Below are positions 1 through 64,000 of a DNA stretch of 64,000 bases, one piece after another (position 1 is the stretch's first letter; every line of letters starts with the position of its first letter). The position numbers and the translations under genes were made by a program. The notes beneath the pieces are model-generated. The model was not told where the DNA came from. It ran no database searches and saw only the letters and a program-made list of their open reading frames with translations. The stretch is from an uncultured Treponema sp. (GTDB lineage Bacteria > Spirochaetota > Spirochaetia > Treponematales > Treponemataceae), in contig NZ_CAMHSK010000004.1 of NCBI RefSeq assembly GCF_946187725.1, positions 1-64,000 of the forward strand, given 5' to 3'.

Positions 1-400
1 TCATACCGTTGAACTGAGCCTGTGAAGCGATTCGGTCAACCTCAGCGATGAGTGCAGAAACTTCAACCTGAATCTGCATGCGGTCTTCGTCTGTGTAGAT
101 ACCGTTTGAAGACTGAACTGCAAGTTCGCGGATTCGCTGAACGACATCAGTTGTCTCCTGGAGGTAACCTTCAGTGGTCTGGATGAATGAAATAGCGTTC
201 TGAGCGTTTTCAGAAGCTTTGTTCATACCGCGAATCTGAGCACGCATTTTCTCAGAAACTGCGAGTCCTGAAGCGTCATCACCGGCACGGTTAACTTTCA
301 AACCTGATGAAAGTTTCTCCATGTTTTTTCCGCTGCTTACCTCAATAAGACCTGTTGAACGCTGTGCATACATTGCACTCATGTTGTGATTAATAACCAT
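1..400 (-). CDS. flaB: FlaB-type core flagellin, N-terminal part (cut by window edge)
   Basis: The first 133 residues of a class B flagellin, the core subunit of the periplasmic flagellar filament of spirochaetes. The N-terminus ([10 protein letters not shown]) and the following heptad-rich D0/D1 helix with the motifs [20 protein letters not shown] and [12 protein letters not shown] are diagnostic of the family. No signal peptide is present, as expected for FlaB proteins, which are exported by the flagellar type III apparatus. The start is fixed by an AAGGAG site eight bases upstream on the minus strand. A sigma-28-like promoter lies about 110 bases upstream, giving a long leader with a stem-loop near 440-470. 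Treponemes usually carry several flaB paralogues, so which one this is cannot be told. The C-terminal D0/D1 half lies outside the window. Confidence 0.95.
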
Positions 401-515
401 AGTTTTATCTCCTTATAATTACTATCTGGTTTTTAACGACAGGTCTTCGTTCAGAAACCTGTTGCCTTTTTTTTGTTTGGCGCCCACCCATTGGAGTTTG
501 TGCCCTACAGTAATA

Positions 516-541
516 GTTTCGGACTCTGGAAAAATTACTTA
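516..541 (-). promoter_or_regulatory. Sigma-28 (FliA)-like promoter of the flagellin gene
   Basis: On the minus strand TAAGTAAT (541-534), ten bases, then TCCGAAAC (523-516). This resembles the flagellar sigma-28 consensus TAAA / GCCGATAA in both boxes and has about the right spacing. It predicts a leader of roughly 105 nt for the flagellin mRNA. The match is imperfect, so this is a reasoned call. Confidence 0.5.
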
Positions 542-583
542 AGCAAAATTTATAAAAATTTTTATTTTTTTTGAGATTTTTTT

Positions 584-592
584 TGATATAAT
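584..592 (+). promoter_or_regulatory. Extended -10 promoter, leaderless start of the GNAT gene
   Basis: TGATATAAT is a perfect extended -10 (TGnTATAAT). It ends six bases before the ATG at 599, so transcription should start at or next to the start codon. No purine-rich ribosome site lies in front of that ATG and no good -35 box is visible. Confidence 0.6.
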
Positions 593-598
593 GAGCAC

Positions 599-1222
599 AT
601 GATTATTTGTCCTGCACAACATTTCGACATTTTTTCTATTATGAATATTGAACGCCAGTCTTTTATCCCTGCGATTCAAGAGAAAAAGCGGGTTTTTGAA
701 AAGCGACTCAAAATCTTTCCGGAAGGATTTTTGCTTCTTGCTGACTGCAGTGATGAAGTCGTCTTAAAGAACAAGACTGCCCTAGTCTGCGGGTATTTGT
801 GCTCTGAACGCTGGGATTTCCTTCCTGCTTGTGATGAAAAACTTCTACGGAAGCGATTTGCCCTTGGTCATAATCCGCTGCATACACATAAAACAGAAGG
901 TCCTTTCCTATATATCTCTTCGTTTGCCCTTTTAAAAGATTATCGTTCAAAAGGTCTTGGAAGCAAATTCTTCAAGAATGCCGTGGCCGCACTGTGTTCC
1001 TCACTGCATGGAATTGAAAAAGTTGTGATTATCGTGAATTCTGAATGGGAAGCCGCCCTCAAAATCTACAGAAGCATTGGTTTTGAAGAATACTTTATTT
1101 TGAAAGAGTTTTTTCCGACAATTCAAAAAAAAGTCTGCTCAGACGGAATCATAATGACACTTGATGCTGCAAAATTCAGGGAAATGGAATTCAGCGGCGG
1201 AGAGGAAGCCATAAAGATTTGA
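599..1222 (+). CDS. GNAT-family N-acetyltransferase
   Basis: A 207-residue protein of the GNAT acetyltransferase fold, which moves an acetyl group from acetyl-CoA to an amine; the substrate cannot be told. The core is visible as a central strand (YISSFALLKDYRSKGLGSKF, about 101-120). Its R-S-K-G-L-G loop matches the acetyl-CoA pyrophosphate-binding motif A (Q/R-x-x-G-x-G/A). It is followed by a helix and a strand (VVIIVNSEW) and then the typical A-L-x-x-Y-x-x-x-G-F motif B (ALKIYRSIGFEE). It is a single gene, divergent from the flagellin. No Shine-Dalgarno sequence precedes the ATG, but an extended -10 box ends six bases upstream, suggesting a leaderless mRNA. An internal Met15 could be an alternative start but also lacks a ribosome site. 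Confidence 0.85.
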   Translation: MIICPAQHFDIFSIMNIERQSFIPAIQEKKRVFEKRLKIFPEGFLLLADCSDEVVLKNKTALVCGYLCSERWDFLPACDEKLLRKRFALGHNPLHTHKTEGPFLYISSFALLKDYRSKGLGSKFFKNAVAALCSSLHGIEKVVIIVNSEWEAALKIYRSIGFEEYFILKEFFPTIQKKVCSDGIIMTLDAAKFREMEFSGGEEAIKI

Positions 1223-1303
1223 GTTGAATATCTTAGTGGACTTTTAATATGATAGACCATATAATTAAAAGCTACACATTTTGTCAGCTTTCAGGGGATT
1301 TTT

Positions 1304-2374
1304 TTGTATACAAGAGAAATTAAAACGCCGCCAGAAAAAATTGTTCACAGCGGAAGAATTGAATTCGGAACATTCTCAGGTCTTTTGCCCCGTCTCGATA
1401 TTCGTGGTGTCCGCACGCCTTTTGCAGGATTCCCGTTTCCAACTGTCATCACAAATTTCCGCATCCAGAGTTCCCTTATGTTCATGTTCAACATCGGGTC
1501 ATTTATTGGAACAGTGGATTTTTTTGATCATAAAGTCTTTGGTTTCGCAGATGTCGTCTTCTGGAATAAAGAAAATGGCCGTCGTTTTGCATACCGTTCT
1601 TTTATGGGGCCACGCCGTCGTTTTATTCCCCACAACATGAAGATTGGATTTTGCGCCAGTTTCAATAAAAAGCGCTATATTCGAGTGAGCTGGGATCATC
1701 AGCGCGACAGACTTTCAATGATTTTCAACTTAAAAGGTGATTCTTCACGCCCGTCTGCTCAGGCCGCCTTTATTGCCAAATATTCAGACAGTGCTATGTG
1801 CGAAATGGCCGTGGTTGTTCCGGCACCTTCCAAAAGACGCTGCTCTGCAAGCTATATCGCCACGCCGCAGATTCATGGCAGCATCTCTTTGGAAAAAACA
1901 AAGCTTTCCGAAGAAGTAAATCAGGCTGATTTCGACGGTCACGCACTTTTATGTATAACCCGTGCTTATCATAATCTTCACACGCTGGCAGAATTCGTAA
2001 TTGGTGCCGGTGAAATAAACGGAAAAAAAGTTAGTTTTCAGATTTTTACTACGCAAGAAAACGCCGTAGATTCCGAAAATATAAATGAGAATATTCTTTG
2101 CGTTGACGGAGAATGCACTCCTTTGCCGCCTGTCACAATCACTCATCCTTTTGGACTTTCAAGAAAATGGGTGATTCAGGATTTCGAAAATATGGTAGAT
2201 TTGACTTTCATGCCATCATCTGACAATCGTCGTGATGTATCGTTTTTGGTCATGAAAAGTCAGTTGCGTACGATTTTCGGAACTTTTGAAGGCGTAATAA
2301 AAACAAAAGACGGTGAAGACATTGTTCTTCATAATTTTGAAGGCATCGCAAAGAAGCAATTTTTACGACTTTAG
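1304..2374 (+). CDS. DUF2804 family protein, TTG start
   Basis: A 356-residue protein matching the DUF2804 family, whose biochemical function is not established. The most recognisable part is the C-terminus: an N-E-N-x-L-x-V-D-G stretch (about 256-264), LPPV, then W-V-I-Q-D, VDLTFMP and a closing G-x-x-K-K-Q-F-L segment. The N-terminal half holds the F-R-I-Q and YRSFMGPRRR blocks. No signal peptide or membrane helix is seen, so it is probably cytoplasmic. The TTG start at 1304 is chosen because AGGGGA sits just before it. The next gene repeats the same spacing and ribosome site. It is the first of three tightly packed genes (8 bases to the next), probably one operon. Confidence 0.8.
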   Translation: MYTREIKTPPEKIVHSGRIEFGTFSGLLPRLDIRGVRTPFAGFPFPTVITNFRIQSSLMFMFNIGSFIGTVDFFDHKVFGFADVVFWNKENGRRFAYRSFMGPRRRFIPHNMKIGFCASFNKKRYIRVSWDHQRDRLSMIFNLKGDSSRPSAQAAFIAKYSDSAMCEMAVVVPAPSKRRCSASYIATPQIHGSISLEKTKLSEEVNQADFDGHALLCITRAYHNLHTLAEFVIGAGEINGKKVSFQIFTTQENAVDSENINENILCVDGECTPLPPVTITHPFGLSRKWVIQDFENMVDLTFMPSSDNRRDVSFLVMKSQLRTIFGTFEGVIKTKDGEDIVLHNFEGIAKKQFLRL

Positions 2375-2382
2375 GGGATTTT

Positions 2383-4407
2383 ATGGCAGACAGACCTGAA
2401 GCAAAATGGGAACCGGGAACGCTTGATAATACCAGGCGCAATATCGGTCCAATTGATGCGGCTGAAGCAAAAAAAATGATGCAGAAACTTGGCGGTGAAG
2501 TCTTTACCGAAAAAGACCCGCCGATTGACTATTCCGCTCTCCCACGGGCAAGGGAATATTCTAAGCGTGCCGTTACCGGGCGTTCTGCTTCCAGTGTTGC
2601 CTCGCAAACTGCTCAGGGTGGTTCGGGTTTTGCTCCTACAAAAGTTGGCTATGCCGTAAAAGAAAAGCCAGTAAAGGCTTCAAGACTGCCGGATCTTTCC
2701 TCAAAGGAACGCGCTCTCATGGACAGAATCATGATGAGCGAAGACTATAAAATCAAAACAAATTTCGGTCTTTTCAATTTTGTCCGCAAATTTAAGAAGA
2801 ATGGAAATGAACTCGTCCGAAAAAGTTTTGTTGATTATAAAATGCAGCAGAACACGGACCATTTGCAGGAATTCATCACGACGGTAAAGTCAATCATTCA
2901 GATTTCGCCGGACACTTACAAGGCCAAAATCCTTTCTTCAGAAGAAGACCGCTTCAAATTCCTTAAAACAGTCGGTTCGTGGACGATGCGTGACATCAAA
3001 AAGTACCTTGCTGACTTGCAGAACACAGAAGAAGTTAATGTCGCCATGATGATTCCTTACATCAAAGCTGTCTACAGGTATCTTCTTAAAATTTATTATC
3101 TTGGTGAAACAAGGGTATCGGGCTTTTTCAAGGAAATTTACAACGACCTCTCAAAATATCCAAAATTCGACCTTCAGAAATTGCAGATGCTTTCAAAAAC
3201 CGGCATTTCCGAATGGTTCTATCTTTACAGTCAGGTAATCAAAGGTTATTATCCGCTTCTCATGCGCATGAGCAGTACGAAATTTGACTATTTCCAGGAT
3301 TTTTTCCTTGTACAGACTGCGCACATTCTCTCTTTCCTCGAACTGACCAAATTTGACTTGCTTCTTCCGAATAAAAAGAGTGACAAAAACGCCGAAGCAA
3401 AGGCTGATGAAAAAAGCGAAGAAGAGAAAAAAGAGGAAGAAAAGAAAGAAGAAGAAAAGAAACAGGAAGCCGCAAAAAAGAGCGATTATGTTGAAGCCGG
3501 CCTCAAACTTCTCGACAATCTTTTCCCGGATGCAGGATTTGACCATATCGAAAAACTTCCTGACATGTATCCGTATTTCCAGCCTCTTTATCAGTTCCGT
3601 GACGGATACAATCTTGTTGCCCCGGAAAATCCGCTTCAGATTACGGTAACGCTTTTAAGAATCACCGAAGACATTTTCCAGGGCTGCCGAAACATCAAAT
3701 TCACCGAAGAAAATGATGAAGCCACTTCCAAAGATGATGAAAAACTTTCGGTTGTATTGAGCGAATGGTCGGTTTACCGCGAGACGCTTTTTGAACGCCA
3801 ATATTCCGATATGATTAAAGATTTCGTCAATAACGAGTATTCTCAGGGCGATTTCAAATCAAGTCTTTTTGGAAAGAAAATCCTTACTTCGCTTCTCTGG
3901 CAGACAAAGTACAACTTCCTTCCATATTTTGAATTTGAGCAGCTGCTTCTTGAAAAACCGAAGAATGACAGCCAGTACAGGCCGATGTGTATTCGTGTCA
4001 GCTTTTTGTTCAAATTCTTCTCTACGCTTTCGGCAAAGATTGATGCGGCAAAAGGTCAAGGAACGGTAATGGGAATCCAGAATCCGTGGGATAAATACAA
4101 ATTTGACATTCCGAATGTCGTTTCAAAGCGAATGGATGTTCTTCTCGGTGCCAAAAAAACTGTCGATTCTGCTGCAACGAACGCGAACCTCATAAAGTAC
4201 GCGCTTCTCGTGGTTTCCGTGCTTGACTGGTGGGTAAATAATCCTTCAAGTCCTGCATATTCAACAGATTCTCAGCGAATTTACCGTATTAACGAGGAAG
4301 ATGGTGCTCCAATGTTCAGCGTTGATACCCGAATTGACCAGAACAAGCTTTTTGCTGACAGAGTTAAGTTGAACATCGAGAGACAGAAAGCCGCTTCTGT
4401 TAAATAA
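2383..4407 (+). CDS. Conserved-looking hypothetical protein with a charged Lys/Glu linker
   Basis: A 674-residue protein that I do not recognise. It starts with a polar, probably disordered region (1-100), then a largely helical body containing many aromatic residues. A very highly charged lysine/glutamate run at about 325-365 separates two helical halves and looks like a flexible linker or coiled coil. No signal peptide and no convincing membrane helix are visible, so a cytoplasmic protein is likely. The start has a clear AGGGGA site. It lies in an operon with the DUF2804 gene upstream and slyX downstream. The context gives no function. Confidence 0.75.
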   Translation: MADRPEAKWEPGTLDNTRRNIGPIDAAEAKKMMQKLGGEVFTEKDPPIDYSALPRAREYSKRAVTGRSASSVASQTAQGGSGFAPTKVGYAVKEKPVKASRLPDLSSKERALMDRIMMSEDYKIKTNFGLFNFVRKFKKNGNELVRKSFVDYKMQQNTDHLQEFITTVKSIIQISPDTYKAKILSSEEDRFKFLKTVGSWTMRDIKKYLADLQNTEEVNVAMMIPYIKAVYRYLLKIYYLGETRVSGFFKEIYNDLSKYPKFDLQKLQMLSKTGISEWFYLYSQVIKGYYPLLMRMSSTKFDYFQDFFLVQTAHILSFLELTKFDLLLPNKKSDKNAEAKADEKSEEEKKEEEKKEEEKKQEAAKKSDYVEAGLKLLDNLFPDAGFDHIEKLPDMYPYFQPLYQFRDGYNLVAPENPLQITVTLLRITEDIFQGCRNIKFTEENDEATSKDDEKLSVVLSEWSVYRETLFERQYSDMIKDFVNNEYSQGDFKSSLFGKKILTSLLWQTKYNFLPYFEFEQLLLEKPKNDSQYRPMCIRVSFLFKFFSTLSAKIDAAKGQGTVMGIQNPWDKYKFDIPNVVSKRMDVLLGAKKTVDSAATNANLIKYALLVVSVLDWWVNNPSSPAYSTDSQRIYRINEEDGAPMFSVDTRIDQNKLFADRVKLNIERQKAASVK

Positions 4408-4431
4408 AGATTTGAATTTAAGGAAAGAAAA

Positions 4432-4641
4432 TTGACGGAATCCGAAGTCGAAGAAAAATTTATTGCTCTTGAAACGAAAATTGCCTATATGGATGATTTT
4501 ATTTCAAAACTTCAGGAAGAAACTGTAGAAAATCAGAAGACGATTCAGATTTTGCGTGAAGAAAATCAGATTTTGGCGGGAAGGATTCAGGATTTGCAAG
4601 ATAATCAAGAAATCCCGAACCGCAGGCCGCCTCATTATTAA
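4432..4641 (+). CDS. slyX: SlyX family coiled-coil protein, TTG start
   Basis: A 69-residue protein matching SlyX. It has a single heptad-patterned helix (residues 3-57, E-E-K-F-I-A-L-E-T-K-I, then L-x-x-E-N-Q-I-L) and the family's typical proline-rich end R-R-P-P-H-Y. SlyX was named from a genetic link to the SlyD prolyl isomerase in E. coli, but its role is unknown. The TTG start at 4432 follows a GGAAAG purine stretch; no in-frame ATG lies before Met19. It is the last gene of the DUF2804 operon, and the convergent membrane-protein gene ends seven bases later. Confidence 0.85.
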   Translation: MTESEVEEKFIALETKIAYMDDFISKLQEETVENQKTIQILREENQILAGRIQDLQDNQEIPNRRPPHY

Positions 4642-4647
4642 GTCAAA

Positions 4648-5070
4648 TTAGTTGCGTGTCTGGAGCCAGCCGACGAGTGCGATTACCCAGCCTGCCAGAA
4701 TTACGATAAGACCGATGGCGATGTGTGTTCCAACAGCCTGATGAGCGAATTTTGTTAAGCTTTTTGCCCATGGAGCGAGATTGAGGTAGCTGAGGACTAC
4801 ATAAACGCCACCTGCGATTGAAACGATGAGCGAAAGCAATTTAACCGGCAATTTTGCTTTGAGTGAAACGAAGCTGAAAATGATTCCTGCGACTGCTCCA
4901 GCGAGCGCAAGGATTGAGCCGACTTTGATGTCGCCTGAACCGTTTGTGATTGCATCGAATGCACTTCGACCGCTACCGAAACTTGTTCCTGTGAGCGGAA
5001 GGAAACATCCTACTGCAACAAGCACAAGACCGATTAAATAAAGACTGATTGGACTGGATTTTTTACCCAT
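4648..5070 (-). CDS. Small four-helix membrane protein of unknown function
   Basis: A 140-residue integral membrane protein with four hydrophobic segments at about 9-27, 49-70, 75-97 and 115-137, and short polar loops. A short Lys-rich N-terminus suggests that end is cytoplasmic. No family motif is recognised; small two- to four-helix proteins of this kind are common and mostly uncharacterised. The start is supported by an AGGAGG site (TAGGAGGATAAATT before the ATG). It lies downstream of the twin ABC ATPase gene on the same strand, but has its own good promoter overlapping the end of that gene and a small hairpin (cgggc-aat-gcccg, 5101-5113) in its leader. Confidence 0.75.
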   Translation of the reverse strand: MGKKSSPISLYLIGLVLVAVGCFLPLTGTSFGSGRSAFDAITNGSGDIKVGSILALAGAVAGIIFSFVSLKAKLPVKLLSLIVSIAGGVYVVLSYLNLAPWAKSLTKFAHQAVGTHIAIGLIVILAGWVIALVGWLQTRN

Positions 5071-5128
5071 TTTTAATTTATCCTCCTATTAATAATTGAC
5101 CGGGCAATGCCCGAATCTTGTTATATTA

Positions 5129-5156
5129 ATTATATCTTAAAGTTTTTAAATTTCAA
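5129..5156 (-). promoter_or_regulatory. Sigma-70-type promoter of the small membrane protein gene
   Basis: On the minus strand TTGAAA (5156-5151), 16 bases, TATAAT (5134-5129). The -35 box lies in the last codons of the ABC ATPase gene. A hairpin with a five-base stem (5101-5113) follows in the leader. Confidence 0.6.
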
Positions 5157-6729
5157 TCACTTTATACATAGGAGTTTCATTTGGATGAAGTTCCAGAATA
5201 TGCTGTTCGCAGGGGAGGGCTTCACTTGGATCATGGGTTACATGAAGGAGAGTGGTTGTGCCTGTTTCTGCAACGGCTTCGATTAAATCAAGGATTTTCT
5301 GGCGGTAATTTTCGTCGAGACCGTGGCATGGTTCGTCCAAAATCAAAATCTTCGGGCTTTTTACTGCCGCTCGAAGAATCAGAATTGCACGCTGCTCACC
5401 GTAACTCAGTGAATTGAACGAATCATGTTCGCGACCTTCGAAGCCGCCGAGTTTGAGCCATTTTCGTGCCGCCGCAATTTCGACATCAGTTTTCTGTTCG
5501 TAAAGTCCGATTGAATCTTTAAAACCTGAAATGATTACGCTTTCCAAATCCGTGCTGCCGACCATGCGGTATTCGACATGCCAGCGGTAGCTTACGATAC
5601 CGAGCTGTGATTTGATGTCCCAGATTGTTTCGCCTGTTCCGCGTTTTCGGCCAAAAAGCCATACATCGTTGCAGAAAACCTGATGATTGTCGCCGGTAAT
5701 CAGTTCCAGAAGTGTGGTTTTTCCGCTTCCGTTTGGGCCTCGAATCAACCAATGCTGATTTGGCAGCACTTCCCAGTTGAAATCGACAAGAACGCGCTTT
5801 TCGCCCCAGCCAACATTCACATTATTCATCTGAACGAGAGTTTTTTCGCCGTCCGTGTGTTTTTGTAAGACCGCAGTTTCGCTCTGAATCGACTTGAGTT
5901 CGCTTACGAATTCGTTTTTTTCAGCAGCGCGGGATTTTGCCTTTTCTGCTTCGCGTTCGGCACGCACTTTCTCATATTCAGATTTTGTTCCGCAGAAAGA
6001 AACTTTGCCACCGGCAAATTCGAGCACATTCGTAATCGTGTCAGGAATTTCGTGATAGCGTTCCATTCCAAGAATAATCGTGGTTCGCGGTTCGTTTGAC
6101 GCTGAATTTTTCTGTTTTCCGACAATCGTTGCAAAAAATTCAAGAAGAATCGAGCGGCTCTGTGCATCAAGGCCAGCAAATGGATCGCTTAGAATCAGAA
6201 GCTTTTTGCCTGAAAGAAGCGCTCGGCAAAGCAAAGTTCGCCGGATTTCGCCAGTGGACATGAATTTCAGTCCGCGTTCAAGAATCTTTTCGACTCCGCA
6301 GAGCTTTACTTCTGGAAGCGTTTCGAGTCTTTCTGCAATCGGGGGCAACGGCTGATGACGGTGCTTTGAATCCGGGCCGCCCAAAACCTCACAGATGAAG
6401 CGACGGCCGGTTCTGCCTTCATCAATTTTATCCATATATTCGGATTCGTCTAAATCACGCTCTTCCTGAATCAGACTAGCTGCCCTTTCAAGTGAAACTA
6501 TCTCAACTGAATCCTTAAATTGTGTGGAATAGTCGCCTGTAGAATCGTTCGGCAAAATCTGCTTTTCACCGGCAAGTGCGCGCAAAAAATCAGCTTTTCC
6601 GCCGCCGTTCGGGCCAATCACGAGCCATGCTTCGCCCGCGTTCATCTGCCAGTCAAGCTTTTCAATATTCGTGCCGTGCAAATCCTGTACGCGGCAGTTG
6701 TTTATGTAAATCAAAGAATTTTCTTTCAT
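5146..6729 (-). CDS. Twin ATP-binding-cassette ATPase, ModF/PhrA-like
   Basis: Two ABC ATPase domains in one chain of 527 residues without membrane segments, the arrangement of ModF/PhrA-type proteins. Domain 2 (about 300-525) is canonical: Walker A GPNGSGKTT, signature LSYGEQ, Walker B LILDEP with H-G-L-D, and a switch histidine near THD. Domain 1 (about 1-250) is degenerate. Its Walker A reads GPNGGGKAD, with Ala replacing the usual Ser/Thr, its signature is STGE, and its Walker B ends in S-D-P rather than D-E-P. Only the second site is therefore likely to hydrolyse ATP. The Met at 6729 is preferred over an upstream in-frame Met at 6807, because that one lies within the terminator of the preceding gene. 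No ribosome site is seen; a TATACT box lies nine bases before the ATG. Substrate and partner are unknown. Confidence 0.8.
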   Translation of the reverse strand: MKENSLIYINNCRVQDLHGTNIEKLDWQMNAGEAWLVIGPNGGGKADFLRALAGEKQILPNDSTGDYSTQFKDSVEIVSLERAASLIQEERDLDESEYMDKIDEGRTGRRFICEVLGGPDSKHRHQPLPPIAERLETLPEVKLCGVEKILERGLKFMSTGEIRRTLLCRALLSGKKLLILSDPFAGLDAQSRSILLEFFATIVGKQKNSASNEPRTTIILGMERYHEIPDTITNVLEFAGGKVSFCGTKSEYEKVRAEREAEKAKSRAAEKNEFVSELKSIQSETAVLQKHTDGEKTLVQMNNVNVGWGEKRVLVDFNWEVLPNQHWLIRGPNGSGKTTLLELITGDNHQVFCNDVWLFGRKRGTGETIWDIKSQLGIVSYRWHVEYRMVGSTDLESVIISGFKDSIGLYEQKTDVEIAAARKWLKLGGFEGREHDSFNSLSYGEQRAILILRAAVKSPKILILDEPCHGLDENYRQKILDLIEAVAETGTTTLLHVTHDPSEALPCEQHILELHPNETPMYKVIEI

Positions 6730-6784
6730 AATGAGGGAAGTATAGCGAGTAAACGGAAAATTGAAAATGGAAAAATCTTGTAAT

Positions 6785-6829
6785 GAAAAAAAAAGCCACT
6801 GAAACAACGGAAAGCTACTTCAGTGGCTT
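6785..6829 (-). terminator. Rho-independent terminator
   Basis: An 11-bp stem (6793-6803 with 6819-6829, AAGCCACTGAA / TTCAGTGGCTT) is followed on the minus strand by a run of about ten T. It sits 31 bases after the stop of the 6860-9268 lipoprotein gene. Confidence 0.9.
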
Positions 6830-6859
6830 ATAAAAATCAAAGTGCTGGACTAAAGAACG

Positions 6860-9268
6860 CTAAAGCTTTTTGAATTTTTCTTCAAGCTGTTTGTTCTGCC
6901 ACAAAGTCCAGGCCTTCTCGCCCTCTTTGTCGATGATTTTATAGTTAATGAATGAATGACTTAGAGAGAATATAAGGATTTTTATGTCAACTCCTGCCTT
7001 TATGCTGATTCCAAGTCCTAAATCAATCCTGTGGAGCAGAGGTATTGGCAGAGTGAGAGGATTGTAATAGAACCACAATGGCAGGGACGGCGTTATCGGA
7101 ATGCTTACATTGAAATTCGCCCATTCAGGTCCTAGTCCGAACAGCGGTTCAAGCGTGAGGCTCGGCGTTAAAGTTACATCCAAAGGTTTAAGCAAATCTT
7201 CTGCTTCAACTTTTCCAGAAGCAGCACCGAAATACCATGCAGTTTCGTTGACAGTGTATGGATCTGCAAAGAAGTTGATGTATGGAATAGGTGCTTTGAA
7301 AATCCACCAGCCTTTCCATTCTACGCCCCAGCGGGCACCCGCATCAACACCTGCTCCGTACAGACCGACATAACCAAATACAAGGTCAATAGGCTCACCC
7401 GTGTTGGTCGCAATTTTAAGTCCAAGACCAAATTTGAGTTTTGTTCCTACAGTGATAGGAACAGGACCTACCATGACGGTCTTTTTGACTTCAGCTTTTA
7501 ATTTATCCTCAAGTTCCTTCTTGATTTGGTCAAACACACTGTCTGCAAGAGAAACTCCGATATCAAGATAGATTACACCGCCGATTCCTGCTTTTATCTG
7601 AGAGCCGGTGACAGAAAGTGAGCCTTTTACACCGAGAGCGAATTTTATGCCGTAATCGCTGAGTGTGGCAGTTTTTACTTTTTCTTTGCCGTTCTCGTCC
7701 TTTTCGACATTGCCGTCTTTGTCCTTCTTTTTGCCGAGGTCAATCTTTTTGAGTTCGATAGAGAAATACTGATCGAACTTCTTTTTGATTGATTTTTTTT
7801 GTGATTCATAGTCAGTGAGACTCTTTGCCATGCGGGCTGCCGACAAATCTTCTTCTTCAACAGTCTGTTCGATTGAATCTCCAAGATCAATGGCAAGGTA
7901 CGGATACATTGACTCAATGCTTGGCGAAAGAAGGTCAGCTTTTGGAGACTGGACAAAAAGCGAATCGATTATGCGGCGCACAGCCTGCTCTTTGTTTTGT
8001 GCAAGAAGCTCAGTCAAAACACTTTCGGCATTCGCACTCATTTCTTCGTCCACAAGACCGTTCTCTTGGTCAAGAAGAATGTCGGTGGCTTCCTTTCCAA
8101 GAGCAAGGATTTTGTTGAGTGCATTGATGCTTTCCTCTGTGCTAAGTTCTGCAGCTCCTTCTTGGGTCAAGCCATTCTCTACTTTTGCAAGCAGGGCGGA
8201 CGGCATTCGCTTGAGCAAGTCGGCAGGACCGTCATCAGACTGGAACTGGACTGCCTTATATTGGTAAATAGGTGCAAGTGTTTTGTTGTTAAGAGTTGTG
8301 TTTGTTGCACTTGACTCAGAATAAGATACTACGAAACTCTGCGTTGTGTTTTCAACTTCACCATTTGTAAGTGAATCAGCTGTATCTTCATTAAAGGCGA
8401 TTACAAAGTCGCCGTACCGCAAGTTGTAGTCCTGGTAAACTGAGCTTAAAGAACCGCCGTTTGAGTTTACGCCGGTTGAATTCTTGACGAGATAAATGAA
8501 GTTTCCGTTTGAGTTTACGCCATAAAGACCGTATTCTGAATTTTCAACGGAAGCGCCGTCTACTGCACGGACAAGGGCACGGTTTACAGAGCCTGTAGAT
8601 ACAACGCTGAACATGGTTGTTGTGGTGCTTGCCGACTGCTTTGTAAGAACTTCGGTGTCACATACGAATTCGAGCCAGCGTGAGTTTTCAAAGCCATCAC
8701 GAATCTGGTTTGGTTCACGGTATTTTATGTCGATAAGGCCGTCACCGTTTATGTCCGCGCCTTCGCCGTAATTGATTGTATATGATTTTGAAGATTTTCC
8801 TGTGCCTTCACTGTTGTAGCGCGTGTAACTGAAACTGATTGATTCCAGTGATGCGTTGCTTATGGTCATGTAGCCGAAAACTGCAAGCTCCGGCTTGTCT
8901 TCGCTGACCAGAACTTCTTTTGTAGTTAGGCGAAGATTTGCGGTGTCATAAGTTGTGTTTGAATCAAAACCTGCGGGGGGTTCATAAACTTCCCTCGTTT
9001 CATAAGAAGAACTTACAGTTCCTTCACGGACTGCAATGATTGTGCCTGGTTTGAGTTGGTTCGTGCTTGAATCCTCTTGGTTGTAAATGAGCGATCCACC
9101 GATATAGGCACGGCCAATGGAAAGATTTGTGTACGAGGTTGGAGAAGTATCGATTATGACAGAATCATCGTTTTTACTGTCGTCATCACCGCTGCTGCAT
9201 GAAAAAAATGCAGTTAGAACCGTTGCGGAAACAATGGCCGCAAGCCCTTTGAATAAAGCTCTTTTCAT
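6860..9268 (-). CDS. Large lipoprotein of unknown function
   Basis: An 802-residue protein with a lipoprotein signal peptide (K-R at 2-3, hydrophobic core, lipobox ending T-A-F-F-S-C at Cys24) followed by an Asp/Ser-rich tether. The rest is not recognised. The N-terminal half looks beta-rich and polar. The middle (about 400-560) is helical and charged with a Lys/Asp-rich patch near 520-535. The C-terminal 230 residues are rich in Gly, Leu and aromatic residues with alternating hydrophobic positions (for example G-V-E-W-K-G-W-W-I-F), which resembles beta-barrel or beta-sandwich strands. The ATG at 9268 is chosen over a GTG six bases upstream because AAGGAGG is ideally spaced for it. It has its own promoter and terminator and so forms a single-gene unit. 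Confidence 0.8.
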   Translation of the reverse strand: MKRALFKGLAAIVSATVLTAFFSCSSGDDDSKNDDSVIIDTSPTSYTNLSIGRAYIGGSLIYNQEDSSTNQLKPGTIIAVREGTVSSSYETREVYEPPAGFDSNTTYDTANLRLTTKEVLVSEDKPELAVFGYMTISNASLESISFSYTRYNSEGTGKSSKSYTINYGEGADINGDGLIDIKYREPNQIRDGFENSRWLEFVCDTEVLTKQSASTTTTMFSVVSTGSVNRALVRAVDGASVENSEYGLYGVNSNGNFIYLVKNSTGVNSNGGSLSSVYQDYNLRYGDFVIAFNEDTADSLTNGEVENTTQSFVVSYSESSATNTTLNNKTLAPIYQYKAVQFQSDDGPADLLKRMPSALLAKVENGLTQEGAAELSTEESINALNKILALGKEATDILLDQENGLVDEEMSANAESVLTELLAQNKEQAVRRIIDSLFVQSPKADLLSPSIESMYPYLAIDLGDSIEQTVEEEDLSAARMAKSLTDYESQKKSIKKKFDQYFSIELKKIDLGKKKDKDGNVEKDENGKEKVKTATLSDYGIKFALGVKGSLSVTGSQIKAGIGGVIYLDIGVSLADSVFDQIKKELEDKLKAEVKKTVMVGPVPITVGTKLKFGLGLKIATNTGEPIDLVFGYVGLYGAGVDAGARWGVEWKGWWIFKAPIPYINFFADPYTVNETAWYFGAASGKVEAEDLLKPLDVTLTPSLTLEPLFGLGPEWANFNVSIPITPSLPLWFYYNPLTLPIPLLHRIDLGLGISIKAGVDIKILIFSLSHSFINYKIIDKEGEKAWTLWQNKQLEEKFKKL

Positions 9269-9331
9269 AGTCACCTCCTTTAAGTTCGAAAAACAGCTAT
9301 TATGAGAAATAACTTATTTTCAATAAAAAAA

Positions 9332-9359
9332 AGTTTAACACAGAAAGTCTAGTTGTCAA
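9332..9359 (-). promoter_or_regulatory. Promoter of the 6860-9268 lipoprotein gene
   Basis: Minus strand TTGACA (9359-9354), 16 bases, TAAACT (9337-9332) preceded by TGT, so both a perfect -35 and an extended -10. An inverted repeat AAGTCT/AGACTT brackets the -35 box and could be an operator. Confidence 0.7.
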
Positions 9360-9460
9360 GACTTCTTTAAGATGGCTTATGGGCGGAAGTGGCACAGTAA
9401 ATAAAAATTTGTTCTACACATTGAAAAAACCGAATATTCAACTTATCATATTTTATTGTA

Positions 9461-10612
9461 ATGAAGTTTGTCTTTCTTTTATTTTTTCTGGCATCTCTTT
9501 TTGTTTCCTGCTCGTCTGAAGATTCTTCAAATTCCTTGGCTGGCGGAAATTTTGATGAGCCTTTGGTCTGTGTTTTTTACGGATACAATGGACTTGGTGA
9601 TTTGACTTACAACGATTCAATAAATTCAGGAATCTCAAAAGCCGAAAAGAACTTCGACCTGATTCAGCTGGCTTATTCTCCTGTAGACAGGGACGAGGCA
9701 CGAAAAAGCATGAACTATATTTTTACGGAGATAAAAGAAAAATCACTTACGAAAAAACATGTTCTGTGCATTTTTATCGGGCCTGAGTACATTAATCTTC
9801 TTGGAGAAAACGAAATTTTTATGGCAGGGCTTCCTGTCACGGCATTTATGTTTGATACACCGGAATCTGACATCCCGGAATCACTCAAAGACAAAATACA
9901 TACAGTTTTTATTCCATATTATGGTGCCTGTTATGCCGCAGGAAAGCTTCTCCGAATGGAAAAGGAAGAGCTGAACACGCAGCCTAATCCGCTGATAGTC
10001 CTTCCTGATAAAAAAAATGAATTGCTTTTTGATTACGCCAGAGCTTTTATCACAGGTCTGGGCGAACAGTTTCCATATTCATTTGATGATGTTGACTGGG
10101 ATGCTTTATTGACTGGCAATAATTCCGGCAATTACACAATTCTGTCACTGAACAATTATTTGATTGAAAAGAGCGGATTTGATAAGGCTGATACTTTATA
10201 TATGTATGCACGGCTCGTTGACATTAACGGGGATGTAAAATATTTTTTCCCTTTGTGCGGCGGTTCTTCTCTGGGGCTTTTTCATTATGTGCAGGATTGT
10301 CCCCGCGGTCCTTCTTTTTCGATTATTGGCGTTGACTCCGATATGTCCTCTTATGCACCGCTTTATGTTCCCTTCTCTGTTGTCAAGGATTCAGGCCGGG
10401 TTGCCTATGAGTTGATTGAGCAGTGGCTAAAATCGGCTGAAAATATAGAAGAATCTTTACCAAAATCGCAGTTGAAAACTTTCAGGCAGGGCTATACTTA
10501 CATTGCTGACTCTCCATATTCTTTAGATTTTTTCTTTACAAATGAGATTATCGAAAGCGTCTATGATGAAGCGGTGGAGTACGAAGAGGGGATTCTTGGA
10601 GGGGCACAGTAG
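9461..10612 (+). CDS. BMP/PnrA-family substrate-binding lipoprotein (TmpC-like)
   Basis: A 383-residue lipoprotein (lipobox L-F-V-S-C, Cys17) with the fold of the BMP family, whose best-known treponemal member TmpC/PnrA binds purine nucleosides. The family's opening motif appears as G-L-G-D-L-T-Y-N-D-S after a short strand (about 44-53), and the second lobe ends with a G-V-D-x-D and a V-K-D-S-G-R-V-A-Y-E segment. The usual transporter genes are absent. Instead the stop codon directly abuts the ATG of the receptor-peptidase gene, so the two are co-translated and probably act together. No Shine-Dalgarno sequence is present; A/T-rich -10-like sequences (TATCAT, TATTTT) with TTGAAA at 9421 suggest a very short or absent leader. 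The ligand is unknown. Confidence 0.8.
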   Translation: MKFVFLLFFLASLFVSCSSEDSSNSLAGGNFDEPLVCVFYGYNGLGDLTYNDSINSGISKAEKNFDLIQLAYSPVDRDEARKSMNYIFTEIKEKSLTKKHVLCIFIGPEYINLLGENEIFMAGLPVTAFMFDTPESDIPESLKDKIHTVFIPYYGACYAAGKLLRMEKEELNTQPNPLIVLPDKKNELLFDYARAFITGLGEQFPYSFDDVDWDALLTGNNSGNYTILSLNNYLIEKSGFDKADTLYMYARLVDINGDVKYFFPLCGGSSLGLFHYVQDCPRGPSFSIIGVDSDMSSYAPLYVPFSVVKDSGRVAYELIEQWLKSAENIEESLPKSQLKTFRQGYTYIADSPYSLDFFFTNEIIESVYDEAVEYEEGILGGAQ

Positions 10613-13060
10613 ATGGCTGGAAAGATTCGTTTTGCAGGATTTTTTGACAAGTTTAGTTTTCTCTTTTTTTTGATTTTGCCTTTGCTCTTTGCCTGCTGCA
10701 AAAATAATGATTCTGAAACTGAAATTCAATATTCCGAAAGCCGTGTGGCAGTCATACTTCCGCTGAACAGCCCGGACGGCGAGCGTTATAAAAGAACAAT
10801 CGAATGGTGCCTTGCAAATTACCGTTCCGTCCGCGACAAGGCCTCTGTGAATATAGAACTTAAAATCGACTGGTATGATGAAGCTGCCTATACTCAGAAA
10901 GATTTGACCAAACTGGCTCAGACCCTTGCTAGTGACAAAGATCTTTGTGCAATAATCGGGCCACTGGATGCTTCAAATGTTACGACCGTAGCGAATGTTT
11001 GCCGCAAGACAGAAAAGCCATTGATTCTGCCGACTTTTTCTTCTGACGATTATTTGCGCCGCTATTCCGTTAGTGCGACCGGCTCGGTGACAAGACCTTT
11101 TTTGTGGGCATTGACCGAAAATGATGTTTCTCAATGTGAGGTTGCGCTGTCAAAATTAAACGGTATAGGTTTTAAAGAAGTTTCGGTGCTTGCAAGTGCA
11201 GACCCTTATGGTGATACATTTCATAACTGGGCTTCTTTTATCTCAACTGAACTCAAAATGAATCTTGAAGATAATATCCGCTATAAATTCGACGGTTACA
11301 GTGCCTTGCGTGATACTGTTTCGGATTCTCCCATGTCAAAAGACGCTGCCTTTGAGGCGGCCCTGTCGGGAGTAGCTGCGGTCGTTTTGTGTGCGATGCA
11401 TGATTCTGATGACATGGAGCTTCTTCTTCAAATGCGGCAGGAAAAATTGAGCTCAGGCGGTTTCGCTCCGATGCTGTTCTTTACCGATTCTGTGTTCACT
11501 GCTGAAACCATCGCAAAAGGAGATTCTGTTGAAGGGCTTGAAGGAACCGCTGCTTACATTGACCCGACCAATGGATTCATATCAGTTTACAGGGAGCATT
11601 TTGGGGATTATCCAATCAGGGCTGAAGCTCAGATTTATGACTCGGTTCTGTTCGCACTTTATGGAATAATCTATAAATCAGAACATCCAGAAGGATTCGA
11701 AGAAATAAAAAAGCTGTCAAATGATGAAAACAGGTCAAACAACATCGTGATGAACGATGTCTTTAAAAGGATTGGCGTGAGTTCAAATGAAAACCTCTTG
11801 AACAATTCCTGGAGCAAAATCGGAATGCTTTATATGCTTCGGGAATACAGTTCTTCATTCGGTTATGTACCAAAAATTGAGGGCAGCTGCGGTAACATAG
11901 AATTTGACTCCGAAACTTTCACTACGCTCTTGTACTCAACATACATCCATTGGAGCATAATCGACAATAAAGTCGTCGTGCTTGATTATCTTTCTTCGGA
12001 AGGCGGAAAACGAACTTCTTCGACCCGCTCCGTTTGGGCATGGAATCAGACTGTCGATGAGTTTTTGGATGGCGACACTGATGAAGGGCAGTCACGCATA
12101 GAATACAACGACATCGAGGACAGGTATGCGATTTTGATTGCGGCATCTTCCGGTTGGAAAAACTACCGTCATCAGGCCGATGTCCTCAATATGTACAGGT
12201 TTCTTTCAAGCAATGGCTTTGACGATGAGCACATAATCATGGTTCTTCAGGATGACATTGCCTATAATAGCGAAAACAAGTCTGATACGGGAAATATTCG
12301 GGTCAGTCCGTTCGGCGACAACCTTTATACAGAAAAAGCCAAGAAGGGAATAGACGCTCATCCGTCTGAACTTAACCCAATGGATATACAGGCGATTCTT
12401 TTGGGAGACGGCGAGGCATTAAAGCAGGCTCACCTGGATTTTTCGGATGAGAAACTTTCGCGTCTTGTTTACGCAGCCCCACAGAACGAAGAGTCGCTCA
12501 ACCTGTTTTTGTTCTGGAGCGGGCATGGTCAGGTAGGAAGCGACGGCAATAATTCAGGTCAGCTTCAGATGGCAGACCCTGTTGATTGGGAAAGCGGCGG
12601 CGTTCGGGAAAGCGGATTTACTACGGAGCTTTTGCTTGAAACCCTTGAAAAAATGCAGGCACAGAAGAAAATCCGAAAATTCTTTATCGTCAATGAAAGC
12701 TGCTACAGCAAGAGCGTTTTCAAGGCAGCAGAAGGATTTAAGGGCGTTCTTGTTCTTGGAGCGGCAAATGAAATCGAAACTTCATTCACCGATGTCAGAA
12801 ATTCGGAACTTGGTGTGTGGATGACGAACCGTTTTACGCGGAGTTTTATGCACTGTATCGAAAGTCACTTCAGCGAAAATCATTACGAGGACTTTGCTGT
12901 AAAAGACATTAACATTTCTTATTATGATTTGTACGCGACGGTCGCAAAACAGACGCTTGGTTCTCATGTGTGCCTGATAAATTCCGGATATTTCGGTTCC
13001 GTAAAATCTGATTACACTACTCCCGGTGAATTTTTGATTTACAATTCGATTGTTTATTAG
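10613..13060 (+). CDS. Lipoprotein fusing a type-1 periplasmic-binding domain to a legumain-like C13 cysteine peptidase
   Basis: An 815-residue protein with an N-terminal lipoprotein signal (lipobox L-L-F-A-C, Cys28/29). Residues about 42-480 look like a type-1 periplasmic-binding receptor domain of the branched-chain amino-acid type (R-V-A-V-I-L-P-L-N, then AIIGPLDASN, then the A-D-P-Y-G-D-T-F hinge region). Residues about 505-760 match peptidase family C13 (legumain/asparaginyl endopeptidase): WKNYRHQAD, then V-L-Q-D-D-I-A-Y, then F-W-S-G-H-G with His638 and N-E-S-C-Y-S with Cys697. The legumain triad Asn-His-Cys is thus present as N517, H638 and C697, and the S1-pocket Arg is probably R519. 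No legumain-type C-terminal prodomain follows. It probably faces the periplasm or surface. The start follows GGAGG and the upstream BMP gene ends on the preceding base. That the ligand domain controls the peptidase is inference. Confidence 0.85.
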   Translation: MAGKIRFAGFFDKFSFLFFLILPLLFACCKNNDSETEIQYSESRVAVILPLNSPDGERYKRTIEWCLANYRSVRDKASVNIELKIDWYDEAAYTQKDLTKLAQTLASDKDLCAIIGPLDASNVTTVANVCRKTEKPLILPTFSSDDYLRRYSVSATGSVTRPFLWALTENDVSQCEVALSKLNGIGFKEVSVLASADPYGDTFHNWASFISTELKMNLEDNIRYKFDGYSALRDTVSDSPMSKDAAFEAALSGVAAVVLCAMHDSDDMELLLQMRQEKLSSGGFAPMLFFTDSVFTAETIAKGDSVEGLEGTAAYIDPTNGFISVYREHFGDYPIRAEAQIYDSVLFALYGIIYKSEHPEGFEEIKKLSNDENRSNNIVMNDVFKRIGVSSNENLLNNSWSKIGMLYMLREYSSSFGYVPKIEGSCGNIEFDSETFTTLLYSTYIHWSIIDNKVVVLDYLSSEGGKRTSSTRSVWAWNQTVDEFLDGDTDEGQSRIEYNDIEDRYAILIAASSGWKNYRHQADVLNMYRFLSSNGFDDEHIIMVLQDDIAYNSENKSDTGNIRVSPFGDNLYTEKAKKGIDAHPSELNPMDIQAILLGDGEALKQAHLDFSDEKLSRLVYAAPQNEESLNLFLFWSGHGQVGSDGNNSGQLQMADPVDWESGGVRESGFTTELLLETLEKMQAQKKIRKFFIVNESCYSKSVFKAAEGFKGVLVLGAANEIETSFTDVRNSELGVWMTNRFTRSFMHCIESHFSENHYEDFAVKDINISYYDLYATVAKQTLGSHVCLINSGYFGSVKSDYTTPGEFLIYNSIVY

Positions 13061-13193
13061 ACCAATTCGGCAATGTATGGAGAAAAAAGCTCAAAAAAAT
13101 CTGAATTTCTCTTGAAATAATAAAAATTTCTGTCAAAATATACTATAGACTTTCTATCTTTGGTACAAAAAAATCCAACATCTGGAGGAAAAT

Positions 13194-15044
13194 ATGAAAA
13201 ACTCATATCAGAGAATTCGTGCGGGATTCGCATGTTTAGCGGGAATTTTCTTTGCTTTCCTGCTTGCTTCTTGCGCTGATTTTTCGGGAAATGCAACTGG
13301 CTCGGTTTCATTCAGCTTTGACAAGAGCTTTATTAAAGCCGTTTCTAATGCCAAAAGAGCTGCAGTGCTTGATGACGAAGTTACGGGCACTGGTTCTGAA
13401 GAGCAATATAATGAGCAATTTTCTGAGAAGTATATCATTGAAGTTTCCCTCAGAGGCGGTTACAGCGATTTCCAAAAAAAAGAATACAGTATGAAGGATT
13501 GGTTTTCAAAAACCGAGGCCTACAGTTCTGGTAACGAAACTGAAAGCAAAACCGATGAAGAAGATTCCACTGCTTCCAACGGATTTGAAACCTTCACTTT
13601 TAAAGATATTCCGGTCGGCGTAAAAGTAACGGCTACCGTTGATGTTTACATGGAATACAATTATGAACAAGGCTCTAAGAAGGATCATATGTATACAGGT
13701 ACTTCTTCTCCAATAGAAATTAAAGCTGGTGAAAATCCGCTTGACCTCAATGTTCATGAGCTCAAATCGTTCTATATTATTTTGGCTCCAGAAGAGAGCG
13801 GTTCATTACCAAATCTTAAAAAGGTCAATCTTTATCTTGTTAAGACCGACAGCAAACTTGCAGAAGAGCTGATTGAATACGCAAAAGACGATGATGATGA
13901 ATCAGTCATAAAAACGCTTGAAAAGACCACTCCATTCAAAACTTACGAAAATCTGTCTTCATCTTATATTTCTGACCGTTATGACCTCAAAACCGGTGAT
14001 TCTTATTATCTGCTTTCTCTTGCATACACTGATGACGATAAAGCATATTTCGGCCATCCAGCAGATTCTGCGACAGGAGCCTTTACAGTTTCAGAGAACG
14101 GAAATTCGGTTTATGTCTATCTCACGCTGATTGAAGAAGATGAGCCTGATGAAGATGATGAATTCGTCAATATGACATTCAATGGTGCGGCTAATGACCC
14201 GGCTGAACTTGAAGGCACTTTTGACATCGAGATTACTGATAAGGGAGATTATAAAATCTTCCGTAATTATGGAGAAACATCTGAGGTTGCCGTTACTGCT
14301 GGAACTTACCGCATAAACGGAGATTACCTCTATTATACAGAAACTAAATACCGTGCTTTCGATGCAGATAAAATGACTTTTGCTGATTCGTGGACGACGG
14401 TTTCAAATCCGAAAGAAAGTGACCCTGTTCTGGTAAAGGACGGCGGAAGCGGAAAAGTCACTGCATTTGAAGTAAAAATCTGTAACGGTAAAGTAAATAT
14501 TCTTTTCCAGATGCCGCATGAAGTAAATATTAAGATTGTATTCAAGGTTGATGACAATGACGGCAATCCAGAATACGAGTACAAGCAAGAAAATATCACT
14601 GTTTCAGTGACCGGCGATACTGATGTTCCAATCGAAGAAATTCAGAAAGCAACGCTTACTATCTGGCAGGCACTTGCTACAGACGGATATACCTTCGTGA
14701 AAGAGGATGAACCTGTACTTGACGGCAGTGACTACAAGATTGTCTTGCATTTCAAGAAAGGCACTTCTGAAGAAGTCAAATATTCAATCGATGTTTCTAC
14801 TCCGTACTACAATTCTGATGTAGACCTTGAACTTAAAAGTGATGTCAAAGACAATTCAATAACATTCACCGTAAAGAGCGGTTATGATTCTTACTATTGG
14901 ATTGTTGACGACGCAAATAAAACTTCTGCAGCAAACGGTAACAGCATTACAATTCAGGCTGCTGATTATCAGCCGGGCTCTCACTCGGTCATGGTTGTAG
15001 CAGATGATTTGTATTCTGCAAGCACGACATTTTTGAAAAAATAG
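13194..15044 (+). CDS. Lipoprotein of the modular surface-lipoprotein array (1 of 7)
   Basis: A 616-residue lipoprotein (lipobox F-L-L-A-S-C, Cys27, followed by A-D-F-S-G). After the tether come a beta-rich region with an acidic Asp/Glu segment (about 95-125, and again near 320-330), then a small domain around 330-420 beginning F-N-G-A-A-N-D and containing Y-R-I-N-G-D-Y-L-Y-Y, and a C-terminal Ig/PKD-like domain ending H-S-V-M-V-V-A-D-D. The last residues (YSASTTF) recur at the end of the next protein. No enzyme motif is visible; a surface or periplasmic binding role is likely. It has a good GGAGG site. A TATACT box at 13139 may be part of the promoter of the array. It is followed after 12 bases by the second array gene. 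Confidence 0.75.
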   Translation: MKNSYQRIRAGFACLAGIFFAFLLASCADFSGNATGSVSFSFDKSFIKAVSNAKRAAVLDDEVTGTGSEEQYNEQFSEKYIIEVSLRGGYSDFQKKEYSMKDWFSKTEAYSSGNETESKTDEEDSTASNGFETFTFKDIPVGVKVTATVDVYMEYNYEQGSKKDHMYTGTSSPIEIKAGENPLDLNVHELKSFYIILAPEESGSLPNLKKVNLYLVKTDSKLAEELIEYAKDDDDESVIKTLEKTTPFKTYENLSSSYISDRYDLKTGDSYYLLSLAYTDDDKAYFGHPADSATGAFTVSENGNSVYVYLTLIEEDEPDEDDEFVNMTFNGAANDPAELEGTFDIEITDKGDYKIFRNYGETSEVAVTAGTYRINGDYLYYTETKYRAFDADKMTFADSWTTVSNPKESDPVLVKDGGSGKVTAFEVKICNGKVNILFQMPHEVNIKIVFKVDDNDGNPEYEYKQENITVSVTGDTDVPIEEIQKATLTIWQALATDGYTFVKEDEPVLDGSDYKIVLHFKKGTSEEVKYSIDVSTPYYNSDVDLELKSDVKDNSITFTVKSGYDSYYWIVDDANKTSAANGNSITIQAADYQPGSHSVMVVADDLYSASTTFLKK

Positions 15045-15056
15045 GGGAGGAATAAT

Positions 15057-17483
15057 ATGAGTTTTATGACTAAGAAATTGCGTTCATTTGTATCGATTTT
15101 TGCTCTTGCGTTTACGGCATTTGCTCTTATTTCCTGCGGTGATATTGCTGATTCTGCCAGCGAAAAACTTGCAAAAGCAGACGGAAAATGCACTGTTCGT
15201 TTTTCGCTGGAAAATGCTTCCCGACAGGCAAATCCTGAGCATCTTGATCCGAAAAAATTATCCTATACGATTTCGTATTATCAGGTGATAGACGAAACAT
15301 CTGAAGAAGAAAAATCACTTGGCAGTCAAAAAGAACCTCTTTCATATTCTGACTTGATGGATGCAGAACTTGAATTAACTGTTGGCAAATGGTTCTTTGA
15401 GTTGGTCGCATTCAAAAACGGCGGTTCGATTTTACATTCGGTTGTTTCGTATGATGTGGGTAGTAATTATGAGAACACAATCATCTTCAATCTTGAAGAG
15501 TACGCTAATGAAATCGGTACAGGCACCGTTTTAGTTAATTTTACTTATGATAACGAAGATGTCACAAGTGTTACCGCACAGCTTTTGAAATTCCCTTCTT
15601 GTGAAGCTATAAGCGGTTATAACGAAAAATCTTTTACTAAGGCAGAGATTACAGAAAGTGGCACGACATCAAATGTCAATTTTTCACAAGTAGATGTAAA
15701 AACTGGCTCATACATTCTTCTGTTCACTGTAACCCGAAGCGATGAATCCGTTACAAAAACACCGGTATTCGTGATTGTCCGCCCAGGAAGAGAGAGTGCT
15801 TCTTATGAAAGAGAACTCCGTAAAGAAGAATCATATCTTCCATTTGCAATTCATTTCTTGTTTGAGAACGAAAAAGGCGAATATGTAGAGAACGACAAAT
15901 TCCCGACATTCAATGTTACAGAAGAGAATTTCAATTCTTTTGAGACAGTAATTGACGACTGCATTTCGGCGATTATTCAGCAGGGCTACACCGTTTCCGA
16001 GACGAAAGAATCAAGCGACACACCTGTTAAACTTGATGACGGAACTTACGCTATGTACAAGTACTTCGATAAGTTTGAAGTTGAAGCTGTATTGACGGCA
16101 ACAGGTTCTGCGAGCGACATTGAAAAATACAAAGAATTTGGATTCAAATTAACTACTTATAATAACTTCAAATACGAAATCACTTATACAGACGGTGATT
16201 CTATTCTTGACCGCATTGTTTCAACTGGTACTTGGAATGTAAATAGCGACTCTGATTCAATCACAATCACTGAAACTAATTATTTCGATTTCGCTAATTC
16301 TGCGGATATCTCAGAGCTTGCGGGTAATGACTACAAGATGGCGACTGTTGAATCTCCGACGGCACAGAAAATCAACATCAGTGATTCATTCCAGTTTACC
16401 AGTGCGGGCGGCCCTGTAATCACATTCTTGGTCGGTTCTGTTCCTGCAGGTCCGATGCAATTTGATATTACGGTCAGCGGTAGTGCTTTGCCGACTGATA
16501 AAGATCCAAGCACAGTCACAATTTACAGCATCAGTTCACAAAATGCACAGGCTTTGAAAGAAAAACTTGCTTCTTCTGCTTCTAATGCTGATAAGGTTGA
16601 AGCACTTGTTACCCTGCTCGAAAAGCATAACGAAACGACTCCAACTGATGCAACATATCTTGGTCAGTATGAACCTTCTTCTGCTTCTACGACTGAAACC
16701 GTGACAAATCCAATGACTGTAAAAGACGGCGCAATCTCAATCAACGACAGCTACACAACATGGGGAACTATGGGACGCGGAAATGATGTCGCTCTTGTTG
16801 CCCTTGTTGCTTACGGTGACTCATCTAAAATCACTTCTTACTATGTTGGTGTTTCTGATGTGTTTACTGTTGATTCTGCTGAGACAAACACTGTCGAAAT
16901 TTCAGCAAGCTCAATCGGTGTACCATGTAAAGTCGGATTCATTTTGGACGGCAATTCTGATGAAGAAAACAAATATACTGTTTACGCCTCATTGAACACC
17001 CTTGAAATGTCAATTTCTGCTATCGATGCAAAAACAATTACATCTATGGAAAAAGTTCTTGCATCAGACGGTAAACTTCGATTAAGCGGATACACCTACG
17101 ATTCTATATCTAGCATATCTGTATCTAGCGGAATCCCGGAAATTTCCCTTGCTTATAAAACAAAAACTTCTGCGGCAAGCGGCATTTCTGTAACGCTGGG
17201 CGAAGTTGACACAACGGATTTGGGCGAAAACTTCGAAATGAGCGTTACAGAGAGTGACGGTGCTGTAACTGTAACGGCAACACCTATGCTTAACGGCTAC
17301 TCATATCGGTGGTATCTTGAGGGAGAACCTATTGACGGTGCTACCACTAGTTCATACACCTGGACAGAACAGATGATTTCTAATCTTGATGCTGGAACAT
17401 ATACTGTCATGCTTGAGATAACTGATAATACTGGGGCTTCTGGACCGTATTCTGCTTCAACCACTTTCACAGTAACAAAATAG
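15057..17483 (+). CDS. Lipoprotein of the modular array (2 of 7)
   Basis: An 808-residue lipoprotein (lipobox F-A-L-I-S-C, Cys27, then G-D-I-A-D-S, a start shared with array gene 3). The N-terminal 260 residues carry the array's common beta module: a T-V-R-F-S strand, a paired Y-S-D-L-M-D / L-T-V-G-K-W-F-F-E-L segment and a closing V-I-V-R-P-G-R. The middle (270-560) is not recognised. The C-terminus is an Ig/PKD-like domain (T-V-T-A-T-P-M-L-N-G-Y-S-Y-R-W-Y-L) ending YSASTTF, as in array gene 1. The GGGGAGG ribosome site precedes the ATG. A hairpin resembling a terminator follows in the gap before array gene 3, so expression of the array may be graded. Confidence 0.75.
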   Translation: MSFMTKKLRSFVSIFALAFTAFALISCGDIADSASEKLAKADGKCTVRFSLENASRQANPEHLDPKKLSYTISYYQVIDETSEEEKSLGSQKEPLSYSDLMDAELELTVGKWFFELVAFKNGGSILHSVVSYDVGSNYENTIIFNLEEYANEIGTGTVLVNFTYDNEDVTSVTAQLLKFPSCEAISGYNEKSFTKAEITESGTTSNVNFSQVDVKTGSYILLFTVTRSDESVTKTPVFVIVRPGRESASYERELRKEESYLPFAIHFLFENEKGEYVENDKFPTFNVTEENFNSFETVIDDCISAIIQQGYTVSETKESSDTPVKLDDGTYAMYKYFDKFEVEAVLTATGSASDIEKYKEFGFKLTTYNNFKYEITYTDGDSILDRIVSTGTWNVNSDSDSITITETNYFDFANSADISELAGNDYKMATVESPTAQKINISDSFQFTSAGGPVITFLVGSVPAGPMQFDITVSGSALPTDKDPSTVTIYSISSQNAQALKEKLASSASNADKVEALVTLLEKHNETTPTDATYLGQYEPSSASTTETVTNPMTVKDGAISINDSYTTWGTMGRGNDVALVALVAYGDSSKITSYYVGVSDVFTVDSAETNTVEISASSIGVPCKVGFILDGNSDEENKYTVYASLNTLEMSISAIDAKTITSMEKVLASDGKLRLSGYTYDSISSISVSSGIPEISLAYKTKTSAASGISVTLGEVDTTDLGENFEMSVTESDGAVTVTATPMLNGYSYRWYLEGEPIDGATTSSYTWTEQMISNLDAGTYTVMLEITDNTGASGPYSASTTFTVTK

Positions 17484-17503
17484 TCATCTAAAAAAGTCAT
17501 TTC

Positions 17504-17541
17504 GCGGGAGCATTGGCACTAGTCGGTGTTCCCGCTTCTTT
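17504..17541 (+). terminator. Probable terminator or attenuator within the lipoprotein array
   Basis: A nine-pair stem with one G-U (17504-17512 with 17527-17535, GCGGGAGCA / TGTTCCCGC) is followed by TTCTTTT. It lies between array genes 2 and 3. Confidence 0.55.
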
Positions 17542-17566
17542 TAAGTAGTAATAAATGAGGAAAAAT

Positions 17567-20500
17567 ATGAAAAAAGTAAAGAGATGGACCGGGCTTCTTG
17601 CTCTTTTGTTTTTTGCTTCTTGTGGTGATATTACGGATTCCGTTAAAGACGGTGCAGCCCAAAAGACCTTCGGTAAGGCTCGCGTTACGCTTTCTGTAAA
17701 TTCTTCCTTTGCAAAGACAATTATGCCTGTAAATGCAGGTGAATCAGATTTCACAAAAATCGAACTTACAGCCAAAAAATTTGAAAAAATCACCGCCACT
17801 TATGAGGCTTATGATTTGAACGAAGAAGATTCAGATTCGGTTGCAAAAATCTGGCTTTCTTCTGCTGCGGGTGGCGCTCAAAAATCAGCGTATGAGGCAA
17901 TGACACAAGATACTGTGCTGCTTGATTGCGGAAATTACATTTTTACGCTCAATCTTTATACAGATTCTAAACTTAACGATGAGCCGAATTACCGTCTTTT
18001 GCAGTCAGCAACTCTTGGTGATTCGGAAAATGCCTTTGCTGTCACTGAGGATACGACAAGCCTTGCTTTTGCGGCAGAATATGTTCAGGCGACGGGCGAT
18101 CTTGCACTGACTTTTAAGTGGAAAATAGAGTCTGGCAGCACAAATCGAATCGGAAAGATTGAAGCCGGACTTTTTACATTAGAAAGCAAGGCTCGGACAG
18201 CATATTCAAACGGCAGCACTAGCTATGATTTTGAAGCACTTTCGGTTTCAACGACTTCTGAAACTTCATTTTCAGCAGAATATTCAAAAAGCGATTTGCA
18301 GAATGGCACTTACTATCTGAAATACCGCGTTTATGACTCTACAGGTGCAGTGATTTTGAACACGATTCTTGATGTGGTTAAGATTCAGGGCTACAAAACC
18401 GAAAAAACGATAACACTCGAGCTTGAAAAAATTAATGCACTTCAGCGAAATGCCAGCGGAGTAATTTTACTCCCTTCTTATGAAGATTCACAGCTTCGAT
18501 TTAACTGCGCGCCAGAAGGCAAACTCTACCTGAATCAGGGCACTATTCAAATTGATGCGTTTGACCCGGCCGGAGAGAAAATCGATACTTCTGCCATTTC
18601 TGCAAAACTTTTCTACGGTGGAACGGAACTTGACGGTTCTTTCTATGAATGGAACGATGACGGATTTGTCTTAATCGGTACCGGCTCAAAACTTGTTACC
18701 GGCGGAACTTACCAGCTTTATGTGACCGCCACTGCTACAGTTGATTCTAAAGAGATTACGGAATCTGCCCTGTTTGAAATCACTGTGGAAGAAAAAGAAT
18801 ATTACTATGTTGATGTTACGAACGACAGCGAATATGCGACAACGCTTGCTTCATATATGAAAAATCTTGACGGGGATGCGATTCTTGAAGTTTCTGGAGA
18901 AGGTGTTGATACATATATCGATAGTGACGATTCATCTAACAATGTGACTGGAACGCTCAGAACTATTTCAAATGCAATTCAAGGAGATTCCAGTGACGGC
19001 TACAATAACCTTGCATATTCTGTGGAACTTGATATGTCTGAGGTAACAGGTGTTACAAAAGTTGCCAGTGGCGACATTCAGGCAATTACACTTTGTGCAG
19101 TGGAGCTTCCAAAAACCGTTACATCAATTGAAACAAGGGGCTTTTCTATGTCATCTGTTTATGTGTCGAACAGGGATGTCTATAGCAAGCTGGAGGCCGT
19201 TACAATTTCGTCTGGTATTACAAGCATTGCATCTAATCCGTTCTATAACTGCTCAGCGCTTAAAAAAATTTCTGTAGCAGAAGGAAACGAAAACTTTTCT
19301 ACAGCCATGGATGGAACAATTCTGCTTGCAAACGAAAGTGATGGTGTAAAAAAACTAGTCTGTACAGCAACTGTCTCTTTTGAAGAAATTGATTTTGCTT
19401 CCAGTGAACTTTCATCTGTTAAATCTCTTGAAGAATCTGCCTTTAAAAATGCAGAATCAATTGGAACGGTCAAAAATCTTGCCAATATCACTAGTTTAGG
19501 AAATAAAGCGTTTGAATATAAGACTATTGATTCCCTTACCATTGCAAATATTCCGACTCTTGAAGATGGTGTTTATCCGTTCTATAACACGACGGTAAAA
19601 AATCTTACTATTGATTGCGATGTTACGGAAGAAAATTTTGAAGACTTTGAAAAATTTGTTGCATATCTTGATACGACTTCTTATTATCATTCAAGATCGG
19701 GTATAGCAAACATTGAGAAACTTGTGTTCAACGGCTACGCGTATATTAAAGATACTTCTTCACCATCAAGTAGTGCTACTAACGGTAAGGTCGATGCATA
19801 CATGTTCTATAGTTCTAATTCAACGCTTGAGATTATTCAATTCAATAAAGGCGCCTATGTCGGAAAATATCAGTTCCAAAAGGAATTCTCAAAACTTAAG
19901 ACCGTTACTTTTGCCGGTTCTGAAGAATCTGTAATCGGGGATTCTGCATTTGCAGAGAATTCTAGTTTAACAACTCTCACCTTGACTGGAGTTACAACTA
20001 TTGGTGATTATGCCTTTAATGCAAACTCTGGTCTTGAAGCACTCTCTATTCCTGCTACTGTTACAAGTCTTGCTGAAACAGCATTTAGCGGCTGTTCTGG
20101 AATCGAAAGTCTTGAAGTAGAAAGTGGTAATACAAATTATAAATCTTCACCTAATGGACAGTTCCTTATAACTGCTGACGGTGCACTTATGTTAGCTATT
20201 GGTGACATCTCTGATCTTGATTTTACAAACTCTGGAGTAAAAACAATTTCTAAAGATCCATTCTGGAATCGTGAAACTCTCATTACAAAACTGAATTTGT
20301 CAGGAGTTGAACATCTTGGTCAGCAGGCATTCTATAATTGTCAAAATCTTGCTGAGGTTGAATGGGGAACAACCCTTAAATCTATAGGAGAATTGGCATT
20401 CTATAGCATAAATATAACTGATATTACCCTTCCTGATTCAATTATAGCTCTTGCACCAAGTGCTTTCCAAGAGTATGTCGCAACAGGAACGGCAACCCAG

Positions 20501-20782
20501 TACACCTCATTCACAATTGGCGGAGTTGGGGCAGATTCTGCAAGCCAGCCAACTAACTGGTATATGTTAAAAGGTTCTGATAAGGCAACTCTGTGGCAAA
20601 ATTATATCGACAACAAACCAAGTACAATTACTGAAAGTGATGATATTGTCAAACTTCCTGCAAGTGGTTCAACGGAAACAGTAATCCAAACTATTCAGAC
20701 AGATGTTTGCAATCAATATCAAAGAAGCAATAATAAATGGACAGGAAACGGATATTATTACTATCGTTTTGTCAGCGAATAA
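17567..20782 (+). CDS. BspA-type leucine-rich-repeat lipoprotein (array 3 of 7)
   Basis: A 1071-residue lipoprotein (lipobox L-F-F-A-S-C, Cys19). It has the common N-terminal module (about 35-285) that starts at K-T-I-M-P and ends at V-K-I-Q-G-Y-K-T-E-K-T; the same landmarks recur in array gene 5. An Ig-like domain follows (about 300-400). Residues 430-1000 hold irregular BspA/LRR_5-type leucine-rich repeats, recognisable from repeated S-I-E-T-R-G-F, AFYNCQNLAEVEW, G-D-S-A-F-A-E-N-S-S-L-T-T-L and I-G-D-Y-A-F units. Such repeats mediate binding to host proteins or other bacteria in oral and gut species. The Met at 17567 is used because AGGA lies just before it; a Met four codons earlier has no site. 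It is a probable surface adhesin. Confidence 0.85.
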   Translation: MKKVKRWTGLLALLFFASCGDITDSVKDGAAQKTFGKARVTLSVNSSFAKTIMPVNAGESDFTKIELTAKKFEKITATYEAYDLNEEDSDSVAKIWLSSAAGGAQKSAYEAMTQDTVLLDCGNYIFTLNLYTDSKLNDEPNYRLLQSATLGDSENAFAVTEDTTSLAFAAEYVQATGDLALTFKWKIESGSTNRIGKIEAGLFTLESKARTAYSNGSTSYDFEALSVSTTSETSFSAEYSKSDLQNGTYYLKYRVYDSTGAVILNTILDVVKIQGYKTEKTITLELEKINALQRNASGVILLPSYEDSQLRFNCAPEGKLYLNQGTIQIDAFDPAGEKIDTSAISAKLFYGGTELDGSFYEWNDDGFVLIGTGSKLVTGGTYQLYVTATATVDSKEITESALFEITVEEKEYYYVDVTNDSEYATTLASYMKNLDGDAILEVSGEGVDTYIDSDDSSNNVTGTLRTISNAIQGDSSDGYNNLAYSVELDMSEVTGVTKVASGDIQAITLCAVELPKTVTSIETRGFSMSSVYVSNRDVYSKLEAVTISSGITSIASNPFYNCSALKKISVAEGNENFSTAMDGTILLANESDGVKKLVCTATVSFEEIDFASSELSSVKSLEESAFKNAESIGTVKNLANITSLGNKAFEYKTIDSLTIANIPTLEDGVYPFYNTTVKNLTIDCDVTEENFEDFEKFVAYLDTTSYYHSRSGIANIEKLVFNGYAYIKDTSSPSSSATNGKVDAYMFYSSNSTLEIIQFNKGAYVGKYQFQKEFSKLKTVTFAGSEESVIGDSAFAENSSLTTLTLTGVTTIGDYAFNANSGLEALSIPATVTSLAETAFSGCSGIESLEVESGNTNYKSSPNGQFLITADGALMLAIGDISDLDFTNSGVKTISKDPFWNRETLITKLNLSGVEHLGQQAFYNCQNLAEVEWGTTLKSIGELAFYSINITDITLPDSIIALAPSAFQEYVATGTATQYTSFTIGGVGADSASQPTNWYMLKGSDKATLWQNYIDNKPSTITESDDIVKLPASGSTETVIQTIQTDVCNQYQRSNNKWTGNGYYYYRFVSE

Positions 20783-20797
20783 TCAGAGAGGTTAAAT

Positions 20798-22939
20798 ATG
20801 AAAAAGGTATGTAAACTGTCTTTATCTGTGGCAATTTCGCTAATTTTGACGGCGGGGTTTTTCTCTTGTTCTGATGCTGCAACTGAAGATCACAAAAATG
20901 AAAGTTCAGAAAAAGTTTGCTCTGTGGGCGGAAAACTTGATTTGGGAAGTGCTCTTCCTTCGGAACTTGTTCCATCTCTTTATGGTGCAAAAAATGCTTC
21001 CCGCTCGGCGACAAGTTCTTTTGAAACGGATTTGAATTATCGTCTCTATGCTTATCATCTTAAAGAATCTCAGGATGTTACAGGTGCAACTGTTTATGAG
21101 CATGCGTCTGACGAGTATCAGGTTGGTTCGGTGGATAAAAATGAAATGACCTGGTCTGTGGTTTTGAATCAAATCGGTAAATGGGAAATCGAAATTACGT
21201 TGTGGCATGATTTTGACAATGATTCTTCTTCAGCAGTCTATATTCTGCGCGGAACAAATATTGTTTCTGTGGATGAGCTTGATTTTGGCTCGTCTATGGA
21301 GTGCGAGAATGTTTCATTAAAACCATGGGCTGACACTCGTATCAGCGGTTCAATCAATCTCGCAATTACCGTTCCCGATGAAGTGACTTCTGTATCTTTT
21401 ACATCAGCTGAACAGACCGAAACAGAAACTCCTGTCATCTCTGGTACAAGCACTGTTTCATCAAACAAAGCTGTAATAACGGCAACAAAAATCCCGGCCG
21501 GAACTTACAATGTGACATTTGTTTTCCATAAAACTGCTGGTGATTCGGGCGTTTACAGCTGCAAGGAAACAATCAATGTTTTGTCTGGCTTTACGACAGA
21601 CACCTGGTACGGCACGGCTCCTTATTTCATGATGCGCGAAAATTCTAGCGGCGGAATGGACACAAGCTTTGTTCTTTCGGAAGATTTGCTCAAATCTTAC
21701 AAATCTTCACAGACAGTTGCTGCTGATGAATACCCGATTGTTCTTTATGACCGCGACCATGCTAAAAAGGGCAAGGAATTTGAAAATCCGGCTCCTGGCT
21801 TGAATGTTTTCACTACACTTTCACCGAATGCAAAAATTGGTGACGGCATGACGCTTGCAGACGGAAAAATCTCTCAGATTAAAGATTTTGCGATTGATCC
21901 TGCAACACAGAAGATTTACACGCTTGAAGAAACAGCAAAGGGTGAACTGCGAAAAATCGTAGAATATCCGTCTTATGCAGGTTATGCAATCGGAAAGACT
22001 TATGCTCAGAATTTCACAAGCGATACAATCAGCGCAACCTTCGAAACTTTCACGGTCTACAATGGAGAGGTTTACGCATATTCTTCTATAAACGGGTCAA
22101 TATTCAAAACTGTAGACGGCAAATTTACGCGTTTTCCTATGGTGGATGAATCAGGTAGCGATTTGACTATGCCAAGTCCAATGCGCTCTGTAAAACTTGC
22201 TGCTTACGGAAAGTATTTGTACATGACTTTCACAGGCGGTGCATCTGACACAGGCTATTCTCTTTATGTCAAAAAATTCGAAGTCTCAGGCACAAATCTC
22301 AAGCAGGTGGCATCCCTTGAGAAAAACTTTACCGATTTGGGAATTTATGGTGTTACTGACGGTGAATATCAATTGGAAGATTATAGCTATTTGGACATCA
22401 CTGACATTCAGCCGAATTCTACTGGAACGGAGCTGTATATTCTGGCTTCTGAACATGTTTATGAATATCATGGCGATAGTTATCGCTCAGAGAGCCGCGG
22501 AGGAATCATCAAAATCACTAATACAGAGACTGAAACGACTTCTGGCGGTGCAACTGTGGTGAATCATGCGCTTGCTTTGCATGATTTTAAGGCCAGCGGG
22601 GCAACAGAAAGCGTCTGGATTTACGGCTGGACTTACGGGGCATGGTATCCTGTTGATGACAGTTCAAGCACTGTTTCAGACACAAAGTATTTCTATGGCT
22701 GCTCAAAATTCCTTGCGAAAAAGCCTGATGAACTTGTGATTGCTGATGAGGGCGGTTACGAATACGACGAAAATAAGCGAAAGAATAAAAATCGTGTGGT
22801 AACAGTAAATCTTGCGACTTTTGCCATGCAGAGCATTGTTGATGTGGATGCCGGTTTTGACTGGTGGGTTAAGGCGGATCCTGAATCTGGCTACGGTGGT
22901 TACTCTAACGGTTCAGATTACAGCACTTGCGGTTTTTAA
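20798..22939 (+). CDS. Lipoprotein with the array's C-terminal repeat domain (4 of 7)
   Basis: A 713-residue lipoprotein (lipobox A-G-F-F-S-C, Cys24). Residues 45-260 form a beta module with R-S-A-T-S-S, a W-E-I-E-I-T-L-W strand and a closing GGFTTDTWYG-like element (here S-G-F-T-T-D-T-W-Y-G). Residues 270-690 look like propeller-style or repeat beta strands (F-A-I-D-P-A-T-Q-K-I-Y, Y-G-K-Y-L-Y-M-T-F, T-E-L-Y-I-L-A-S). They end with the conserved P-D-E-L-V-I-A-D-E-G block and K-N-R-V-V-T-V-N-L. Array genes 6 and 7 share this C-terminal domain. No catalytic motif is recognised. The start has a GAGAGG site, and the stop of gene 3 is 15 bases upstream. Confidence 0.78.
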   Translation: MKKVCKLSLSVAISLILTAGFFSCSDAATEDHKNESSEKVCSVGGKLDLGSALPSELVPSLYGAKNASRSATSSFETDLNYRLYAYHLKESQDVTGATVYEHASDEYQVGSVDKNEMTWSVVLNQIGKWEIEITLWHDFDNDSSSAVYILRGTNIVSVDELDFGSSMECENVSLKPWADTRISGSINLAITVPDEVTSVSFTSAEQTETETPVISGTSTVSSNKAVITATKIPAGTYNVTFVFHKTAGDSGVYSCKETINVLSGFTTDTWYGTAPYFMMRENSSGGMDTSFVLSEDLLKSYKSSQTVAADEYPIVLYDRDHAKKGKEFENPAPGLNVFTTLSPNAKIGDGMTLADGKISQIKDFAIDPATQKIYTLEETAKGELRKIVEYPSYAGYAIGKTYAQNFTSDTISATFETFTVYNGEVYAYSSINGSIFKTVDGKFTRFPMVDESGSDLTMPSPMRSVKLAAYGKYLYMTFTGGASDTGYSLYVKKFEVSGTNLKQVASLEKNFTDLGIYGVTDGEYQLEDYSYLDITDIQPNSTGTELYILASEHVYEYHGDSYRSESRGGIIKITNTETETTSGGATVVNHALALHDFKASGATESVWIYGWTYGAWYPVDDSSSTVSDTKYFYGCSKFLAKKPDELVIADEGGYEYDENKRKNKNRVVTVNLATFAMQSIVDVDAGFDWWVKADPESGYGGYSNGSDYSTCGF

Positions 22940-23023
22940 TAGAAGCATCTGAACTGCTTAGGTAATTGTAAAAAAGTAAAATCTCTGCTATTTTCTTGTA
23001 CAGCATAAAATTGAGGAAAAAAT

Positions 23024-26000
23024 ATGAAAAAAGTGATTGAAAAGATTGTCGGAGGGCTTTCTGGAATCTTGCTTGCGGCCCTTGTCTTGGCGGGCTGCTC
23101 GGATTTAAATGAGCCCAAAAATGATGTGCGCACTGGCGGAAAGGTTAAAATCTCCTTTTCCGTTGGAAATTTGGACTCGCGTACGATTATGCCTTTGAAC
23201 CTGACCGAAGATGAGGTGGTCAAGGCAGTGATTACGGCTAAACAGCTTCAGATTAACGGTGAATATTCAGCGTACTCTTTTGATGAAAAAGAATCTCTTG
23301 AATGGGAAGCGGGCTTAAAAAACGGCACTCAGCTGAATGCGCTCGACATGATGCGTGCGGATTCAGTTACGCTTGATACAGGCACTTACAATTTCACACT
23401 TGAGCTTTATGCAGATATTAATGGAACCGAATCTGTAGTTCAGGCTGGCGAGATTCTGGCAAAAACAATCGAATCAGACGGAAATACAATCGTTTTTGAT
23501 GAAATGAGCTATGTCAGAGAGTGCGGCGACCTTGCAATCACGCTTACATGGGATTATACCGAAGGCAGAAATCCAATCGGCAAGGTTGTGGCAGGGCTTT
23601 ATACACTTGAAAGCAAAGGCGTAGACAGTGCCCTTGATTATTCTGAAAATCCAGTTGAGTTAACGATAATCGCAGAATCAGATTCTGCGAGCGTAAACTA
23701 CACCGTTTTGGATGTGCCGAACGGAAGCTATTTATTGAAGATAAAACTTTACGATTCAGAAGACACAACAAAACTCCTCAATACAATTTCTGACATCGTA
23801 AAAATCCACGGATTTAAGACCAAAAAGACGATTGAACTCGACCTTGAAAAAGTGAATGTGCTTTACAAGGTGAGCTACAATTTGAACGGCGGCTCTTGGG
23901 GCGAAGGTGAAGAGGAATCCAAGAACGACACACGCCGAAACGCTTACACGGCAGTCGCTTTGGATGAAGAAATTCCTGTCCGCGAAGGCTTTGAATTTGG
24001 CGGCTGGTATACTGACGAAGATTGCACCGATGAGAACGAAATTTCTGAAATCTCGGCAGGGCTTGAAAGCGCACATGATTACACGCTTTACGCAAAATGG
24101 AACAAAACTGAAGAAACAGGCATTTCCGTTACTCTTAAAGTTGATGAAACAAGCGACATTTCTTTTGTGCCGAATGCGAATAACGAACTTGTAACAATCG
24201 ATGGCAAAAACATCATAATTACGGCAGTAACTGAAGTCGGTGAGGGCGAATCTAAAAAATCACTTGAAACCTACACATGGAAAGTTGACGGCGAAGTTCA
24301 GACTTCAAATGAAAATACGCTCAGAATTGACGCAAGTGCTTATCCAAGCGGCGTTTATACCATTTCTCTGATTGCAGTGGATGAAGCCGGCGAATATTAT
24401 TCATGCCTTGCACAGGTCGAATGGAAGCGAAAATACACAATCACTTTTGATACAACAAATGCTCCTTCAACAGTTGATTTGAGCGGATTTGCAGAACAGC
24501 TTGCTCAACAGTATGTAATAGAAGGAAGTCGCGTAGTAGAGCCAGAACTTGTGGTTACAGGTGAGACAACTATTGATTACGCACCGACTTACGGCTGGTA
24601 CACTGACAGCAAATTTACTGAACTGTTTGATTTTAATGTTACTCCAACACAGAACTTGACCCTTTATGGCTGCTGGGATATCGATACGATTTATGTCGGT
24701 CAGAATGGTTCTTCTGGAACTGGCCGTGGAACTGCAGCAATGCCTCTTAGAACAGTTGCTGATGCAGTAGCACTTATGAACGATTCTTCAAAAGACTACA
24801 CGATTGTAATTGACGGTGAAGTCAGCGGAGGTCAGATAATCGCTGATACGAATGATAACGGTGTAATAACTGTAATTGCGGCAAACTCAATCACTCTTAG
24901 AGGTAAAACTAGCAATGAAAAGGACAGCTTGAAGGGTGCTGGCACAGGTCCAGTACTCTCAGTCACAACGGGCACACCTATTACAATCGAAAATCTTACG
25001 ATTACCGGCGGAATTTCAGAAGGCCAAAACGGCGGCGGTATTATACTTAATGCTGGAGCAAAACTCACTCTTGGTGAAGGTGCTTTGATTACAGGAAACA
25101 CTGCTGAAGTTCGTGGTGGCGGTATTTATGCAGCAGGTGATCATATCGAAATTACCATGAATAGCGGCGCAAAAGTCACAAATAATAGTTTGACTCATAG
25201 TGGTGAAACTGTAGACGGAGACTATATTTATGACGGTGGAGCTGGTATCTTTATTTCAGGTGATGGCATAGCAGATACTGATACACTTCCAGTGCTTGTT
25301 GTTAATGAGGGTGCTGAAATTGGTGCGAATTTCTCTCCATATCTTAGACGAGGTGGTGGTGTTCATGTAAACAATGCCAAAATGCAAATTGCAGGTGGTA
25401 TGATAACCGGAAATGTTGCTGGTGATTGTGCCGCAAATGTTTATGTCAATGGTGCTAATTCTCTCGTAACAATGACAAGCGGTGAAATCTCTTATGGACA
25501 GGCTGACAGTACGGATTGCTGGGGTACAAATGCTTACGGTGGCGGTCTTGTTCTGCATGGCGGTAAGTTTACGATGTCTGGCGGAAAAATCTGCAATAAT
25601 ATGGCGAAACCGGATGCAGGGGCAGCAGGAAATTCTGCGGGCGTTCTGATTGGTAGCAATTGTACCTTTGAAATGACCGGCGGTGAAATCAGCAAAAACT
25701 ATGTTGTTGATTCTGGAACTTGCACAATTAAGGGCGGTGCCGTTTGTCTTGACAATGCAAGCAGTGTCTTTAGAATTGGTGGAACTGCCGTAATTCGTTC
25801 TGATGCTGAAACAGGTATTGGTAATAACGATGTTTATCTTGGATATACGGAAGATAGCAATCATAATGTAGTCGGATATGCAAAAATCACGATTATTGGT
25901 GAATTGTCTGCAAGCACTGTAGCAACAATTACCCCTTCTGCTTACGATGCTAGTGTTACATGGCTTGAAGTCAGCAATGTTACACAAGAAGGCATGACTT

Positions 26001-27814
26001 CGACCACTCTTGGTAAAGAATGCGGTAAGTTTGCGGTAACGCCAACGACAGCGACAAATTATTTGTTGACAAAAGACGGAAAACTCGTTGATTATAACGC
26101 TACGGCAAGTACGGTCGCATCTTATATAGAAAACATGAGTGAAAGCGGAACCGTGCGTTTGGCGGGTGCAATTGATACGGCAACACTCACAACTATTCGC
26201 GATGCACTCATGTCGCTTTCAAGCAGTAATACAATTGAAGTAGATTTGGATTTGTCTTATGCGACAGGCTTGACAAGTGTTCCATCATATTCGTTCTATG
26301 AAAATAATGTCGGTTGTCAAAACTTAACAAGCGTACTGCTCCCCGAAGGAGTTACCAGCATTGGAGAACTGGCATTCTGCAGTTGTACAAAGCTTACAAC
26401 AATCAACATTCCTTCGACTGTAACGACAATTTACGCAAGAGCATTTAATGAATGTTCTTCACTTGCAAACGTTACGCTTGCAGACGGCAACAAAAACCTC
26501 AAACTTGCTGAAGACGGTGCAATTTACACGATAAATGGTACTAAACTTGTTATGTACGGCAATAAAACGGCTACAGGAACTTTTGCTGTGCCTAATACAG
26601 TTACAGAAATCGGGACTTATGCGTTCTCCCATTGTAACTTTGAAAACGTAACTTTTGGTGCTGACTCGGCATTGACGAGTATTGGGGGCGAGGCTTTCTT
26701 TAAGTGTAGAAAACTTGCCTCTATCAATCTTCCTGACAACGTAAGTTCAATTGGACACGAAGCATTTATGTATTGTTCAAGTTTTACGAGCATTACACTT
26801 CCTGAATCGCTTACGGCTATAGCTACGCAGACATTCAATTCTTGTTCTTCACTTACAACGGTTACAATCCCTGTGTCGGTAAAGGAGATAGGCAATTGGG
26901 CTTTCGAGAGTACAGCCCTCACCACAGTAAACTACAAGGGTACGGAAGAGCAGAAAGATGCGATGACGATTGCATCCAGCGCGTTTAATGGGCGGGATAA
27001 TGTAACATGGGTGTACAATTATAAAATAGGCTCTAAAACTGCTCCAGATGCTGTCGGCGACATTGTGTTTAATGACGGTTCTGCAATTGCTTATACAGAC
27101 GGTTTAACATTGACTGCAGACCAGAAAGCCGCCGCAGTTGCTGTAATCTTCTATGTTGGTACTTCAAGTGATGCGTTAGGTGCAAGAAAACTTGGTATTG
27201 GTATTCACAACAGTTTTGAAGAAAAAGATGGCACAAATACAGGTCGTTATAGGTGGACAACTTCAACAACTGGAATTAACACAACATTTACTAATATTTT
27301 GGTTACACGTTCTTCTGGTACTACGGCTCCGGTAGAACCTTATATTAGTTATATTTATAATTCTGGACAAAATGAATATGTGTCAGGAGATTTGAACGGA
27401 AGTGATAACTGGGAAGAAATATGTAAGGTAGATACTTCTGCGGAATTATCAGATTATCCTGTTTTTAACTGGGCAAATAATTATGGTGCAAAGTTCAATC
27501 TTACAGGCTCTTATGCAAGCGGCTGGTATTTGCCATCTGCCGCTGAAATGGTCGCTTTATGGACAAATCTTTATAGTGGAAATAAAATGATAAATACTAT
27601 TTTACCGGCAATAGGTGGAACAGAGCTTGCAGCCGGAGATGCAGGGGATAATTACGATTATCTTACAGCAAACAGGGCAAATACTGTATCAGGTTCATTA
27701 ACTTATTTATGGAGTTATGTCGGATTTGATACTGGAGCACCTTGTACAGAGGGGGTAAGTCCTTCTACTAATCTTGCCGGAGAAGGTTATGTCTGTGCCA
27801 TCCGTGAGTTCTAG
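23024..27814 (+). CDS. Giant multidomain adhesin-like lipoprotein (array 5 of 7)
   Basis: A 1596-residue lipoprotein (lipobox L-V-L-A-G-C, Cys25). In order: the common N-terminal module (R-T-I-M-P to I-H-G-F-K-T-K-K-T, about 50-280), an InlB/Listeria-Bacteroides repeat (V-S-Y-N-L-N-G-G-S-W to L-Y-A-K-W-N, about 285-365), an Ig/PKD-like domain (370-475), and a second InlB-like repeat (about 478-560). Then come a right-handed beta-helix (about 565-1000, many G-G-G-I and A-K-L-T-L-G-E-G rungs), BspA leucine-rich repeats (about 1030-1310; F-C-S-C-T-K-L-T-T-I-N-I-P), and a C-terminal lectin-like domain with GWYLPSAAEM and YVCAIREF. It is the largest protein of the array and probably lies on the cell surface. 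The start has a GAGGAAA site. A GC-rich repeat begins right after its stop. Confidence 0.85.
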   Translation: MKKVIEKIVGGLSGILLAALVLAGCSDLNEPKNDVRTGGKVKISFSVGNLDSRTIMPLNLTEDEVVKAVITAKQLQINGEYSAYSFDEKESLEWEAGLKNGTQLNALDMMRADSVTLDTGTYNFTLELYADINGTESVVQAGEILAKTIESDGNTIVFDEMSYVRECGDLAITLTWDYTEGRNPIGKVVAGLYTLESKGVDSALDYSENPVELTIIAESDSASVNYTVLDVPNGSYLLKIKLYDSEDTTKLLNTISDIVKIHGFKTKKTIELDLEKVNVLYKVSYNLNGGSWGEGEEESKNDTRRNAYTAVALDEEIPVREGFEFGGWYTDEDCTDENEISEISAGLESAHDYTLYAKWNKTEETGISVTLKVDETSDISFVPNANNELVTIDGKNIIITAVTEVGEGESKKSLETYTWKVDGEVQTSNENTLRIDASAYPSGVYTISLIAVDEAGEYYSCLAQVEWKRKYTITFDTTNAPSTVDLSGFAEQLAQQYVIEGSRVVEPELVVTGETTIDYAPTYGWYTDSKFTELFDFNVTPTQNLTLYGCWDIDTIYVGQNGSSGTGRGTAAMPLRTVADAVALMNDSSKDYTIVIDGEVSGGQIIADTNDNGVITVIAANSITLRGKTSNEKDSLKGAGTGPVLSVTTGTPITIENLTITGGISEGQNGGGIILNAGAKLTLGEGALITGNTAEVRGGGIYAAGDHIEITMNSGAKVTNNSLTHSGETVDGDYIYDGGAGIFISGDGIADTDTLPVLVVNEGAEIGANFSPYLRRGGGVHVNNAKMQIAGGMITGNVAGDCAANVYVNGANSLVTMTSGEISYGQADSTDCWGTNAYGGGLVLHGGKFTMSGGKICNNMAKPDAGAAGNSAGVLIGSNCTFEMTGGEISKNYVVDSGTCTIKGGAVCLDNASSVFRIGGTAVIRSDAETGIGNNDVYLGYTEDSNHNVVGYAKITIIGELSASTVATITPSAYDASVTWLEVSNVTQEGMTSTTLGKECGKFAVTPTTATNYLLTKDGKLVDYNATASTVASYIENMSESGTVRLAGAIDTATLTTIRDALMSLSSSNTIEVDLDLSYATGLTSVPSYSFYENNVGCQNLTSVLLPEGVTSIGELAFCSCTKLTTINIPSTVTTIYARAFNECSSLANVTLADGNKNLKLAEDGAIYTINGTKLVMYGNKTATGTFAVPNTVTEIGTYAFSHCNFENVTFGADSALTSIGGEAFFKCRKLASINLPDNVSSIGHEAFMYCSSFTSITLPESLTAIATQTFNSCSSLTTVTIPVSVKEIGNWAFESTALTTVNYKGTEEQKDAMTIASSAFNGRDNVTWVYNYKIGSKTAPDAVGDIVFNDGSAIAYTDGLTLTADQKAAAVAVIFYVGTSSDALGARKLGIGIHNSFEEKDGTNTGRYRWTTSTTGINTTFTNILVTRSSGTTAPVEPYISYIYNSGQNEYVSGDLNGSDNWEEICKVDTSAELSDYPVFNWANNYGAKFNLTGSYASGWYLPSAAEMVALWTNLYSGNKMINTILPAIGGTELAAGDAGDNYDYLTANRANTVSGSLTYLWSYVGFDTGAPCTEGVSPSTNLAGEGYVCAIREF

Positions 27815-27990
27815 CACAAGCCTCCGCGCAAGGGTATGAAGCAGCCGCGTAGCGGGCCACTGGACTGAGCGCAGCGAGGGAAGCGGCTGGAGCGACAGCG
27901 GAACTGCGGAACACCCGACCGCCCGCCGTAAGGCGGGCGGATGCGCCCATAGAAGAGAGAAAATTGTTGGGATAGGCGGGGGATGCTGCC
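27815..27990 (+). repeat. GC-rich intergenic repeat-like block
   Basis: About 175 bases with strikingly higher GC than the flanking genes, open in several frames but with no convincing coding sequence. It contains a perfect nine-pair hairpin with a GTAA loop (27919-27940, CCGCCCGCC / GGCGGGCGG) and shorter GC palindromes (ccgcgtagcgg, gcgcagcgag). It starts directly after the stop of array gene 5. Strand is arbitrary. Confidence 0.55.
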
Positions 27991-28020
27991 ACAAATTTGA
28001 AATAGAAAAAGGAGACATAA

Positions 28021-30873
28021 ATGAGAAAATGTTTTTTGATGCTGGCTTTTGCGGCTATGATTTCGCTGGTCTCGTGCGGAAATGGAATTCGGGAGACTGG
28101 TGAAGAATCTTCTGACGGCGGAACTTATCTTGTGATTCGCTCTGCTTTGCTGGCTCGTTCGCTTAATCCAACTGCGAATCCTGCTGATGATGTGAACCGC
28201 CTTGAGAACTTTGTGCTTAAAGGTACGCGTGAAGGTAATGATGAAATCACGCTGGCTGGCGGAACTACTCCGATTGCAGACTTGGAAACGCTTCAGGATA
28301 CAAAGATTCCGATTCAGGTCGGAAACTGGTCGTTTACGCTTACGGCTTTTCTGGACGGACTTGAATTTTCTGGTAACACAGAATCAACGATTAAATCCGG
28401 CGTGGAGAACGCAATTTCTTTTGAAATGTCTTCTGTAAAAAATGTCGGTGGAATGAGCATCACCGTTAACTTTGATGACCCGGACAAAAATATCAGATTG
28501 GTCACTGCCACCCTTATGGATGCGGCTCAGACCAGAGAACTGGATAAAGTGTCCTTCGACTGGAGCTCTATTCGTGTTACTCAGGTTTCTGACAACAATT
28601 CAGACCCTAATGGTTCTGGCATTAACACTTCAGATCCTGACCCATCTGACCCAACCCCGCAAACTGAAAAATATATCTATTCTGTCACTTATACTCGAAG
28701 TGCTGTTGATGATGCGGTGCCACTTGAAAGCGGCTCATACTATCTTTTGTTCAATTTTTACGCAGAAGGAACAGGCGACGGAACTGGCGAGGCCACGGAC
28801 ACTCCTTTGACCCCGATTGATTATATCGTTCGTGTTGCAAAGGGCTTTACCACCACGGCCGAGCAGACAATCAAACTGGATGAGACTTATAACATCACAT
28901 ATAATTTTAATGACGAAGATGATGAAGACCATCCTGCTGAATTTGAGGGCGGCGAAGTTGGTCCTGGAAAATACTCACGAAAGAGCGGTGCTATCAACTT
29001 GCCGCAACTTGAGCGCGAAGGCTATGTCTTTGCAGGCTGGTACACGAACAATGATTTGACTGAGAAAATCGAAGAGATTCCAGCGGGCAGCACCGGCGAT
29101 ATCGAATTGTGGGCAAAGTGGTATGAAAAGGAAGCTGGCAGCGTTTCAATTGATAACAGAGTGCTTGTGATTGATTTGAGCGCGAACACCTTGTATCTGA
29201 ACAGTGAAATCGAAATCAGCGCAAAAGACGCAAACGGAAATCCTGTCGAAGATGAAGTAACTTATGATGCACAGATTTTGTATCACGGAAATGATATCGG
29301 AAAGTCATATTACTCGCTCGAAGGCAATAAATTAACCTTGTCGAGAACAAAAGTCTTTAACCGACCGGGCACATATCAGCTTTATGTCACGGCGACACAA
29401 CCGGTAAATAAAGAACATGCAACAACCGTAACCAGCAGCCAGACCTTTGATGTTACGATTTATAACGAATATGCGACACCGAGCACGAATGTGGCGTTGT
29501 ATAACGGTTCAAATTATTATCTGAGAGAATTTGAGTATATCGGAACTGCTGATGACTTCGAAACTGCTGATTTAAGCGGAAATTCAACAGGTTGTTTTGC
29601 TTTCGATGCAGACGGAAATTTGTACACGAAGGGCTATAAAATCATCAAGTCAACTAAAGAAGGATTCCCATCAACTAAAGAAGGATTCCCAGCAGATGGC
29701 GTTTCTTGTGATGAGGATGTAAGCGAAATCACTGTTGATATTGCAAAGAATGTGCTCTATGGCTATGACATTTATGAGACAAGAATAGATTTGTATAAAT
29801 ATGCTAATCTTATTTCATCAAGTAATGCTGCTTGTTCTACATATACCGTAACTGCTACTGTTGATGAAGAAGACTTCTATCCATTTGTTGCGGCCGTTGA
29901 CAATGAAACTCTCTACGCCTTTGGTTATATTGAACTTTCAGGAGAAAAGTATTGGTATTTGCTTACCTTTGAACTTAATTCAGCAAATTCTGACGGTTCA
30001 ATAACTAGTGCAAAAACTTCCACACAATTTACTGAAACTGAAATAATCAACTCATATAGTGAATCTTATACATATATGTTTACCGATATGCTTGTACAGG
30101 AAGGCTGCGCATATATTCTGATGAATTATTCTGGATTTGAATCAGAAAAGCTTTCGTTTAACAGCAGAGGTGGCGTGATTAAGATTGATCCGTCTAAAGA
30201 CTCTGCAAACGACTTACTCGGTTTGGTAGATTCAGCTCTTAATGGAAGTGATGATTATATCTATGCTTATTTTGCAGATGGCAATACAGTACCTAGTAAT
30301 AAGTATTATGCTGATGCTGAAAAATCTACAAGCCCTGTTCTTTTTAATTGTAGCGATATAAAGAAAACTTCAACATATATAGAACAGGGAAATGAAGTTA
30401 CAAAAACAAATTCATTTGGCATATATGCTCCTGCTACTGCGAATTATGATAAATCTTTCTATGGTCCTTTACGATTTGTTGCTCTAAACCCAAAGAAACT
30501 TGTTATTTCTGATGAAGGATATGCTTTCTATACGGACAGTTTGGGCGCTTACAAATATAAAAATGTAAACCGTGTCGTAACGATCGATTTGGAAAAATTC
30601 GCCATTGTAACTGAAGAAATAAATGATGTTAAGGCTACCTTTAAATCTGATTCTACAAGCAATGTTCCTAATACATGCTCTTATAGTTTTGATGAAGCTA
30701 GTCTGTATATCTACAACGATGATGACAATGAGTATCTTGATATTACTTCTGATGAATTGAAAAGTACTTATGCAAGTCTCTATTACTCTTCAAGTGGAAG
30801 TACTGCAACATCAAGTGTATTCAGCAACAATGTGATTTCCCCAAGTATTCCTCATGGAACTGGTAACGACTAA
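28021..30873 (+). CDS. Chimeric lipoprotein with InlB-type repeat and array C-terminal domain (6 of 7)
   Basis: A 950-residue lipoprotein (lipobox S-L-V-S-C, Cys19). It combines modules of both sub-types in the array. The N-terminus (about 35-280) resembles that of genes 3 and 5, with a W-S-F-T-L-T-A-F strand and a closing V-A-K-G-F-T-T-T-A-E-Q-T-I-K-L. An InlB-type repeat follows (Y-N-I-T-Y-N-F to E-L-W-A-K-W-Y, about 295-370) and then an Ig-like domain (380-485). The rest (490-950) is the repeat domain of genes 4 and 7, with the P-K-K-L-V-I-S-D-E-G block near 822. A Pro/Ser/Asp linker sits near 195-220. A perfect 21-base tandem duplication encodes S-T-K-E-G-F-P twice. AAGGAG precedes the ATG. 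Confidence 0.8.
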   Translation: MRKCFLMLAFAAMISLVSCGNGIRETGEESSDGGTYLVIRSALLARSLNPTANPADDVNRLENFVLKGTREGNDEITLAGGTTPIADLETLQDTKIPIQVGNWSFTLTAFLDGLEFSGNTESTIKSGVENAISFEMSSVKNVGGMSITVNFDDPDKNIRLVTATLMDAAQTRELDKVSFDWSSIRVTQVSDNNSDPNGSGINTSDPDPSDPTPQTEKYIYSVTYTRSAVDDAVPLESGSYYLLFNFYAEGTGDGTGEATDTPLTPIDYIVRVAKGFTTTAEQTIKLDETYNITYNFNDEDDEDHPAEFEGGEVGPGKYSRKSGAINLPQLEREGYVFAGWYTNNDLTEKIEEIPAGSTGDIELWAKWYEKEAGSVSIDNRVLVIDLSANTLYLNSEIEISAKDANGNPVEDEVTYDAQILYHGNDIGKSYYSLEGNKLTLSRTKVFNRPGTYQLYVTATQPVNKEHATTVTSSQTFDVTIYNEYATPSTNVALYNGSNYYLREFEYIGTADDFETADLSGNSTGCFAFDADGNLYTKGYKIIKSTKEGFPSTKEGFPADGVSCDEDVSEITVDIAKNVLYGYDIYETRIDLYKYANLISSSNAACSTYTVTATVDEEDFYPFVAAVDNETLYAFGYIELSGEKYWYLLTFELNSANSDGSITSAKTSTQFTETEIINSYSESYTYMFTDMLVQEGCAYILMNYSGFESEKLSFNSRGGVIKIDPSKDSANDLLGLVDSALNGSDDYIYAYFADGNTVPSNKYYADAEKSTSPVLFNCSDIKKTSTYIEQGNEVTKTNSFGIYAPATANYDKSFYGPLRFVALNPKKLVISDEGYAFYTDSLGAYKYKNVNRVVTIDLEKFAIVTEEINDVKATFKSDSTSNVPNTCSYSFDEASLYIYNDDDNEYLDITSDELKSTYASLYYSSSGSTATSSVFSNNVISPSIPHGTGND
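29650..29691 (+). repeat. Perfect 21-bp tandem duplication inside array gene 6
   Basis: The 21-base unit at 29650-29670 is repeated exactly at 29671-29691, giving S-T-K-E-G-F-P twice. Being a multiple of three, it keeps the frame. Confidence 0.95.
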
Positions 30874-30887
30874 TCATGGAGATTAAT

Positions 30888-33236
30888 ATGAAAACAACGA
30901 TAAAAACATTTTGCGCGGCATTTTCCGCAATCCTGCTTACATTTGCTGGCTGTTCAGATTTGACTGAATCAAAAAACGATGAGATAAAAACTACCCGCAC
31001 TGACACAAAAAGCTGTCTCGTTACAGGCAAAGTTTTGGTGTCAGGCGCGCGTTCTGCTTCAAGCTCATTGCCACTGGACGGCCTTTCGTATTCAGTAGAT
31101 GCATACGAGAGAACCCCCTCGAATCCAGATACTCCAAGAAGCATTGACGGTACTTTTGATGAAACTTCAATGTCCTATTCAATTTTTCTGGATGAACCCG
31201 GTGAATGGACGATTTATGTAAGAGCCAAGCGCGACGATTCGGCAAGTCATATTCTGAATGGATTACTCGTAGTCGCAGTCGATGATTACTTTAAAGCAAA
31301 GCCTGTAAGTGCAAAGCCTGTAAGTGAAATTGCGAAAAACATGGATATTGCTTTGCAGCCAGGTTACAGCACAATTGAATCAGATGCCGGAGCAATCAAT
31401 CTTTCAATCCAAGATGCAACTTCGACAAGCAGAGTTAAATCACTTTCTTTCAATGCTGACCTTTATTCTACTGCAGGAAACGACAATTCCCTTGCAGAAA
31501 CACGCACTGTTGATTTTGAAAGCGGTGTCGCACGAATCAACCTTACAAACATAAAACCGAACCCATACAAAGTTACATTTTCATTTTTCGATGAAGACGG
31601 CACTACGCTTTACAAGTGCACCGAAGCAATCGAAGTTTTCGGCGGATTCACCACAGACACATGGTACGGAAGCGGCTCTCACTTGAAGTATGATGAAAAT
31701 ACGGGCAAGACAAACTTTGTGATTACGGATGAGCTGATTGAGAAGTATGGGCCGGATTTTGTGCCAAGTACGCAGATGGTTCTTTATTCGATTGAAGGCG
31801 AAGGAGTTAACCAGCATTTTGAATATAATCTTGTCGATTATTCTGTAACTAGTGATGGTGAAGGAAAATCTTCGATTTCGTTTGGAACGATTCCTGCTAC
31901 TCCTACTGCATCGAATGATTCTTCTAGTGACAATTCATTCTGTTTTGACGGTAATGGAAATTTCTATGCGGTTACAAAAAGACTGGAATCATCAACTTAT
32001 ATAACATCAAATAAAACTGATTTTGGCAAAGAGACTGCTACTGCAAATAACGGAGCGATGTATCTCTATGGTGATTTAGGCTCCAAAATCGCTGTTGACC
32101 GAAAAACGAATTTCCTCTACATATTTGATTCGCAAAATATGGAATTGCATCGCATTACAAACGAAGACGGTTCATATACTTATAATGACCAAAATTCATA
32201 CTATTGCGATTCCAAGACTTATAAGCTTTCAAGTGACGAAATTGTTAGTGATTCTACTTCTTTTATGATGTATGACGGAGTTGCTTACTTTGCAAGAATT
32301 CGTTCTGAGTATGATGGTGCACTCGTTGTATATCTTGATGTAGCCTGGGTAGATCTTTATAACGAATCAGGCGATGGATGTCCTGTAGAATCTGTAGGAA
32401 CTCTAATCACTTCTTTTGGATTTGGTGATTCAACCGAAATTTCTGACATGATTTATCAGGATGGACTTTTGTACCTTCTTGCACGAGAAATTGTTTTGTC
32501 TCCAAATGGATTGACATTTAAAAGTCGCGGTGCCGTTCTTCAATATGATTTGTCTAGAAGCACACTCAACTGTATTGGTCTTGCAGGCAATATAGTCACT
32601 ACAGAATCTGAAACTGAATATGTGTATACTGCATATCACGAATCTACATCTCAGAATACCCTTGATGGTTATCAGCTTTATACAGATGAATTGCTTAAAG
32701 AACCGCTTTTGCTGGATGTAAGCACGATTAAATCATCAGGTGGTGAGCCAATATTCGAAATCTGTTCTCCTAAAACATCATACGAATCAGGTGAACTTAC
32801 ATTAAGCAATTCGGCATTCTATGGTCCTCAAAAGTTTATTGCACTTAAACCCAAAAAACTTGTGATTGCCGATGATGGCGTTGCTTTCTATACGGACGCT
32901 TACGGTGCATATAAATACAAGAATGTAAACCGTGTTGTAGAAGTTGATTTGGAAAGTTTCTCAACAGGAACGGCTAATCTTGCCACAAAAGAAACTGATA
33001 AAGACTTTGATTTTACGAATACTGATACCGTTTATTCTGATTTGGGAATGAGTGGTTCATATTGGGCGCATACACTCTCTCAAAGTGTAGATGCCTATGC
33101 ACTTGATGAAGATGGAACAGTGGATGGATTTGGTATAGGCGATGTAACTACATTGTATTCTTCACTTAAAAACGGTTGTGGCTTCAGCAGTTTCTTTTCT
33201 AATGGCGGTCGTCCAATCATCCCTTGTGGTGACTAA
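30888..33236 (+). CDS. Lipoprotein with the array's C-terminal repeat domain (7 of 7)
   Basis: A 782-residue lipoprotein (lipobox T-F-A-G-C, Cys22) and close relative of array gene 4. It has the same N-terminal layout (R-S-A-S-S-S, W-T-I-Y-V-R strand, GGFTTDTWYG at about 245) and the same C-terminal domain with P-K-K-L-V-I-A-D-D-G, then Y-K-Y-K-N-V-N-R-V-V. Compared with gene 6 the block from F-Y-G-P to N-R-V-V is nearly identical, consistent with duplication or conversion. A 15-base tandem repeat (31296-31325) doubles the peptide A-K-P-V-S. The Met at 30888 is used because TGGAGA lies in front; an ATG four codons earlier has no site. It ends the array, and a small mobile-like element follows. 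Confidence 0.78.
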   Translation: MKTTIKTFCAAFSAILLTFAGCSDLTESKNDEIKTTRTDTKSCLVTGKVLVSGARSASSSLPLDGLSYSVDAYERTPSNPDTPRSIDGTFDETSMSYSIFLDEPGEWTIYVRAKRDDSASHILNGLLVVAVDDYFKAKPVSAKPVSEIAKNMDIALQPGYSTIESDAGAINLSIQDATSTSRVKSLSFNADLYSTAGNDNSLAETRTVDFESGVARINLTNIKPNPYKVTFSFFDEDGTTLYKCTEAIEVFGGFTTDTWYGSGSHLKYDENTGKTNFVITDELIEKYGPDFVPSTQMVLYSIEGEGVNQHFEYNLVDYSVTSDGEGKSSISFGTIPATPTASNDSSSDNSFCFDGNGNFYAVTKRLESSTYITSNKTDFGKETATANNGAMYLYGDLGSKIAVDRKTNFLYIFDSQNMELHRITNEDGSYTYNDQNSYYCDSKTYKLSSDEIVSDSTSFMMYDGVAYFARIRSEYDGALVVYLDVAWVDLYNESGDGCPVESVGTLITSFGFGDSTEISDMIYQDGLLYLLAREIVLSPNGLTFKSRGAVLQYDLSRSTLNCIGLAGNIVTTESETEYVYTAYHESTSQNTLDGYQLYTDELLKEPLLLDVSTIKSSGGEPIFEICSPKTSYESGELTLSNSAFYGPQKFIALKPKKLVIADDGVAFYTDAYGAYKYKNVNRVVEVDLESFSTGTANLATKETDKDFDFTNTDTVYSDLGMSGSYWAHTLSQSVDAYALDEDGTVDGFGIGDVTTLYSSLKNGCGFSSFFSNGGRPIIPCGD
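31296..31325 (+). repeat. 15-bp tandem duplication inside array gene 7
   Basis: GCAAAGCCTGTAAGT occurs twice in a row, in frame, encoding A-K-P-V-S twice. Confidence 0.95.
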
Positions 33237-33276
33237 TATCTTCTCTCTCTTAAAAGCAATATAAATCAAATTCAGG

Positions 33277-33391
33277 GGGATGTCTAAAAAAAAGTTGTGT
33301 GGTGGTTGAGCTAGTCGAAACCACCATGTTTAGTCTGAGAGGTCATTTCGACAAGCTCAATGACCGCAGTGCTTAACTTATTGGACATCCC
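33277..33391. mobile_element. MITE-like non-coding element with terminal inverted repeats
   Basis: About 115 bases bounded by GGGATGTCTAA (33277-33287) and TTGGACATCCC (33381-33391), inverted with one mismatch. Inside are two hairpins: GGTGGTT/AACCACC (33301-33325) and GGTCATT/AATGACC (33341-33365). Their loops (gagctagtcga and tcgacaagctc) are almost complementary to each other. No open reading frame is present. This is the structure of a REP- or MITE-type repeat. Confidence 0.65.
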
Positions 33392-33419
33392 TCTTGTCAC
33401 ATCCGTTCTGTAATCCCAA

Positions 33420-34496
33420 ATGAATAATCCGATAATTTCTGTCTGTATCCCTGTTTTCTCCACCGAAGCGTATCTTGCACAGTGCTTGCGTTCTGTATAT
33501 ACGCAGGATTTTGATTCGTTTGAAGTTGTTGTTGTGAGTGATGCCAGCCGTGGAAAGGATGAAAAGGGCAGAACTGCTAAAAAAATCGTTAAGCTAGCTC
33601 AAAAAGAAAGTGATAAATTCCGCAAAGAAAAGAATCTTCCGCGTGTGTTGTTCCGTTTTATCGAGCACAAGGAAAATCGCGGTCTAATCGAGGTCCGGCG
33701 TTCGCTCTGTTACGAGGCGCGCGGTTTTTACATGACTCAGTGCGACAGTGACGATGAAATGGAAGCTGGAGCACTCACGGCTTTGTACAAGGCGGCTTTC
33801 ATTGAAGATGAGCCAAAAAACGCCTTGAATGACGGTGAATCTCAAAATCAACATGAAGATACGAATTTCTTTGACATTGTCCACGGCACTTCTACGGCGG
33901 GAACTTTTGACGAAAGCGGCAATTTTACTCCTGCACAAGACAATCGTTACGGCAAGATTTTTTACGGAAAGATTGAAGGGCATGATGTGTTCCGAAGATG
34001 GCTTTTGAACGGTGATTTTACCGCAAACACCTGGGGCAAGCTGATTAAACGCGAACTGTGGGTAAAAGCCTACGAGAACATTCCCTACACAGAGTGCAAC
34101 ATGGCGGACGATGTGCTTTTATTCTTCTTTTTGGGGCAATATGCGCAATCGTACATCGGAATTGAAACAAAGGTTTACCGTTACCGCGTGAACACCGGCA
34201 TGACCAGCCATCGCAAAATCGACACGATGCACAAATGGAAAATGATTTGCTCCACCGCGAGCGTTTTCAGCGTAATCAGCACATGGATTGAAAGTCAGTC
34301 GGCTCTTTCTGAAGACGAAGTGAATAAAATCCGCGGCATGACAAGATATTATCTTGCGAACAACATAAGGCAGATGAATGAAGTCGTTGTTCCTGAGCTA
34401 AAAGAAAAAGCCCGCTCCATGCTCTGTGAGTATTGGGGAACGGGCTTTGTTGAAAAGATGGAAGCTGCCCTGCGTGCCAGGGAGCAACCGAATTAG
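33420..34496 (+). CDS. Family 2 glycosyltransferase
   Basis: A 358-residue GT-A fold enzyme that transfers a sugar from a nucleotide-sugar donor to a glycan or lipid acceptor. It opens with the classic I-S-V-C-I-P-V-F strand (about 5-12) and L-R-S-V-Y-T-Q-D-F, followed by V-V-V-V-S-D-A-S. The divalent-metal motif appears as Q-C-D-S-D-D-E (about 107-113), and an N-M-A-D-D-V-L segment near 227 supplies the second acidic motif. The acceptor is unknown; surface polysaccharide or flagellin glycosylation would be possible. No Shine-Dalgarno sequence is visible before the ATG; the start lies 28 bases after the MITE-like element, whose right end offers a TTGGAC. Its last four bases overlap the convergent potD gene. 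Confidence 0.88.
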   Translation: MNNPIISVCIPVFSTEAYLAQCLRSVYTQDFDSFEVVVVSDASRGKDEKGRTAKKIVKLAQKESDKFRKEKNLPRVLFRFIEHKENRGLIEVRRSLCYEARGFYMTQCDSDDEMEAGALTALYKAAFIEDEPKNALNDGESQNQHEDTNFFDIVHGTSTAGTFDESGNFTPAQDNRYGKIFYGKIEGHDVFRRWLLNGDFTANTWGKLIKRELWVKAYENIPYTECNMADDVLLFFFLGQYAQSYIGIETKVYRYRVNTGMTSHRKIDTMHKWKMICSTASVFSVISTWIESQSALSEDEVNKIRGMTRYYLANNIRQMNEVVVPELKEKARSMLCEYWGTGFVEKMEAALRAREQPN

Positions 34497-35545
34497 TTAA
34501 CCTGCAACCGAAGAGCTTCCCACTTCTTGTAGTACAAGTCGAGGTCTTCGCCCAAATCGTCTTTAAGCTCGCAGTTATTCATTGCGCTTGCCGGATAGAG
34601 CGGAGTTGACTTCATGTACTGCTCTGCTTCAAGGTTTACGAAGCACGGGAAGTTGAAGAAGTCAAGGAACTGAGCGTAATTTTCTGGTCTGTGAATGAAG
34701 TTGATGAATTCTGTTGCAAGTTCGGCATTCTTTGAATCTTTAAGAATACACATGCTGTCGAGGTAAGAAGCACCGCCCTGTTCAGGAATGAAGAAGTCGA
34801 TTGTGCTTTCCCATTCATCTTCCGGAACTTCGCCGTACATAACTTCGGCATAACCGTGACAGAGCCACAAATCGCCGCGAGCGAAATCTTTACCGAATCC
34901 TTCTGCGTCGAATTTTACGATGTTCGGGAGCCACTGCTTTTTGATTAAATCAACTGCATCAGCAACTTCGTCTTCGTTTGTTGTGCTTACTGCATATCCT
35001 TTGTATTTGAGTGCGTCACCGATTACTTCACGGTAGTCGTCCATCATTGAAGCATGACCCTTGAATCGTGGATCTGCGAAGATGTTCCATGTGCGCTCGT
35101 AGTCACCAGCCGGCATCTTCTTTTTGTTAACACCGATTCCTGCTGCACCGAAGTAGTATGGAACTGCATAAACCATATCCGGGTCGTAAGTGACTTTTTC
35201 GAGGATTTTTGGGTTGATTTTGTCGCGGTTTGTGAATTTTTCCTGAATCAATGGCTGGAACATTCCGCGCTTCATCATGATTGAAACATAGTCCTGTGAT
35301 GGAACAACGATGTCAAAACTTTTTGCGCCGCCGTTAATGAGCTTGTTGAACATTGTTTCGTTTGAGTCGTATTCTGTGACGATGACTTGACAGTTGAATT
35401 CTTTTTCGAACGCTTTGACTACGCTTGTTGGAGTGTAGTATGTCCATGTGAAAAGTTTTAATGTCTTGCCCTGACCACAAGAGCTTAGACCCAAAGCAGC
35501 GGCAACCCCGAACGCCGCCAAAGAGATTTTTGAAAGAAGTTTCAT
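34493..35545 (-). CDS. potD: Polyamine ABC transporter substrate-binding lipoprotein
   Basis: A 350-residue binding lipoprotein (lipobox L-G-L-S-S-C, Cys23) of the PotD/PotF class, which captures spermidine or putrescine in the periplasm for import. The family opening L-K-L-F-T-W-T-Y-Y (about 29-37) and later F-D-I-V-V-P-S-Q-D-Y-V are typical, as are aromatic/acidic pocket residues (for example the W and D in F-T-W and S-Y-L-D-S-M). A GGAGA site lies before the ATG. It is the last gene of the operon potA-potB-potC-potD, all on the minus strand, and overlaps the end of the convergent glycosyltransferase gene by four bases. Polyamine preference cannot be decided from sequence by eye. Confidence 0.93.
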   Translation of the reverse strand: MKLLSKISLAAFGVAAALGLSSCGQGKTLKLFTWTYYTPTSVVKAFEKEFNCQVIVTEYDSNETMFNKLINGGAKSFDIVVPSQDYVSIMMKRGMFQPLIQEKFTNRDKINPKILEKVTYDPDMVYAVPYYFGAAGIGVNKKKMPAGDYERTWNIFADPRFKGHASMMDDYREVIGDALKYKGYAVSTTNEDEVADAVDLIKKQWLPNIVKFDAEGFGKDFARGDLWLCHGYAEVMYGEVPEDEWESTIDFFIPEQGGASYLDSMCILKDSKNAELATEFINFIHRPENYAQFLDFFNFPCFVNLEAEQYMKSTPLYPASAMNNCELKDDLGEDLDLYYKKWEALRLQVN

Positions 35546-35591
35546 TTCTTTTCTCCAAAAAAAGATTTATCTGTTTGCATCATGCGGATGC

Positions 35592-36467
35592 TTAGTGTGC
35601 TGCTGCGAAACCTTTAAGGCTCTTTCTGAGAAGAACCGCCAAGCCGCCGATTAGCAGAATCAGTACGAATGAAAGTGCGTTGATTACAGGACTTACACCG
35701 TGCCGAATCATATTATATACATAAATAGGTAAAGTCTCAACATTGCCGTTTACGAGCGAAGTGATTACGAAATCTTCGATTGACATTGTAACGCTCATCA
35801 TGAAGCCGCTCATGATTCCAGGCATGATTGCAGGAATAATGACTTTGAAAAGTGTCTGAGTTTCATTTGCGCCCAAGTCGTGGCTCGCTTCGATGATTGA
35901 ATAGTCGAATTCGTCAACGCGGGCAGAAACCATGAGGTAGACAAATGGAAGACAGAAAGTTGTGTGTGCAATGATGATTGTGCCAAGACCCAGATTCATG
36001 TTGATTCCGCTGAGGAAGATGAGAAGCGAAACACCCATGATGACTTCTGGCAAAACCATTGGCAAAAAACTGACCGACTGAATGTATGAGCGGCCGAAGA
36101 ATTTGTACCAGTTGTTACCGATTGCGGCAAGACTTCCCAAAACAGTGGAAATTGCTGCCGAAACGAGAGCGACGATTGCACTGTACAAAAGCGATATCCA
36201 GAGACGGCCTGAGCTGAAGAGAAGTTCTTCGTACCAGACCAAAGACACGCCCGTGAATTTTGAGCCTTTTGAGGCATTGAATGAGTAGAAGATAATCACG
36301 AAAAGCGGCACGAAAAGGAAGAGCAGTGCGATGATTAGTACGGTGTTTGAAAAAGAGAATGCACGGCCGTGTTTTTTCCAGTTTCGCTTTGCATGTTTGT
36401 TTCCTTCGGCCTTTGCGAGAGGATTTCGTTTTAAAAGTGCGAGTATTACCGAAATAAGAAAATCCAT
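35592..36467 (-). CDS. potC: Polyamine ABC transporter permease
   Basis: An inner-membrane permease of the PotC type with about six transmembrane helices. It carries the ABC-importer coupling loop E-A-S-H-D-L-G-A-N-E (about 180-189), which docks onto the ATPase. The Met at 36467 gives 291 residues, close to the family norm, and has an AGGAG site six to ten bases upstream; an upstream in-frame Met at 36554 would start inside a hairpin and is rejected. It is separated from potB by about 100 bases holding three hairpins. It works with PotB as a heterodimeric channel. Confidence 0.92.
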   Translation of the reverse strand: MDFLISVILALLKRNPLAKAEGNKHAKRNWKKHGRAFSFSNTVLIIALLFLFVPLFVIIFYSFNASKGSKFTGVSLVWYEELLFSSGRLWISLLYSAIVALVSAAISTVLGSLAAIGNNWYKFFGRSYIQSVSFLPMVLPEVIMGVSLLIFLSGINMNLGLGTIIIAHTTFCLPFVYLMVSARVDEFDYSIIEASHDLGANETQTLFKVIIPAIMPGIMSGFMMSVTMSIEDFVITSLVNGNVETLPIYVYNMIRHGVSPVINALSFVLILLIGGLAVLLRKSLKGFAAAH

Positions 36468-36488
36468 TATGTAAACTCCTATTGTATA

Positions 36489-36572
36489 GCCACAAGGATG
36501 TGGCAGCCGGGCGAGTTTTTGCGTGTAAAAACTCGTCAGAAAGAAAAATTGCACGGATGCAATTTTTCTTTC
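36489..36572 (-). repeat. Cluster of three hairpins between potB and potC
   Basis: Three perfect stem-loops in a row: a 15-bp stem (36539-36553 with 36558-36572; loop TCCG on the coding strand), a nine-bp stem CGAGTTTTT/AAAAACTCG (36512-36535) and a six-bp stem GCCACA/TGTGGC (36489-36504; loop TCCT). The first overlaps the potB stop codon. No T-run follows, so simple termination is unlikely; mRNA stability or partial attenuation would fit. Confidence 0.75.
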
Positions 36573-37467
36573 AATTTTTCATCTTTTTGAGGCTAGCTTC
36601 CTTCTTATCCGAAGAAATCATGAACAAAATTGCTGCCATACTGACGACTGTGAGCACCACGCTGAATGCAGATGCAAGCGGCAAATTGCGTGCCTTCTGA
36701 ATCTGATCCATGATGATGTTTCCGAGCATATAGCTTTCTGTTGAACCGATAATCTGTGGAACCGTGTAGTTTCCGAAAATCGGGATGAATGTAAAAATGA
36801 GCGCACTGATGATGCCGGATTTGATTCCAGGAATCATGACGCGCATGATTGCACCGGCCTTAGTGGCACCCAAATCGCGTGCGGCTTCGAGCAAAGTGAA
36901 ATCAAAGCGGTCAACCGAAGTAAAAATCGGCAGAATCGCATAGGGAAGATACATGTAAATGCTTACAAGAATGACGGCGCCTTTTGTGAACATGAACTTA
37001 TGCGGAACAAAAACGCCGTTCTCGTTCTGAGTGACGAAAAAGCAGAATTTGGCGAAAAACTCGCAAACCCAGTTCAAAGTGCCGTTTTCTCCAAGAATTG
37101 TCATCCATGCAAAGATTCGGATGAGCGAGTTTGTAAGGAACGGAACGATTACGAGAATCAAAAGCGTAGTCTGATGGCGGCTTCGGGCAATCGCATATCC
37201 GCAGGGAAGCGCAATCAGAATGGAAATTGCTGTCGCAACCAAGGTCATGCCGAGCGTGCGCAGGAAAATCTTTCCGTAAGCGGGCGTGAACATCTGCTTG
37301 TAGGCATCAAGTGAAAATTCTTTAATGACACCACCGAACATGTCTCGCTTCATAAAAGAATATGCCACGATTATAGCCAGCGGCACAATAAAAAACAGTG
37401 AGAACCAAAGCCCCATAGGGTATGAGTAAAATGGGCCTGGATTCGCTTTTGGGATTTTATTTTTCAT
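36571..37467 (-). CDS. potB: Polyamine ABC transporter permease
   Basis: A 298-residue PotB-type permease with about six hydrophobic helices. The cytoplasmic coupling loop appears as E-A-A-R-D-L-G-A-T-K (about 195-204). The N-terminus is short and Lys-rich, placing it in the cytoplasm. The AGGAGA site is well placed before the ATG. It lies between potA and potC. The gap to potA holds two opposing heptamer arrays, and the stop codon lies within the long hairpin of the potB-potC gap. Confidence 0.92.
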   Translation of the reverse strand: MKNKIPKANPGPFYSYPMGLWFSLFFIVPLAIIVAYSFMKRDMFGGVIKEFSLDAYKQMFTPAYGKIFLRTLGMTLVATAISILIALPCGYAIARSRHQTTLLILVIVPFLTNSLIRIFAWMTILGENGTLNWVCEFFAKFCFFVTQNENGVFVPHKFMFTKGAVILVSIYMYLPYAILPIFTSVDRFDFTLLEAARDLGATKAGAIMRVMIPGIKSGIISALIFTFIPIFGNYTVPQIIGSTESYMLGNIIMDQIQKARNLPLASAFSVVLTVVSMAAILFMISSDKKEASLKKMKN

Positions 37468-37490
37468 GTAAAGAATCTCCTAAAAAGTTA

Positions 37491-37595
37491 GTTAGCAGTT
37501 AGTAATTAGCAATTAGCAGTGAGCAATTAGCAATTTTACTGGACATCGCGTTGCTCGTCCTTAATTTCTCATTTCTAATTTCTAACTTCTCACTT
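37491..37595. repeat. Two opposing heptanucleotide arrays between potB and potA
   Basis: Six tandem heptamers of the form RTTAGCA (37491-37532: GTTAGCA, GTTAGTA, ATTAGCA, ATTAGCA, GTGAGCA, ATTAGCA), a short hairpin (GGAC/GTCC), then four heptamers CTCATTT, CTAATTT, CTAACTT, CTCACTT (37568-37595). The second set read in reverse is AAATTAG-like, so the two arrays face each other. The second array runs into the last codons of potA. Confidence 0.8.
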
Positions 37596-38786
37596 TTCTA
37601 TGTCTTCTACAATGTAGCCGTCTTCTGCTGACCATGAGATGTATACGGTGTCCTTCCACTGAATTTCCGGGCCTTCATCGAGGTAGTTCTGATGCTGCTT
37701 AAAGACTTTGACGATTGTGCCTGTTTTTTCGAGTTTTACATAGAATTTTGACTGGAAACCTGTGTAGACCGGCTCTTCGACGATTCCTTTGAAAACATTG
37801 ATGTCTTTGCGGCCATTTACATTTGGTTCTTCGAGGGTGATTCGGATTTTTTCTGGACGCACGGTGAATGCGACCTTCTGACCTTCATCGGTGTGCTCAT
37901 AATCGGTAACGAGGATGTTTTTGTCTTCTTCTTTGGTGGCCTGTGTGTCGCCTGTGAGCTGTGCCTGCATACCGAGCGCCGGAACATTGAGAGTGACCAT
38001 GTGCTCAATGTCGGCTTTGCCTTCAACTTTGTAGCTTTCGCATTTTACGACGCTTGCTTCAAAAAGATTTGTCTCGCCGATGAACTGTGCGACGAACTGA
38101 GTTGCAGGACTTTCGTAAATCTCGTATGGAGAACCGACTTGCAAAACATGCCCATGATTCATGACGGCAATTCGGTCTGAGACGGCAAGTGCTTCGCTCT
38201 GGTCATGAGTGACGAAGATGAAGGTGACGCCGATTTTGTCATGAAGACGGTCGAGTTCCACCAGAAGATTTGAGCGCAATTTGGCATCAAGGGCAGAAAG
38301 CGGTTCATCGAGAAGCAGAACTTTTGGCTCATTAATCAATGCGCGTGCGATTGCGACTCGTTGCCTCTGACCGCCCGAAAGCTGATTCGGCTTTTTGTAG
38401 ATGTGTTCGTCAAGCTCAACAAGATGAACATATTTGCGGACTTTTTCATCGATTTCGTTCTTTGGGAGTTTCTGAAGTCTAAGAGAAAAAGCTACATTTT
38501 CGTAGACGCTCAGGTGCGGAAAAAGTGCATAATTCTGAAAAACCGTGTTTGAATGGCGTTTGTTCGGAGGAAGTTCTGTTACATCGGTTTCATCAAAAAA
38601 AACTTCGCCTTTATCAGGAAATTCAAATCCTGCCAGAATTCGGAGCAAAGTGGTTTTTCCGCAGCCACTTGGTCCTAAAAGTGTGAAGAATTCGCCTTGC
38701 TTGATGGTAAAATCAATGTTGTCCAGTGCGACAAAATCTCCAAAATGCTTGTGTACATTGCTGATTGTTACCTGACTTCCTTTCAA
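37590..38786 (-). CDS. potA: Polyamine ABC transporter ATP-binding protein, TTG start
   Basis: A 398-residue ATPase that powers the PotBCD importer. The ABC domain (about 6-240) has Walker A GPSGCGKTT (about 39-47), Q-loop F-Q-N-Y-A-L-F, signature LSGGQRQR, Walker B VLLLDEPLSALD and switch histidine in THDQSEAL. The rest (about 245-398) is the TOBE-type regulatory domain seen in PotA, with R-P-E-K-I and a final S-W-S-A-E-D. The TTG at 38786 is the only start that keeps the full N-terminal strand; a GAGG lies about 11 bases upstream, so initiation may be weak. It is the first gene of the operon. The C-terminal codons are part of a heptamer repeat. Confidence 0.95.
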   Translation of the reverse strand: MKGSQVTISNVHKHFGDFVALDNIDFTIKQGEFFTLLGPSGCGKTTLLRILAGFEFPDKGEVFFDETDVTELPPNKRHSNTVFQNYALFPHLSVYENVAFSLRLQKLPKNEIDEKVRKYVHLVELDEHIYKKPNQLSGGQRQRVAIARALINEPKVLLLDEPLSALDAKLRSNLLVELDRLHDKIGVTFIFVTHDQSEALAVSDRIAVMNHGHVLQVGSPYEIYESPATQFVAQFIGETNLFEASVVKCESYKVEGKADIEHMVTLNVPALGMQAQLTGDTQATKEEDKNILVTDYEHTDEGQKVAFTVRPEKIRITLEEPNVNGRKDINVFKGIVEEPVYTGFQSKFYVKLEKTGTIVKVFKQHQNYLDEGPEIQWKDTVYISWSAEDGYIVEDIEK

Positions 38787-38948
38787 TATTTTCGCGCCTC
38801 GTGTGTAAAAAAAATGTCTCTGGCCTTATGACCCGACAGTCTTTTTATATTCCATTTAATAGAAATAATCAATATTTTCTATAGAATATTTTTGTGATGA
38901 CAATTTTATTTAAGAAAAAATTTGCTTTATTCAGAAAATACAGATAAG

Positions 38949-38969
38949 ATATTAAGAGAATCTTAATAT
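38949..38969 (+). promoter_or_regulatory. Perfect inverted repeat before the first chemoreceptor gene
   Basis: ATATTAAGA-gaa-TCTTAATAT, a nine-bp perfect inverted repeat directly in front of the AGGAG ribosome site of the gene at 38980. As DNA it could be an operator; as RNA it could limit ribosome access. Confidence 0.5.
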
Positions 38970-38979
38970 AGGAGTCAAA

Positions 38980-41034
38980 ATGAGGAGTCTTAAGCTTTCT
39001 ACCAAAATCAGTATGCTTGCTGCTGTAGCGATAATTATTGCATCTGTTTCAGTTGCTTTTATCGCCACTCAGGTCACAAGTTCTGAAATCCGTAATATAA
39101 CTGTTGAAAACCTTGAAACCACAGAACTTGGTGTTATGGACACCCTGGACAACTGGAAGGAAATCCTTCAGAACGCCACGCTCGTTCTGGCCGATAAAAC
39201 CCGTCTGGCTGAAGCCCTTCGTACAAATCATTACGATACGGTTGAACAGCTTGTAACAGACCAGAAAATGGTTGTCAATATTGACATGCTGCTTGTTACT
39301 GATGAACAGGGTATTGTCGTTGCCGGTGCCAAACGGCTTACAGACATGTCAAACTGTTATGCAGTAAAGCGTGCTCTTGCCGGTGAAATCGACTACTGCT
39401 ATGAAGAAACAGAACTTTGTCCTTACAGTTTGATTTTTGCATATCCGGTTCGTGTACAGGGTTCTATCGTTGGTACGGTTGTGGGTGGATTCAGCCTCGT
39501 AACCGATGAATTCATCGATGAGGTCAGAACACACTTCAAGGTCGAATGTACAATCTTCAGCAAAGATATTCGTGTTGCTACAACGCTCGGTGTTAAGCTT
39601 ATCGGCTCAAAACTTGACAATGCAGAAATTGTAAACACTGTCCTAAAGAAAGGCCAGAAGTTTGGCGGCGAAAGTATAATCAACGGAAACAGCTATCTGA
39701 GTGTATATGTTCCTATCGTAGACAACGGCGGTAACATTTCCGGCATGATTTTCGTTGCAAAGAGCACTGCTGTAATCGCAAATGCAGTCAGAAAAATCAC
39801 CAGAATCATCATTCCAATCATAATCGGTTTGGGTGCGGCTCTTGTAATCGTTGCTATGCTTCTTGTCCGCTCAATGCTCAAACCGCTCACTGGTGTTAAG
39901 AACACTCTCCAGGACATTTCTTCGGGCGATGCAGACCTCACAAAGCGAATCGAGCTCAAAACTCAGGATGAAATTGGTGATGTCGTCAACGGATTCAATA
40001 CCTTTGCCGGTAAATTGCAGAACATCATCGGGGATGTCAAAACTTCTAAAGATGAACTCATGGTTGCCGGTGAAAATCTTGCCGGGGCAACTCAGGACAC
40101 AGCAAGTTCTATCACAGAGATTATTGCAAACATCGACAGCATGAAGCGTCAGATTGATTCTCAGAATCAGTCGGTCAACCAGACGGCAGGTGCTGTAAAT
40201 CAGATTGCATCAAATATTGAATCTCTTGAGAGAATGATTGAATCACAGTCATCTGGTGTTACTCAGGCTAGTGCGGCTGTTGAAGAGATGATTGGTAATA
40301 TCTCTTCTGTAAACGGTTCAATGGAAAAGATGGCTCATTCATTCAATGAACTTCGCGCAAATTCTCAGGTCGGAATTTCAAAGCAGAAAGCCGTCAATGA
40401 CCGAATCGAAGAAATTGAAAGTCAGTCACAGATGCTTCAGGAAGCGAATGTTGCTATTTCGGATATCGCAAGTCAGACGAACTTGCTCGCTATGAACGCG
40501 GCAATCGAAGCTGCACACGCTGGTGAAGCAGGAAAGGGCTTTGCGGTCGTTGCAGATGAAATCCGTAAGCTTTCAGAAACATCAACTGCTCAGTCAAAGA
40601 CAATTGGTGACCAGCTCAACAATATTAAGGAATCAATCAATGAAGTCGTTGCTGCTTCTTCTGAGTCAAGCCTTGCATTTGAGACGGTTTCTAAAAAACT
40701 CGAAGAAACAGATGCTCTCGTAATGCAGATTAAGGCGGCAATGGAAGAGCAGAATGAAGGTTCTCAGCAGATTACTGAAGCTCTTCACAACATGAACGAC
40801 AGCACTGTTGAAGTCCGAAATGCATCGACCGAGATGCAGGAAGGAAATCAGATGATTCTTAAAGAAGTTCAGCTTCTCCAGAATGCGGCAATGACTATGA
40901 GCCAGAGTATGGAAGAAATGTCAATCGGTGCACGCAAAATCAATGAGACAGGTGCGGCTCTCACCGAAGTTTCCGGCCAGATGAACCAGTCAATCGGTAA
41001 GATTGGTGAGCAGGTCGATCAGTTTAAAGTTTAA
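38980..41034 (+). CDS. Methyl-accepting chemotaxis protein with Cache-type sensor
   Basis: A 684-residue chemoreceptor. It has an N-terminal transmembrane helix (about 11-31), a periplasmic Cache-like sensing domain (about 35-265, with [13 protein letters not shown]), a second membrane helix (about 272-295) and a HAMP segment (about 296-350). The signalling domain contains the hairpin tip typical of all receptors ([20 protein letters not shown], about 507-526). It controls the CheA kinase and so flagellar rotation. The ligand is unknown. The start has an AGGAG site preceded by a perfect inverted repeat. The following chemoreceptor gene shares 548 identical bases with it. Confidence 0.95.
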
Positions 41035-41076
41035 AAAGTTTGAAAATATATACACTTACAAGGAGTTTTTTAAAGT

Positions 41077-43191
41077 ATGGCGAAATCTGCTAGTACTTCA
41101 AAGGATAATCGCACAAGCTTGATCAAAAGATTGGTCATTCTTCTTGGGCTTGTCATCGTTGCGGTCAATGCCGTTCAGCTTATCTTCGTAACTACGAATG
41201 CCAAAAAGGACATCGTTGAAGAAGATATTCACATGTATGAGAACATGATGGACGGTTATTCGGCCGCATTGCAGAATGATATTAAGGGCTACTATCGGCA
41301 GCTTAATGCTTATATTCATGCTGATGTCGTAAAAGAAGGCGATTTGGAAGCTTGTTATGAGTGGATTCAAGAGCCTGAGCATCAGAAATTGCACGGAGAT
41401 TTTGACTATGTAATGATTACCGGCCCCGATGGAAAAGCTCGCACGGACTTGGGCGGAATCACGAACATCGTTGAGCGTGACTACTTCAAGGCAATCATGC
41501 AGGAAGGCAAAGAAGAATTTGTTGATAACCCTGTAATCGGCAAAACTACAGGAAAGCCTGTTATTCATGTTTCACGCCCGCTTAAAGACAGAAACGGCAA
41601 AAAATTCGCTATGGTCACGGGTATCGTAAACCTTGAAAACCTCACTAAAGAAATTGCCCAGATTAAAATCGGTAAAGAAGGCTTTGGTTATCTGCTTGCA
41701 AGCACAGGTATGGTTATTGCTCACAAGCAGACTGATTTGATTATGCAGCGAAACTTTCTTACTGACTCAGGTATTAGCGCAGCGAATGTAGCAATTGCAA
41801 AGGCAATGACAAACGGAGAACGTGGTGAAGGCTGGAAAAAGGCAAATGGTCGTAACGGTCAGGATTTAATCGTTTATCGCCCTGTCGCAGGTACTCCATG
41901 GTCAATGGCACTTTCTATCCCAGATGATGAGATTTACGAGTTGGTCAACACAATCCGAAACCTCATGTTCTTGTTCGCTGGTATCAGTGTTGTTGCTCTT
42001 GCTTTGATTACGGCACTTTTGCTTGTAAGTTCTCTCAAACCGCTTGCAATCGTCGAAAAAGCAATTTCCGGCATTGCTTCGGGCGATGCAGACCTTACAA
42101 AACGAATCGAAATCGACTCAAACAACGAAATCGGATATGTCGTCAAAGGCTTCAACGCATTCAGCGGCAAGCTCCAGACAATCATCGGTGATGTCAAAAA
42201 TTCAAAAGACGAGCTTATGGTTGCCGGCGAAAATCTTTCCGGGGCAACTCAAGACACAGCAAGTTCTATCACAGAGATTATTGCAAACATCGACAGCATG
42301 AAGCGTCAGATTGATTCTCAGAATCAGTCGGTCAACCAGACGGCAGGTGCTGTAAATCAGATTGCATCAAATATTGAATCTCTTGAGAGAATGATTGAAT
42401 CACAGTCATCTGGTGTTACTCAGGCTAGTGCGGCTGTTGAAGAGATGATTGGTAATATCTCTTCTGTAAACGGTTCAATGGAAAAGATGGCTCATTCATT
42501 CAATGAACTTCGCGCAAATTCTCAGGTCGGAATTTCAAAGCAGAAAGCCGTCAATGACCGAATCGAAGAAATTGAAAGTCAGTCACAGATGCTTCAGGAA
42601 GCGAATGTTGCTATTTCGGATATCGCAAGTCAGACGAACTTGCTCGCTATGAACGCGGCAATCGAAGCTGCACACGCTGGTGAAGCAGGAAAGGGCTTTG
42701 CGGTCGTTGCAGATGAAATCCGTAAGCTTTCAGAAACATCAACTGCTCAGTCAAAGACAATTGGTGACCAGCTCAACAATATTAAGGAATCAATCAATGA
42801 GGTCGTTGCAGCTTCTGGTGAGTCAAGCCTTGCATTCGAGACTGTTTCTAGAAAACTCGAAGAAACTGATGCTCTCGTAATGCAGATTAAGGCTGCAATG
42901 GAAGAGCAGAATGAAGGTTCTCAGCAGATTACCGAAGCACTCCATACTATGAACGACAGCACTGTTGAAGTCCGAAATGCGTCATCTGAAATGGAAGAAG
43001 GCAATAAGATGATTCTCAAAGAAGTTCAGCTTCTCCAGAATGCTGCGATTGCAATGAGTCAGAGTATGGAAGAAATGTCAATTGGAGCCAGAAAAATCAA
43101 CGAGACAGGTTCTGCGTTGACAGAAGTTTCTGACCAGATTAATGGTTCAATTGCAAAAATCGGCGAACAGGTTGATAAGTTTAAGGTTTAA
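41077..43191 (+). CDS. Methyl-accepting chemotaxis protein with double-Cache sensor
   Basis: A 704-residue chemoreceptor. It has a membrane helix at about 16-37, a periplasmic double-Cache (dCache_1-type) domain with [10 protein letters not shown] and R-D-Y-F-K-A-I followed by H-V-S-R-P-L, a second helix (about 290-315), HAMP (about 316-365), and the same signalling domain as the gene before it. The tip motif [20 protein letters not shown] is present. dCache domains of this type often bind amino acids or other small metabolites; the ligand here is not known. The sensor domains of the two receptors are unrelated at sequence level while the signalling parts are almost identical. An AAGGAG site lies upstream, and a clean terminator follows. 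Confidence 0.95.
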
Positions 43192-43220
43192 TAATTACAT
43201 CCTGTAACTCTCGTCGTTTA

Positions 43221-43247
43221 CCCCGCATCCGTGCGGGGCATTTTTTT
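43221..43247 (+). terminator. Rho-independent terminator of the chemoreceptor pair
   Basis: CCCCGCA-TCCG-TGCGGGG (seven-bp stem with a UNCG-type loop) then CATTTTTTT. Confidence 0.92.
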
Positions 43248-43272
43248 GTCTTGTCAGGCTATCCCGCATTTG

Positions 43273-43302
43273 TTGACATTTTTTGTCGTTTTCTGCTAAA
43301 TT
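43273..43302 (+). promoter_or_regulatory. Promoter of the MATE gene, leaderless arrangement
   Basis: TTGACA (43273-43278), 18 bases, TAAATT (43297-43302) preceded by TGC (extended -10). The -10 ends six bases before the ATG at 43309 and no ribosome site exists, predicting a leaderless mRNA. Confidence 0.75.
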
Positions 43303-43308
43303 CTTTCT

Positions 43309-44670
43309 ATGCTGAAAAATATTGATGTTTTTGAGAAAGACCCGATTCCTAAAGCGGTCTTCAAGTTGGCTCTTCCTACCGTTTTGAGCATGATTGTTGC
43401 TGTCTTTTATAATATGGTTGACACATTTTTCGTAGGAAGAACAGGTGACCCTAATCAGGTTGCTGCGGTGAGCGTGGCGACTCCAGTGTTTTTGTTTTTT
43501 ATGGCTGCCGGTAACATTTTCGGTATGGGCGGTTCATCTTTTTTAAGCCGTGCTCTAGGCGAAAAGCAATATGAAAAGGCAAAAAAAATAAGTTCGTTCT
43601 GTCTTTATGCAGGAATTTTTGTCGGAATTGTGGGTGCAATCTTGATGCTCAGTTTCATGACACAGATTCTCAACGCTGTCGGTACGAGCGAAAACACTTT
43701 CGGTTTTGCAAAATCTTATCTTTCATGGATTGCTTATGGTGGACCGGCAATCGTTATTTCTACGGCTTTCACAAATCTTATCCGTGGTGAAGGTGCTGCT
43801 CAAAGTTCAATGAAAGGCATGATGGCTGGAACAATCGCAAACATCATTCTCGACCCGATTTTTATCTTGGACTCAATCTTTGGCATTCCATGTCTGGGAC
43901 TTGGAGTTGCTGGAGCGGCAATTGCTACTGTCATTGGAAATCTTGTTTCAATTCTATTCTATTTTATTCATGTTTGTAGAAAAACTTCAGTGCTTACATT
44001 GAATCCGAAGTATTTTACTATTAGAAACGGAATTCTGAAAGGAGTTCTTCTTATCGGACTTCCGGCTTCAATTACAAACATTCTTATGAGTTTGAGCAAC
44101 ATTCTGATGAATAAGTTTTTGGTTGCTTACGGGGATGTTGCGGTCGCAGGCATGGGAATCGCCATGAAGGCAAATATGCTCGTCGTTTTCGTTCAGCTTG
44201 GTTTGGGTGCAGGTGTTCAGCCTTTGATTGGCTATAATTTTGGAGCAAAAAATTTCCGTCGCATGAAAGATACCATGAAATTTGCCGTTTTGTGCAATAT
44301 TATCGCAGGAATCTTGCTTGGCGCGCTTTATATAGTCTTCACTCGTCAAATCGTCAGCGTATTCATTAATGATGAGTCTGTAATCGAAATGGGAATGAAG
44401 ATGCTTCGTGCGCTCATGTTCTCTAGTCCTCTTTTGGGAATCCTGTTTGTCTTCAACTTTTCTTTTCAGGCAATGGGAAAAGCAAAAGAGTCACTTGCGC
44501 TCGCTGTCAGCCGTCAGGGATTTGTGTTTGTTCCATGTACAATTATAATGAACAAACTGATTGGTCTTGAAGGGTTGATTCTTTCACAGCCAATTGCTGA
44601 TTATGTTTCGGTCGTTATGGCTTTTGCGATGTTCTTCTTTATGAACAAAGAATTTAAGCGTACTGAATAA
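43309..44670 (+). CDS. MATE family efflux transporter
   Basis: A 453-residue inner-membrane exporter of the MATE family with 12 predicted helices in two homologous halves. Family landmarks are P-I-P-K-A-V-F-K-L-A-L-P-T near the start, V-D-T-F-F-V-G-R (about 37-44), an S-S-F-L-S-R-A-L-G segment, and the second-half counterpart M-K-A-N-M-L-V with Q-P-L-I-G-Y-N-F-G-A. MATE proteins export drugs or metabolites using a Na+ or H+ gradient; the substrate here is unknown. It is a single gene with its own strong promoter, whose -10 lies six bases before the ATG. No Shine-Dalgarno sequence is seen. Confidence 0.93.
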   Translation: MLKNIDVFEKDPIPKAVFKLALPTVLSMIVAVFYNMVDTFFVGRTGDPNQVAAVSVATPVFLFFMAAGNIFGMGGSSFLSRALGEKQYEKAKKISSFCLYAGIFVGIVGAILMLSFMTQILNAVGTSENTFGFAKSYLSWIAYGGPAIVISTAFTNLIRGEGAAQSSMKGMMAGTIANIILDPIFILDSIFGIPCLGLGVAGAAIATVIGNLVSILFYFIHVCRKTSVLTLNPKYFTIRNGILKGVLLIGLPASITNILMSLSNILMNKFLVAYGDVAVAGMGIAMKANMLVVFVQLGLGAGVQPLIGYNFGAKNFRRMKDTMKFAVLCNIIAGILLGALYIVFTRQIVSVFINDESVIEMGMKMLRALMFSSPLLGILFVFNFSFQAMGKAKESLALAVSRQGFVFVPCTIIMNKLIGLEGLILSQPIADYVSVVMAFAMFFFMNKEFKRTE

Positions 44671-44747
44671 AATTTTTCTTGCCGAATTCACTTTTTTTTA
44701 TTACTTTTATTGTTGTACAAACTTAAATAACGACTTGATGATGTTGA

Positions 44748-46571
<1,824 letters not shown>

Positions 46572-46600
46572 TCATTCTGTGCATCTTTCTTAATTAGACG

Positions 46601-46640
46601 AAAAAACGAAGCTCGCTCTTTTTTGGGGCGAGCTTTTTCG
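46601..46640 (+). terminator. Terminator downstream of groEL
   Basis: GAAGCTCGC pairs with GCGAGCTTT (46609-46617 with 46628-46636), followed by TTCG and flanked by an A-run. It ends just before the -10 box of the NUDIX gene. Confidence 0.75.
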
Positions 46641-46641
46641 T

Positions 46642-46647
46642 TATATT
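46642..46647 (+). promoter_or_regulatory. -10 box of the NUDIX gene, leaderless arrangement
   Basis: TATATT ends six bases before the ATG at 46654; no ribosome site is present. The terminator of groEL overlaps the region where a -35 box would lie, and no good -35 is seen. Confidence 0.45.
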
Positions 46648-46653
46648 GGTATT

Positions 46654-47130
46654 ATGAAATCACAACTGACTACACTTTGCTATATCGAAAAAGACGGATG
46701 CTATCTCATGCTGCACCGCGTCACTAAAAAAAATGACATAAATCACGACAAATGGATTGGAGTTGGCGGGCATTTTGAAGAGAGAGAAAGTCCTGAAGAC
46801 TGTCTTTTGCGGGAGGTAAAAGAAGAAACCGGACTTGTGCTCGACAGCTATCGTTTTCGTGGAATCGTGACTTTCGTTTCTGATGATGATACTGCTGAAT
46901 ACATGCACTTGTTTACAGCTACGGAATTTCATGGTGAGTTAATTGATTGCGATGAGGGGAAGCTGGAGTGGTTTCCGATTGACAAAATTGATTCGCTTGA
47001 ACTCTGGGAGGGAGACAAGATTTTTTTCCGTCTGCTTCGTGAAAATTCCCCGTTCTTTTCGCTTAAACTTGTTTATCAGAAAGGCGTGTTGATCGAGGCC
47101 GTTTTGAATGGCAAAAAGATTTCATCTTGA
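46654..47130 (+). CDS. NUDIX hydrolase, MutT-like
   Basis: A 158-residue NUDIX hydrolase. The NUDIX box G-x5-E-x7-R-E-U-x-E-E-x-G-U is complete (G-H-F-E-E-R-E-S-P-E-D to L-R-E-V-K-E-E-T-G-L, about 39-61) and supplies the metal-binding glutamates. The W-I-G-V-G-G before it and the L-H-R-V-T-K start resemble MutT/8-oxo-dGTP-type enzymes. The likely role is cleavage of oxidised or surplus nucleoside triphosphates, but NUDIX substrates cannot be assigned from sequence alone. It is a single gene between the groEL terminator and another hairpin terminator. It lacks a Shine-Dalgarno sequence and has a TATATT six bases before the ATG. Confidence 0.92.
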   Translation: MKSQLTTLCYIEKDGCYLMLHRVTKKNDINHDKWIGVGGHFEERESPEDCLLREVKEETGLVLDSYRFRGIVTFVSDDDTAEYMHLFTATEFHGELIDCDEGKLEWFPIDKIDSLELWEGDKIFFRLLRENSPFFSLKLVYQKGVLIEAVLNGKKISS

Positions 47131-47193
47131 AATTATATTGAAAATTAGACTTCCCTAAAATTGTCCAAAGTGATATATTATTTTCTGTCGATG

Positions 47194-47227
47194 GCGACCT
47201 TGTTTTTACGGGGTCGCTGTTTTTTTT
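47194..47227 (+). terminator. Terminator after the NUDIX gene or attenuator before carB
   Basis: GCGACC (47194-47199) pairs with GGTCGC (47212-47217), followed by TGTTTTTTTT. It lies 35 bases before the carB start. I see no clear promoter between the NUDIX gene and this hairpin, so termination of the NUDIX transcript is the simpler reading. Confidence 0.75.
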
Positions 47228-47261
47228 GCTCCGAATCTGTTTCGGAAATGACGAGGAAAAA

Positions 47262-48899
47262 ATGCCACTCAATAAAAATATTCATAAAGTTATGATTATC
47301 GGGTCGGGCCCTATTGTAATTGGTCAGGCTGCAGAATTTGATTACGCGGGAAATCAGGCGTGTAAGGCTTTGAAGCAGCAGGGATTGGAAGTTTGTCTTG
47401 TAAATTCAAATCCTGCTACATTGATGACAGATCATGTTATGGCCGATCAAATCTATCTGGAACCGCTTACTCTTACAACTTTGCAGAGGATTATCGAAAA
47501 AGAAAAACCTGATTCTTTGCTTTCGACTTTGGGCGGTCAGACTGGCCTTACTTTGAGCATGGAACTTGCAAAATCAGGATTTCTGGAAAGTCACGGGGTA
47601 AAGCTTTTGGGAGCACGGCCTGCAACAATTGACAAAGCTGAAGACAGGCAGATGTTCAAAGACACGATGGAAGCAATTGGCGAACCCTGCATTCCTTCAA
47701 AAGTCGTGACAGATTATGAAAGTGCAGTGGAATTTGTGCATAACGAAATCGGTTTTCCGGCAATTATCCGGCCTGCATTTACTCTCGGCGGAACAGGCGG
47801 CGGAATCGTAAAAAATGACCGTGAACTTGACGAAATCGCTCATAATGGTCTTCACCGTTCCCCGATTCATCAGATTCTCGTGGAAAAGTGTATTTCTGGT
47901 TGGAAAGAAGTTGAATTTGAGGTTATGCGTGATTCCAAAGGAAATGTAATAACCGTGTGTTCAATGGAAAATTTTGATCCGGTTGGCGTTCATACTGGTG
48001 ATTCCATTGTAATTGCGCCCACAGTAACTCTTGCTGATAAAGAATATCAAATGCTGCGAAGTGCGGCACTGAATATCATTTCGGCACTGGAGATTGAAGG
48101 CGGTTGTAACTGTCAGTTTGCACTCAATCCTGACACTTTTGAATATGCCGTAATCGAAGTTAATCCGCGTGTTTCACGCTCATCTGCGCTGGCTTCAAAG
48201 GCGACAGGCTATCCGATTGCAAAAGTAGCAGCTTTGATTGCGATTGGCTATACTCTCGATGAAATTCCGAACTTTGTTACAAAGAAAACGGCTGCTTGCT
48301 TTGAGCCGGTTTTGGATTATGTTGTCGTAAAAATGCCTAAGTTCCCGTTTGACAAATTCGTTTATGCGGCTCGAAAACTCGGAACTCAGATGAAGGCGAC
48401 TGGTGAAGTTATGGCAATCGGGCAGAACTTTGAGGAAGCGATTTTGAAGGCAGCTCGTGGTGCTGAAATCGGTGTAAAAGATTTGAATCTTCCTGCTTTT
48501 GAAAAGGAAGGTGATGAAAAAATTCGGGAGCGGGTTGCTCAATGCACTGACCAGAGAATTTTTGCGATTTATCAGGCTTTAAAGCGAAAATTGCTCACAG
48601 TCGATGAAATTCATGAAATCACTAAAATAGACGAATGGTTCCTTTGGAAACTCGTGAATATAGCTGAACAGGAAAATGCCGGGGCGTTGCGGGGTGTCCC
48701 CGCAGAAGGGGTAGCGGAAAACGCCGTGGCGTTTGGAGCGAGGGGAAGGCTTTCCCCTTCAATGCTTTATCCTCCGCGTTCTTTCAAAATGGTTGATACT
48801 TGTGCGGGTGAATTTGATGCGGAAACACCTTATTTTTACTCGACGACGGGCGGCGAAAATGAGGCGGAATTGTTCTTGAAAGAGCGAAAGAAAGCCTAA
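47262..48899 (+). CDS. carB: Carbamoyl-phosphate synthase large subunit, N-terminal half only
   Basis: A 545-residue protein matching the first half of CarB (normally about 1070 residues). Present are the N-terminal fold (IIGSGPIVIGQAAEFDYAG), the first ATP-grasp domain (FTLGGTGGG, EVNPRVSRSSALASKATGYP), the first part of the oligomerisation domain (to K-I-D-E-W-F-L-W-K-L), and the linker V-D-T-C-A-G-E-F-x-x-E-T-P-Y-F-Y-S-T. The protein stops at K-E-R-K-K-A, exactly where the second synthetase domain normally begins. About 45-50 residues of the oligomerisation domain are missing and replaced by 26 residues encoded by a palindromic repeat (48681-48758). No carA and no second half are nearby. 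It is either one part of a split CarB or a decayed gene. The Met at 47262 follows GAGGAAAA. Confidence 0.85.
   Translation: MPLNKNIHKVMIIGSGPIVIGQAAEFDYAGNQACKALKQQGLEVCLVNSNPATLMTDHVMADQIYLEPLTLTTLQRIIEKEKPDSLLSTLGGQTGLTLSMELAKSGFLESHGVKLLGARPATIDKAEDRQMFKDTMEAIGEPCIPSKVVTDYESAVEFVHNEIGFPAIIRPAFTLGGTGGGIVKNDRELDEIAHNGLHRSPIHQILVEKCISGWKEVEFEVMRDSKGNVITVCSMENFDPVGVHTGDSIVIAPTVTLADKEYQMLRSAALNIISALEIEGGCNCQFALNPDTFEYAVIEVNPRVSRSSALASKATGYPIAKVAALIAIGYTLDEIPNFVTKKTAACFEPVLDYVVVKMPKFPFDKFVYAARKLGTQMKATGEVMAIGQNFEEAILKAARGAEIGVKDLNLPAFEKEGDEKIRERVAQCTDQRIFAIYQALKRKLLTVDEIHEITKIDEWFLWKLVNIAEQENAGALRGVPAEGVAENAVAFGARGRLSPSMLYPPRSFKMVDTCAGEFDAETPYFYSTTGGENEAELFLKERKKA
48681..48758 (+). repeat. Palindromic repeat element inside carB (in frame)
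   Basis: 78 bases (26 codons) of GC-rich palindromes: GCGGGG-tgt-CCCCGC and GGGGAA-ggct-TTCCCC, with CCGCAGAAGGGGTAGC between. The same blocks in the same order occur, inverted, at 55379-55449. It encodes residues 474-499 of the CarB-like protein and keeps the frame. Confidence 0.85.
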
Positions 48900-48906
48900 G
48901 CCAAAC

Positions 48907-50103
48907 TTATTCTTCGACCGTGATTATATCTTTTAAAATGTAGCAGAAAGATGGTGCCGAGGAATGTTCGTTTTCTTTGAACTCTTTACGCAGGTCGCAG
49001 GTGTCATCTTCGTCGTAGGGATTTACGCCAATGTAATTTCCGACGAAGACCGGTCGCCTGCCTTTTTTGAACGCCTGAATTTCTTTTGCGACTTTTTCTT
49101 CGGTTCCTTCAGCCGTGATGATTGAATTTAGTTCGAGCATTTGAACCCAGCCCAAATCGAATCCCGCACCGACATCGGTACCGATAGCATGTCCTTTGAT
49201 TGATTTTTCGATGTTCTTTTTTTTGAGAATTGCATCGACGGCACCAGTGATGTATGGAGTCCAGTTTATGCGTGTTGATGTGAGGGATGTGGTGGGCGCG
49301 ATGTTAACCATACTTTGATTGTATCCGACATGGAAGACGATTTTGTCAAAGGCTTCTTCACAGGCAACTGCCGGTCCTATTGTGTCTGAGTGCTGTGAGA
49401 TGATGTGGCATCCTTCGTTTATGAGGTAGCTGGCCTTGATTTTTTCTTCGGAAAAGCTGCTCCAGGTGTAAGTGTAGGTTACGAGCATTTTCGCTTGTGG
49501 AACAATGGAACGCACACCCAGCAAAAATGCCGTGAATCCTGAAATTACTTCCGGGTAGGGGTAGGCCCCGACATAGCCGACTTTTGCTTCGTCTTCTTCG
49601 ATGAGATTTCTGTCAATCAGCTCTTTTAACTTCATTCCAGCAACGATTCCTGAAACATAGCGACCCTGATAAATTTCACCCATGAAAGTGTGATAGTTTT
49701 TGAGCACGGGTTCCTGCGCGGCATTGTCGCCCGAAGCCTGACAGAAATGAATTTTTGGGTACATTCTGGCGAATTCTTTTGCGATGATTGCGTGTGAATA
49801 ACTTGTGGTAAAAATCAGTGAACATTCTTTGCTGACTAGCTCAGTTAAGGTTTTTTCTAAATCGTCAGGATTTACATTGCTGCGCGAGAGAATCTGAATG
49901 TTTTCGCCGAATCTCTCTTCGATAGTGTGCTGTGCGCGGATGAAATTGTTTGTGTAGGGAATGCTTTCGTCGCCGTCGTAGACAAAGCCGATTTTCAGCA
50001 CTTCCTTAGGTGAATTTTGCGGGTCGAAGAAAAAATGATTGATAGAAAATGCCGTTATGAAAATCAGTGCCGTGATGATTGTGATTTTGTTTTCGCGCTT
50101 CAT
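48907..50103 (-). CDS. BMP-family substrate-binding protein, membrane-anchored
   Basis: A 398-residue protein of the BMP/PnrA family. It has an uncleaved-looking N-terminal hydrophobic helix (about 7-25) and no lipobox cysteine, so it is probably anchored in the inner membrane facing the periplasm. The binding fold shows L-K-I-G-F-V-Y-D-G (about 36-44), then I-F-T-T-S-Y-S-H-A, Y-Q-G-R-Y-V-S-G-I-V-A-G, K-V-G-Y-V-G-A-Y-P-Y-P-E-V and D-V-G-A-G-F-D-L-G. The family binds nucleosides or related small molecules. The start has AGGAGA and overlaps the stop of the HD-GYP sensor gene by four bases, so the two are translationally coupled. It may supply the ligand signal to that sensor rather than feed a transporter, since no permease or ATPase is adjacent. 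Confidence 0.85.
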   Translation of the reverse strand: MKRENKITIITALIFITAFSINHFFFDPQNSPKEVLKIGFVYDGDESIPYTNNFIRAQHTIEERFGENIQILSRSNVNPDDLEKTLTELVSKECSLIFTTSYSHAIIAKEFARMYPKIHFCQASGDNAAQEPVLKNYHTFMGEIYQGRYVSGIVAGMKLKELIDRNLIEEDEAKVGYVGAYPYPEVISGFTAFLLGVRSIVPQAKMLVTYTYTWSSFSEEKIKASYLINEGCHIISQHSDTIGPAVACEEAFDKIVFHVGYNQSMVNIAPTTSLTSTRINWTPYITGAVDAILKKKNIEKSIKGHAIGTDVGAGFDLGWVQMLELNSIITAEGTEEKVAKEIQAFKKGRRPVFVGNYIGVNPYDEDDTCDLRKEFKENEHSSAPSFCYILKDIITVEE

Positions 50104-53100
50104 GCTTGTTCTCCTGCCTGTCCTTCTGATTCAGCGGATTTTTTTGCTTTTTTGTAAAGCTCTTCAACATTGATTTTCTTTGTTTCAATCAGATGAAGCA
50201 TAATGTCCGCGATTTTTGGGTCAAACTGTGTTCCACGGCAGCGTTTGAGTTCAGAGAGCACATAGTCGAAATCAAGCTGCTTTCGGTAGACACGATTGGC
50301 CGTCATGGCATCGAATGCGTCTGCCACACCGATAATTCGCCCGTAGAGCGGGATTGCCTCACCTTTTAAGCCCTGCGGATAACCTGTGCCGTCATATTTT
50401 TCGTGGTGATAGAGGGTGCCTTCATGGACATGTTCAATCATCGTGAAATCTTTGAGAATTTGTGCTCCGCGCGTTACATGAGACTTCATGATTGCATATT
50501 CTTTATCATCGAGTTTTCCGGGCTTGTTTAGGATTCTGTCTGGAATACCGATTTTTCCGATGTCGTGGAGAAGGGCGGCTTTGCGCAGATTTTCACATTC
50601 CGCTTCAGAAAAGCCGAGTTCCCGCGCAAGCATGACAGAATATTCTGAGACGCGCATTGAATGTTGGCTTGTATTTTCGTCTTTTGCATCGACTGCCTTT
50701 GCGATAGCGAGAATCGTTTCATTACCGAGCCTGACCTGCTCTTTTGCCAGCTCAACCTGTCGTTTCTGAATGTCGAGCCTGTGCTGAAGCTGGTTGCGTA
50801 CTAAAACCCATGTTAACCAGGCGATTGCAAGCACCGAAACCAAAAGCAGATAGACTTTGAAATAAGTGGTGTCGTAAATCGCTTTTTCTTTGATAAGACG
50901 ATAGCTGCTCTGTTCGATGATATTTTCGTCCTTGTCAAAAACGGCGATGTGGAAAGTATAATTGCCGGAAGGAAGATTGGTGTAAGTGACTTTTGTTAGC
51001 TGAGTTTGCGGGATGATGATTTCAGATTTGTCGAAACCTTCAAGCCAGTAGCTTACTAATGGATCAAGAACCGTGTAATTGACGACTTCCGGAAACAGTT
51101 CAATTTTGCTCGTTTTCCTGTTTATGATGAATGGTTCACTTCGCTCGATTTGAAAAGATACGCCGTCAAGATTTATGGAAGAAACCATCATGTGGTAAGA
51201 AAGTTTTGCGAAGATGTAATTGTTCATATCGAGGACATAAACGCCTGTTCCGCATGAAAGGTACAGTTTGCCGTCTTCATCGCTGTAGTTCCATGCGTTT
51301 GCGGTGAGGCTCGAATTGAGGCCGCTTTTTGAATCAAGCAAATCGTACTGAAGTTTTTCGGTGTCAGAGAGAAGGGCTTCACTGTCCACGACATAAATTC
51401 CGGCACTTCCAAGCACAAAGAAATTTCCGTCTGAATTTGCTTGAATGTCGTAATTATTGAAGTAGGGGAAATTTTTGAGCGGGCGGATTTCAAAATCTTC
51501 GCTCATATAGCACAGGGAATTGCTTGTTACGATGAATACGCCGTTTCCTTCTGGCTCCTGAACCGTGCGTAAAATTACATCACTCGTAAGGCCATCGTCG
51601 AGGGTAAGAATTCGGACAATTTCATCATTTTGGATGATTGCAAGGCCGTCACCGTCAGTTCCTGCAAGAAGAGTGCCGTTTTTCATTTGCATGAGGGAAA
51701 GTGTCATGGCACTGTTTGCGCCCTTGTTATAATTGATTGTTTTGGTGACTTTATTGTTTCTGATGAAGGAAAGTCCGCGTACTCCGCCGGCTACAATTGT
51801 TCCGTCAGAAAGCTCAACTGCAACCCTCATTCGGTTGCCGACATTTCCGTTCGTTGTGTCAAACACAGTGAATTTGCCGCTTTTTTCGGTTTTGATTAAG
51901 CCCAGACCGTAAGTGCAAATCCAGAGATTGTCAGCAGAATCTTTTATGAGACAGCGAATTCGGGCATTATCCAGCATTTGTGACAGCGGTGTGGAAATTT
52001 TCTTTTCATCTTTGATGATGTCGAGGCCTTTGTCTGTTCCGACATAAAGTGCATCATTCCATTTGATTACGGAATTTACGACTTTTGAGGAGAGACCCAG
52101 CGTGCCGTAAATGTTTGTAAATGAAGAAGATGAGATTCTTAGAAGTCCCTGCCGTGAAGAAGTGAACCAGTAGTTTCCCTGATAATCGATTGTCATGTTG
52201 TCGATTGAACTGTTGAAACTGCCGGTTTTTATGATGTGAAATGGATTTCCGTCCGTGAAAAAACCGATTCCGTTGTCCGCACAGACGAAAACCCGGTTCT
52301 CGCTAAAATAGATTTTGTTGATGTAGTTGAGTGAATCGCATGAATCTTTGCCGAGCAGCGTTGCACTTTCTTCTGTGATTTTGTAGCGGTAGATGTGATT
52401 TTTTGTAGTTCCGACATAGAGAATGCCGTTTTCGTCAAAAGTGCAGCATTTGAAAATTTCTTTGTTTGCGGAAAGTGACTGTGAAAATCTGACTTCTGTT
52501 TCATTAAGAATAAAAAGCTCGCCGCTTGAAGTGATTGCCGAAACGAAGCCGTTTTTGTCCGCGCTCAAATCGACAGTGTAACCTACATCTTTGATAATGT
52601 TGCATACCCGCAAACCGCTGTTGAGTTCAAGAACGAGAATGCCGATTGAGGTTCCCACATAATAATAACCGTCGGCACCTTTTACGATTGCACGCACTGA
52701 ATTTGAAGGAAGTCCGTCATCGTAGTCAAGAGTCGTGATGATTTTGTCATTTATGCAGATTGAGAGGCCGTTATCGTTTGTGCCAATCCAAAGTCGGCCT
52801 TCTTCGTCTACATAAAGACAGTTCGCATTTCGCACTGAATTGAAGTCTTTCATCCAGCGGAATTCGCTTCCGTTGTAGCGGTAAAGACCTGCATAAGTTC
52901 CGACCCACAAAATGCCGTCTGGAGTTTGTGCGATATCGTTTGCTTCGCCACATGGAAGTCCGTTGTCGCTGGAATAAATTGTCTGAACATAAGAGGTAAA
53001 ATCCTGATTTCTGAACTGACTTTCTGCCTCGCTTTTAGAAAGCGGTAAAAAGGCTGCAAGGAGTGCAAAAATCATGAAGCGGGAAGAGCTGTTATTTTTG

Positions 53101-53666
53101 ATTTCCTTGATTTCGGAGAGAACAAGCTGCCGTTTGCGCCATACTTTTAATAGAAGATAAAGCGTGCCCAGCGTGATTACTTTGTCCAAAAAGTCCATAT
53201 AGAACTGACCTATAATCGAACTGATGAAAACGGGCATTCCCTGTTCTTCAAGATATTTGATTACGCCGTCACCCCAGATATTGTTCGTCATGCCGTCGTT
53301 GAAAATCCAGTTAACGCAGACTGCAAAAACGACCGAAAGTGCAGTGACCAGAATGCTCGCACACATTGTACCGAAAAAGTTTTTGAACCAGTTCCTTCGG
53401 GCAACGATTCCGACCGTAACTCCTAGTACGATGCTTGAAATGCTGTAAATGTATGAAAGTGCAGAAAAATGGCTGTAGGTGATGTTCATTGTGACGCCAA
53501 CTACAGCCCCGCAAAAGGGCCCGATTGCGTATGCGGCAAAAACTGTACCAAAAGAATCAAGCCAAAGCGGAAGCTGAAAGGTTTTCGCAAAGTATTTCCC
53601 GGAAAGATTGAGTAAGATGCAGAAAATTACAAAAAGGGCAGTCTTTAAATCTTTTTTAGAAAGCAT
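50100..53666 (-). CDS. Membrane sensor: ECF-S-like membrane domain, two-component-type propeller, Y_Y_Y domain and HD-GYP phosphodiesterase
   Basis: An 1188-residue receptor. Residues 1-185 form about six hydrophobic helices resembling an ECF-transporter S-type integral domain (F-G-T-V-F-A-A-Y-A-I-G-P-F-C-G-A). Another helix (about 195-215) leads into a large periplasmic region of Reg_prop beta-propeller repeats (S-S-D-N-G-L-P, then ILWVGTYAGLYRYNG, G-R-L-W-I-G-T-N-D-N-G-L-S) up to about 860, a Y_Y_Y-type Ig domain (about 880-950) and a last helix (about 960-985). The cytoplasmic C-terminus is an HD-GYP domain with L-L-H-D-I-G-K-I-G (about 1030) and H-H-E-K-Y-D-G-T-G-Y-P (about 1088-1098), both intact. 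It should hydrolyse cyclic di-GMP in response to an outside signal. It overlaps the BMP gene by four bases. No Shine-Dalgarno sequence; TATAAT lies eight bases before the ATG. Confidence 0.9.
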   Translation of the reverse strand: MLSKKDLKTALFVIFCILLNLSGKYFAKTFQLPLWLDSFGTVFAAYAIGPFCGAVVGVTMNITYSHFSALSYIYSISSIVLGVTVGIVARRNWFKNFFGTMCASILVTALSVVFAVCVNWIFNDGMTNNIWGDGVIKYLEEQGMPVFISSIIGQFYMDFLDKVITLGTLYLLLKVWRKRQLVLSEIKEIKNNSSSRFMIFALLAAFLPLSKSEAESQFRNQDFTSYVQTIYSSDNGLPCGEANDIAQTPDGILWVGTYAGLYRYNGSEFRWMKDFNSVRNANCLYVDEEGRLWIGTNDNGLSICINDKIITTLDYDDGLPSNSVRAIVKGADGYYYVGTSIGILVLELNSGLRVCNIIKDVGYTVDLSADKNGFVSAITSSGELFILNETEVRFSQSLSANKEIFKCCTFDENGILYVGTTKNHIYRYKITEESATLLGKDSCDSLNYINKIYFSENRVFVCADNGIGFFTDGNPFHIIKTGSFNSSIDNMTIDYQGNYWFTSSRQGLLRISSSSFTNIYGTLGLSSKVVNSVIKWNDALYVGTDKGLDIIKDEKKISTPLSQMLDNARIRCLIKDSADNLWICTYGLGLIKTEKSGKFTVFDTTNGNVGNRMRVAVELSDGTIVAGGVRGLSFIRNNKVTKTINYNKGANSAMTLSLMQMKNGTLLAGTDGDGLAIIQNDEIVRILTLDDGLTSDVILRTVQEPEGNGVFIVTSNSLCYMSEDFEIRPLKNFPYFNNYDIQANSDGNFFVLGSAGIYVVDSEALLSDTEKLQYDLLDSKSGLNSSLTANAWNYSDEDGKLYLSCGTGVYVLDMNNYIFAKLSYHMMVSSINLDGVSFQIERSEPFIINRKTSKIELFPEVVNYTVLDPLVSYWLEGFDKSEIIIPQTQLTKVTYTNLPSGNYTFHIAVFDKDENIIEQSSYRLIKEKAIYDTTYFKVYLLLVSVLAIAWLTWVLVRNQLQHRLDIQKRQVELAKEQVRLGNETILAIAKAVDAKDENTSQHSMRVSEYSVMLARELGFSEAECENLRKAALLHDIGKIGIPDRILNKPGKLDDKEYAIMKSHVTRGAQILKDFTMIEHVHEGTLYHHEKYDGTGYPQGLKGEAIPLYGRIIGVADAFDAMTANRVYRKQLDFDYVLSELKRCRGTQFDPKIADIMLHLIETKKINVEELYKKAKKSAESEGQAGEQA

Positions 53667-53730
53667 ACGCTATTATTATAACTGATAATTTCAATAAAGC
53701 TAGCGTTATGCTTGCATTATATGATTTTTT

Positions 53731-55353
53731 TTATGCCGCAACATCCTCTTTTAAGTCATTGCTGACTTTCTGAATTTCCTGCAATTTTGCGAGCGTTTTG
53801 CCACTGTCGATTGCTTCAAGAGCCATTGCATATCCGTCTTTTAAGGTGCGTGCTTTTCCGCATAGATAAAGGACTGCCGCCGTGTTCAAGCCAACCGCAT
53901 ATCGAATTGTTTTTCGGCCTTTTCCATTTAAGACTTCCATTGCGAGAGCAGCGTTGTCTGCACCGTTTCCGCCGTAAAGTTCGCTTTCGTCTGCATCAGT
54001 GATTCCAAAATCTTTCGGATTGATTATGTACTGATTTTCACGGCCTTTTTCGTCAATCTGATAGACTGTTGTGGGCGCACATGGCGAGATTTCATCGTAG
54101 CCGTCAGCAGAATTGACAACCATGACGCGTCTTGCTCCAAGAGATTTTGCCGCATGAGCGTAATCCTTGAGCAAATCTTTTGAATAAACCCCAAGAACTT
54201 CGTATTCGGCATTAGCTGGATTCAAAAGCGGTCCGAGCACATTAAAGACCGTCTTGATTCCGAGCGTCTTTCGGACTGGAGCCGCAAATCTCATTGCCGA
54301 ATGATAGACCGGAGCCATAAGGAATCCGAATCCTGTTTTCTTGACAAGTTCAGCTGTTTTTCCTGGATTTGCCATGATGTTTACACCAAGATTTTCAAAG
54401 AAATCTGCCGCCCCTGATTTAGAAGAAACTGCCCTGTTTCCGTGCTTTGCCATAGTCTGACCACAACTTGCCGCAACGAGAGCCGAAAGCGAAGAAATGT
54501 TGAAAGACCCCTTGCCGTCACCGCCAGTTCCGACGATTTCTGCAAGACCGACATTTTCAAGCGGGAATTTCGCCTTCTTTTTGAGCATTGCACTTGCCGC
54601 CCCAGTCATTTCGTCTGCCGTTGGAAGACCACGTGCTGCCATTGCAGTGAGGACAGATGCCGCAATTTTTTCATCCATTGAGCCTTCTGCAAGCTCGCCA
54701 ATGAAGCCTTCTGACTGTTCGCGTGAAAGCGGTTTTTTCTCATCAATCAGCTGGTTCAGAAGTTTTGAATAACACATGTTTTCGCGGCGGTAATTCAAAA
54801 ATCCCTTGAAAAGTTCATCACCTTTTTCACTGGCAATTGATTCCGGGTGAAACTGAACGCCTTCGATTACAAGTGACTTGTGGCGGATTCCCATGATGTC
54901 ACCGTCTTTTGCACGAGCAGTGACCTCAAAATCGTTCGGAAGAGTTGCTTCGTCCACGACAAGTGAATGATATCGTGTGAAGCTGCATTTTGGTCCGACA
55001 TTACGGAAAATTCCTTTGCCGTCCGTGCTGATTTCTTCGACAATGCCGTGACGGATATATTTTGCACCCACGATTTTTGCCCCGAAAGCCGCTCCGATTG
55101 ACTGATGGCCAAGACAAATTCCCAAAACCGGAACTTTGCCCGCAAAATAGCGAATTGCTTCTATTGAAATGCCGGCTGTCTCAGGAGTTCCCGGTCCCGG
55201 TCCAACGATAATATGGCTCGGTTTAGCCGCTTCGATTTCAGCAACGGTAGATTCTTCTGAGCGGAAAACGCAAACTTTGTCGCCAGAAACCCGCTCAAGG
55301 CTCTGAACGATGTTAAAAGTAAAACTGTCCTTGTTGTCGATAAAAGCAATCAT
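53731..55353 (-). CDS. trpGD: TrpG-TrpD fusion: anthranilate synthase glutaminase plus anthranilate phosphoribosyltransferase
   Basis: A 540-residue bifunctional tryptophan enzyme. Residues about 1-190 are the class I glutamine amidotransferase: I-V-G-P-G-P-G-T-P, nucleophile Cys in LGICLGHQSIG, and catalytic His/Glu in V-Q-F-H-P-E-S. It delivers ammonia to TrpE. Residues about 200-540 are TrpD, which joins anthranilate to PRPP: EIVGTGGDGKGSFNISS, K-H-G-N-R-A-V-S-S-K-S-G, and V-F-N-V-L-G-P-L-L-N-P. The fusion is known from enterobacteria and elsewhere. TrpE and the other trp genes are not in the window. The ATG at 55353 is chosen over a GTG six bases upstream by the GAGG spacing. Its leader contains the palindromic element and its promoter region two operator-like repeats. 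Confidence 0.95.
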   Translation of the reverse strand: MIAFIDNKDSFTFNIVQSLERVSGDKVCVFRSEESTVAEIEAAKPSHIIVGPGPGTPETAGISIEAIRYFAGKVPVLGICLGHQSIGAAFGAKIVGAKYIRHGIVEEISTDGKGIFRNVGPKCSFTRYHSLVVDEATLPNDFEVTARAKDGDIMGIRHKSLVIEGVQFHPESIASEKGDELFKGFLNYRRENMCYSKLLNQLIDEKKPLSREQSEGFIGELAEGSMDEKIAASVLTAMAARGLPTADEMTGAASAMLKKKAKFPLENVGLAEIVGTGGDGKGSFNISSLSALVAASCGQTMAKHGNRAVSSKSGAADFFENLGVNIMANPGKTAELVKKTGFGFLMAPVYHSAMRFAAPVRKTLGIKTVFNVLGPLLNPANAEYEVLGVYSKDLLKDYAHAAKSLGARRVMVVNSADGYDEISPCAPTTVYQIDEKGRENQYIINPKDFGITDADESELYGGNGADNAALAMEVLNGKGRKTIRYAVGLNTAAVLYLCGKARTLKDGYAMALEAIDSGKTLAKLQEIQKVSNDLKEDVAA

Positions 55354-55378
55354 ATACACACCTCTTTTTATTTAGGGA

Positions 55379-55449
55379 GGGGAAAGCCTTCCCCTGCGCC
55401 TCATCTAAAGAATCGGCTACCCCTTCTGCGGGTTCCCCCGCAACGCCCC
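55379..55449 (-). repeat. Second copy of the palindromic element, in the trpGD leader
   Basis: On the minus strand the blocks GGGGCGTTGCGGGG, CCGCAGAAGGGGTAGC and GGGGAAGGCTTTCCCCT appear in the same order as in the copy inside carB, with a divergent centre. It should be transcribed in the trpGD leader and form two stable hairpins. Confidence 0.85.
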
Positions 55450-55451
55450 TT

Positions 55452-55507
55452 TGTTTCTGTTTATAGTAACAGAATAACAGATGAGAATGTTTCTGTCAAT
55501 AGTAACA
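55452..55507 (-). promoter_or_regulatory. trpGD promoter with two operator-like repeats
   Basis: Minus strand TTGACA (55499-55494), 17 bases, TATTCT (55476-55471). Two 20-base direct repeats of TGTTACTATNNACAGAAACA (55507-55488 and 55471-55452; 18 of 20 identical, 36 bases apart) cover the -35 box and the expected transcription start. This is the arrangement of a repressor with two sites; which repressor is unknown. Confidence 0.6.
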
Positions 55508-55559
55508 TCACAATTTTTGTGTAAATGATAGAAATTTCGTGCTTCGATGGATAAGCCGT

Positions 55560-56978
55560 TTACATAGCGAAGATTTCATCGGCGGAAACGAGATGAATAT
55601 CTTTTTCCCTTGCAAATTGCATTGCTTCTTTTGTGAATCCACTTAATGAAAAATACCATAAATAGATTTCTGCATTGTCCTTTTTCTTGAGATTTGACAA
55701 ATCTTTTTTGAGGTGTTTTCCAAGATCAAAATCATTCACGGGAGTGTTATGGAATTTACACTCAGCCGAGATTATTTTTGATTTATCTTCATTTGTGGCA
55801 ATAATATCTATTTCGATATTTTTATCCCACCAACGCCCGATTTGCGTAAAGATAAATGGCAAATTTCGCTTTTTATTCTGAATCCGAAACCATTCAATAC
55901 AAATATCTTCAAATGGAAACGAAACAAATTCATTCAGCTGTGGCTCAACAATCGTATCATAAATGTTTTCCCAATCGCCGAATTCAATTGAAGAATAATT
56001 CGGGAACACAAATCTGTACCAGAAACGGAAAAACAAATCCCGGAGCTTATAAATCCCTCGTTGTGCATTTTGTTTTTCTTTTTTGGTGCTTAAAACAGGA
56101 AATTCTCTGCTCACAATACCAAGTTCGATTAAATTTTTTAGATAAACAGAAAGTTTTCCTTTTTCAATAAGAGTTGCTTGCTGGATTTCATTGAAAACAG
56201 TTTTGCCTGTTGCGATTGCCTGAATAATCGTATTATAAGTTGCTGGCTCACGAAGTTCTTGCCGGATTAAGAATTCAGGCTCAGAATAAAGAATTGAACC
56301 TCGCCGTAAAATATTGAAACAAATATTTTCTTTGAGATTTTTTGTTTCGTCAAATTGGCTGAGATAGTACGGAACGCCACCCAAAATAGCGTGTGCAATG
56401 ATTTTGTTGCGAGAGTTCCAATTTGGAAAAAATTTCGCCGAATCAGAATATGGCATTGGAAGCATTTTGTAGATTCCTGTTGCACGGCCATAGAGAGGAT
56501 TCTTTTCGGAAAGAATTTCTTTTTCCATATAACTCATAGAACTTCCACAAAGAATCAGCATAAGATTCTGATTCTTCAGCTCTGTGTCCCAAAGTTTTTG
56601 AAGAATAGAAGGAATTTCAGAATTTTCGCGAGCCATATACGGAAATTCATCGATTATGACAATATTTTTGGATTGATTGGAATGTGGAATATCTTTTATG
56701 GCGAGAAAGGCCTGTTCCCAGTTTGAAAACTCCGTGATGTACTGACTCTGCGGAAGATTGAAAGAAAGAAGTTTTTGACTGAAATTTTTAAGCTGATTTT
56801 TGTCCTCAGTTTGTGTGCAAGTAAAAAAGACTGAATTCTTATTTAAACAAAAATGGCTTATCGTTTCAGTTTTGCCTATACGACGACGACCATAGACGAT
56901 GACAAGCTCGCCGTTTTGAGACTCATATTTTTCCTGTAAGAACGAGAGTTCTTCTTCTCTGCCCCAAAAAGTTTTCAT
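55560..56978 (-). CDS. AAA ATPase with C-terminal DUF234 domain
   Basis: A 472-residue ATPase of the ATPase_2/DUF234 type found in archaea and many gut bacteria. Walker A reads YGRRRIGKTE (about 29-38), Walker B IVIIDEFPYM (about 109-118), and a sensor-like L-I-L-C-G-S-S-M-S-Y-M follows. A winged-helix-like middle leads to the C-terminal DUF234 region (about 370-472). This carries E-I-D-I-I-A and S-A-E-C-K-F, an E-D...ExK pattern like PD-(D/E)XK nucleases. The cellular role of the family is unknown; links to mobile elements or defence have been suggested by context only. It is a single gene. Its promoter overlaps a perfect palindrome, suggesting autoregulation, and the -10 lies six bases before the ATG without a ribosome site. 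Confidence 0.88.
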   Translation of the reverse strand: MKTFWGREEELSFLQEKYESQNGELVIVYGRRRIGKTETISHFCLNKNSVFFTCTQTEDKNQLKNFSQKLLSFNLPQSQYITEFSNWEQAFLAIKDIPHSNQSKNIVIIDEFPYMARENSEIPSILQKLWDTELKNQNLMLILCGSSMSYMEKEILSEKNPLYGRATGIYKMLPMPYSDSAKFFPNWNSRNKIIAHAILGGVPYYLSQFDETKNLKENICFNILRRGSILYSEPEFLIRQELREPATYNTIIQAIATGKTVFNEIQQATLIEKGKLSVYLKNLIELGIVSREFPVLSTKKEKQNAQRGIYKLRDLFFRFWYRFVFPNYSSIEFGDWENIYDTIVEPQLNEFVSFPFEDICIEWFRIQNKKRNLPFIFTQIGRWWDKNIEIDIIATNEDKSKIISAECKFHNTPVNDFDLGKHLKKDLSNLKKKDNAEIYLWYFSLSGFTKEAMQFAREKDIHLVSADEIFAM

Positions 56979-56984
56979 AGTTAT

Positions 56985-57024
56985 ATTTTATCTGTCAAAT
57001 CGTGATTTGTCAAATCACGATTTG
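56985..57024 (-). promoter_or_regulatory. Promoter with palindromic operator of the DUF234 ATPase gene
   Basis: Minus strand TTGACA (57013-57008), 17 bases, TAAAAT (56990-56985), six bases, ATG. The perfect palindrome CAAATCGTGATTTG-T-CAAATCACGATTTG (56996-57024) covers the -35 box and most of the spacer. Each half is itself a palindrome (CAAATC-nn-GATTTG), so two dimers could bind side by side. Confidence 0.75.
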
Positions 57025-57065
57025 TTGAGTAGCCGGATTCTTTTGAAAACAAAAGAATTTGCATT

Positions 57066-57238
57066 TTATTCTTCCGCGTGCGGAATTTTCTCTTCTTCTT
57101 CGTTCCAGCGCAGATAGACATTTGCCAGAATCGCGCCTGAAATGTTGTGCCATACCGAGAACACGGCTCCCGGAACTGTTGCCATCGCAAGGTTCGGGAA
57201 TGCACTTGCTACTTCACCCCCGCGCGTGAATTCTGTTA
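57066..57238 (-). pseudogene. C-terminal remnant of a bile-acid:sodium symporter (BASS) family transporter
   Basis: On the minus strand one frame reads about 57 residues without a stop, including A-M-A-T-V-P-G-A-V-F-S-V-W-H-N-I-S-G, which is the family's conserved last-helix motif (F-S-V-W-H-N-I-S-G). It then ends in an acidic tail with a stop at 57068-57066. The preceding eight or so helices are missing; upstream the frame runs into the oppositely oriented rsmG start with no transporter sequence. It is thus a truncated leftover of a transporter gene. Confidence 0.7.
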
Positions 57239-57242
57239 AAAT
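57234..57242 (+). promoter_or_regulatory. Extended -10 promoter of rsmG, leaderless arrangement
   Basis: TGTTAAAAT (extended -10) ends six bases before the ATG at 57249. The purine stretch GAGGG between them is too close to the ATG to serve as a normal ribosome site. Confidence 0.5.
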
Positions 57243-57248
57243 GAGGGC

Positions 57249-57980
57249 ATGAATATTCTTCGAGAAGGGCTATTACAGCTTGGTTTTGACAAGGGCGAGT
57301 TTTTTGGAATCAAGATTCTCCCGATTGATGAGCTTGAAGCCAAAATGGAAAAATACATTGCGATTTTGCAAGAATATAACGCAAAATTTGATTTGATTAA
57401 CGCTGATGAGCACGATGAAATTGCCGTCAAACACATTCTTGACAGTCTTTCGGGGCTTCCAAAAGTGTGCGAGATTCTTTCTGCTCGATTCAATGCGAAC
57501 TCTCTTCCTGTTTTGGAGAACGGTCTTGTTTCAGAGCTTTCGCTTGCTGACATTGGCAGCGGTGCGGGCTTGCCTGGAATCCCTCTTTCAACGGCTTTGC
57601 CTCAGTTCAAGTTCACTTTGATTGAGCGCATGACAAAGCGGTGTGCATTCTTGAATCATTGTGCGGGTGAGCTTGGCTTAAAAAATGTAACGGTCGAAGA
57701 AGATCAGGCGGAACGGTTGGAACAAAAGCGGTTTGATTTGTGCGTGTTCCGGGCTTTCCGTCCGCTTGAGAAGAAGATGGCAAAAGTCCTTCTTCGGATT
57801 TTAAAAGATGGTGGATGCCTGTGCGCATACAAAGCGAAAAAGGCAAATATTATAGAAGAAATGAAATCTCTTCCGCAAAAACCGAAATACGAGATTTTCC
57901 CGCTGGTCGTGCCCTTCCTTACAGAAAATACTGGTGATGAAGAAGAGAGGGAGAGAAATCTCGTGGTGATTGAAAAATAA
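57249..57980 (+). CDS. rsmG: 16S rRNA (guanine-527-N7) methyltransferase RsmG
   Basis: A 243-residue RsmG (GidB), which methylates N7 of G527 in 16S rRNA using S-adenosylmethionine. Landmarks: F-D-L-I-N-A with K-H-I-L-D-S-L (about 46-69), the SAM-binding loop L-A-D-I-G-S-G-A-G-L-P-G-I-P (about 99-112), V-F-R-A-F-R-P-L (about 160-167) and the K-x-G-G-C-L-C-A-Y-K-A-K strand (about 180-191). Length is typical. It is often next to gidA or parAB, but here it stands alone between a transporter remnant and the GC-rich lipoprotein cluster. There is no well-spaced Shine-Dalgarno sequence; an extended -10 box ends six bases before the ATG. Confidence 0.95.
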   Translation: MNILREGLLQLGFDKGEFFGIKILPIDELEAKMEKYIAILQEYNAKFDLINADEHDEIAVKHILDSLSGLPKVCEILSARFNANSLPVLENGLVSELSLADIGSGAGLPGIPLSTALPQFKFTLIERMTKRCAFLNHCAGELGLKNVTVEEDQAERLEQKRFDLCVFRAFRPLEKKMAKVLLRILKDGGCLCAYKAKKANIIEEMKSLPQKPKYEIFPLVVPFLTENTGDEEERERNLVVIEK

Positions 57981-58105
57981 AGACGGAGCAAGCAGATTAA
58001 AATCAGAAAATGTTAAAATTTTCCTTGCAAATTCCTTAAACTGGAGTCAAAATAATTTTGACTTTTGCTTAAGCGAAAGAAATTTTCAGTTTAAAGGAGT
58101 TGCCT

Positions 58106-60334
58106 ATGAAACAACTATACAAACGACGGGGGGGGGTAATTTCTTCAGTCCTTATTTTATTACTTTCCCTCTACCTTCCCCTGTCCTTATTCAGTTGTAA
58201 AAGTGATGCTGACAATGATTCACCAACCTATTACACCATCACCATTTCTTCGACCATTGAAAACGGCTCTGTAGAAGCAAGCAAAAAAAGTGCTTCATCC
58301 GGAGAGTCGATAAAACTTACTGCAAAGCCCGCAACCGGCTATGAGCTTGATTCCTATTCAGTAACAGATTCTAAAGGTTTGGCAATCACTGTAACAAATG
58401 GCGAATTTAAAATGCCCGAAAGCAATGTAACGGTGAGTGCGACATTCAAGGAGACTACAGAAACCGTAAACCAGAAAGCGGCAGCTGCGGTTATCGCAAA
58501 AATCAACGCCATCGACACTGTCGCCTACACCGAAGCAAGCAAGAGCCTCATCGATACTGCCCGCAATGCCTACGACGCACTCACCAGTGACCAAAAGGTA
58601 CTGGTAACCAACTACAGCACGCTCACAGCGGCAGAGACGACTTACAGCACGCTCAAAACCGAAGCTGACACAGCGACCGCAAACCAGGCCGCAGCTGCCG
58701 ATGTCATCGCAAAAATCAACGCCATCGGCAACGTGGCCTACACTGACGCCTGCAAAACACTGATCGACGATGCCCGCACCGCTTACGATGTATTGAATAC
58801 CGCACAGAAAGCGCTTGTTCCGGCAGACACGCTTACCGTGCTGACCACTGCTGAAACACAATACAGCACGCTCAAAACCGAAGCCGAAACAGCGACCGCA
58901 AACCAGGCCGCAGCTGCCGATGTCATCGCAAAAATCAACGCCATCGGCAGGGTCGCCTACACACCTGCCTGCAAAGCACTGATTGACGACGCCCGCAATG
59001 CCTACGACGCCCTCACCAGCGACCAAAAGGTACTGGTAACCAACTACAGCACACTCACCACTGCCGAAAGCAGCTACAGTGAGCTTAAAACCGCTGCCGA
59101 CAACCAGGCCGCAGCTGCCGATGTCATCGCAAAAATCAACGCCATCGGCAGGGTCGCCTACACTGACGCCTGCAAAGCACTGATTTACGACGCCCGCACC
59201 GCTTACAACGCACTGAACGCCGCACAGAAAGCACTTGTTCCGGCAGACACGCTTACCGTGCTGACCACTGCAGAAACACAATACAGCACGCTCAAAACCG
59301 AAGCTGACACAGCGACTGCAAACCAGGCCGCAGCTGCCGATGTCATCGCAAAAATCAACGCCATCGGCACAGTCGCCTACACTGACGCTTGCAAAACGCT
59401 CATTGAAGCCGCCCGCAATGCTTACAACGCACTGAACGCCGCACAGAAAGCACTTGTTCCGGCAGACACGCTTACCGTGCTGACCACTGCTGAAACGCGA
59501 TACAGCACGCTCAAAACCGAAGCCGAAACAGCGGCTGCAAACCAGAACGCAGCAAACACTGTAATCGCAAAAATCACTGCAATCGGCAGGGTCGCCTACA
59601 CTGACGCCTGCAAAACACTGATCGACGACGCCCGCAATGCTTACGACGCACTGACTGCCGCGCAGAAGGTACTTGTGACCAATTACGGCACATTGACAGA
59701 AGCGGAATCAACCTATGAAAGCCTGATTACCTACACCGTAACCCTTACCGGCGGTGCGAATGCCACAGTAAGCGGCGGCGCAACGACCCAAAGCGACCTA
59801 AACGGCGCCATGACCACCGTTACCTACACAGCAAGCAACGGCTACTATTTTGTAGACTTTACCGCTACTACCACTAACGGCATAACCCTGACGCGCACCA
59901 GTAGCAGCGTCGTGACCGTTTCCGGCACACCAACAACCGACACAAGCATTACCGTTCCCGATGCAGCTCAAATCGTGCCAGTAACGGGCATTACCCTGAA
60001 CAAGGCCAGCACCACCATATCTGCCGGTTCTACCGAGACCCTAAGCGTAAGCGCCTATGAGCCAGGAAATGCCACATTCCAGACCGTAACCTGGTCCAGC
60101 GACAACACTGCCGTTGCCACCGTCAACGCCACGACGGGCGAGGTGACCGCCGTAGCCGCAGGAGCGAACGGCACCAACGCTAGTGCAACCATCACGGCAA
60201 CCGCCACTGACGGAAGCGGCGTGACTGCCACCTGCACCGTTACGGTAACGCCCGCTTCTGTAGATGTAGAGAACAGGGGATTTACCGCAAGTTCTTGGGA
60301 AGACGAGCCCGGTGACAATCTCATCACCGAGTAG
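58106..60334 (+). CDS. Lipoprotein with six helical repeats and a C-terminal Ig-like domain; poly-G tract after start
   Basis: A 742-residue lipoprotein (lipobox S-L-F-S-C, Cys31). In order: an InlB-type divergent repeat (about 42-115; Y-T-I-T-I-S-S-T-I-E-N-G-S-V), six tandem repeats of about 70 residues (about 122-540; V-I-A-K-I-N-A-I-G ... A-R-N-A-Y-D-A-L, probably three-helix bundles), a second InlB-like segment (V-T-L-T-G-G-A-N-A-T-V-S-G-G) and a bacterial Ig-like Big_2 domain (I-T-L-N-K-A-S-T-T-I-S-A-G, about 630-720). Probable surface adhesin. Codons 8-11 lie in a run of nine G; a change of one G leads to a stop at 58200, so expression may be phase-variable. The ATG has an AAAGGAG site. 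The repeats are clearly more GC-rich than rsmG. Confidence 0.82.
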   Translation: MKQLYKRRGGVISSVLILLLSLYLPLSLFSCKSDADNDSPTYYTITISSTIENGSVEASKKSASSGESIKLTAKPATGYELDSYSVTDSKGLAITVTNGEFKMPESNVTVSATFKETTETVNQKAAAAVIAKINAIDTVAYTEASKSLIDTARNAYDALTSDQKVLVTNYSTLTAAETTYSTLKTEADTATANQAAAADVIAKINAIGNVAYTDACKTLIDDARTAYDVLNTAQKALVPADTLTVLTTAETQYSTLKTEAETATANQAAAADVIAKINAIGRVAYTPACKALIDDARNAYDALTSDQKVLVTNYSTLTTAESSYSELKTAADNQAAAADVIAKINAIGRVAYTDACKALIYDARTAYNALNAAQKALVPADTLTVLTTAETQYSTLKTEADTATANQAAAADVIAKINAIGTVAYTDACKTLIEAARNAYNALNAAQKALVPADTLTVLTTAETRYSTLKTEAETAAANQNAANTVIAKITAIGRVAYTDACKTLIDDARNAYDALTAAQKVLVTNYGTLTEAESTYESLITYTVTLTGGANATVSGGATTQSDLNGAMTTVTYTASNGYYFVDFTATTTNGITLTRTSSSVVTVSGTPTTDTSITVPDAAQIVPVTGITLNKASTTISAGSTETLSVSAYEPGNATFQTVTWSSDNTAVATVNATTGEVTAVAAGANGTNASATITATATDGSGVTATCTVTVTPASVDVENRGFTASSWEDEPGDNLITE
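58128..58136 (+). repeat. Poly-G tract (nine G) at codons 8-11
   Basis: Nine consecutive G directly behind the start codon of the lipoprotein gene. Loss of one G shifts into a frame that ends at 58198-58200 before the lipobox cysteine is reached. Confidence 0.9.
58468..59730 (+). repeat. Six tandem coding repeats of about 200-220 bp
   Basis: Units begin at about 58468, 58682, 58901, 59102, 59321 and 59539, each opening with AACCAG. Repeats 2-5 share long, nearly identical stretches (for example GCAGCTGCCGATGTCATCGC), indicating recent amplification or homogenisation. Unit 3 is about 18 bases (six codons) shorter. Confidence 0.85.
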
Positions 60335-60367
60335 GCAGTTTTACAGAAACGTAATAAGGAGCATACT

Positions 60368-61381
60368 ATGAAACATAGAATACCATATCTTTTTGCAGCA
60401 GCAGTCTTTTCGGCTCTGTTTTTGGGCTGCCAGTATAACGATGTGGAAAGCGCACAAGGCTCAGCCAGCTTTCCAGAGGACGGCGTAATCCGCTTTACCA
60501 CCAACCTCGTTGAGCCCACACAGGCGCGCGCCAGCATCACCGGTAGCGACCTGAACCAGAACGGCCAGCAGTTCCAGGTGAAGATTGTCAACCCGACCTC
60601 TGCCACCTACAGCTACTTCAATACCGTACAGTACGACGGCTGCGAGTGGACACCCGTGAACCGTATGCTCTGGCAGAACGACCAGCAGAGCATCACCGTG
60701 ACCGCTGCCTACAAGCAGGGTAAGACATTCAGCGACTATGACTTTATCTGCGGCGCCAACCTCACCGTGGCTGCCGACCAGAGCACCGCGGCCAAGCTGA
60801 AGCAGCAGGACCTGCTGACCATGCCCACAAAGACCATCGCCAACCCCTCTATCGAGGAGACGCTGATGCAGAACGGCAAGCTGGTGGTGAACTTCTACCA
60901 CGCCCTGTCCAAGCTGGACGTAACGCTGGATTTGTCAACCGAGTTTTTCGGTACCAGCGCCTCTGATGTAACAGATTTTACCATCAGCGGCACCAATGTC
61001 GGCTATAACTTCAATCCGATGGAGACTGCCAATGAGAACTACGGCACCGTGACCGCCACTGGCTCTACTTCTGCCGACATCCTGCCCTACCAGAGCGTCT
61101 TCAACGCTGCCACCGATGCCGACATGCACAGCACGGCCAAGTACGAGGCCATCGTTGTACCGCAGGAGATTGCCGCCGGGGCATTGACCGTATCGTTCAA
61201 AATTGGCACCCGCTCATTCTCATGGACAAACACTGAAAGCCTCACCTTCGAGCAGGGAAAATGCTACACCCTGCCCCTTACCGTGGGAAGCGACAGCTCA
61301 ACATCGCTTTCGCCATCTGCAGGATTAAATCTTTCATCAACTGACTGGCTTGCAATGCCCGGCTGCTATGTAGCTGAATAA
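60368..61381 (+). CDS. Fimbrillin-family lipoprotein (Bacteroidales type)
   Basis: A 337-residue lipoprotein (lipobox L-F-L-G-C, Cys21) resembling the fimbrillin/Mfa-like proteins of Bacteroidales, which are structural or tip subunits of type V pili. Family features: G-V-I-R-F-T-T-N-L after the tether, an A-R-A-S segment (possible Arg-gingipain-like processing site region), K-L-V-V-N-F-Y-H-A-L-S-K-L-D-V-T-L marking the boundary region (about 175-191), and E-A-I-V-V-P-Q-E-I-A-A-G before the last strands, ending in L-T-F-E-Q-G-K-C-Y. Codon use is GC-rich with many CTG, ACC and GAG codons, unlike the genes left of 58 kb, so transfer from Bacteroidales is likely. AAGGAG lies before the ATG. Whether pili are made in this organism is unknown. 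Confidence 0.8.
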   Translation: MKHRIPYLFAAAVFSALFLGCQYNDVESAQGSASFPEDGVIRFTTNLVEPTQARASITGSDLNQNGQQFQVKIVNPTSATYSYFNTVQYDGCEWTPVNRMLWQNDQQSITVTAAYKQGKTFSDYDFICGANLTVAADQSTAAKLKQQDLLTMPTKTIANPSIEETLMQNGKLVVNFYHALSKLDVTLDLSTEFFGTSASDVTDFTISGTNVGYNFNPMETANENYGTVTATGSTSADILPYQSVFNAATDADMHSTAKYEAIVVPQEIAAGALTVSFKIGTRSFSWTNTESLTFEQGKCYTLPLTVGSDSSTSLSPSAGLNLSSTDWLAMPGCYVAE

Positions 61382-61397
61382 GAACAGGAGGCAAACA

Positions 61398-63377
61398 ATG
61401 ATAAAAGCACGAAACTATCTTTTTTTGGCTGCAGCCGCGACTCTTCTGCTTGCCGGCTGCCAGAACGGCCTGGAAGAGGAAAGCAAAGGCTCTTCTAATG
61501 TCGTTACCATACGATGCAATGCCGGCTCTCCGTCAAGCAGCCGCATCGCGTCCTATTCTACCGATTACGACCAGATGCGTTACTTCGAAGCCGGCGATCA
61601 GGTGTGCGTCAGTACCGACGGTCAGGACCCCGTCGTATACCAGTGTACCGACGCCGACCAGCAGACCTGGACTGAGGCAGATTCCAGCAAGTTCCTCCTC
61701 TGGACCGACAGCGAGATGACCTTCAAGGCTTACTATCCTGCCACCGAGGGCACTTCGATGACCAGCTTCACCCTGCCCGCCGACCAGAGCACGACCGGGA
61801 AGATTGCCCTGGCCGACTACATGACCCGCCAGCAGACCGGCAGCAACGAATACGGCAACGACATCAACCTGAACCTGGAGCGCAAGATGGCCCGCGTCAT
61901 CGTACGCATCAGCGGCTTCGGCAGCCAGTACTTTGATGACCAGAAGACCGTCAGCAACGTCCGCATCTACAGCGAAGCCAGCGGCATTGCCGACGGCAAT
62001 CCCACGGGCAGCAGCACCGAAATCCAGCCATACGCACAGGGCAACGGTGGTCAAGGCTCTACCTACACCGCCCTCGTAGTGCCTGGCTATGGTGACAGCG
62101 GCGCCCGCTTCATCCAGCTGACCGACGGCGAAGGCAGCACCCTCCTCGTGAAGGGCATCCCCGAACTGGAGGCAGGCAACAGCTACACCTTCAACCTCGT
62201 AGTGGGTAAGAACAGGATTGAGGTGGCAAGCGTCACCGTCACCGACTGGACCACCGGCGAGACACTCGCAGGAGGACAGGCTGAGGAGCAGGGCGGTGCC
62301 TCGCTTAGCCTCACCAGCCCCGCTGTGGGTCAGGTAATCGGCAGCGACGGCAAGAACTACGCCTACGGCAGCCTGCCCACGGGCGTGACCAAGGTAGCAA
62401 TGATAGCCTACGTGTCTGGCTCCAACGGTCTCGCCATCGCCCTCGCCGACGAAGGCTCGTCGAATTGGGCGACGGCAAAATCCACATGCGAAGCAAAAAC
62501 ACCCGCCTTCACCAACGGCACATGGCACCTGCCCAGCCAGGCCGAGTGGAATCAGATGTTCAGTGCCAACGGCGGCAGCGAAGAAAGCTACTCCGGCCTG
62601 AATACGGCTATCACCACCGCCGGAGGAACAACCTTGCAGTCGGGCTTCTATTGGTCGTCGTCGGAGTACAGTCCAGGCGTCGGCGCCCACTTCGTGCACC
62701 TCGACGATGGCGATGTCGACTGGAGCAAAGCCAATGAGAGCCTCGGCCGCAATGTCCGTGCCTGCCTCGTATTCGAAGTGTCAGGCAGCGCGGCAACTCT
62801 CGTCACCGCCATCACGCTCAACAAGACCGCTACCACCATCTCGGCCGGCCAGACCGAGACGCTCAGCGTCAGCAGCGTGACACCCGATGACGCTACCGAC
62901 CAGACCGTCACCTGGAGCAGCGACAACGAGGCCGTCGCCACCGTCGATGCTGACGGCAAGGTGACCGCCGTAGCCTTAGGCACAGCCAACATCACTGCCA
63001 CGGCCAACGACGGCAGCGGCGTGACGGCCACCTGCGCCGTTACGGTAAGCAAAGTCGTCACCATCAACCAGAGCGATTGGGGAGATGGATATAGTCCTAG
63101 TTTCACAAAAGACGGTGTCACCGTCTCAGCAGGCATGATTGACTCTCGGCGCGGCAACCTCATGGACGACGGATCATTCTCTACCACCCTAGGCAACTTC
63201 ACAAAGATTGTTGTGACGACCACCCGTTGCTATGCTTCCGGCACGGGCTGGAGTGGTGGCGGCTCATCAATGACCTGGGAGGGCACTCCTGCCTCCACAG
63301 TCTCTTTCAGCGGCGAATTTTTGGGCAATGGCACGACCCAAACCACCATCGTCTGCACCATCGTGCCGAAGAATTGA
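61398..63377 (+). CDS. Fimbrillin-like lipoprotein with lectin-like and Ig-like domains
   Basis: A 659-residue lipoprotein (lipobox L-L-L-A-G-C, Cys21). Residues about 30-295 form a fimbrillin-like region (V-T-I-R-C-N-A, F-K-A-Y-Y-P, L-N-L-E-R-K-M-A-R-V-I-V-R-I, T-A-L-V-V-P-G, then Y-T-F-N-L-V-V-G-K). Residues about 310-458 form a lectin-like/FISUMP-type domain with TWHLPSQAEWNQMF, G-F-Y-W-S-S-S-E-Y and NVRACLVF. A Big_2 Ig-like domain (about 470-550; I-T-L-N-K-T-A-T-T-I-S-A-G) nearly copies the one in the 58106 gene, and a last domain (about 555-659) ends T-I-V-P-K-N. It could be a pilus tip or adhesin subunit. AGGAGG precedes the ATG; it follows the previous gene by 16 bases. Confidence 0.8.
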   Translation: MIKARNYLFLAAAATLLLAGCQNGLEEESKGSSNVVTIRCNAGSPSSSRIASYSTDYDQMRYFEAGDQVCVSTDGQDPVVYQCTDADQQTWTEADSSKFLLWTDSEMTFKAYYPATEGTSMTSFTLPADQSTTGKIALADYMTRQQTGSNEYGNDINLNLERKMARVIVRISGFGSQYFDDQKTVSNVRIYSEASGIADGNPTGSSTEIQPYAQGNGGQGSTYTALVVPGYGDSGARFIQLTDGEGSTLLVKGIPELEAGNSYTFNLVVGKNRIEVASVTVTDWTTGETLAGGQAEEQGGASLSLTSPAVGQVIGSDGKNYAYGSLPTGVTKVAMIAYVSGSNGLAIALADEGSSNWATAKSTCEAKTPAFTNGTWHLPSQAEWNQMFSANGGSEESYSGLNTAITTAGGTTLQSGFYWSSSEYSPGVGAHFVHLDDGDVDWSKANESLGRNVRACLVFEVSGSAATLVTAITLNKTATTISAGQTETLSVSSVTPDDATDQTVTWSSDNEAVATVDADGKVTAVALGTANITATANDGSGVTATCAVTVSKVVTINQSDWGDGYSPSFTKDGVTVSAGMIDSRRGNLMDDGSFSTTLGNFTKIVVTTTRCYASGTGWSGGGSSMTWEGTPASTVSFSGEFLGNGTTQTTIVCTIVPKN

Positions 63378-63465
63378 GAATAGACCTTGCTCACACAGAC
63401 ACATAAGGGATGGTTCTTATTGTGCACTTTAACGCATAGGACCAGTAACGATGTGTTCTAAATAG

Positions 63466-64000
63466 CACAAGGAGGACGGCACCGAAAGCCACGGCAGCCT
63501 GCCCACGGGCGTGACCGCCGTGGCCATGATAGCCTATCTGAATGGCTCCAACGGCCTGGCACTGGCGCTGACCGATGAGGGCTCGATGAACTGGAGCACG
63601 GCCCAGACAACCTGCGCCGCCCACACGCCGGCCTTCACCGACGGCACGTGGAAGCTGGCCACCAAGGACGAGTGGGACAACATGATTTCCGCTGCCGGCA
63701 GCTACACCGCCCTGTGCGATGGCTTCAGCAGCGTCGGCGGAACGAATATGCAGTCGAACTACTACTGGTCGTCTACGGGGGACGATTCCGACCGCGCGTG
63801 GTGGTACTTCTTCCGCAGAGGCACCTGGACGGGCACTCCTGCCTCCAGCGTATCGTACAGCGGCGATATTGTGGGTATGGAAGCGGGCAATACCAAGTTT
63901 GTGTTCACCATTGCCGTGGAGTCCAACACCGTCCCCGAAGGTGCCAACACCGTACCCGAGGGAGCCATCAACGGCGTTTTCAGCGTAAGCTCAACGAAGA
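63466..64000 (+). pseudogene. Truncated mosaic copy of the lectin-like domain, runs off the window
   Basis: An open frame without a stop from 63466 to the window end. It begins in the middle of the lectin-like domain (G-S-L-P-T-G-V-T, matching about residue 331 of the previous protein) and has no signal peptide or well-placed start; an AAGGAGG at 63469 is too far from the first GTG (63511) or ATG (63526). It continues through G-T-W-K-L-A-T-K-D-E-W and Y-Y-W-S-S-T. Then, in mid-domain, it switches to T-W-T-G-T-P-A-S-S-V-S-Y-S-G, which matches the last domain of the previous protein. Two N-T-V-P-E-G-A units and G-V-F-S-V-S-S-T-K follow, the usual opening of another Bacteroidales domain. It may be a broken gene, a silent donor cassette, or the 5' end of a rearranged gene. 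Confidence 0.65.

Follow-up and report, generated by a model that had tools for sequence, protein, structure and literature searches.

Does a run of nine Gs just behind a start codon serve a treponeme as a switch for a surface protein? The question is raised by a 64,000-nt stretch of DNA from an uncultured Treponema sp. (the whole stretch is called the window here), in which such a run lies near the start of a putative lipoprotein gene.

The G9 tract and the gene that carries it

The features of the locus are as follows.

58093..58099, + strand: Shine-Dalgarno (SD) sequence AAAGGAG (from the sequence; kept in seven aligned start modules)
58106..60334, + strand: putative lipoprotein gene of 742 codons with InlB-B repeat, tandem repeats and Big_2 (ORF, domain searches)
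58128..58136, + strand: G9 tract in codons 8–11, the proposed switch (sequence, shuffles, frame table)
58137..58138, + strand: TA adjoining the G9 tract, with which the stop codon (TAA) of the G8 and G11 frames opens
58196..58198, + strand: putative lipobox Cys codon, residue 31 (from the sequence and the familiar motif)
58198..58200, + strand: TAA at which the G7 and G10 frames end (frame table)
58643..59676, + strand: 219-bp tandem repeats, 4.8 copies, 80% matches (repeat finding)
60368..61381, + strand: fimbrillin-like lipoprotein gene (Mfa_like_1), 33 nt past the switch gene (ORF, domain match)
61398..63377, + strand: second fimbrillin-like gene, carrying Big_2 and weakly matching FISUMP, after another 16 nt (ORF, domain match)

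The ORF begins with the ATG at 58106 and ends with the stop codon at 60332–60334. The tract extends from position 2 of codon 8 to position 1 of codon 11, in agreement with the codons 8–11 given by a sequence-only reading of this DNA. The encoded protein starts with MKQLYKRRGGVISSVLILLLSLYLPLSLFSC (MKQLYKRRGGV...LFSC) and may have the N-terminus of a lipoprotein, a basic MKQLYKRR... being followed by LSLFSC with Cys31; LFSC would correspond to a relaxed form of the familiar lipobox. G9 is the sole G or C run of at least 7 in the 64,000 nt, the other runs being 5–6 long. Dinucleotide shuffles give an expectation of 0.15 G8 runs per window, and the two placements seen were reached in 1 of 100 such shuffles. 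We reject a chance origin of the tract, as these shuffles and the G7 control runs described below speak against it.

According to the frame table, G9 and G12 alleles are open through the tract. G8 and G11 alleles meet an immediate stop, the TAA at 58137–58139, and G7 and G10 alleles stop at the TAA at 58198–58200, which overlaps the lipobox Cys codon. The sequence-only reading had assigned the stop at 58200 to the loss of one base; this stop belongs to G10 or G7, and G8 ends at the tract, but the conclusion drawn from it, that frame loss truncates the protein ahead of lipidation, stands. A restart check on the OFF frames found no in-frame ATG, GTG or TTG between the tract and 58379, and hence an OFF allele should yield no lipoprotein. 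Two properties of a contingency locus are therefore present: a homopolymer of at least ∼8 near the 5′ end of an ORF (G9), and a one-unit change (to G8 or G10) that would abolish the product, with no restart.

Domain searches identified an InlB-B repeat (E=8e-14) and Big_2 (E=2e-9) in the switch protein and Mfa_like_1 in both downstream genes (E=1e-27 and 2e-25); in the same search, Mfa_like_1 was absent from the switch gene itself. With the 219-bp units, these matches bear out the earlier description of a repeat-containing, surface-type protein whose gene heads a fimbrillin-like cluster. The domains say no more of the switch protein than that it is a surface repeat lipoprotein; a role as an adhesin is putative. 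A scan around the three-gene cluster gave no terminator-like site on the + strand and only two promoter-like matches on that strand, overlapping and weak, at 60340–60369.

A contig search for relatives of the whole protein returned six loci, from other phyla, that matched repeat or Ig-like parts. The tandem-repeat part (58643–59676) has ∼53% identity to Paludibacteraceae and Clostridia proteins from ruminant samples, and this cross-phylum identity suggests, at the level of sequence, that surface modules have been exchanged between phyla. Fimbrillin-like and FISUMP-type genes are typical of Bacteroidetes and Fibrobacter; here, Mfa_like_1 genes and a FISUMP-like ORF are found in a spirochaete (window 60368–63377 and L001:8511-9605).

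Long G runs in the genome and N-terminal tracts across the genus

The genome of the window (G000; 3,265,972 bases, 80 contigs) has three FlaA matches, compared to 0/14 control genomes with any, which marks it as that of a spirochaete; together with the style of its lipoproteins, this points to Treponema. It contains 17 G or C runs of at least 7, namely ten G7, two G8, four G9 and one G11, so that runs of at least 9 exceed the number predicted from the fall between G7 and G8. All seven runs of at least G8 have G on the sense strand, and each lies in a lipoprotein, capsule-type/glycosyltransferase or response regulator gene or in a remnant. TA is found directly 3′ of 6/7 of these runs versus 1/10 of the G7 runs (Fisher p=0.004), which serve as an internal control and lack the pattern of the longer runs. 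Besides the window tract, the set comprises the following, given by contig and position.

C6:8360, G9: lipoprotein with InlB-B repeat; the lipobox frame differs from the ATG frame (OFF)
C45:17084, G8: lipoprotein with a stop at the tract (OFF); the other frame has no stop over at least 665 codons
C34:29447, G9: directly behind the ATG of a WecA-like glycosyltransferase gene
C9:24256, G9: 3′ end of a LuxR-type response regulator gene
C14:41301, G11: 3′ end of a LuxR-type response regulator gene similar to that on C9
C32:26419, G8: remnant of the window's start module

The C9 and C14 regulators (L003:2990-3649 and L004:2940-3644, both − strand) each lie beside a divergent lipoprotein gene, the two lipoproteins forming one paralogous pair (MKKILALMAGVALLFTS...), and slippage in these regulators would alter the C-terminus. 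The WecA-like gene (L005:1944-3011, − strand) is located upstream of Wzc/Wza-like genes and has a second in-frame ATG behind its G9. Loss of mismatch repair was rejected as a cause of the runs, based on a MutS_I match in the genome (MutS only); with MutS present, slippage need not be fast.

We searched 200 genomes of the genus for the pattern ATGAAAN{3,33}G8+T, which occurred in 47 genomes, at ∼100 places among the matches listed, compared to ∼14 matches (table count) for the reversed-pattern control. A scripted set of 97 loci (30 from the pattern search, 60 fetched further and 7 others) was then subjected to preset filters, which called for an SD, no stop ahead of the tract, a downstream ORF and a hydrophobic start, with duplicates removed. 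Fifty-nine distinct genes passed, the remainder having failed a filter or been duplicates. The frame is ON in 23/59 and OFF in 36/59; the former value is near the one third expected if tract length is free, and this counts for switching. A lipobox-like motif is present in 53/59 of the genes, and those that are OFF retain long open frames behind the tract.

Tract length differs between relatives, across species, in a way that shifts the frame, and this is true both for this class of genes and for the start module considered below. In one pair of genes, 95.1% identical over 1622 bp, the tract is G9 and OFF in L105 and G8 and ON in L115; other pairs have G8/G9 at 89% identity (L110/L126), G8/G9 at 80% (L128/L129) and G10/G9 at 71% (L107/L132), in genomes that are mostly drafts, such that a one-base error may affect some of the lengths. 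The L105/L115 gene encodes a secreted GH5 cellulase in each of two species and is a candidate for a phase-variable enzyme acting on fibre. An acyltransferase-3 gene in a glycan-type cluster of a relative (L057:586-1727, + strand) changes frame at a G11.

These comparisons bear on two alternatives. The tract could be fixed coding sequence that simply encodes the basic/Gly start of the signal peptide (RRGGV) and is invariant. The frame is intact in the assembly and RRGG is plausible as an n-region, but related tracts read RGG, WGG or TGG, in differing frames, and where 36/59 genes are out of frame it is the G run that has been kept and not the peptide; we consider this alternative unlikely. Slippage at the RNA level, or programmed frameshifting, would provide some protein at every tract length, with OFF being leaky and the tract setting the level. 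Long homopolymers can slip during transcription, and the long open frames kept in out-of-frame genes look as if they were still used. However, reversible switching at the DNA level would just as well leave OFF genes with an intact frame, and we hold an RNA-based mechanism to be quite improbable.

Flanking TA, promoter tracts and a shared start module

Among the rows listed in searches of exact runs, TA lies directly 3′ of 80/150 G9 runs versus 12/123 G7 runs (p=5e-15), several of these rows sharing a genome, with differing genome numbers per list, so that they are not fully independent. The TA flank helps in weighing a further alternative, that the tract lengths reflect errors of assembly or sequencing. 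Homopolymers of at least 8 invite errors, the assemblies are drafts, and near the L105 tract a masked stretch lies shortly behind the signal peptide; yet length errors can create neither the runs themselves nor their TA flank, sense-strand placement or gene class, making this explanation very improbable.

Relatives also carry tracts in promoters, between the –35 and –10 elements, in the layout TTGACA-N-Gn-TANNNT. We searched for the pattern TTGACAN{5,12}G8+TA in the 200 genus genomes and in 145 family genomes, and found it in 88/200 and 63/145 (12/20 genera), respectively; two rows per table showed matches to the reversed pattern. Among the first 100 promoter matches listed, 59 have a spacer of 18 or 19. 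TA forms the start of the –10 element in these tracts, and the sixth base past the tract is T, as in that element, at 27/29 readable loci. By our criterion a downstream gene is present at 27/30 promoter loci, 19 of these with a lipobox-like start. Some species (e.g. G146, G078 and G199) have a dozen or more such sites and others zero, including G000, where the pattern had 0 matches. That the window tract is itself the spacer of an internal promoter of this class, common as the class is in the family, is barely credible, and we rejected this reading: TAATTT does follow the tract, but there is no TTGACA-like hexamer 14–21 nt ahead of the tract end, no + strand promoter-like match at the tract in the scan and no match to the promoter pattern in the same genome, and an SD and start codon lie upstream.

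TA is seen behind long tracts in coding DNA too. In the N-terminal tracts, A follows T in 58/59 (the T being required by the search pattern), and TANNNT is present in only 23/59.

The start module of the window has the form SD-ATGAAACAACTATACAAA-Gn-TA. When the 200 genus genomes were searched for this head with up to 3 mismatches, 9 matched. The head is joined to a G8 or G9 tract in G000 and three other species (G028, G059 and G095), in both ON and OFF states. Counted against a switch are 3/9 genomes with apparently unrelated matches (L084, L087 and L091) and 2/9 in which a start resembling the head has no tract (L086 and L089). In an alignment of seven copies, the seventh of which came from G059 through the N-terminal tract search, the SD, start, CTATwCAAA, tract and TA are kept, and tract length and frame vary. 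The window and G028 proteins align well only over their first 26 residues (15/26 identical), the rest giving one weak segment (E=0.015) and chance matches, and the DNA match spans 46 bp. As the likeness is confined to the head, the head sits on different lipoproteins; module-bearing lipoproteins in other species are partly unrelated. Some tracts are flanked by CTATWCAA ... TTGTATAG, which has the form of an inverted repeat; we do not claim it as such, because in the lipoprotein heads similar peptide starts (QLYK, TIQK) can give the left arm.

It is conceivable, if on balance doubtful, that G8–G12 plus TA constitutes an element dedicated to switching and not just a run prone to slippage. Its start-codon form would travel between unrelated lipoproteins as a small, interchangeable head made up of SD, some seven codons and Gn-TA, and the family would place the element in promoter spacers, directly behind start codons and elsewhere in surface and regulator genes. 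The TA of coding copies would then serve tract formation, upkeep or recognition and not a –10 element. If anything here proves to be new in kind, it might be the TA flank and the head held in common.

Probable phase variation of the lipoprotein and its setting

From sequence comparison, the window G9 is very probably a translational phase-variation switch (contingency locus) with random on/off states. Replication slippage would add or remove Gs in the tract of this strain. With G9 or G12, the frame would be open through the signal peptide and lipobox and the repeat lipoprotein would be made (ON), while with G7, G8, G10 and G11 translation would end inside the first 31 codons, at the lipobox Cys or ahead of it (OFF). 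Production of this lipoprotein would thus vary randomly among cells, and if the loss of translation is polar, the fimbrillin-like proteins encoded downstream may vary too. On/off switching is supported because it is the DNA of the tract that is conserved and not its reading frame, because related genes differ by one G that flips the frame, and because the window tract belongs to a set. The sequence-only reading had proposed such switching, and comparison of frames, pairs and set lends it strong support, through related genes rather than this locus directly. The parallels it drew hold in part: those with Campylobacter and Neisseria fit translational switching, whereas the tracts of T. pallidum tprL and tp0126 are of the promoter type.

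Promoter poly-G phase variation in T. pallidum has been described for tprL, tp0126 and tprE/G/J, and as presented there the system resembles that of the window in its spirochaete host, its poly-G tracts of 7–11 and its surface proteins (PMC7864442). The promoter class of the relatives has the layout of tp0126. Unlike the T. pallidum tracts, that of the window lies in codons 8–11 and would act on frame, not on promoter spacing, and its gene encodes a repeat lipoprotein where theirs encode Tpr porins (PMC7864442). The pilus switch of Bifidobacterium breve likewise involves an intragenic G-tract in a gut commensal, with replication slippage turning surface appendage clusters on and off; its pili are sortase-dependent and Gram-positive, and its length variation was measured in populations, whereas ours is inferred by comparison (PMC9187656). 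Neisseria HmbR/HpuAB share the poly-G within the ORF and frame switching, but are outer-membrane iron receptors whose phase status was typed in isolates (PMC3786947). Homopolymer tracts of Helicobacter canadensis, described as switching C-termini, lie near gene 3′ ends like those of the C9 and C14 response regulators; the genes are unrelated and the likeness is not to the window locus (PMC2823697). A homopolymer survey of cultured treponemes counted G/C runs of at least 7, with the fewest in the rumen species T. ruminis (9 G and 6 C runs), and partly ascribed T. pedis pseudogenes to tracts; in contrast to our analysis of G000, the survey text available to us does not name the switchable genes of gut species (PMC8049484).

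The mechanism of poly-G switching is already known; the locus and the repertoire described here did not turn up in the open-licence literature searched. In that literature, to which our search was confined and which hence gives weak evidence of absence, we found no description of switches of this kind for treponemes of the gut or rumen; the reports on poly-G phase variation in this group deal mostly with the syphilis agent. The repertoire found here is concentrated on surface lipoproteins across the 200 genus species searched, with a secreted cellulase in two. If the switch is real, counts of tract length in metagenome reads would offer a direct, culture-free test, and the surface coat of these bacteria, perhaps along with fibre attachment and glycan digestion, would vary randomly from cell to cell.
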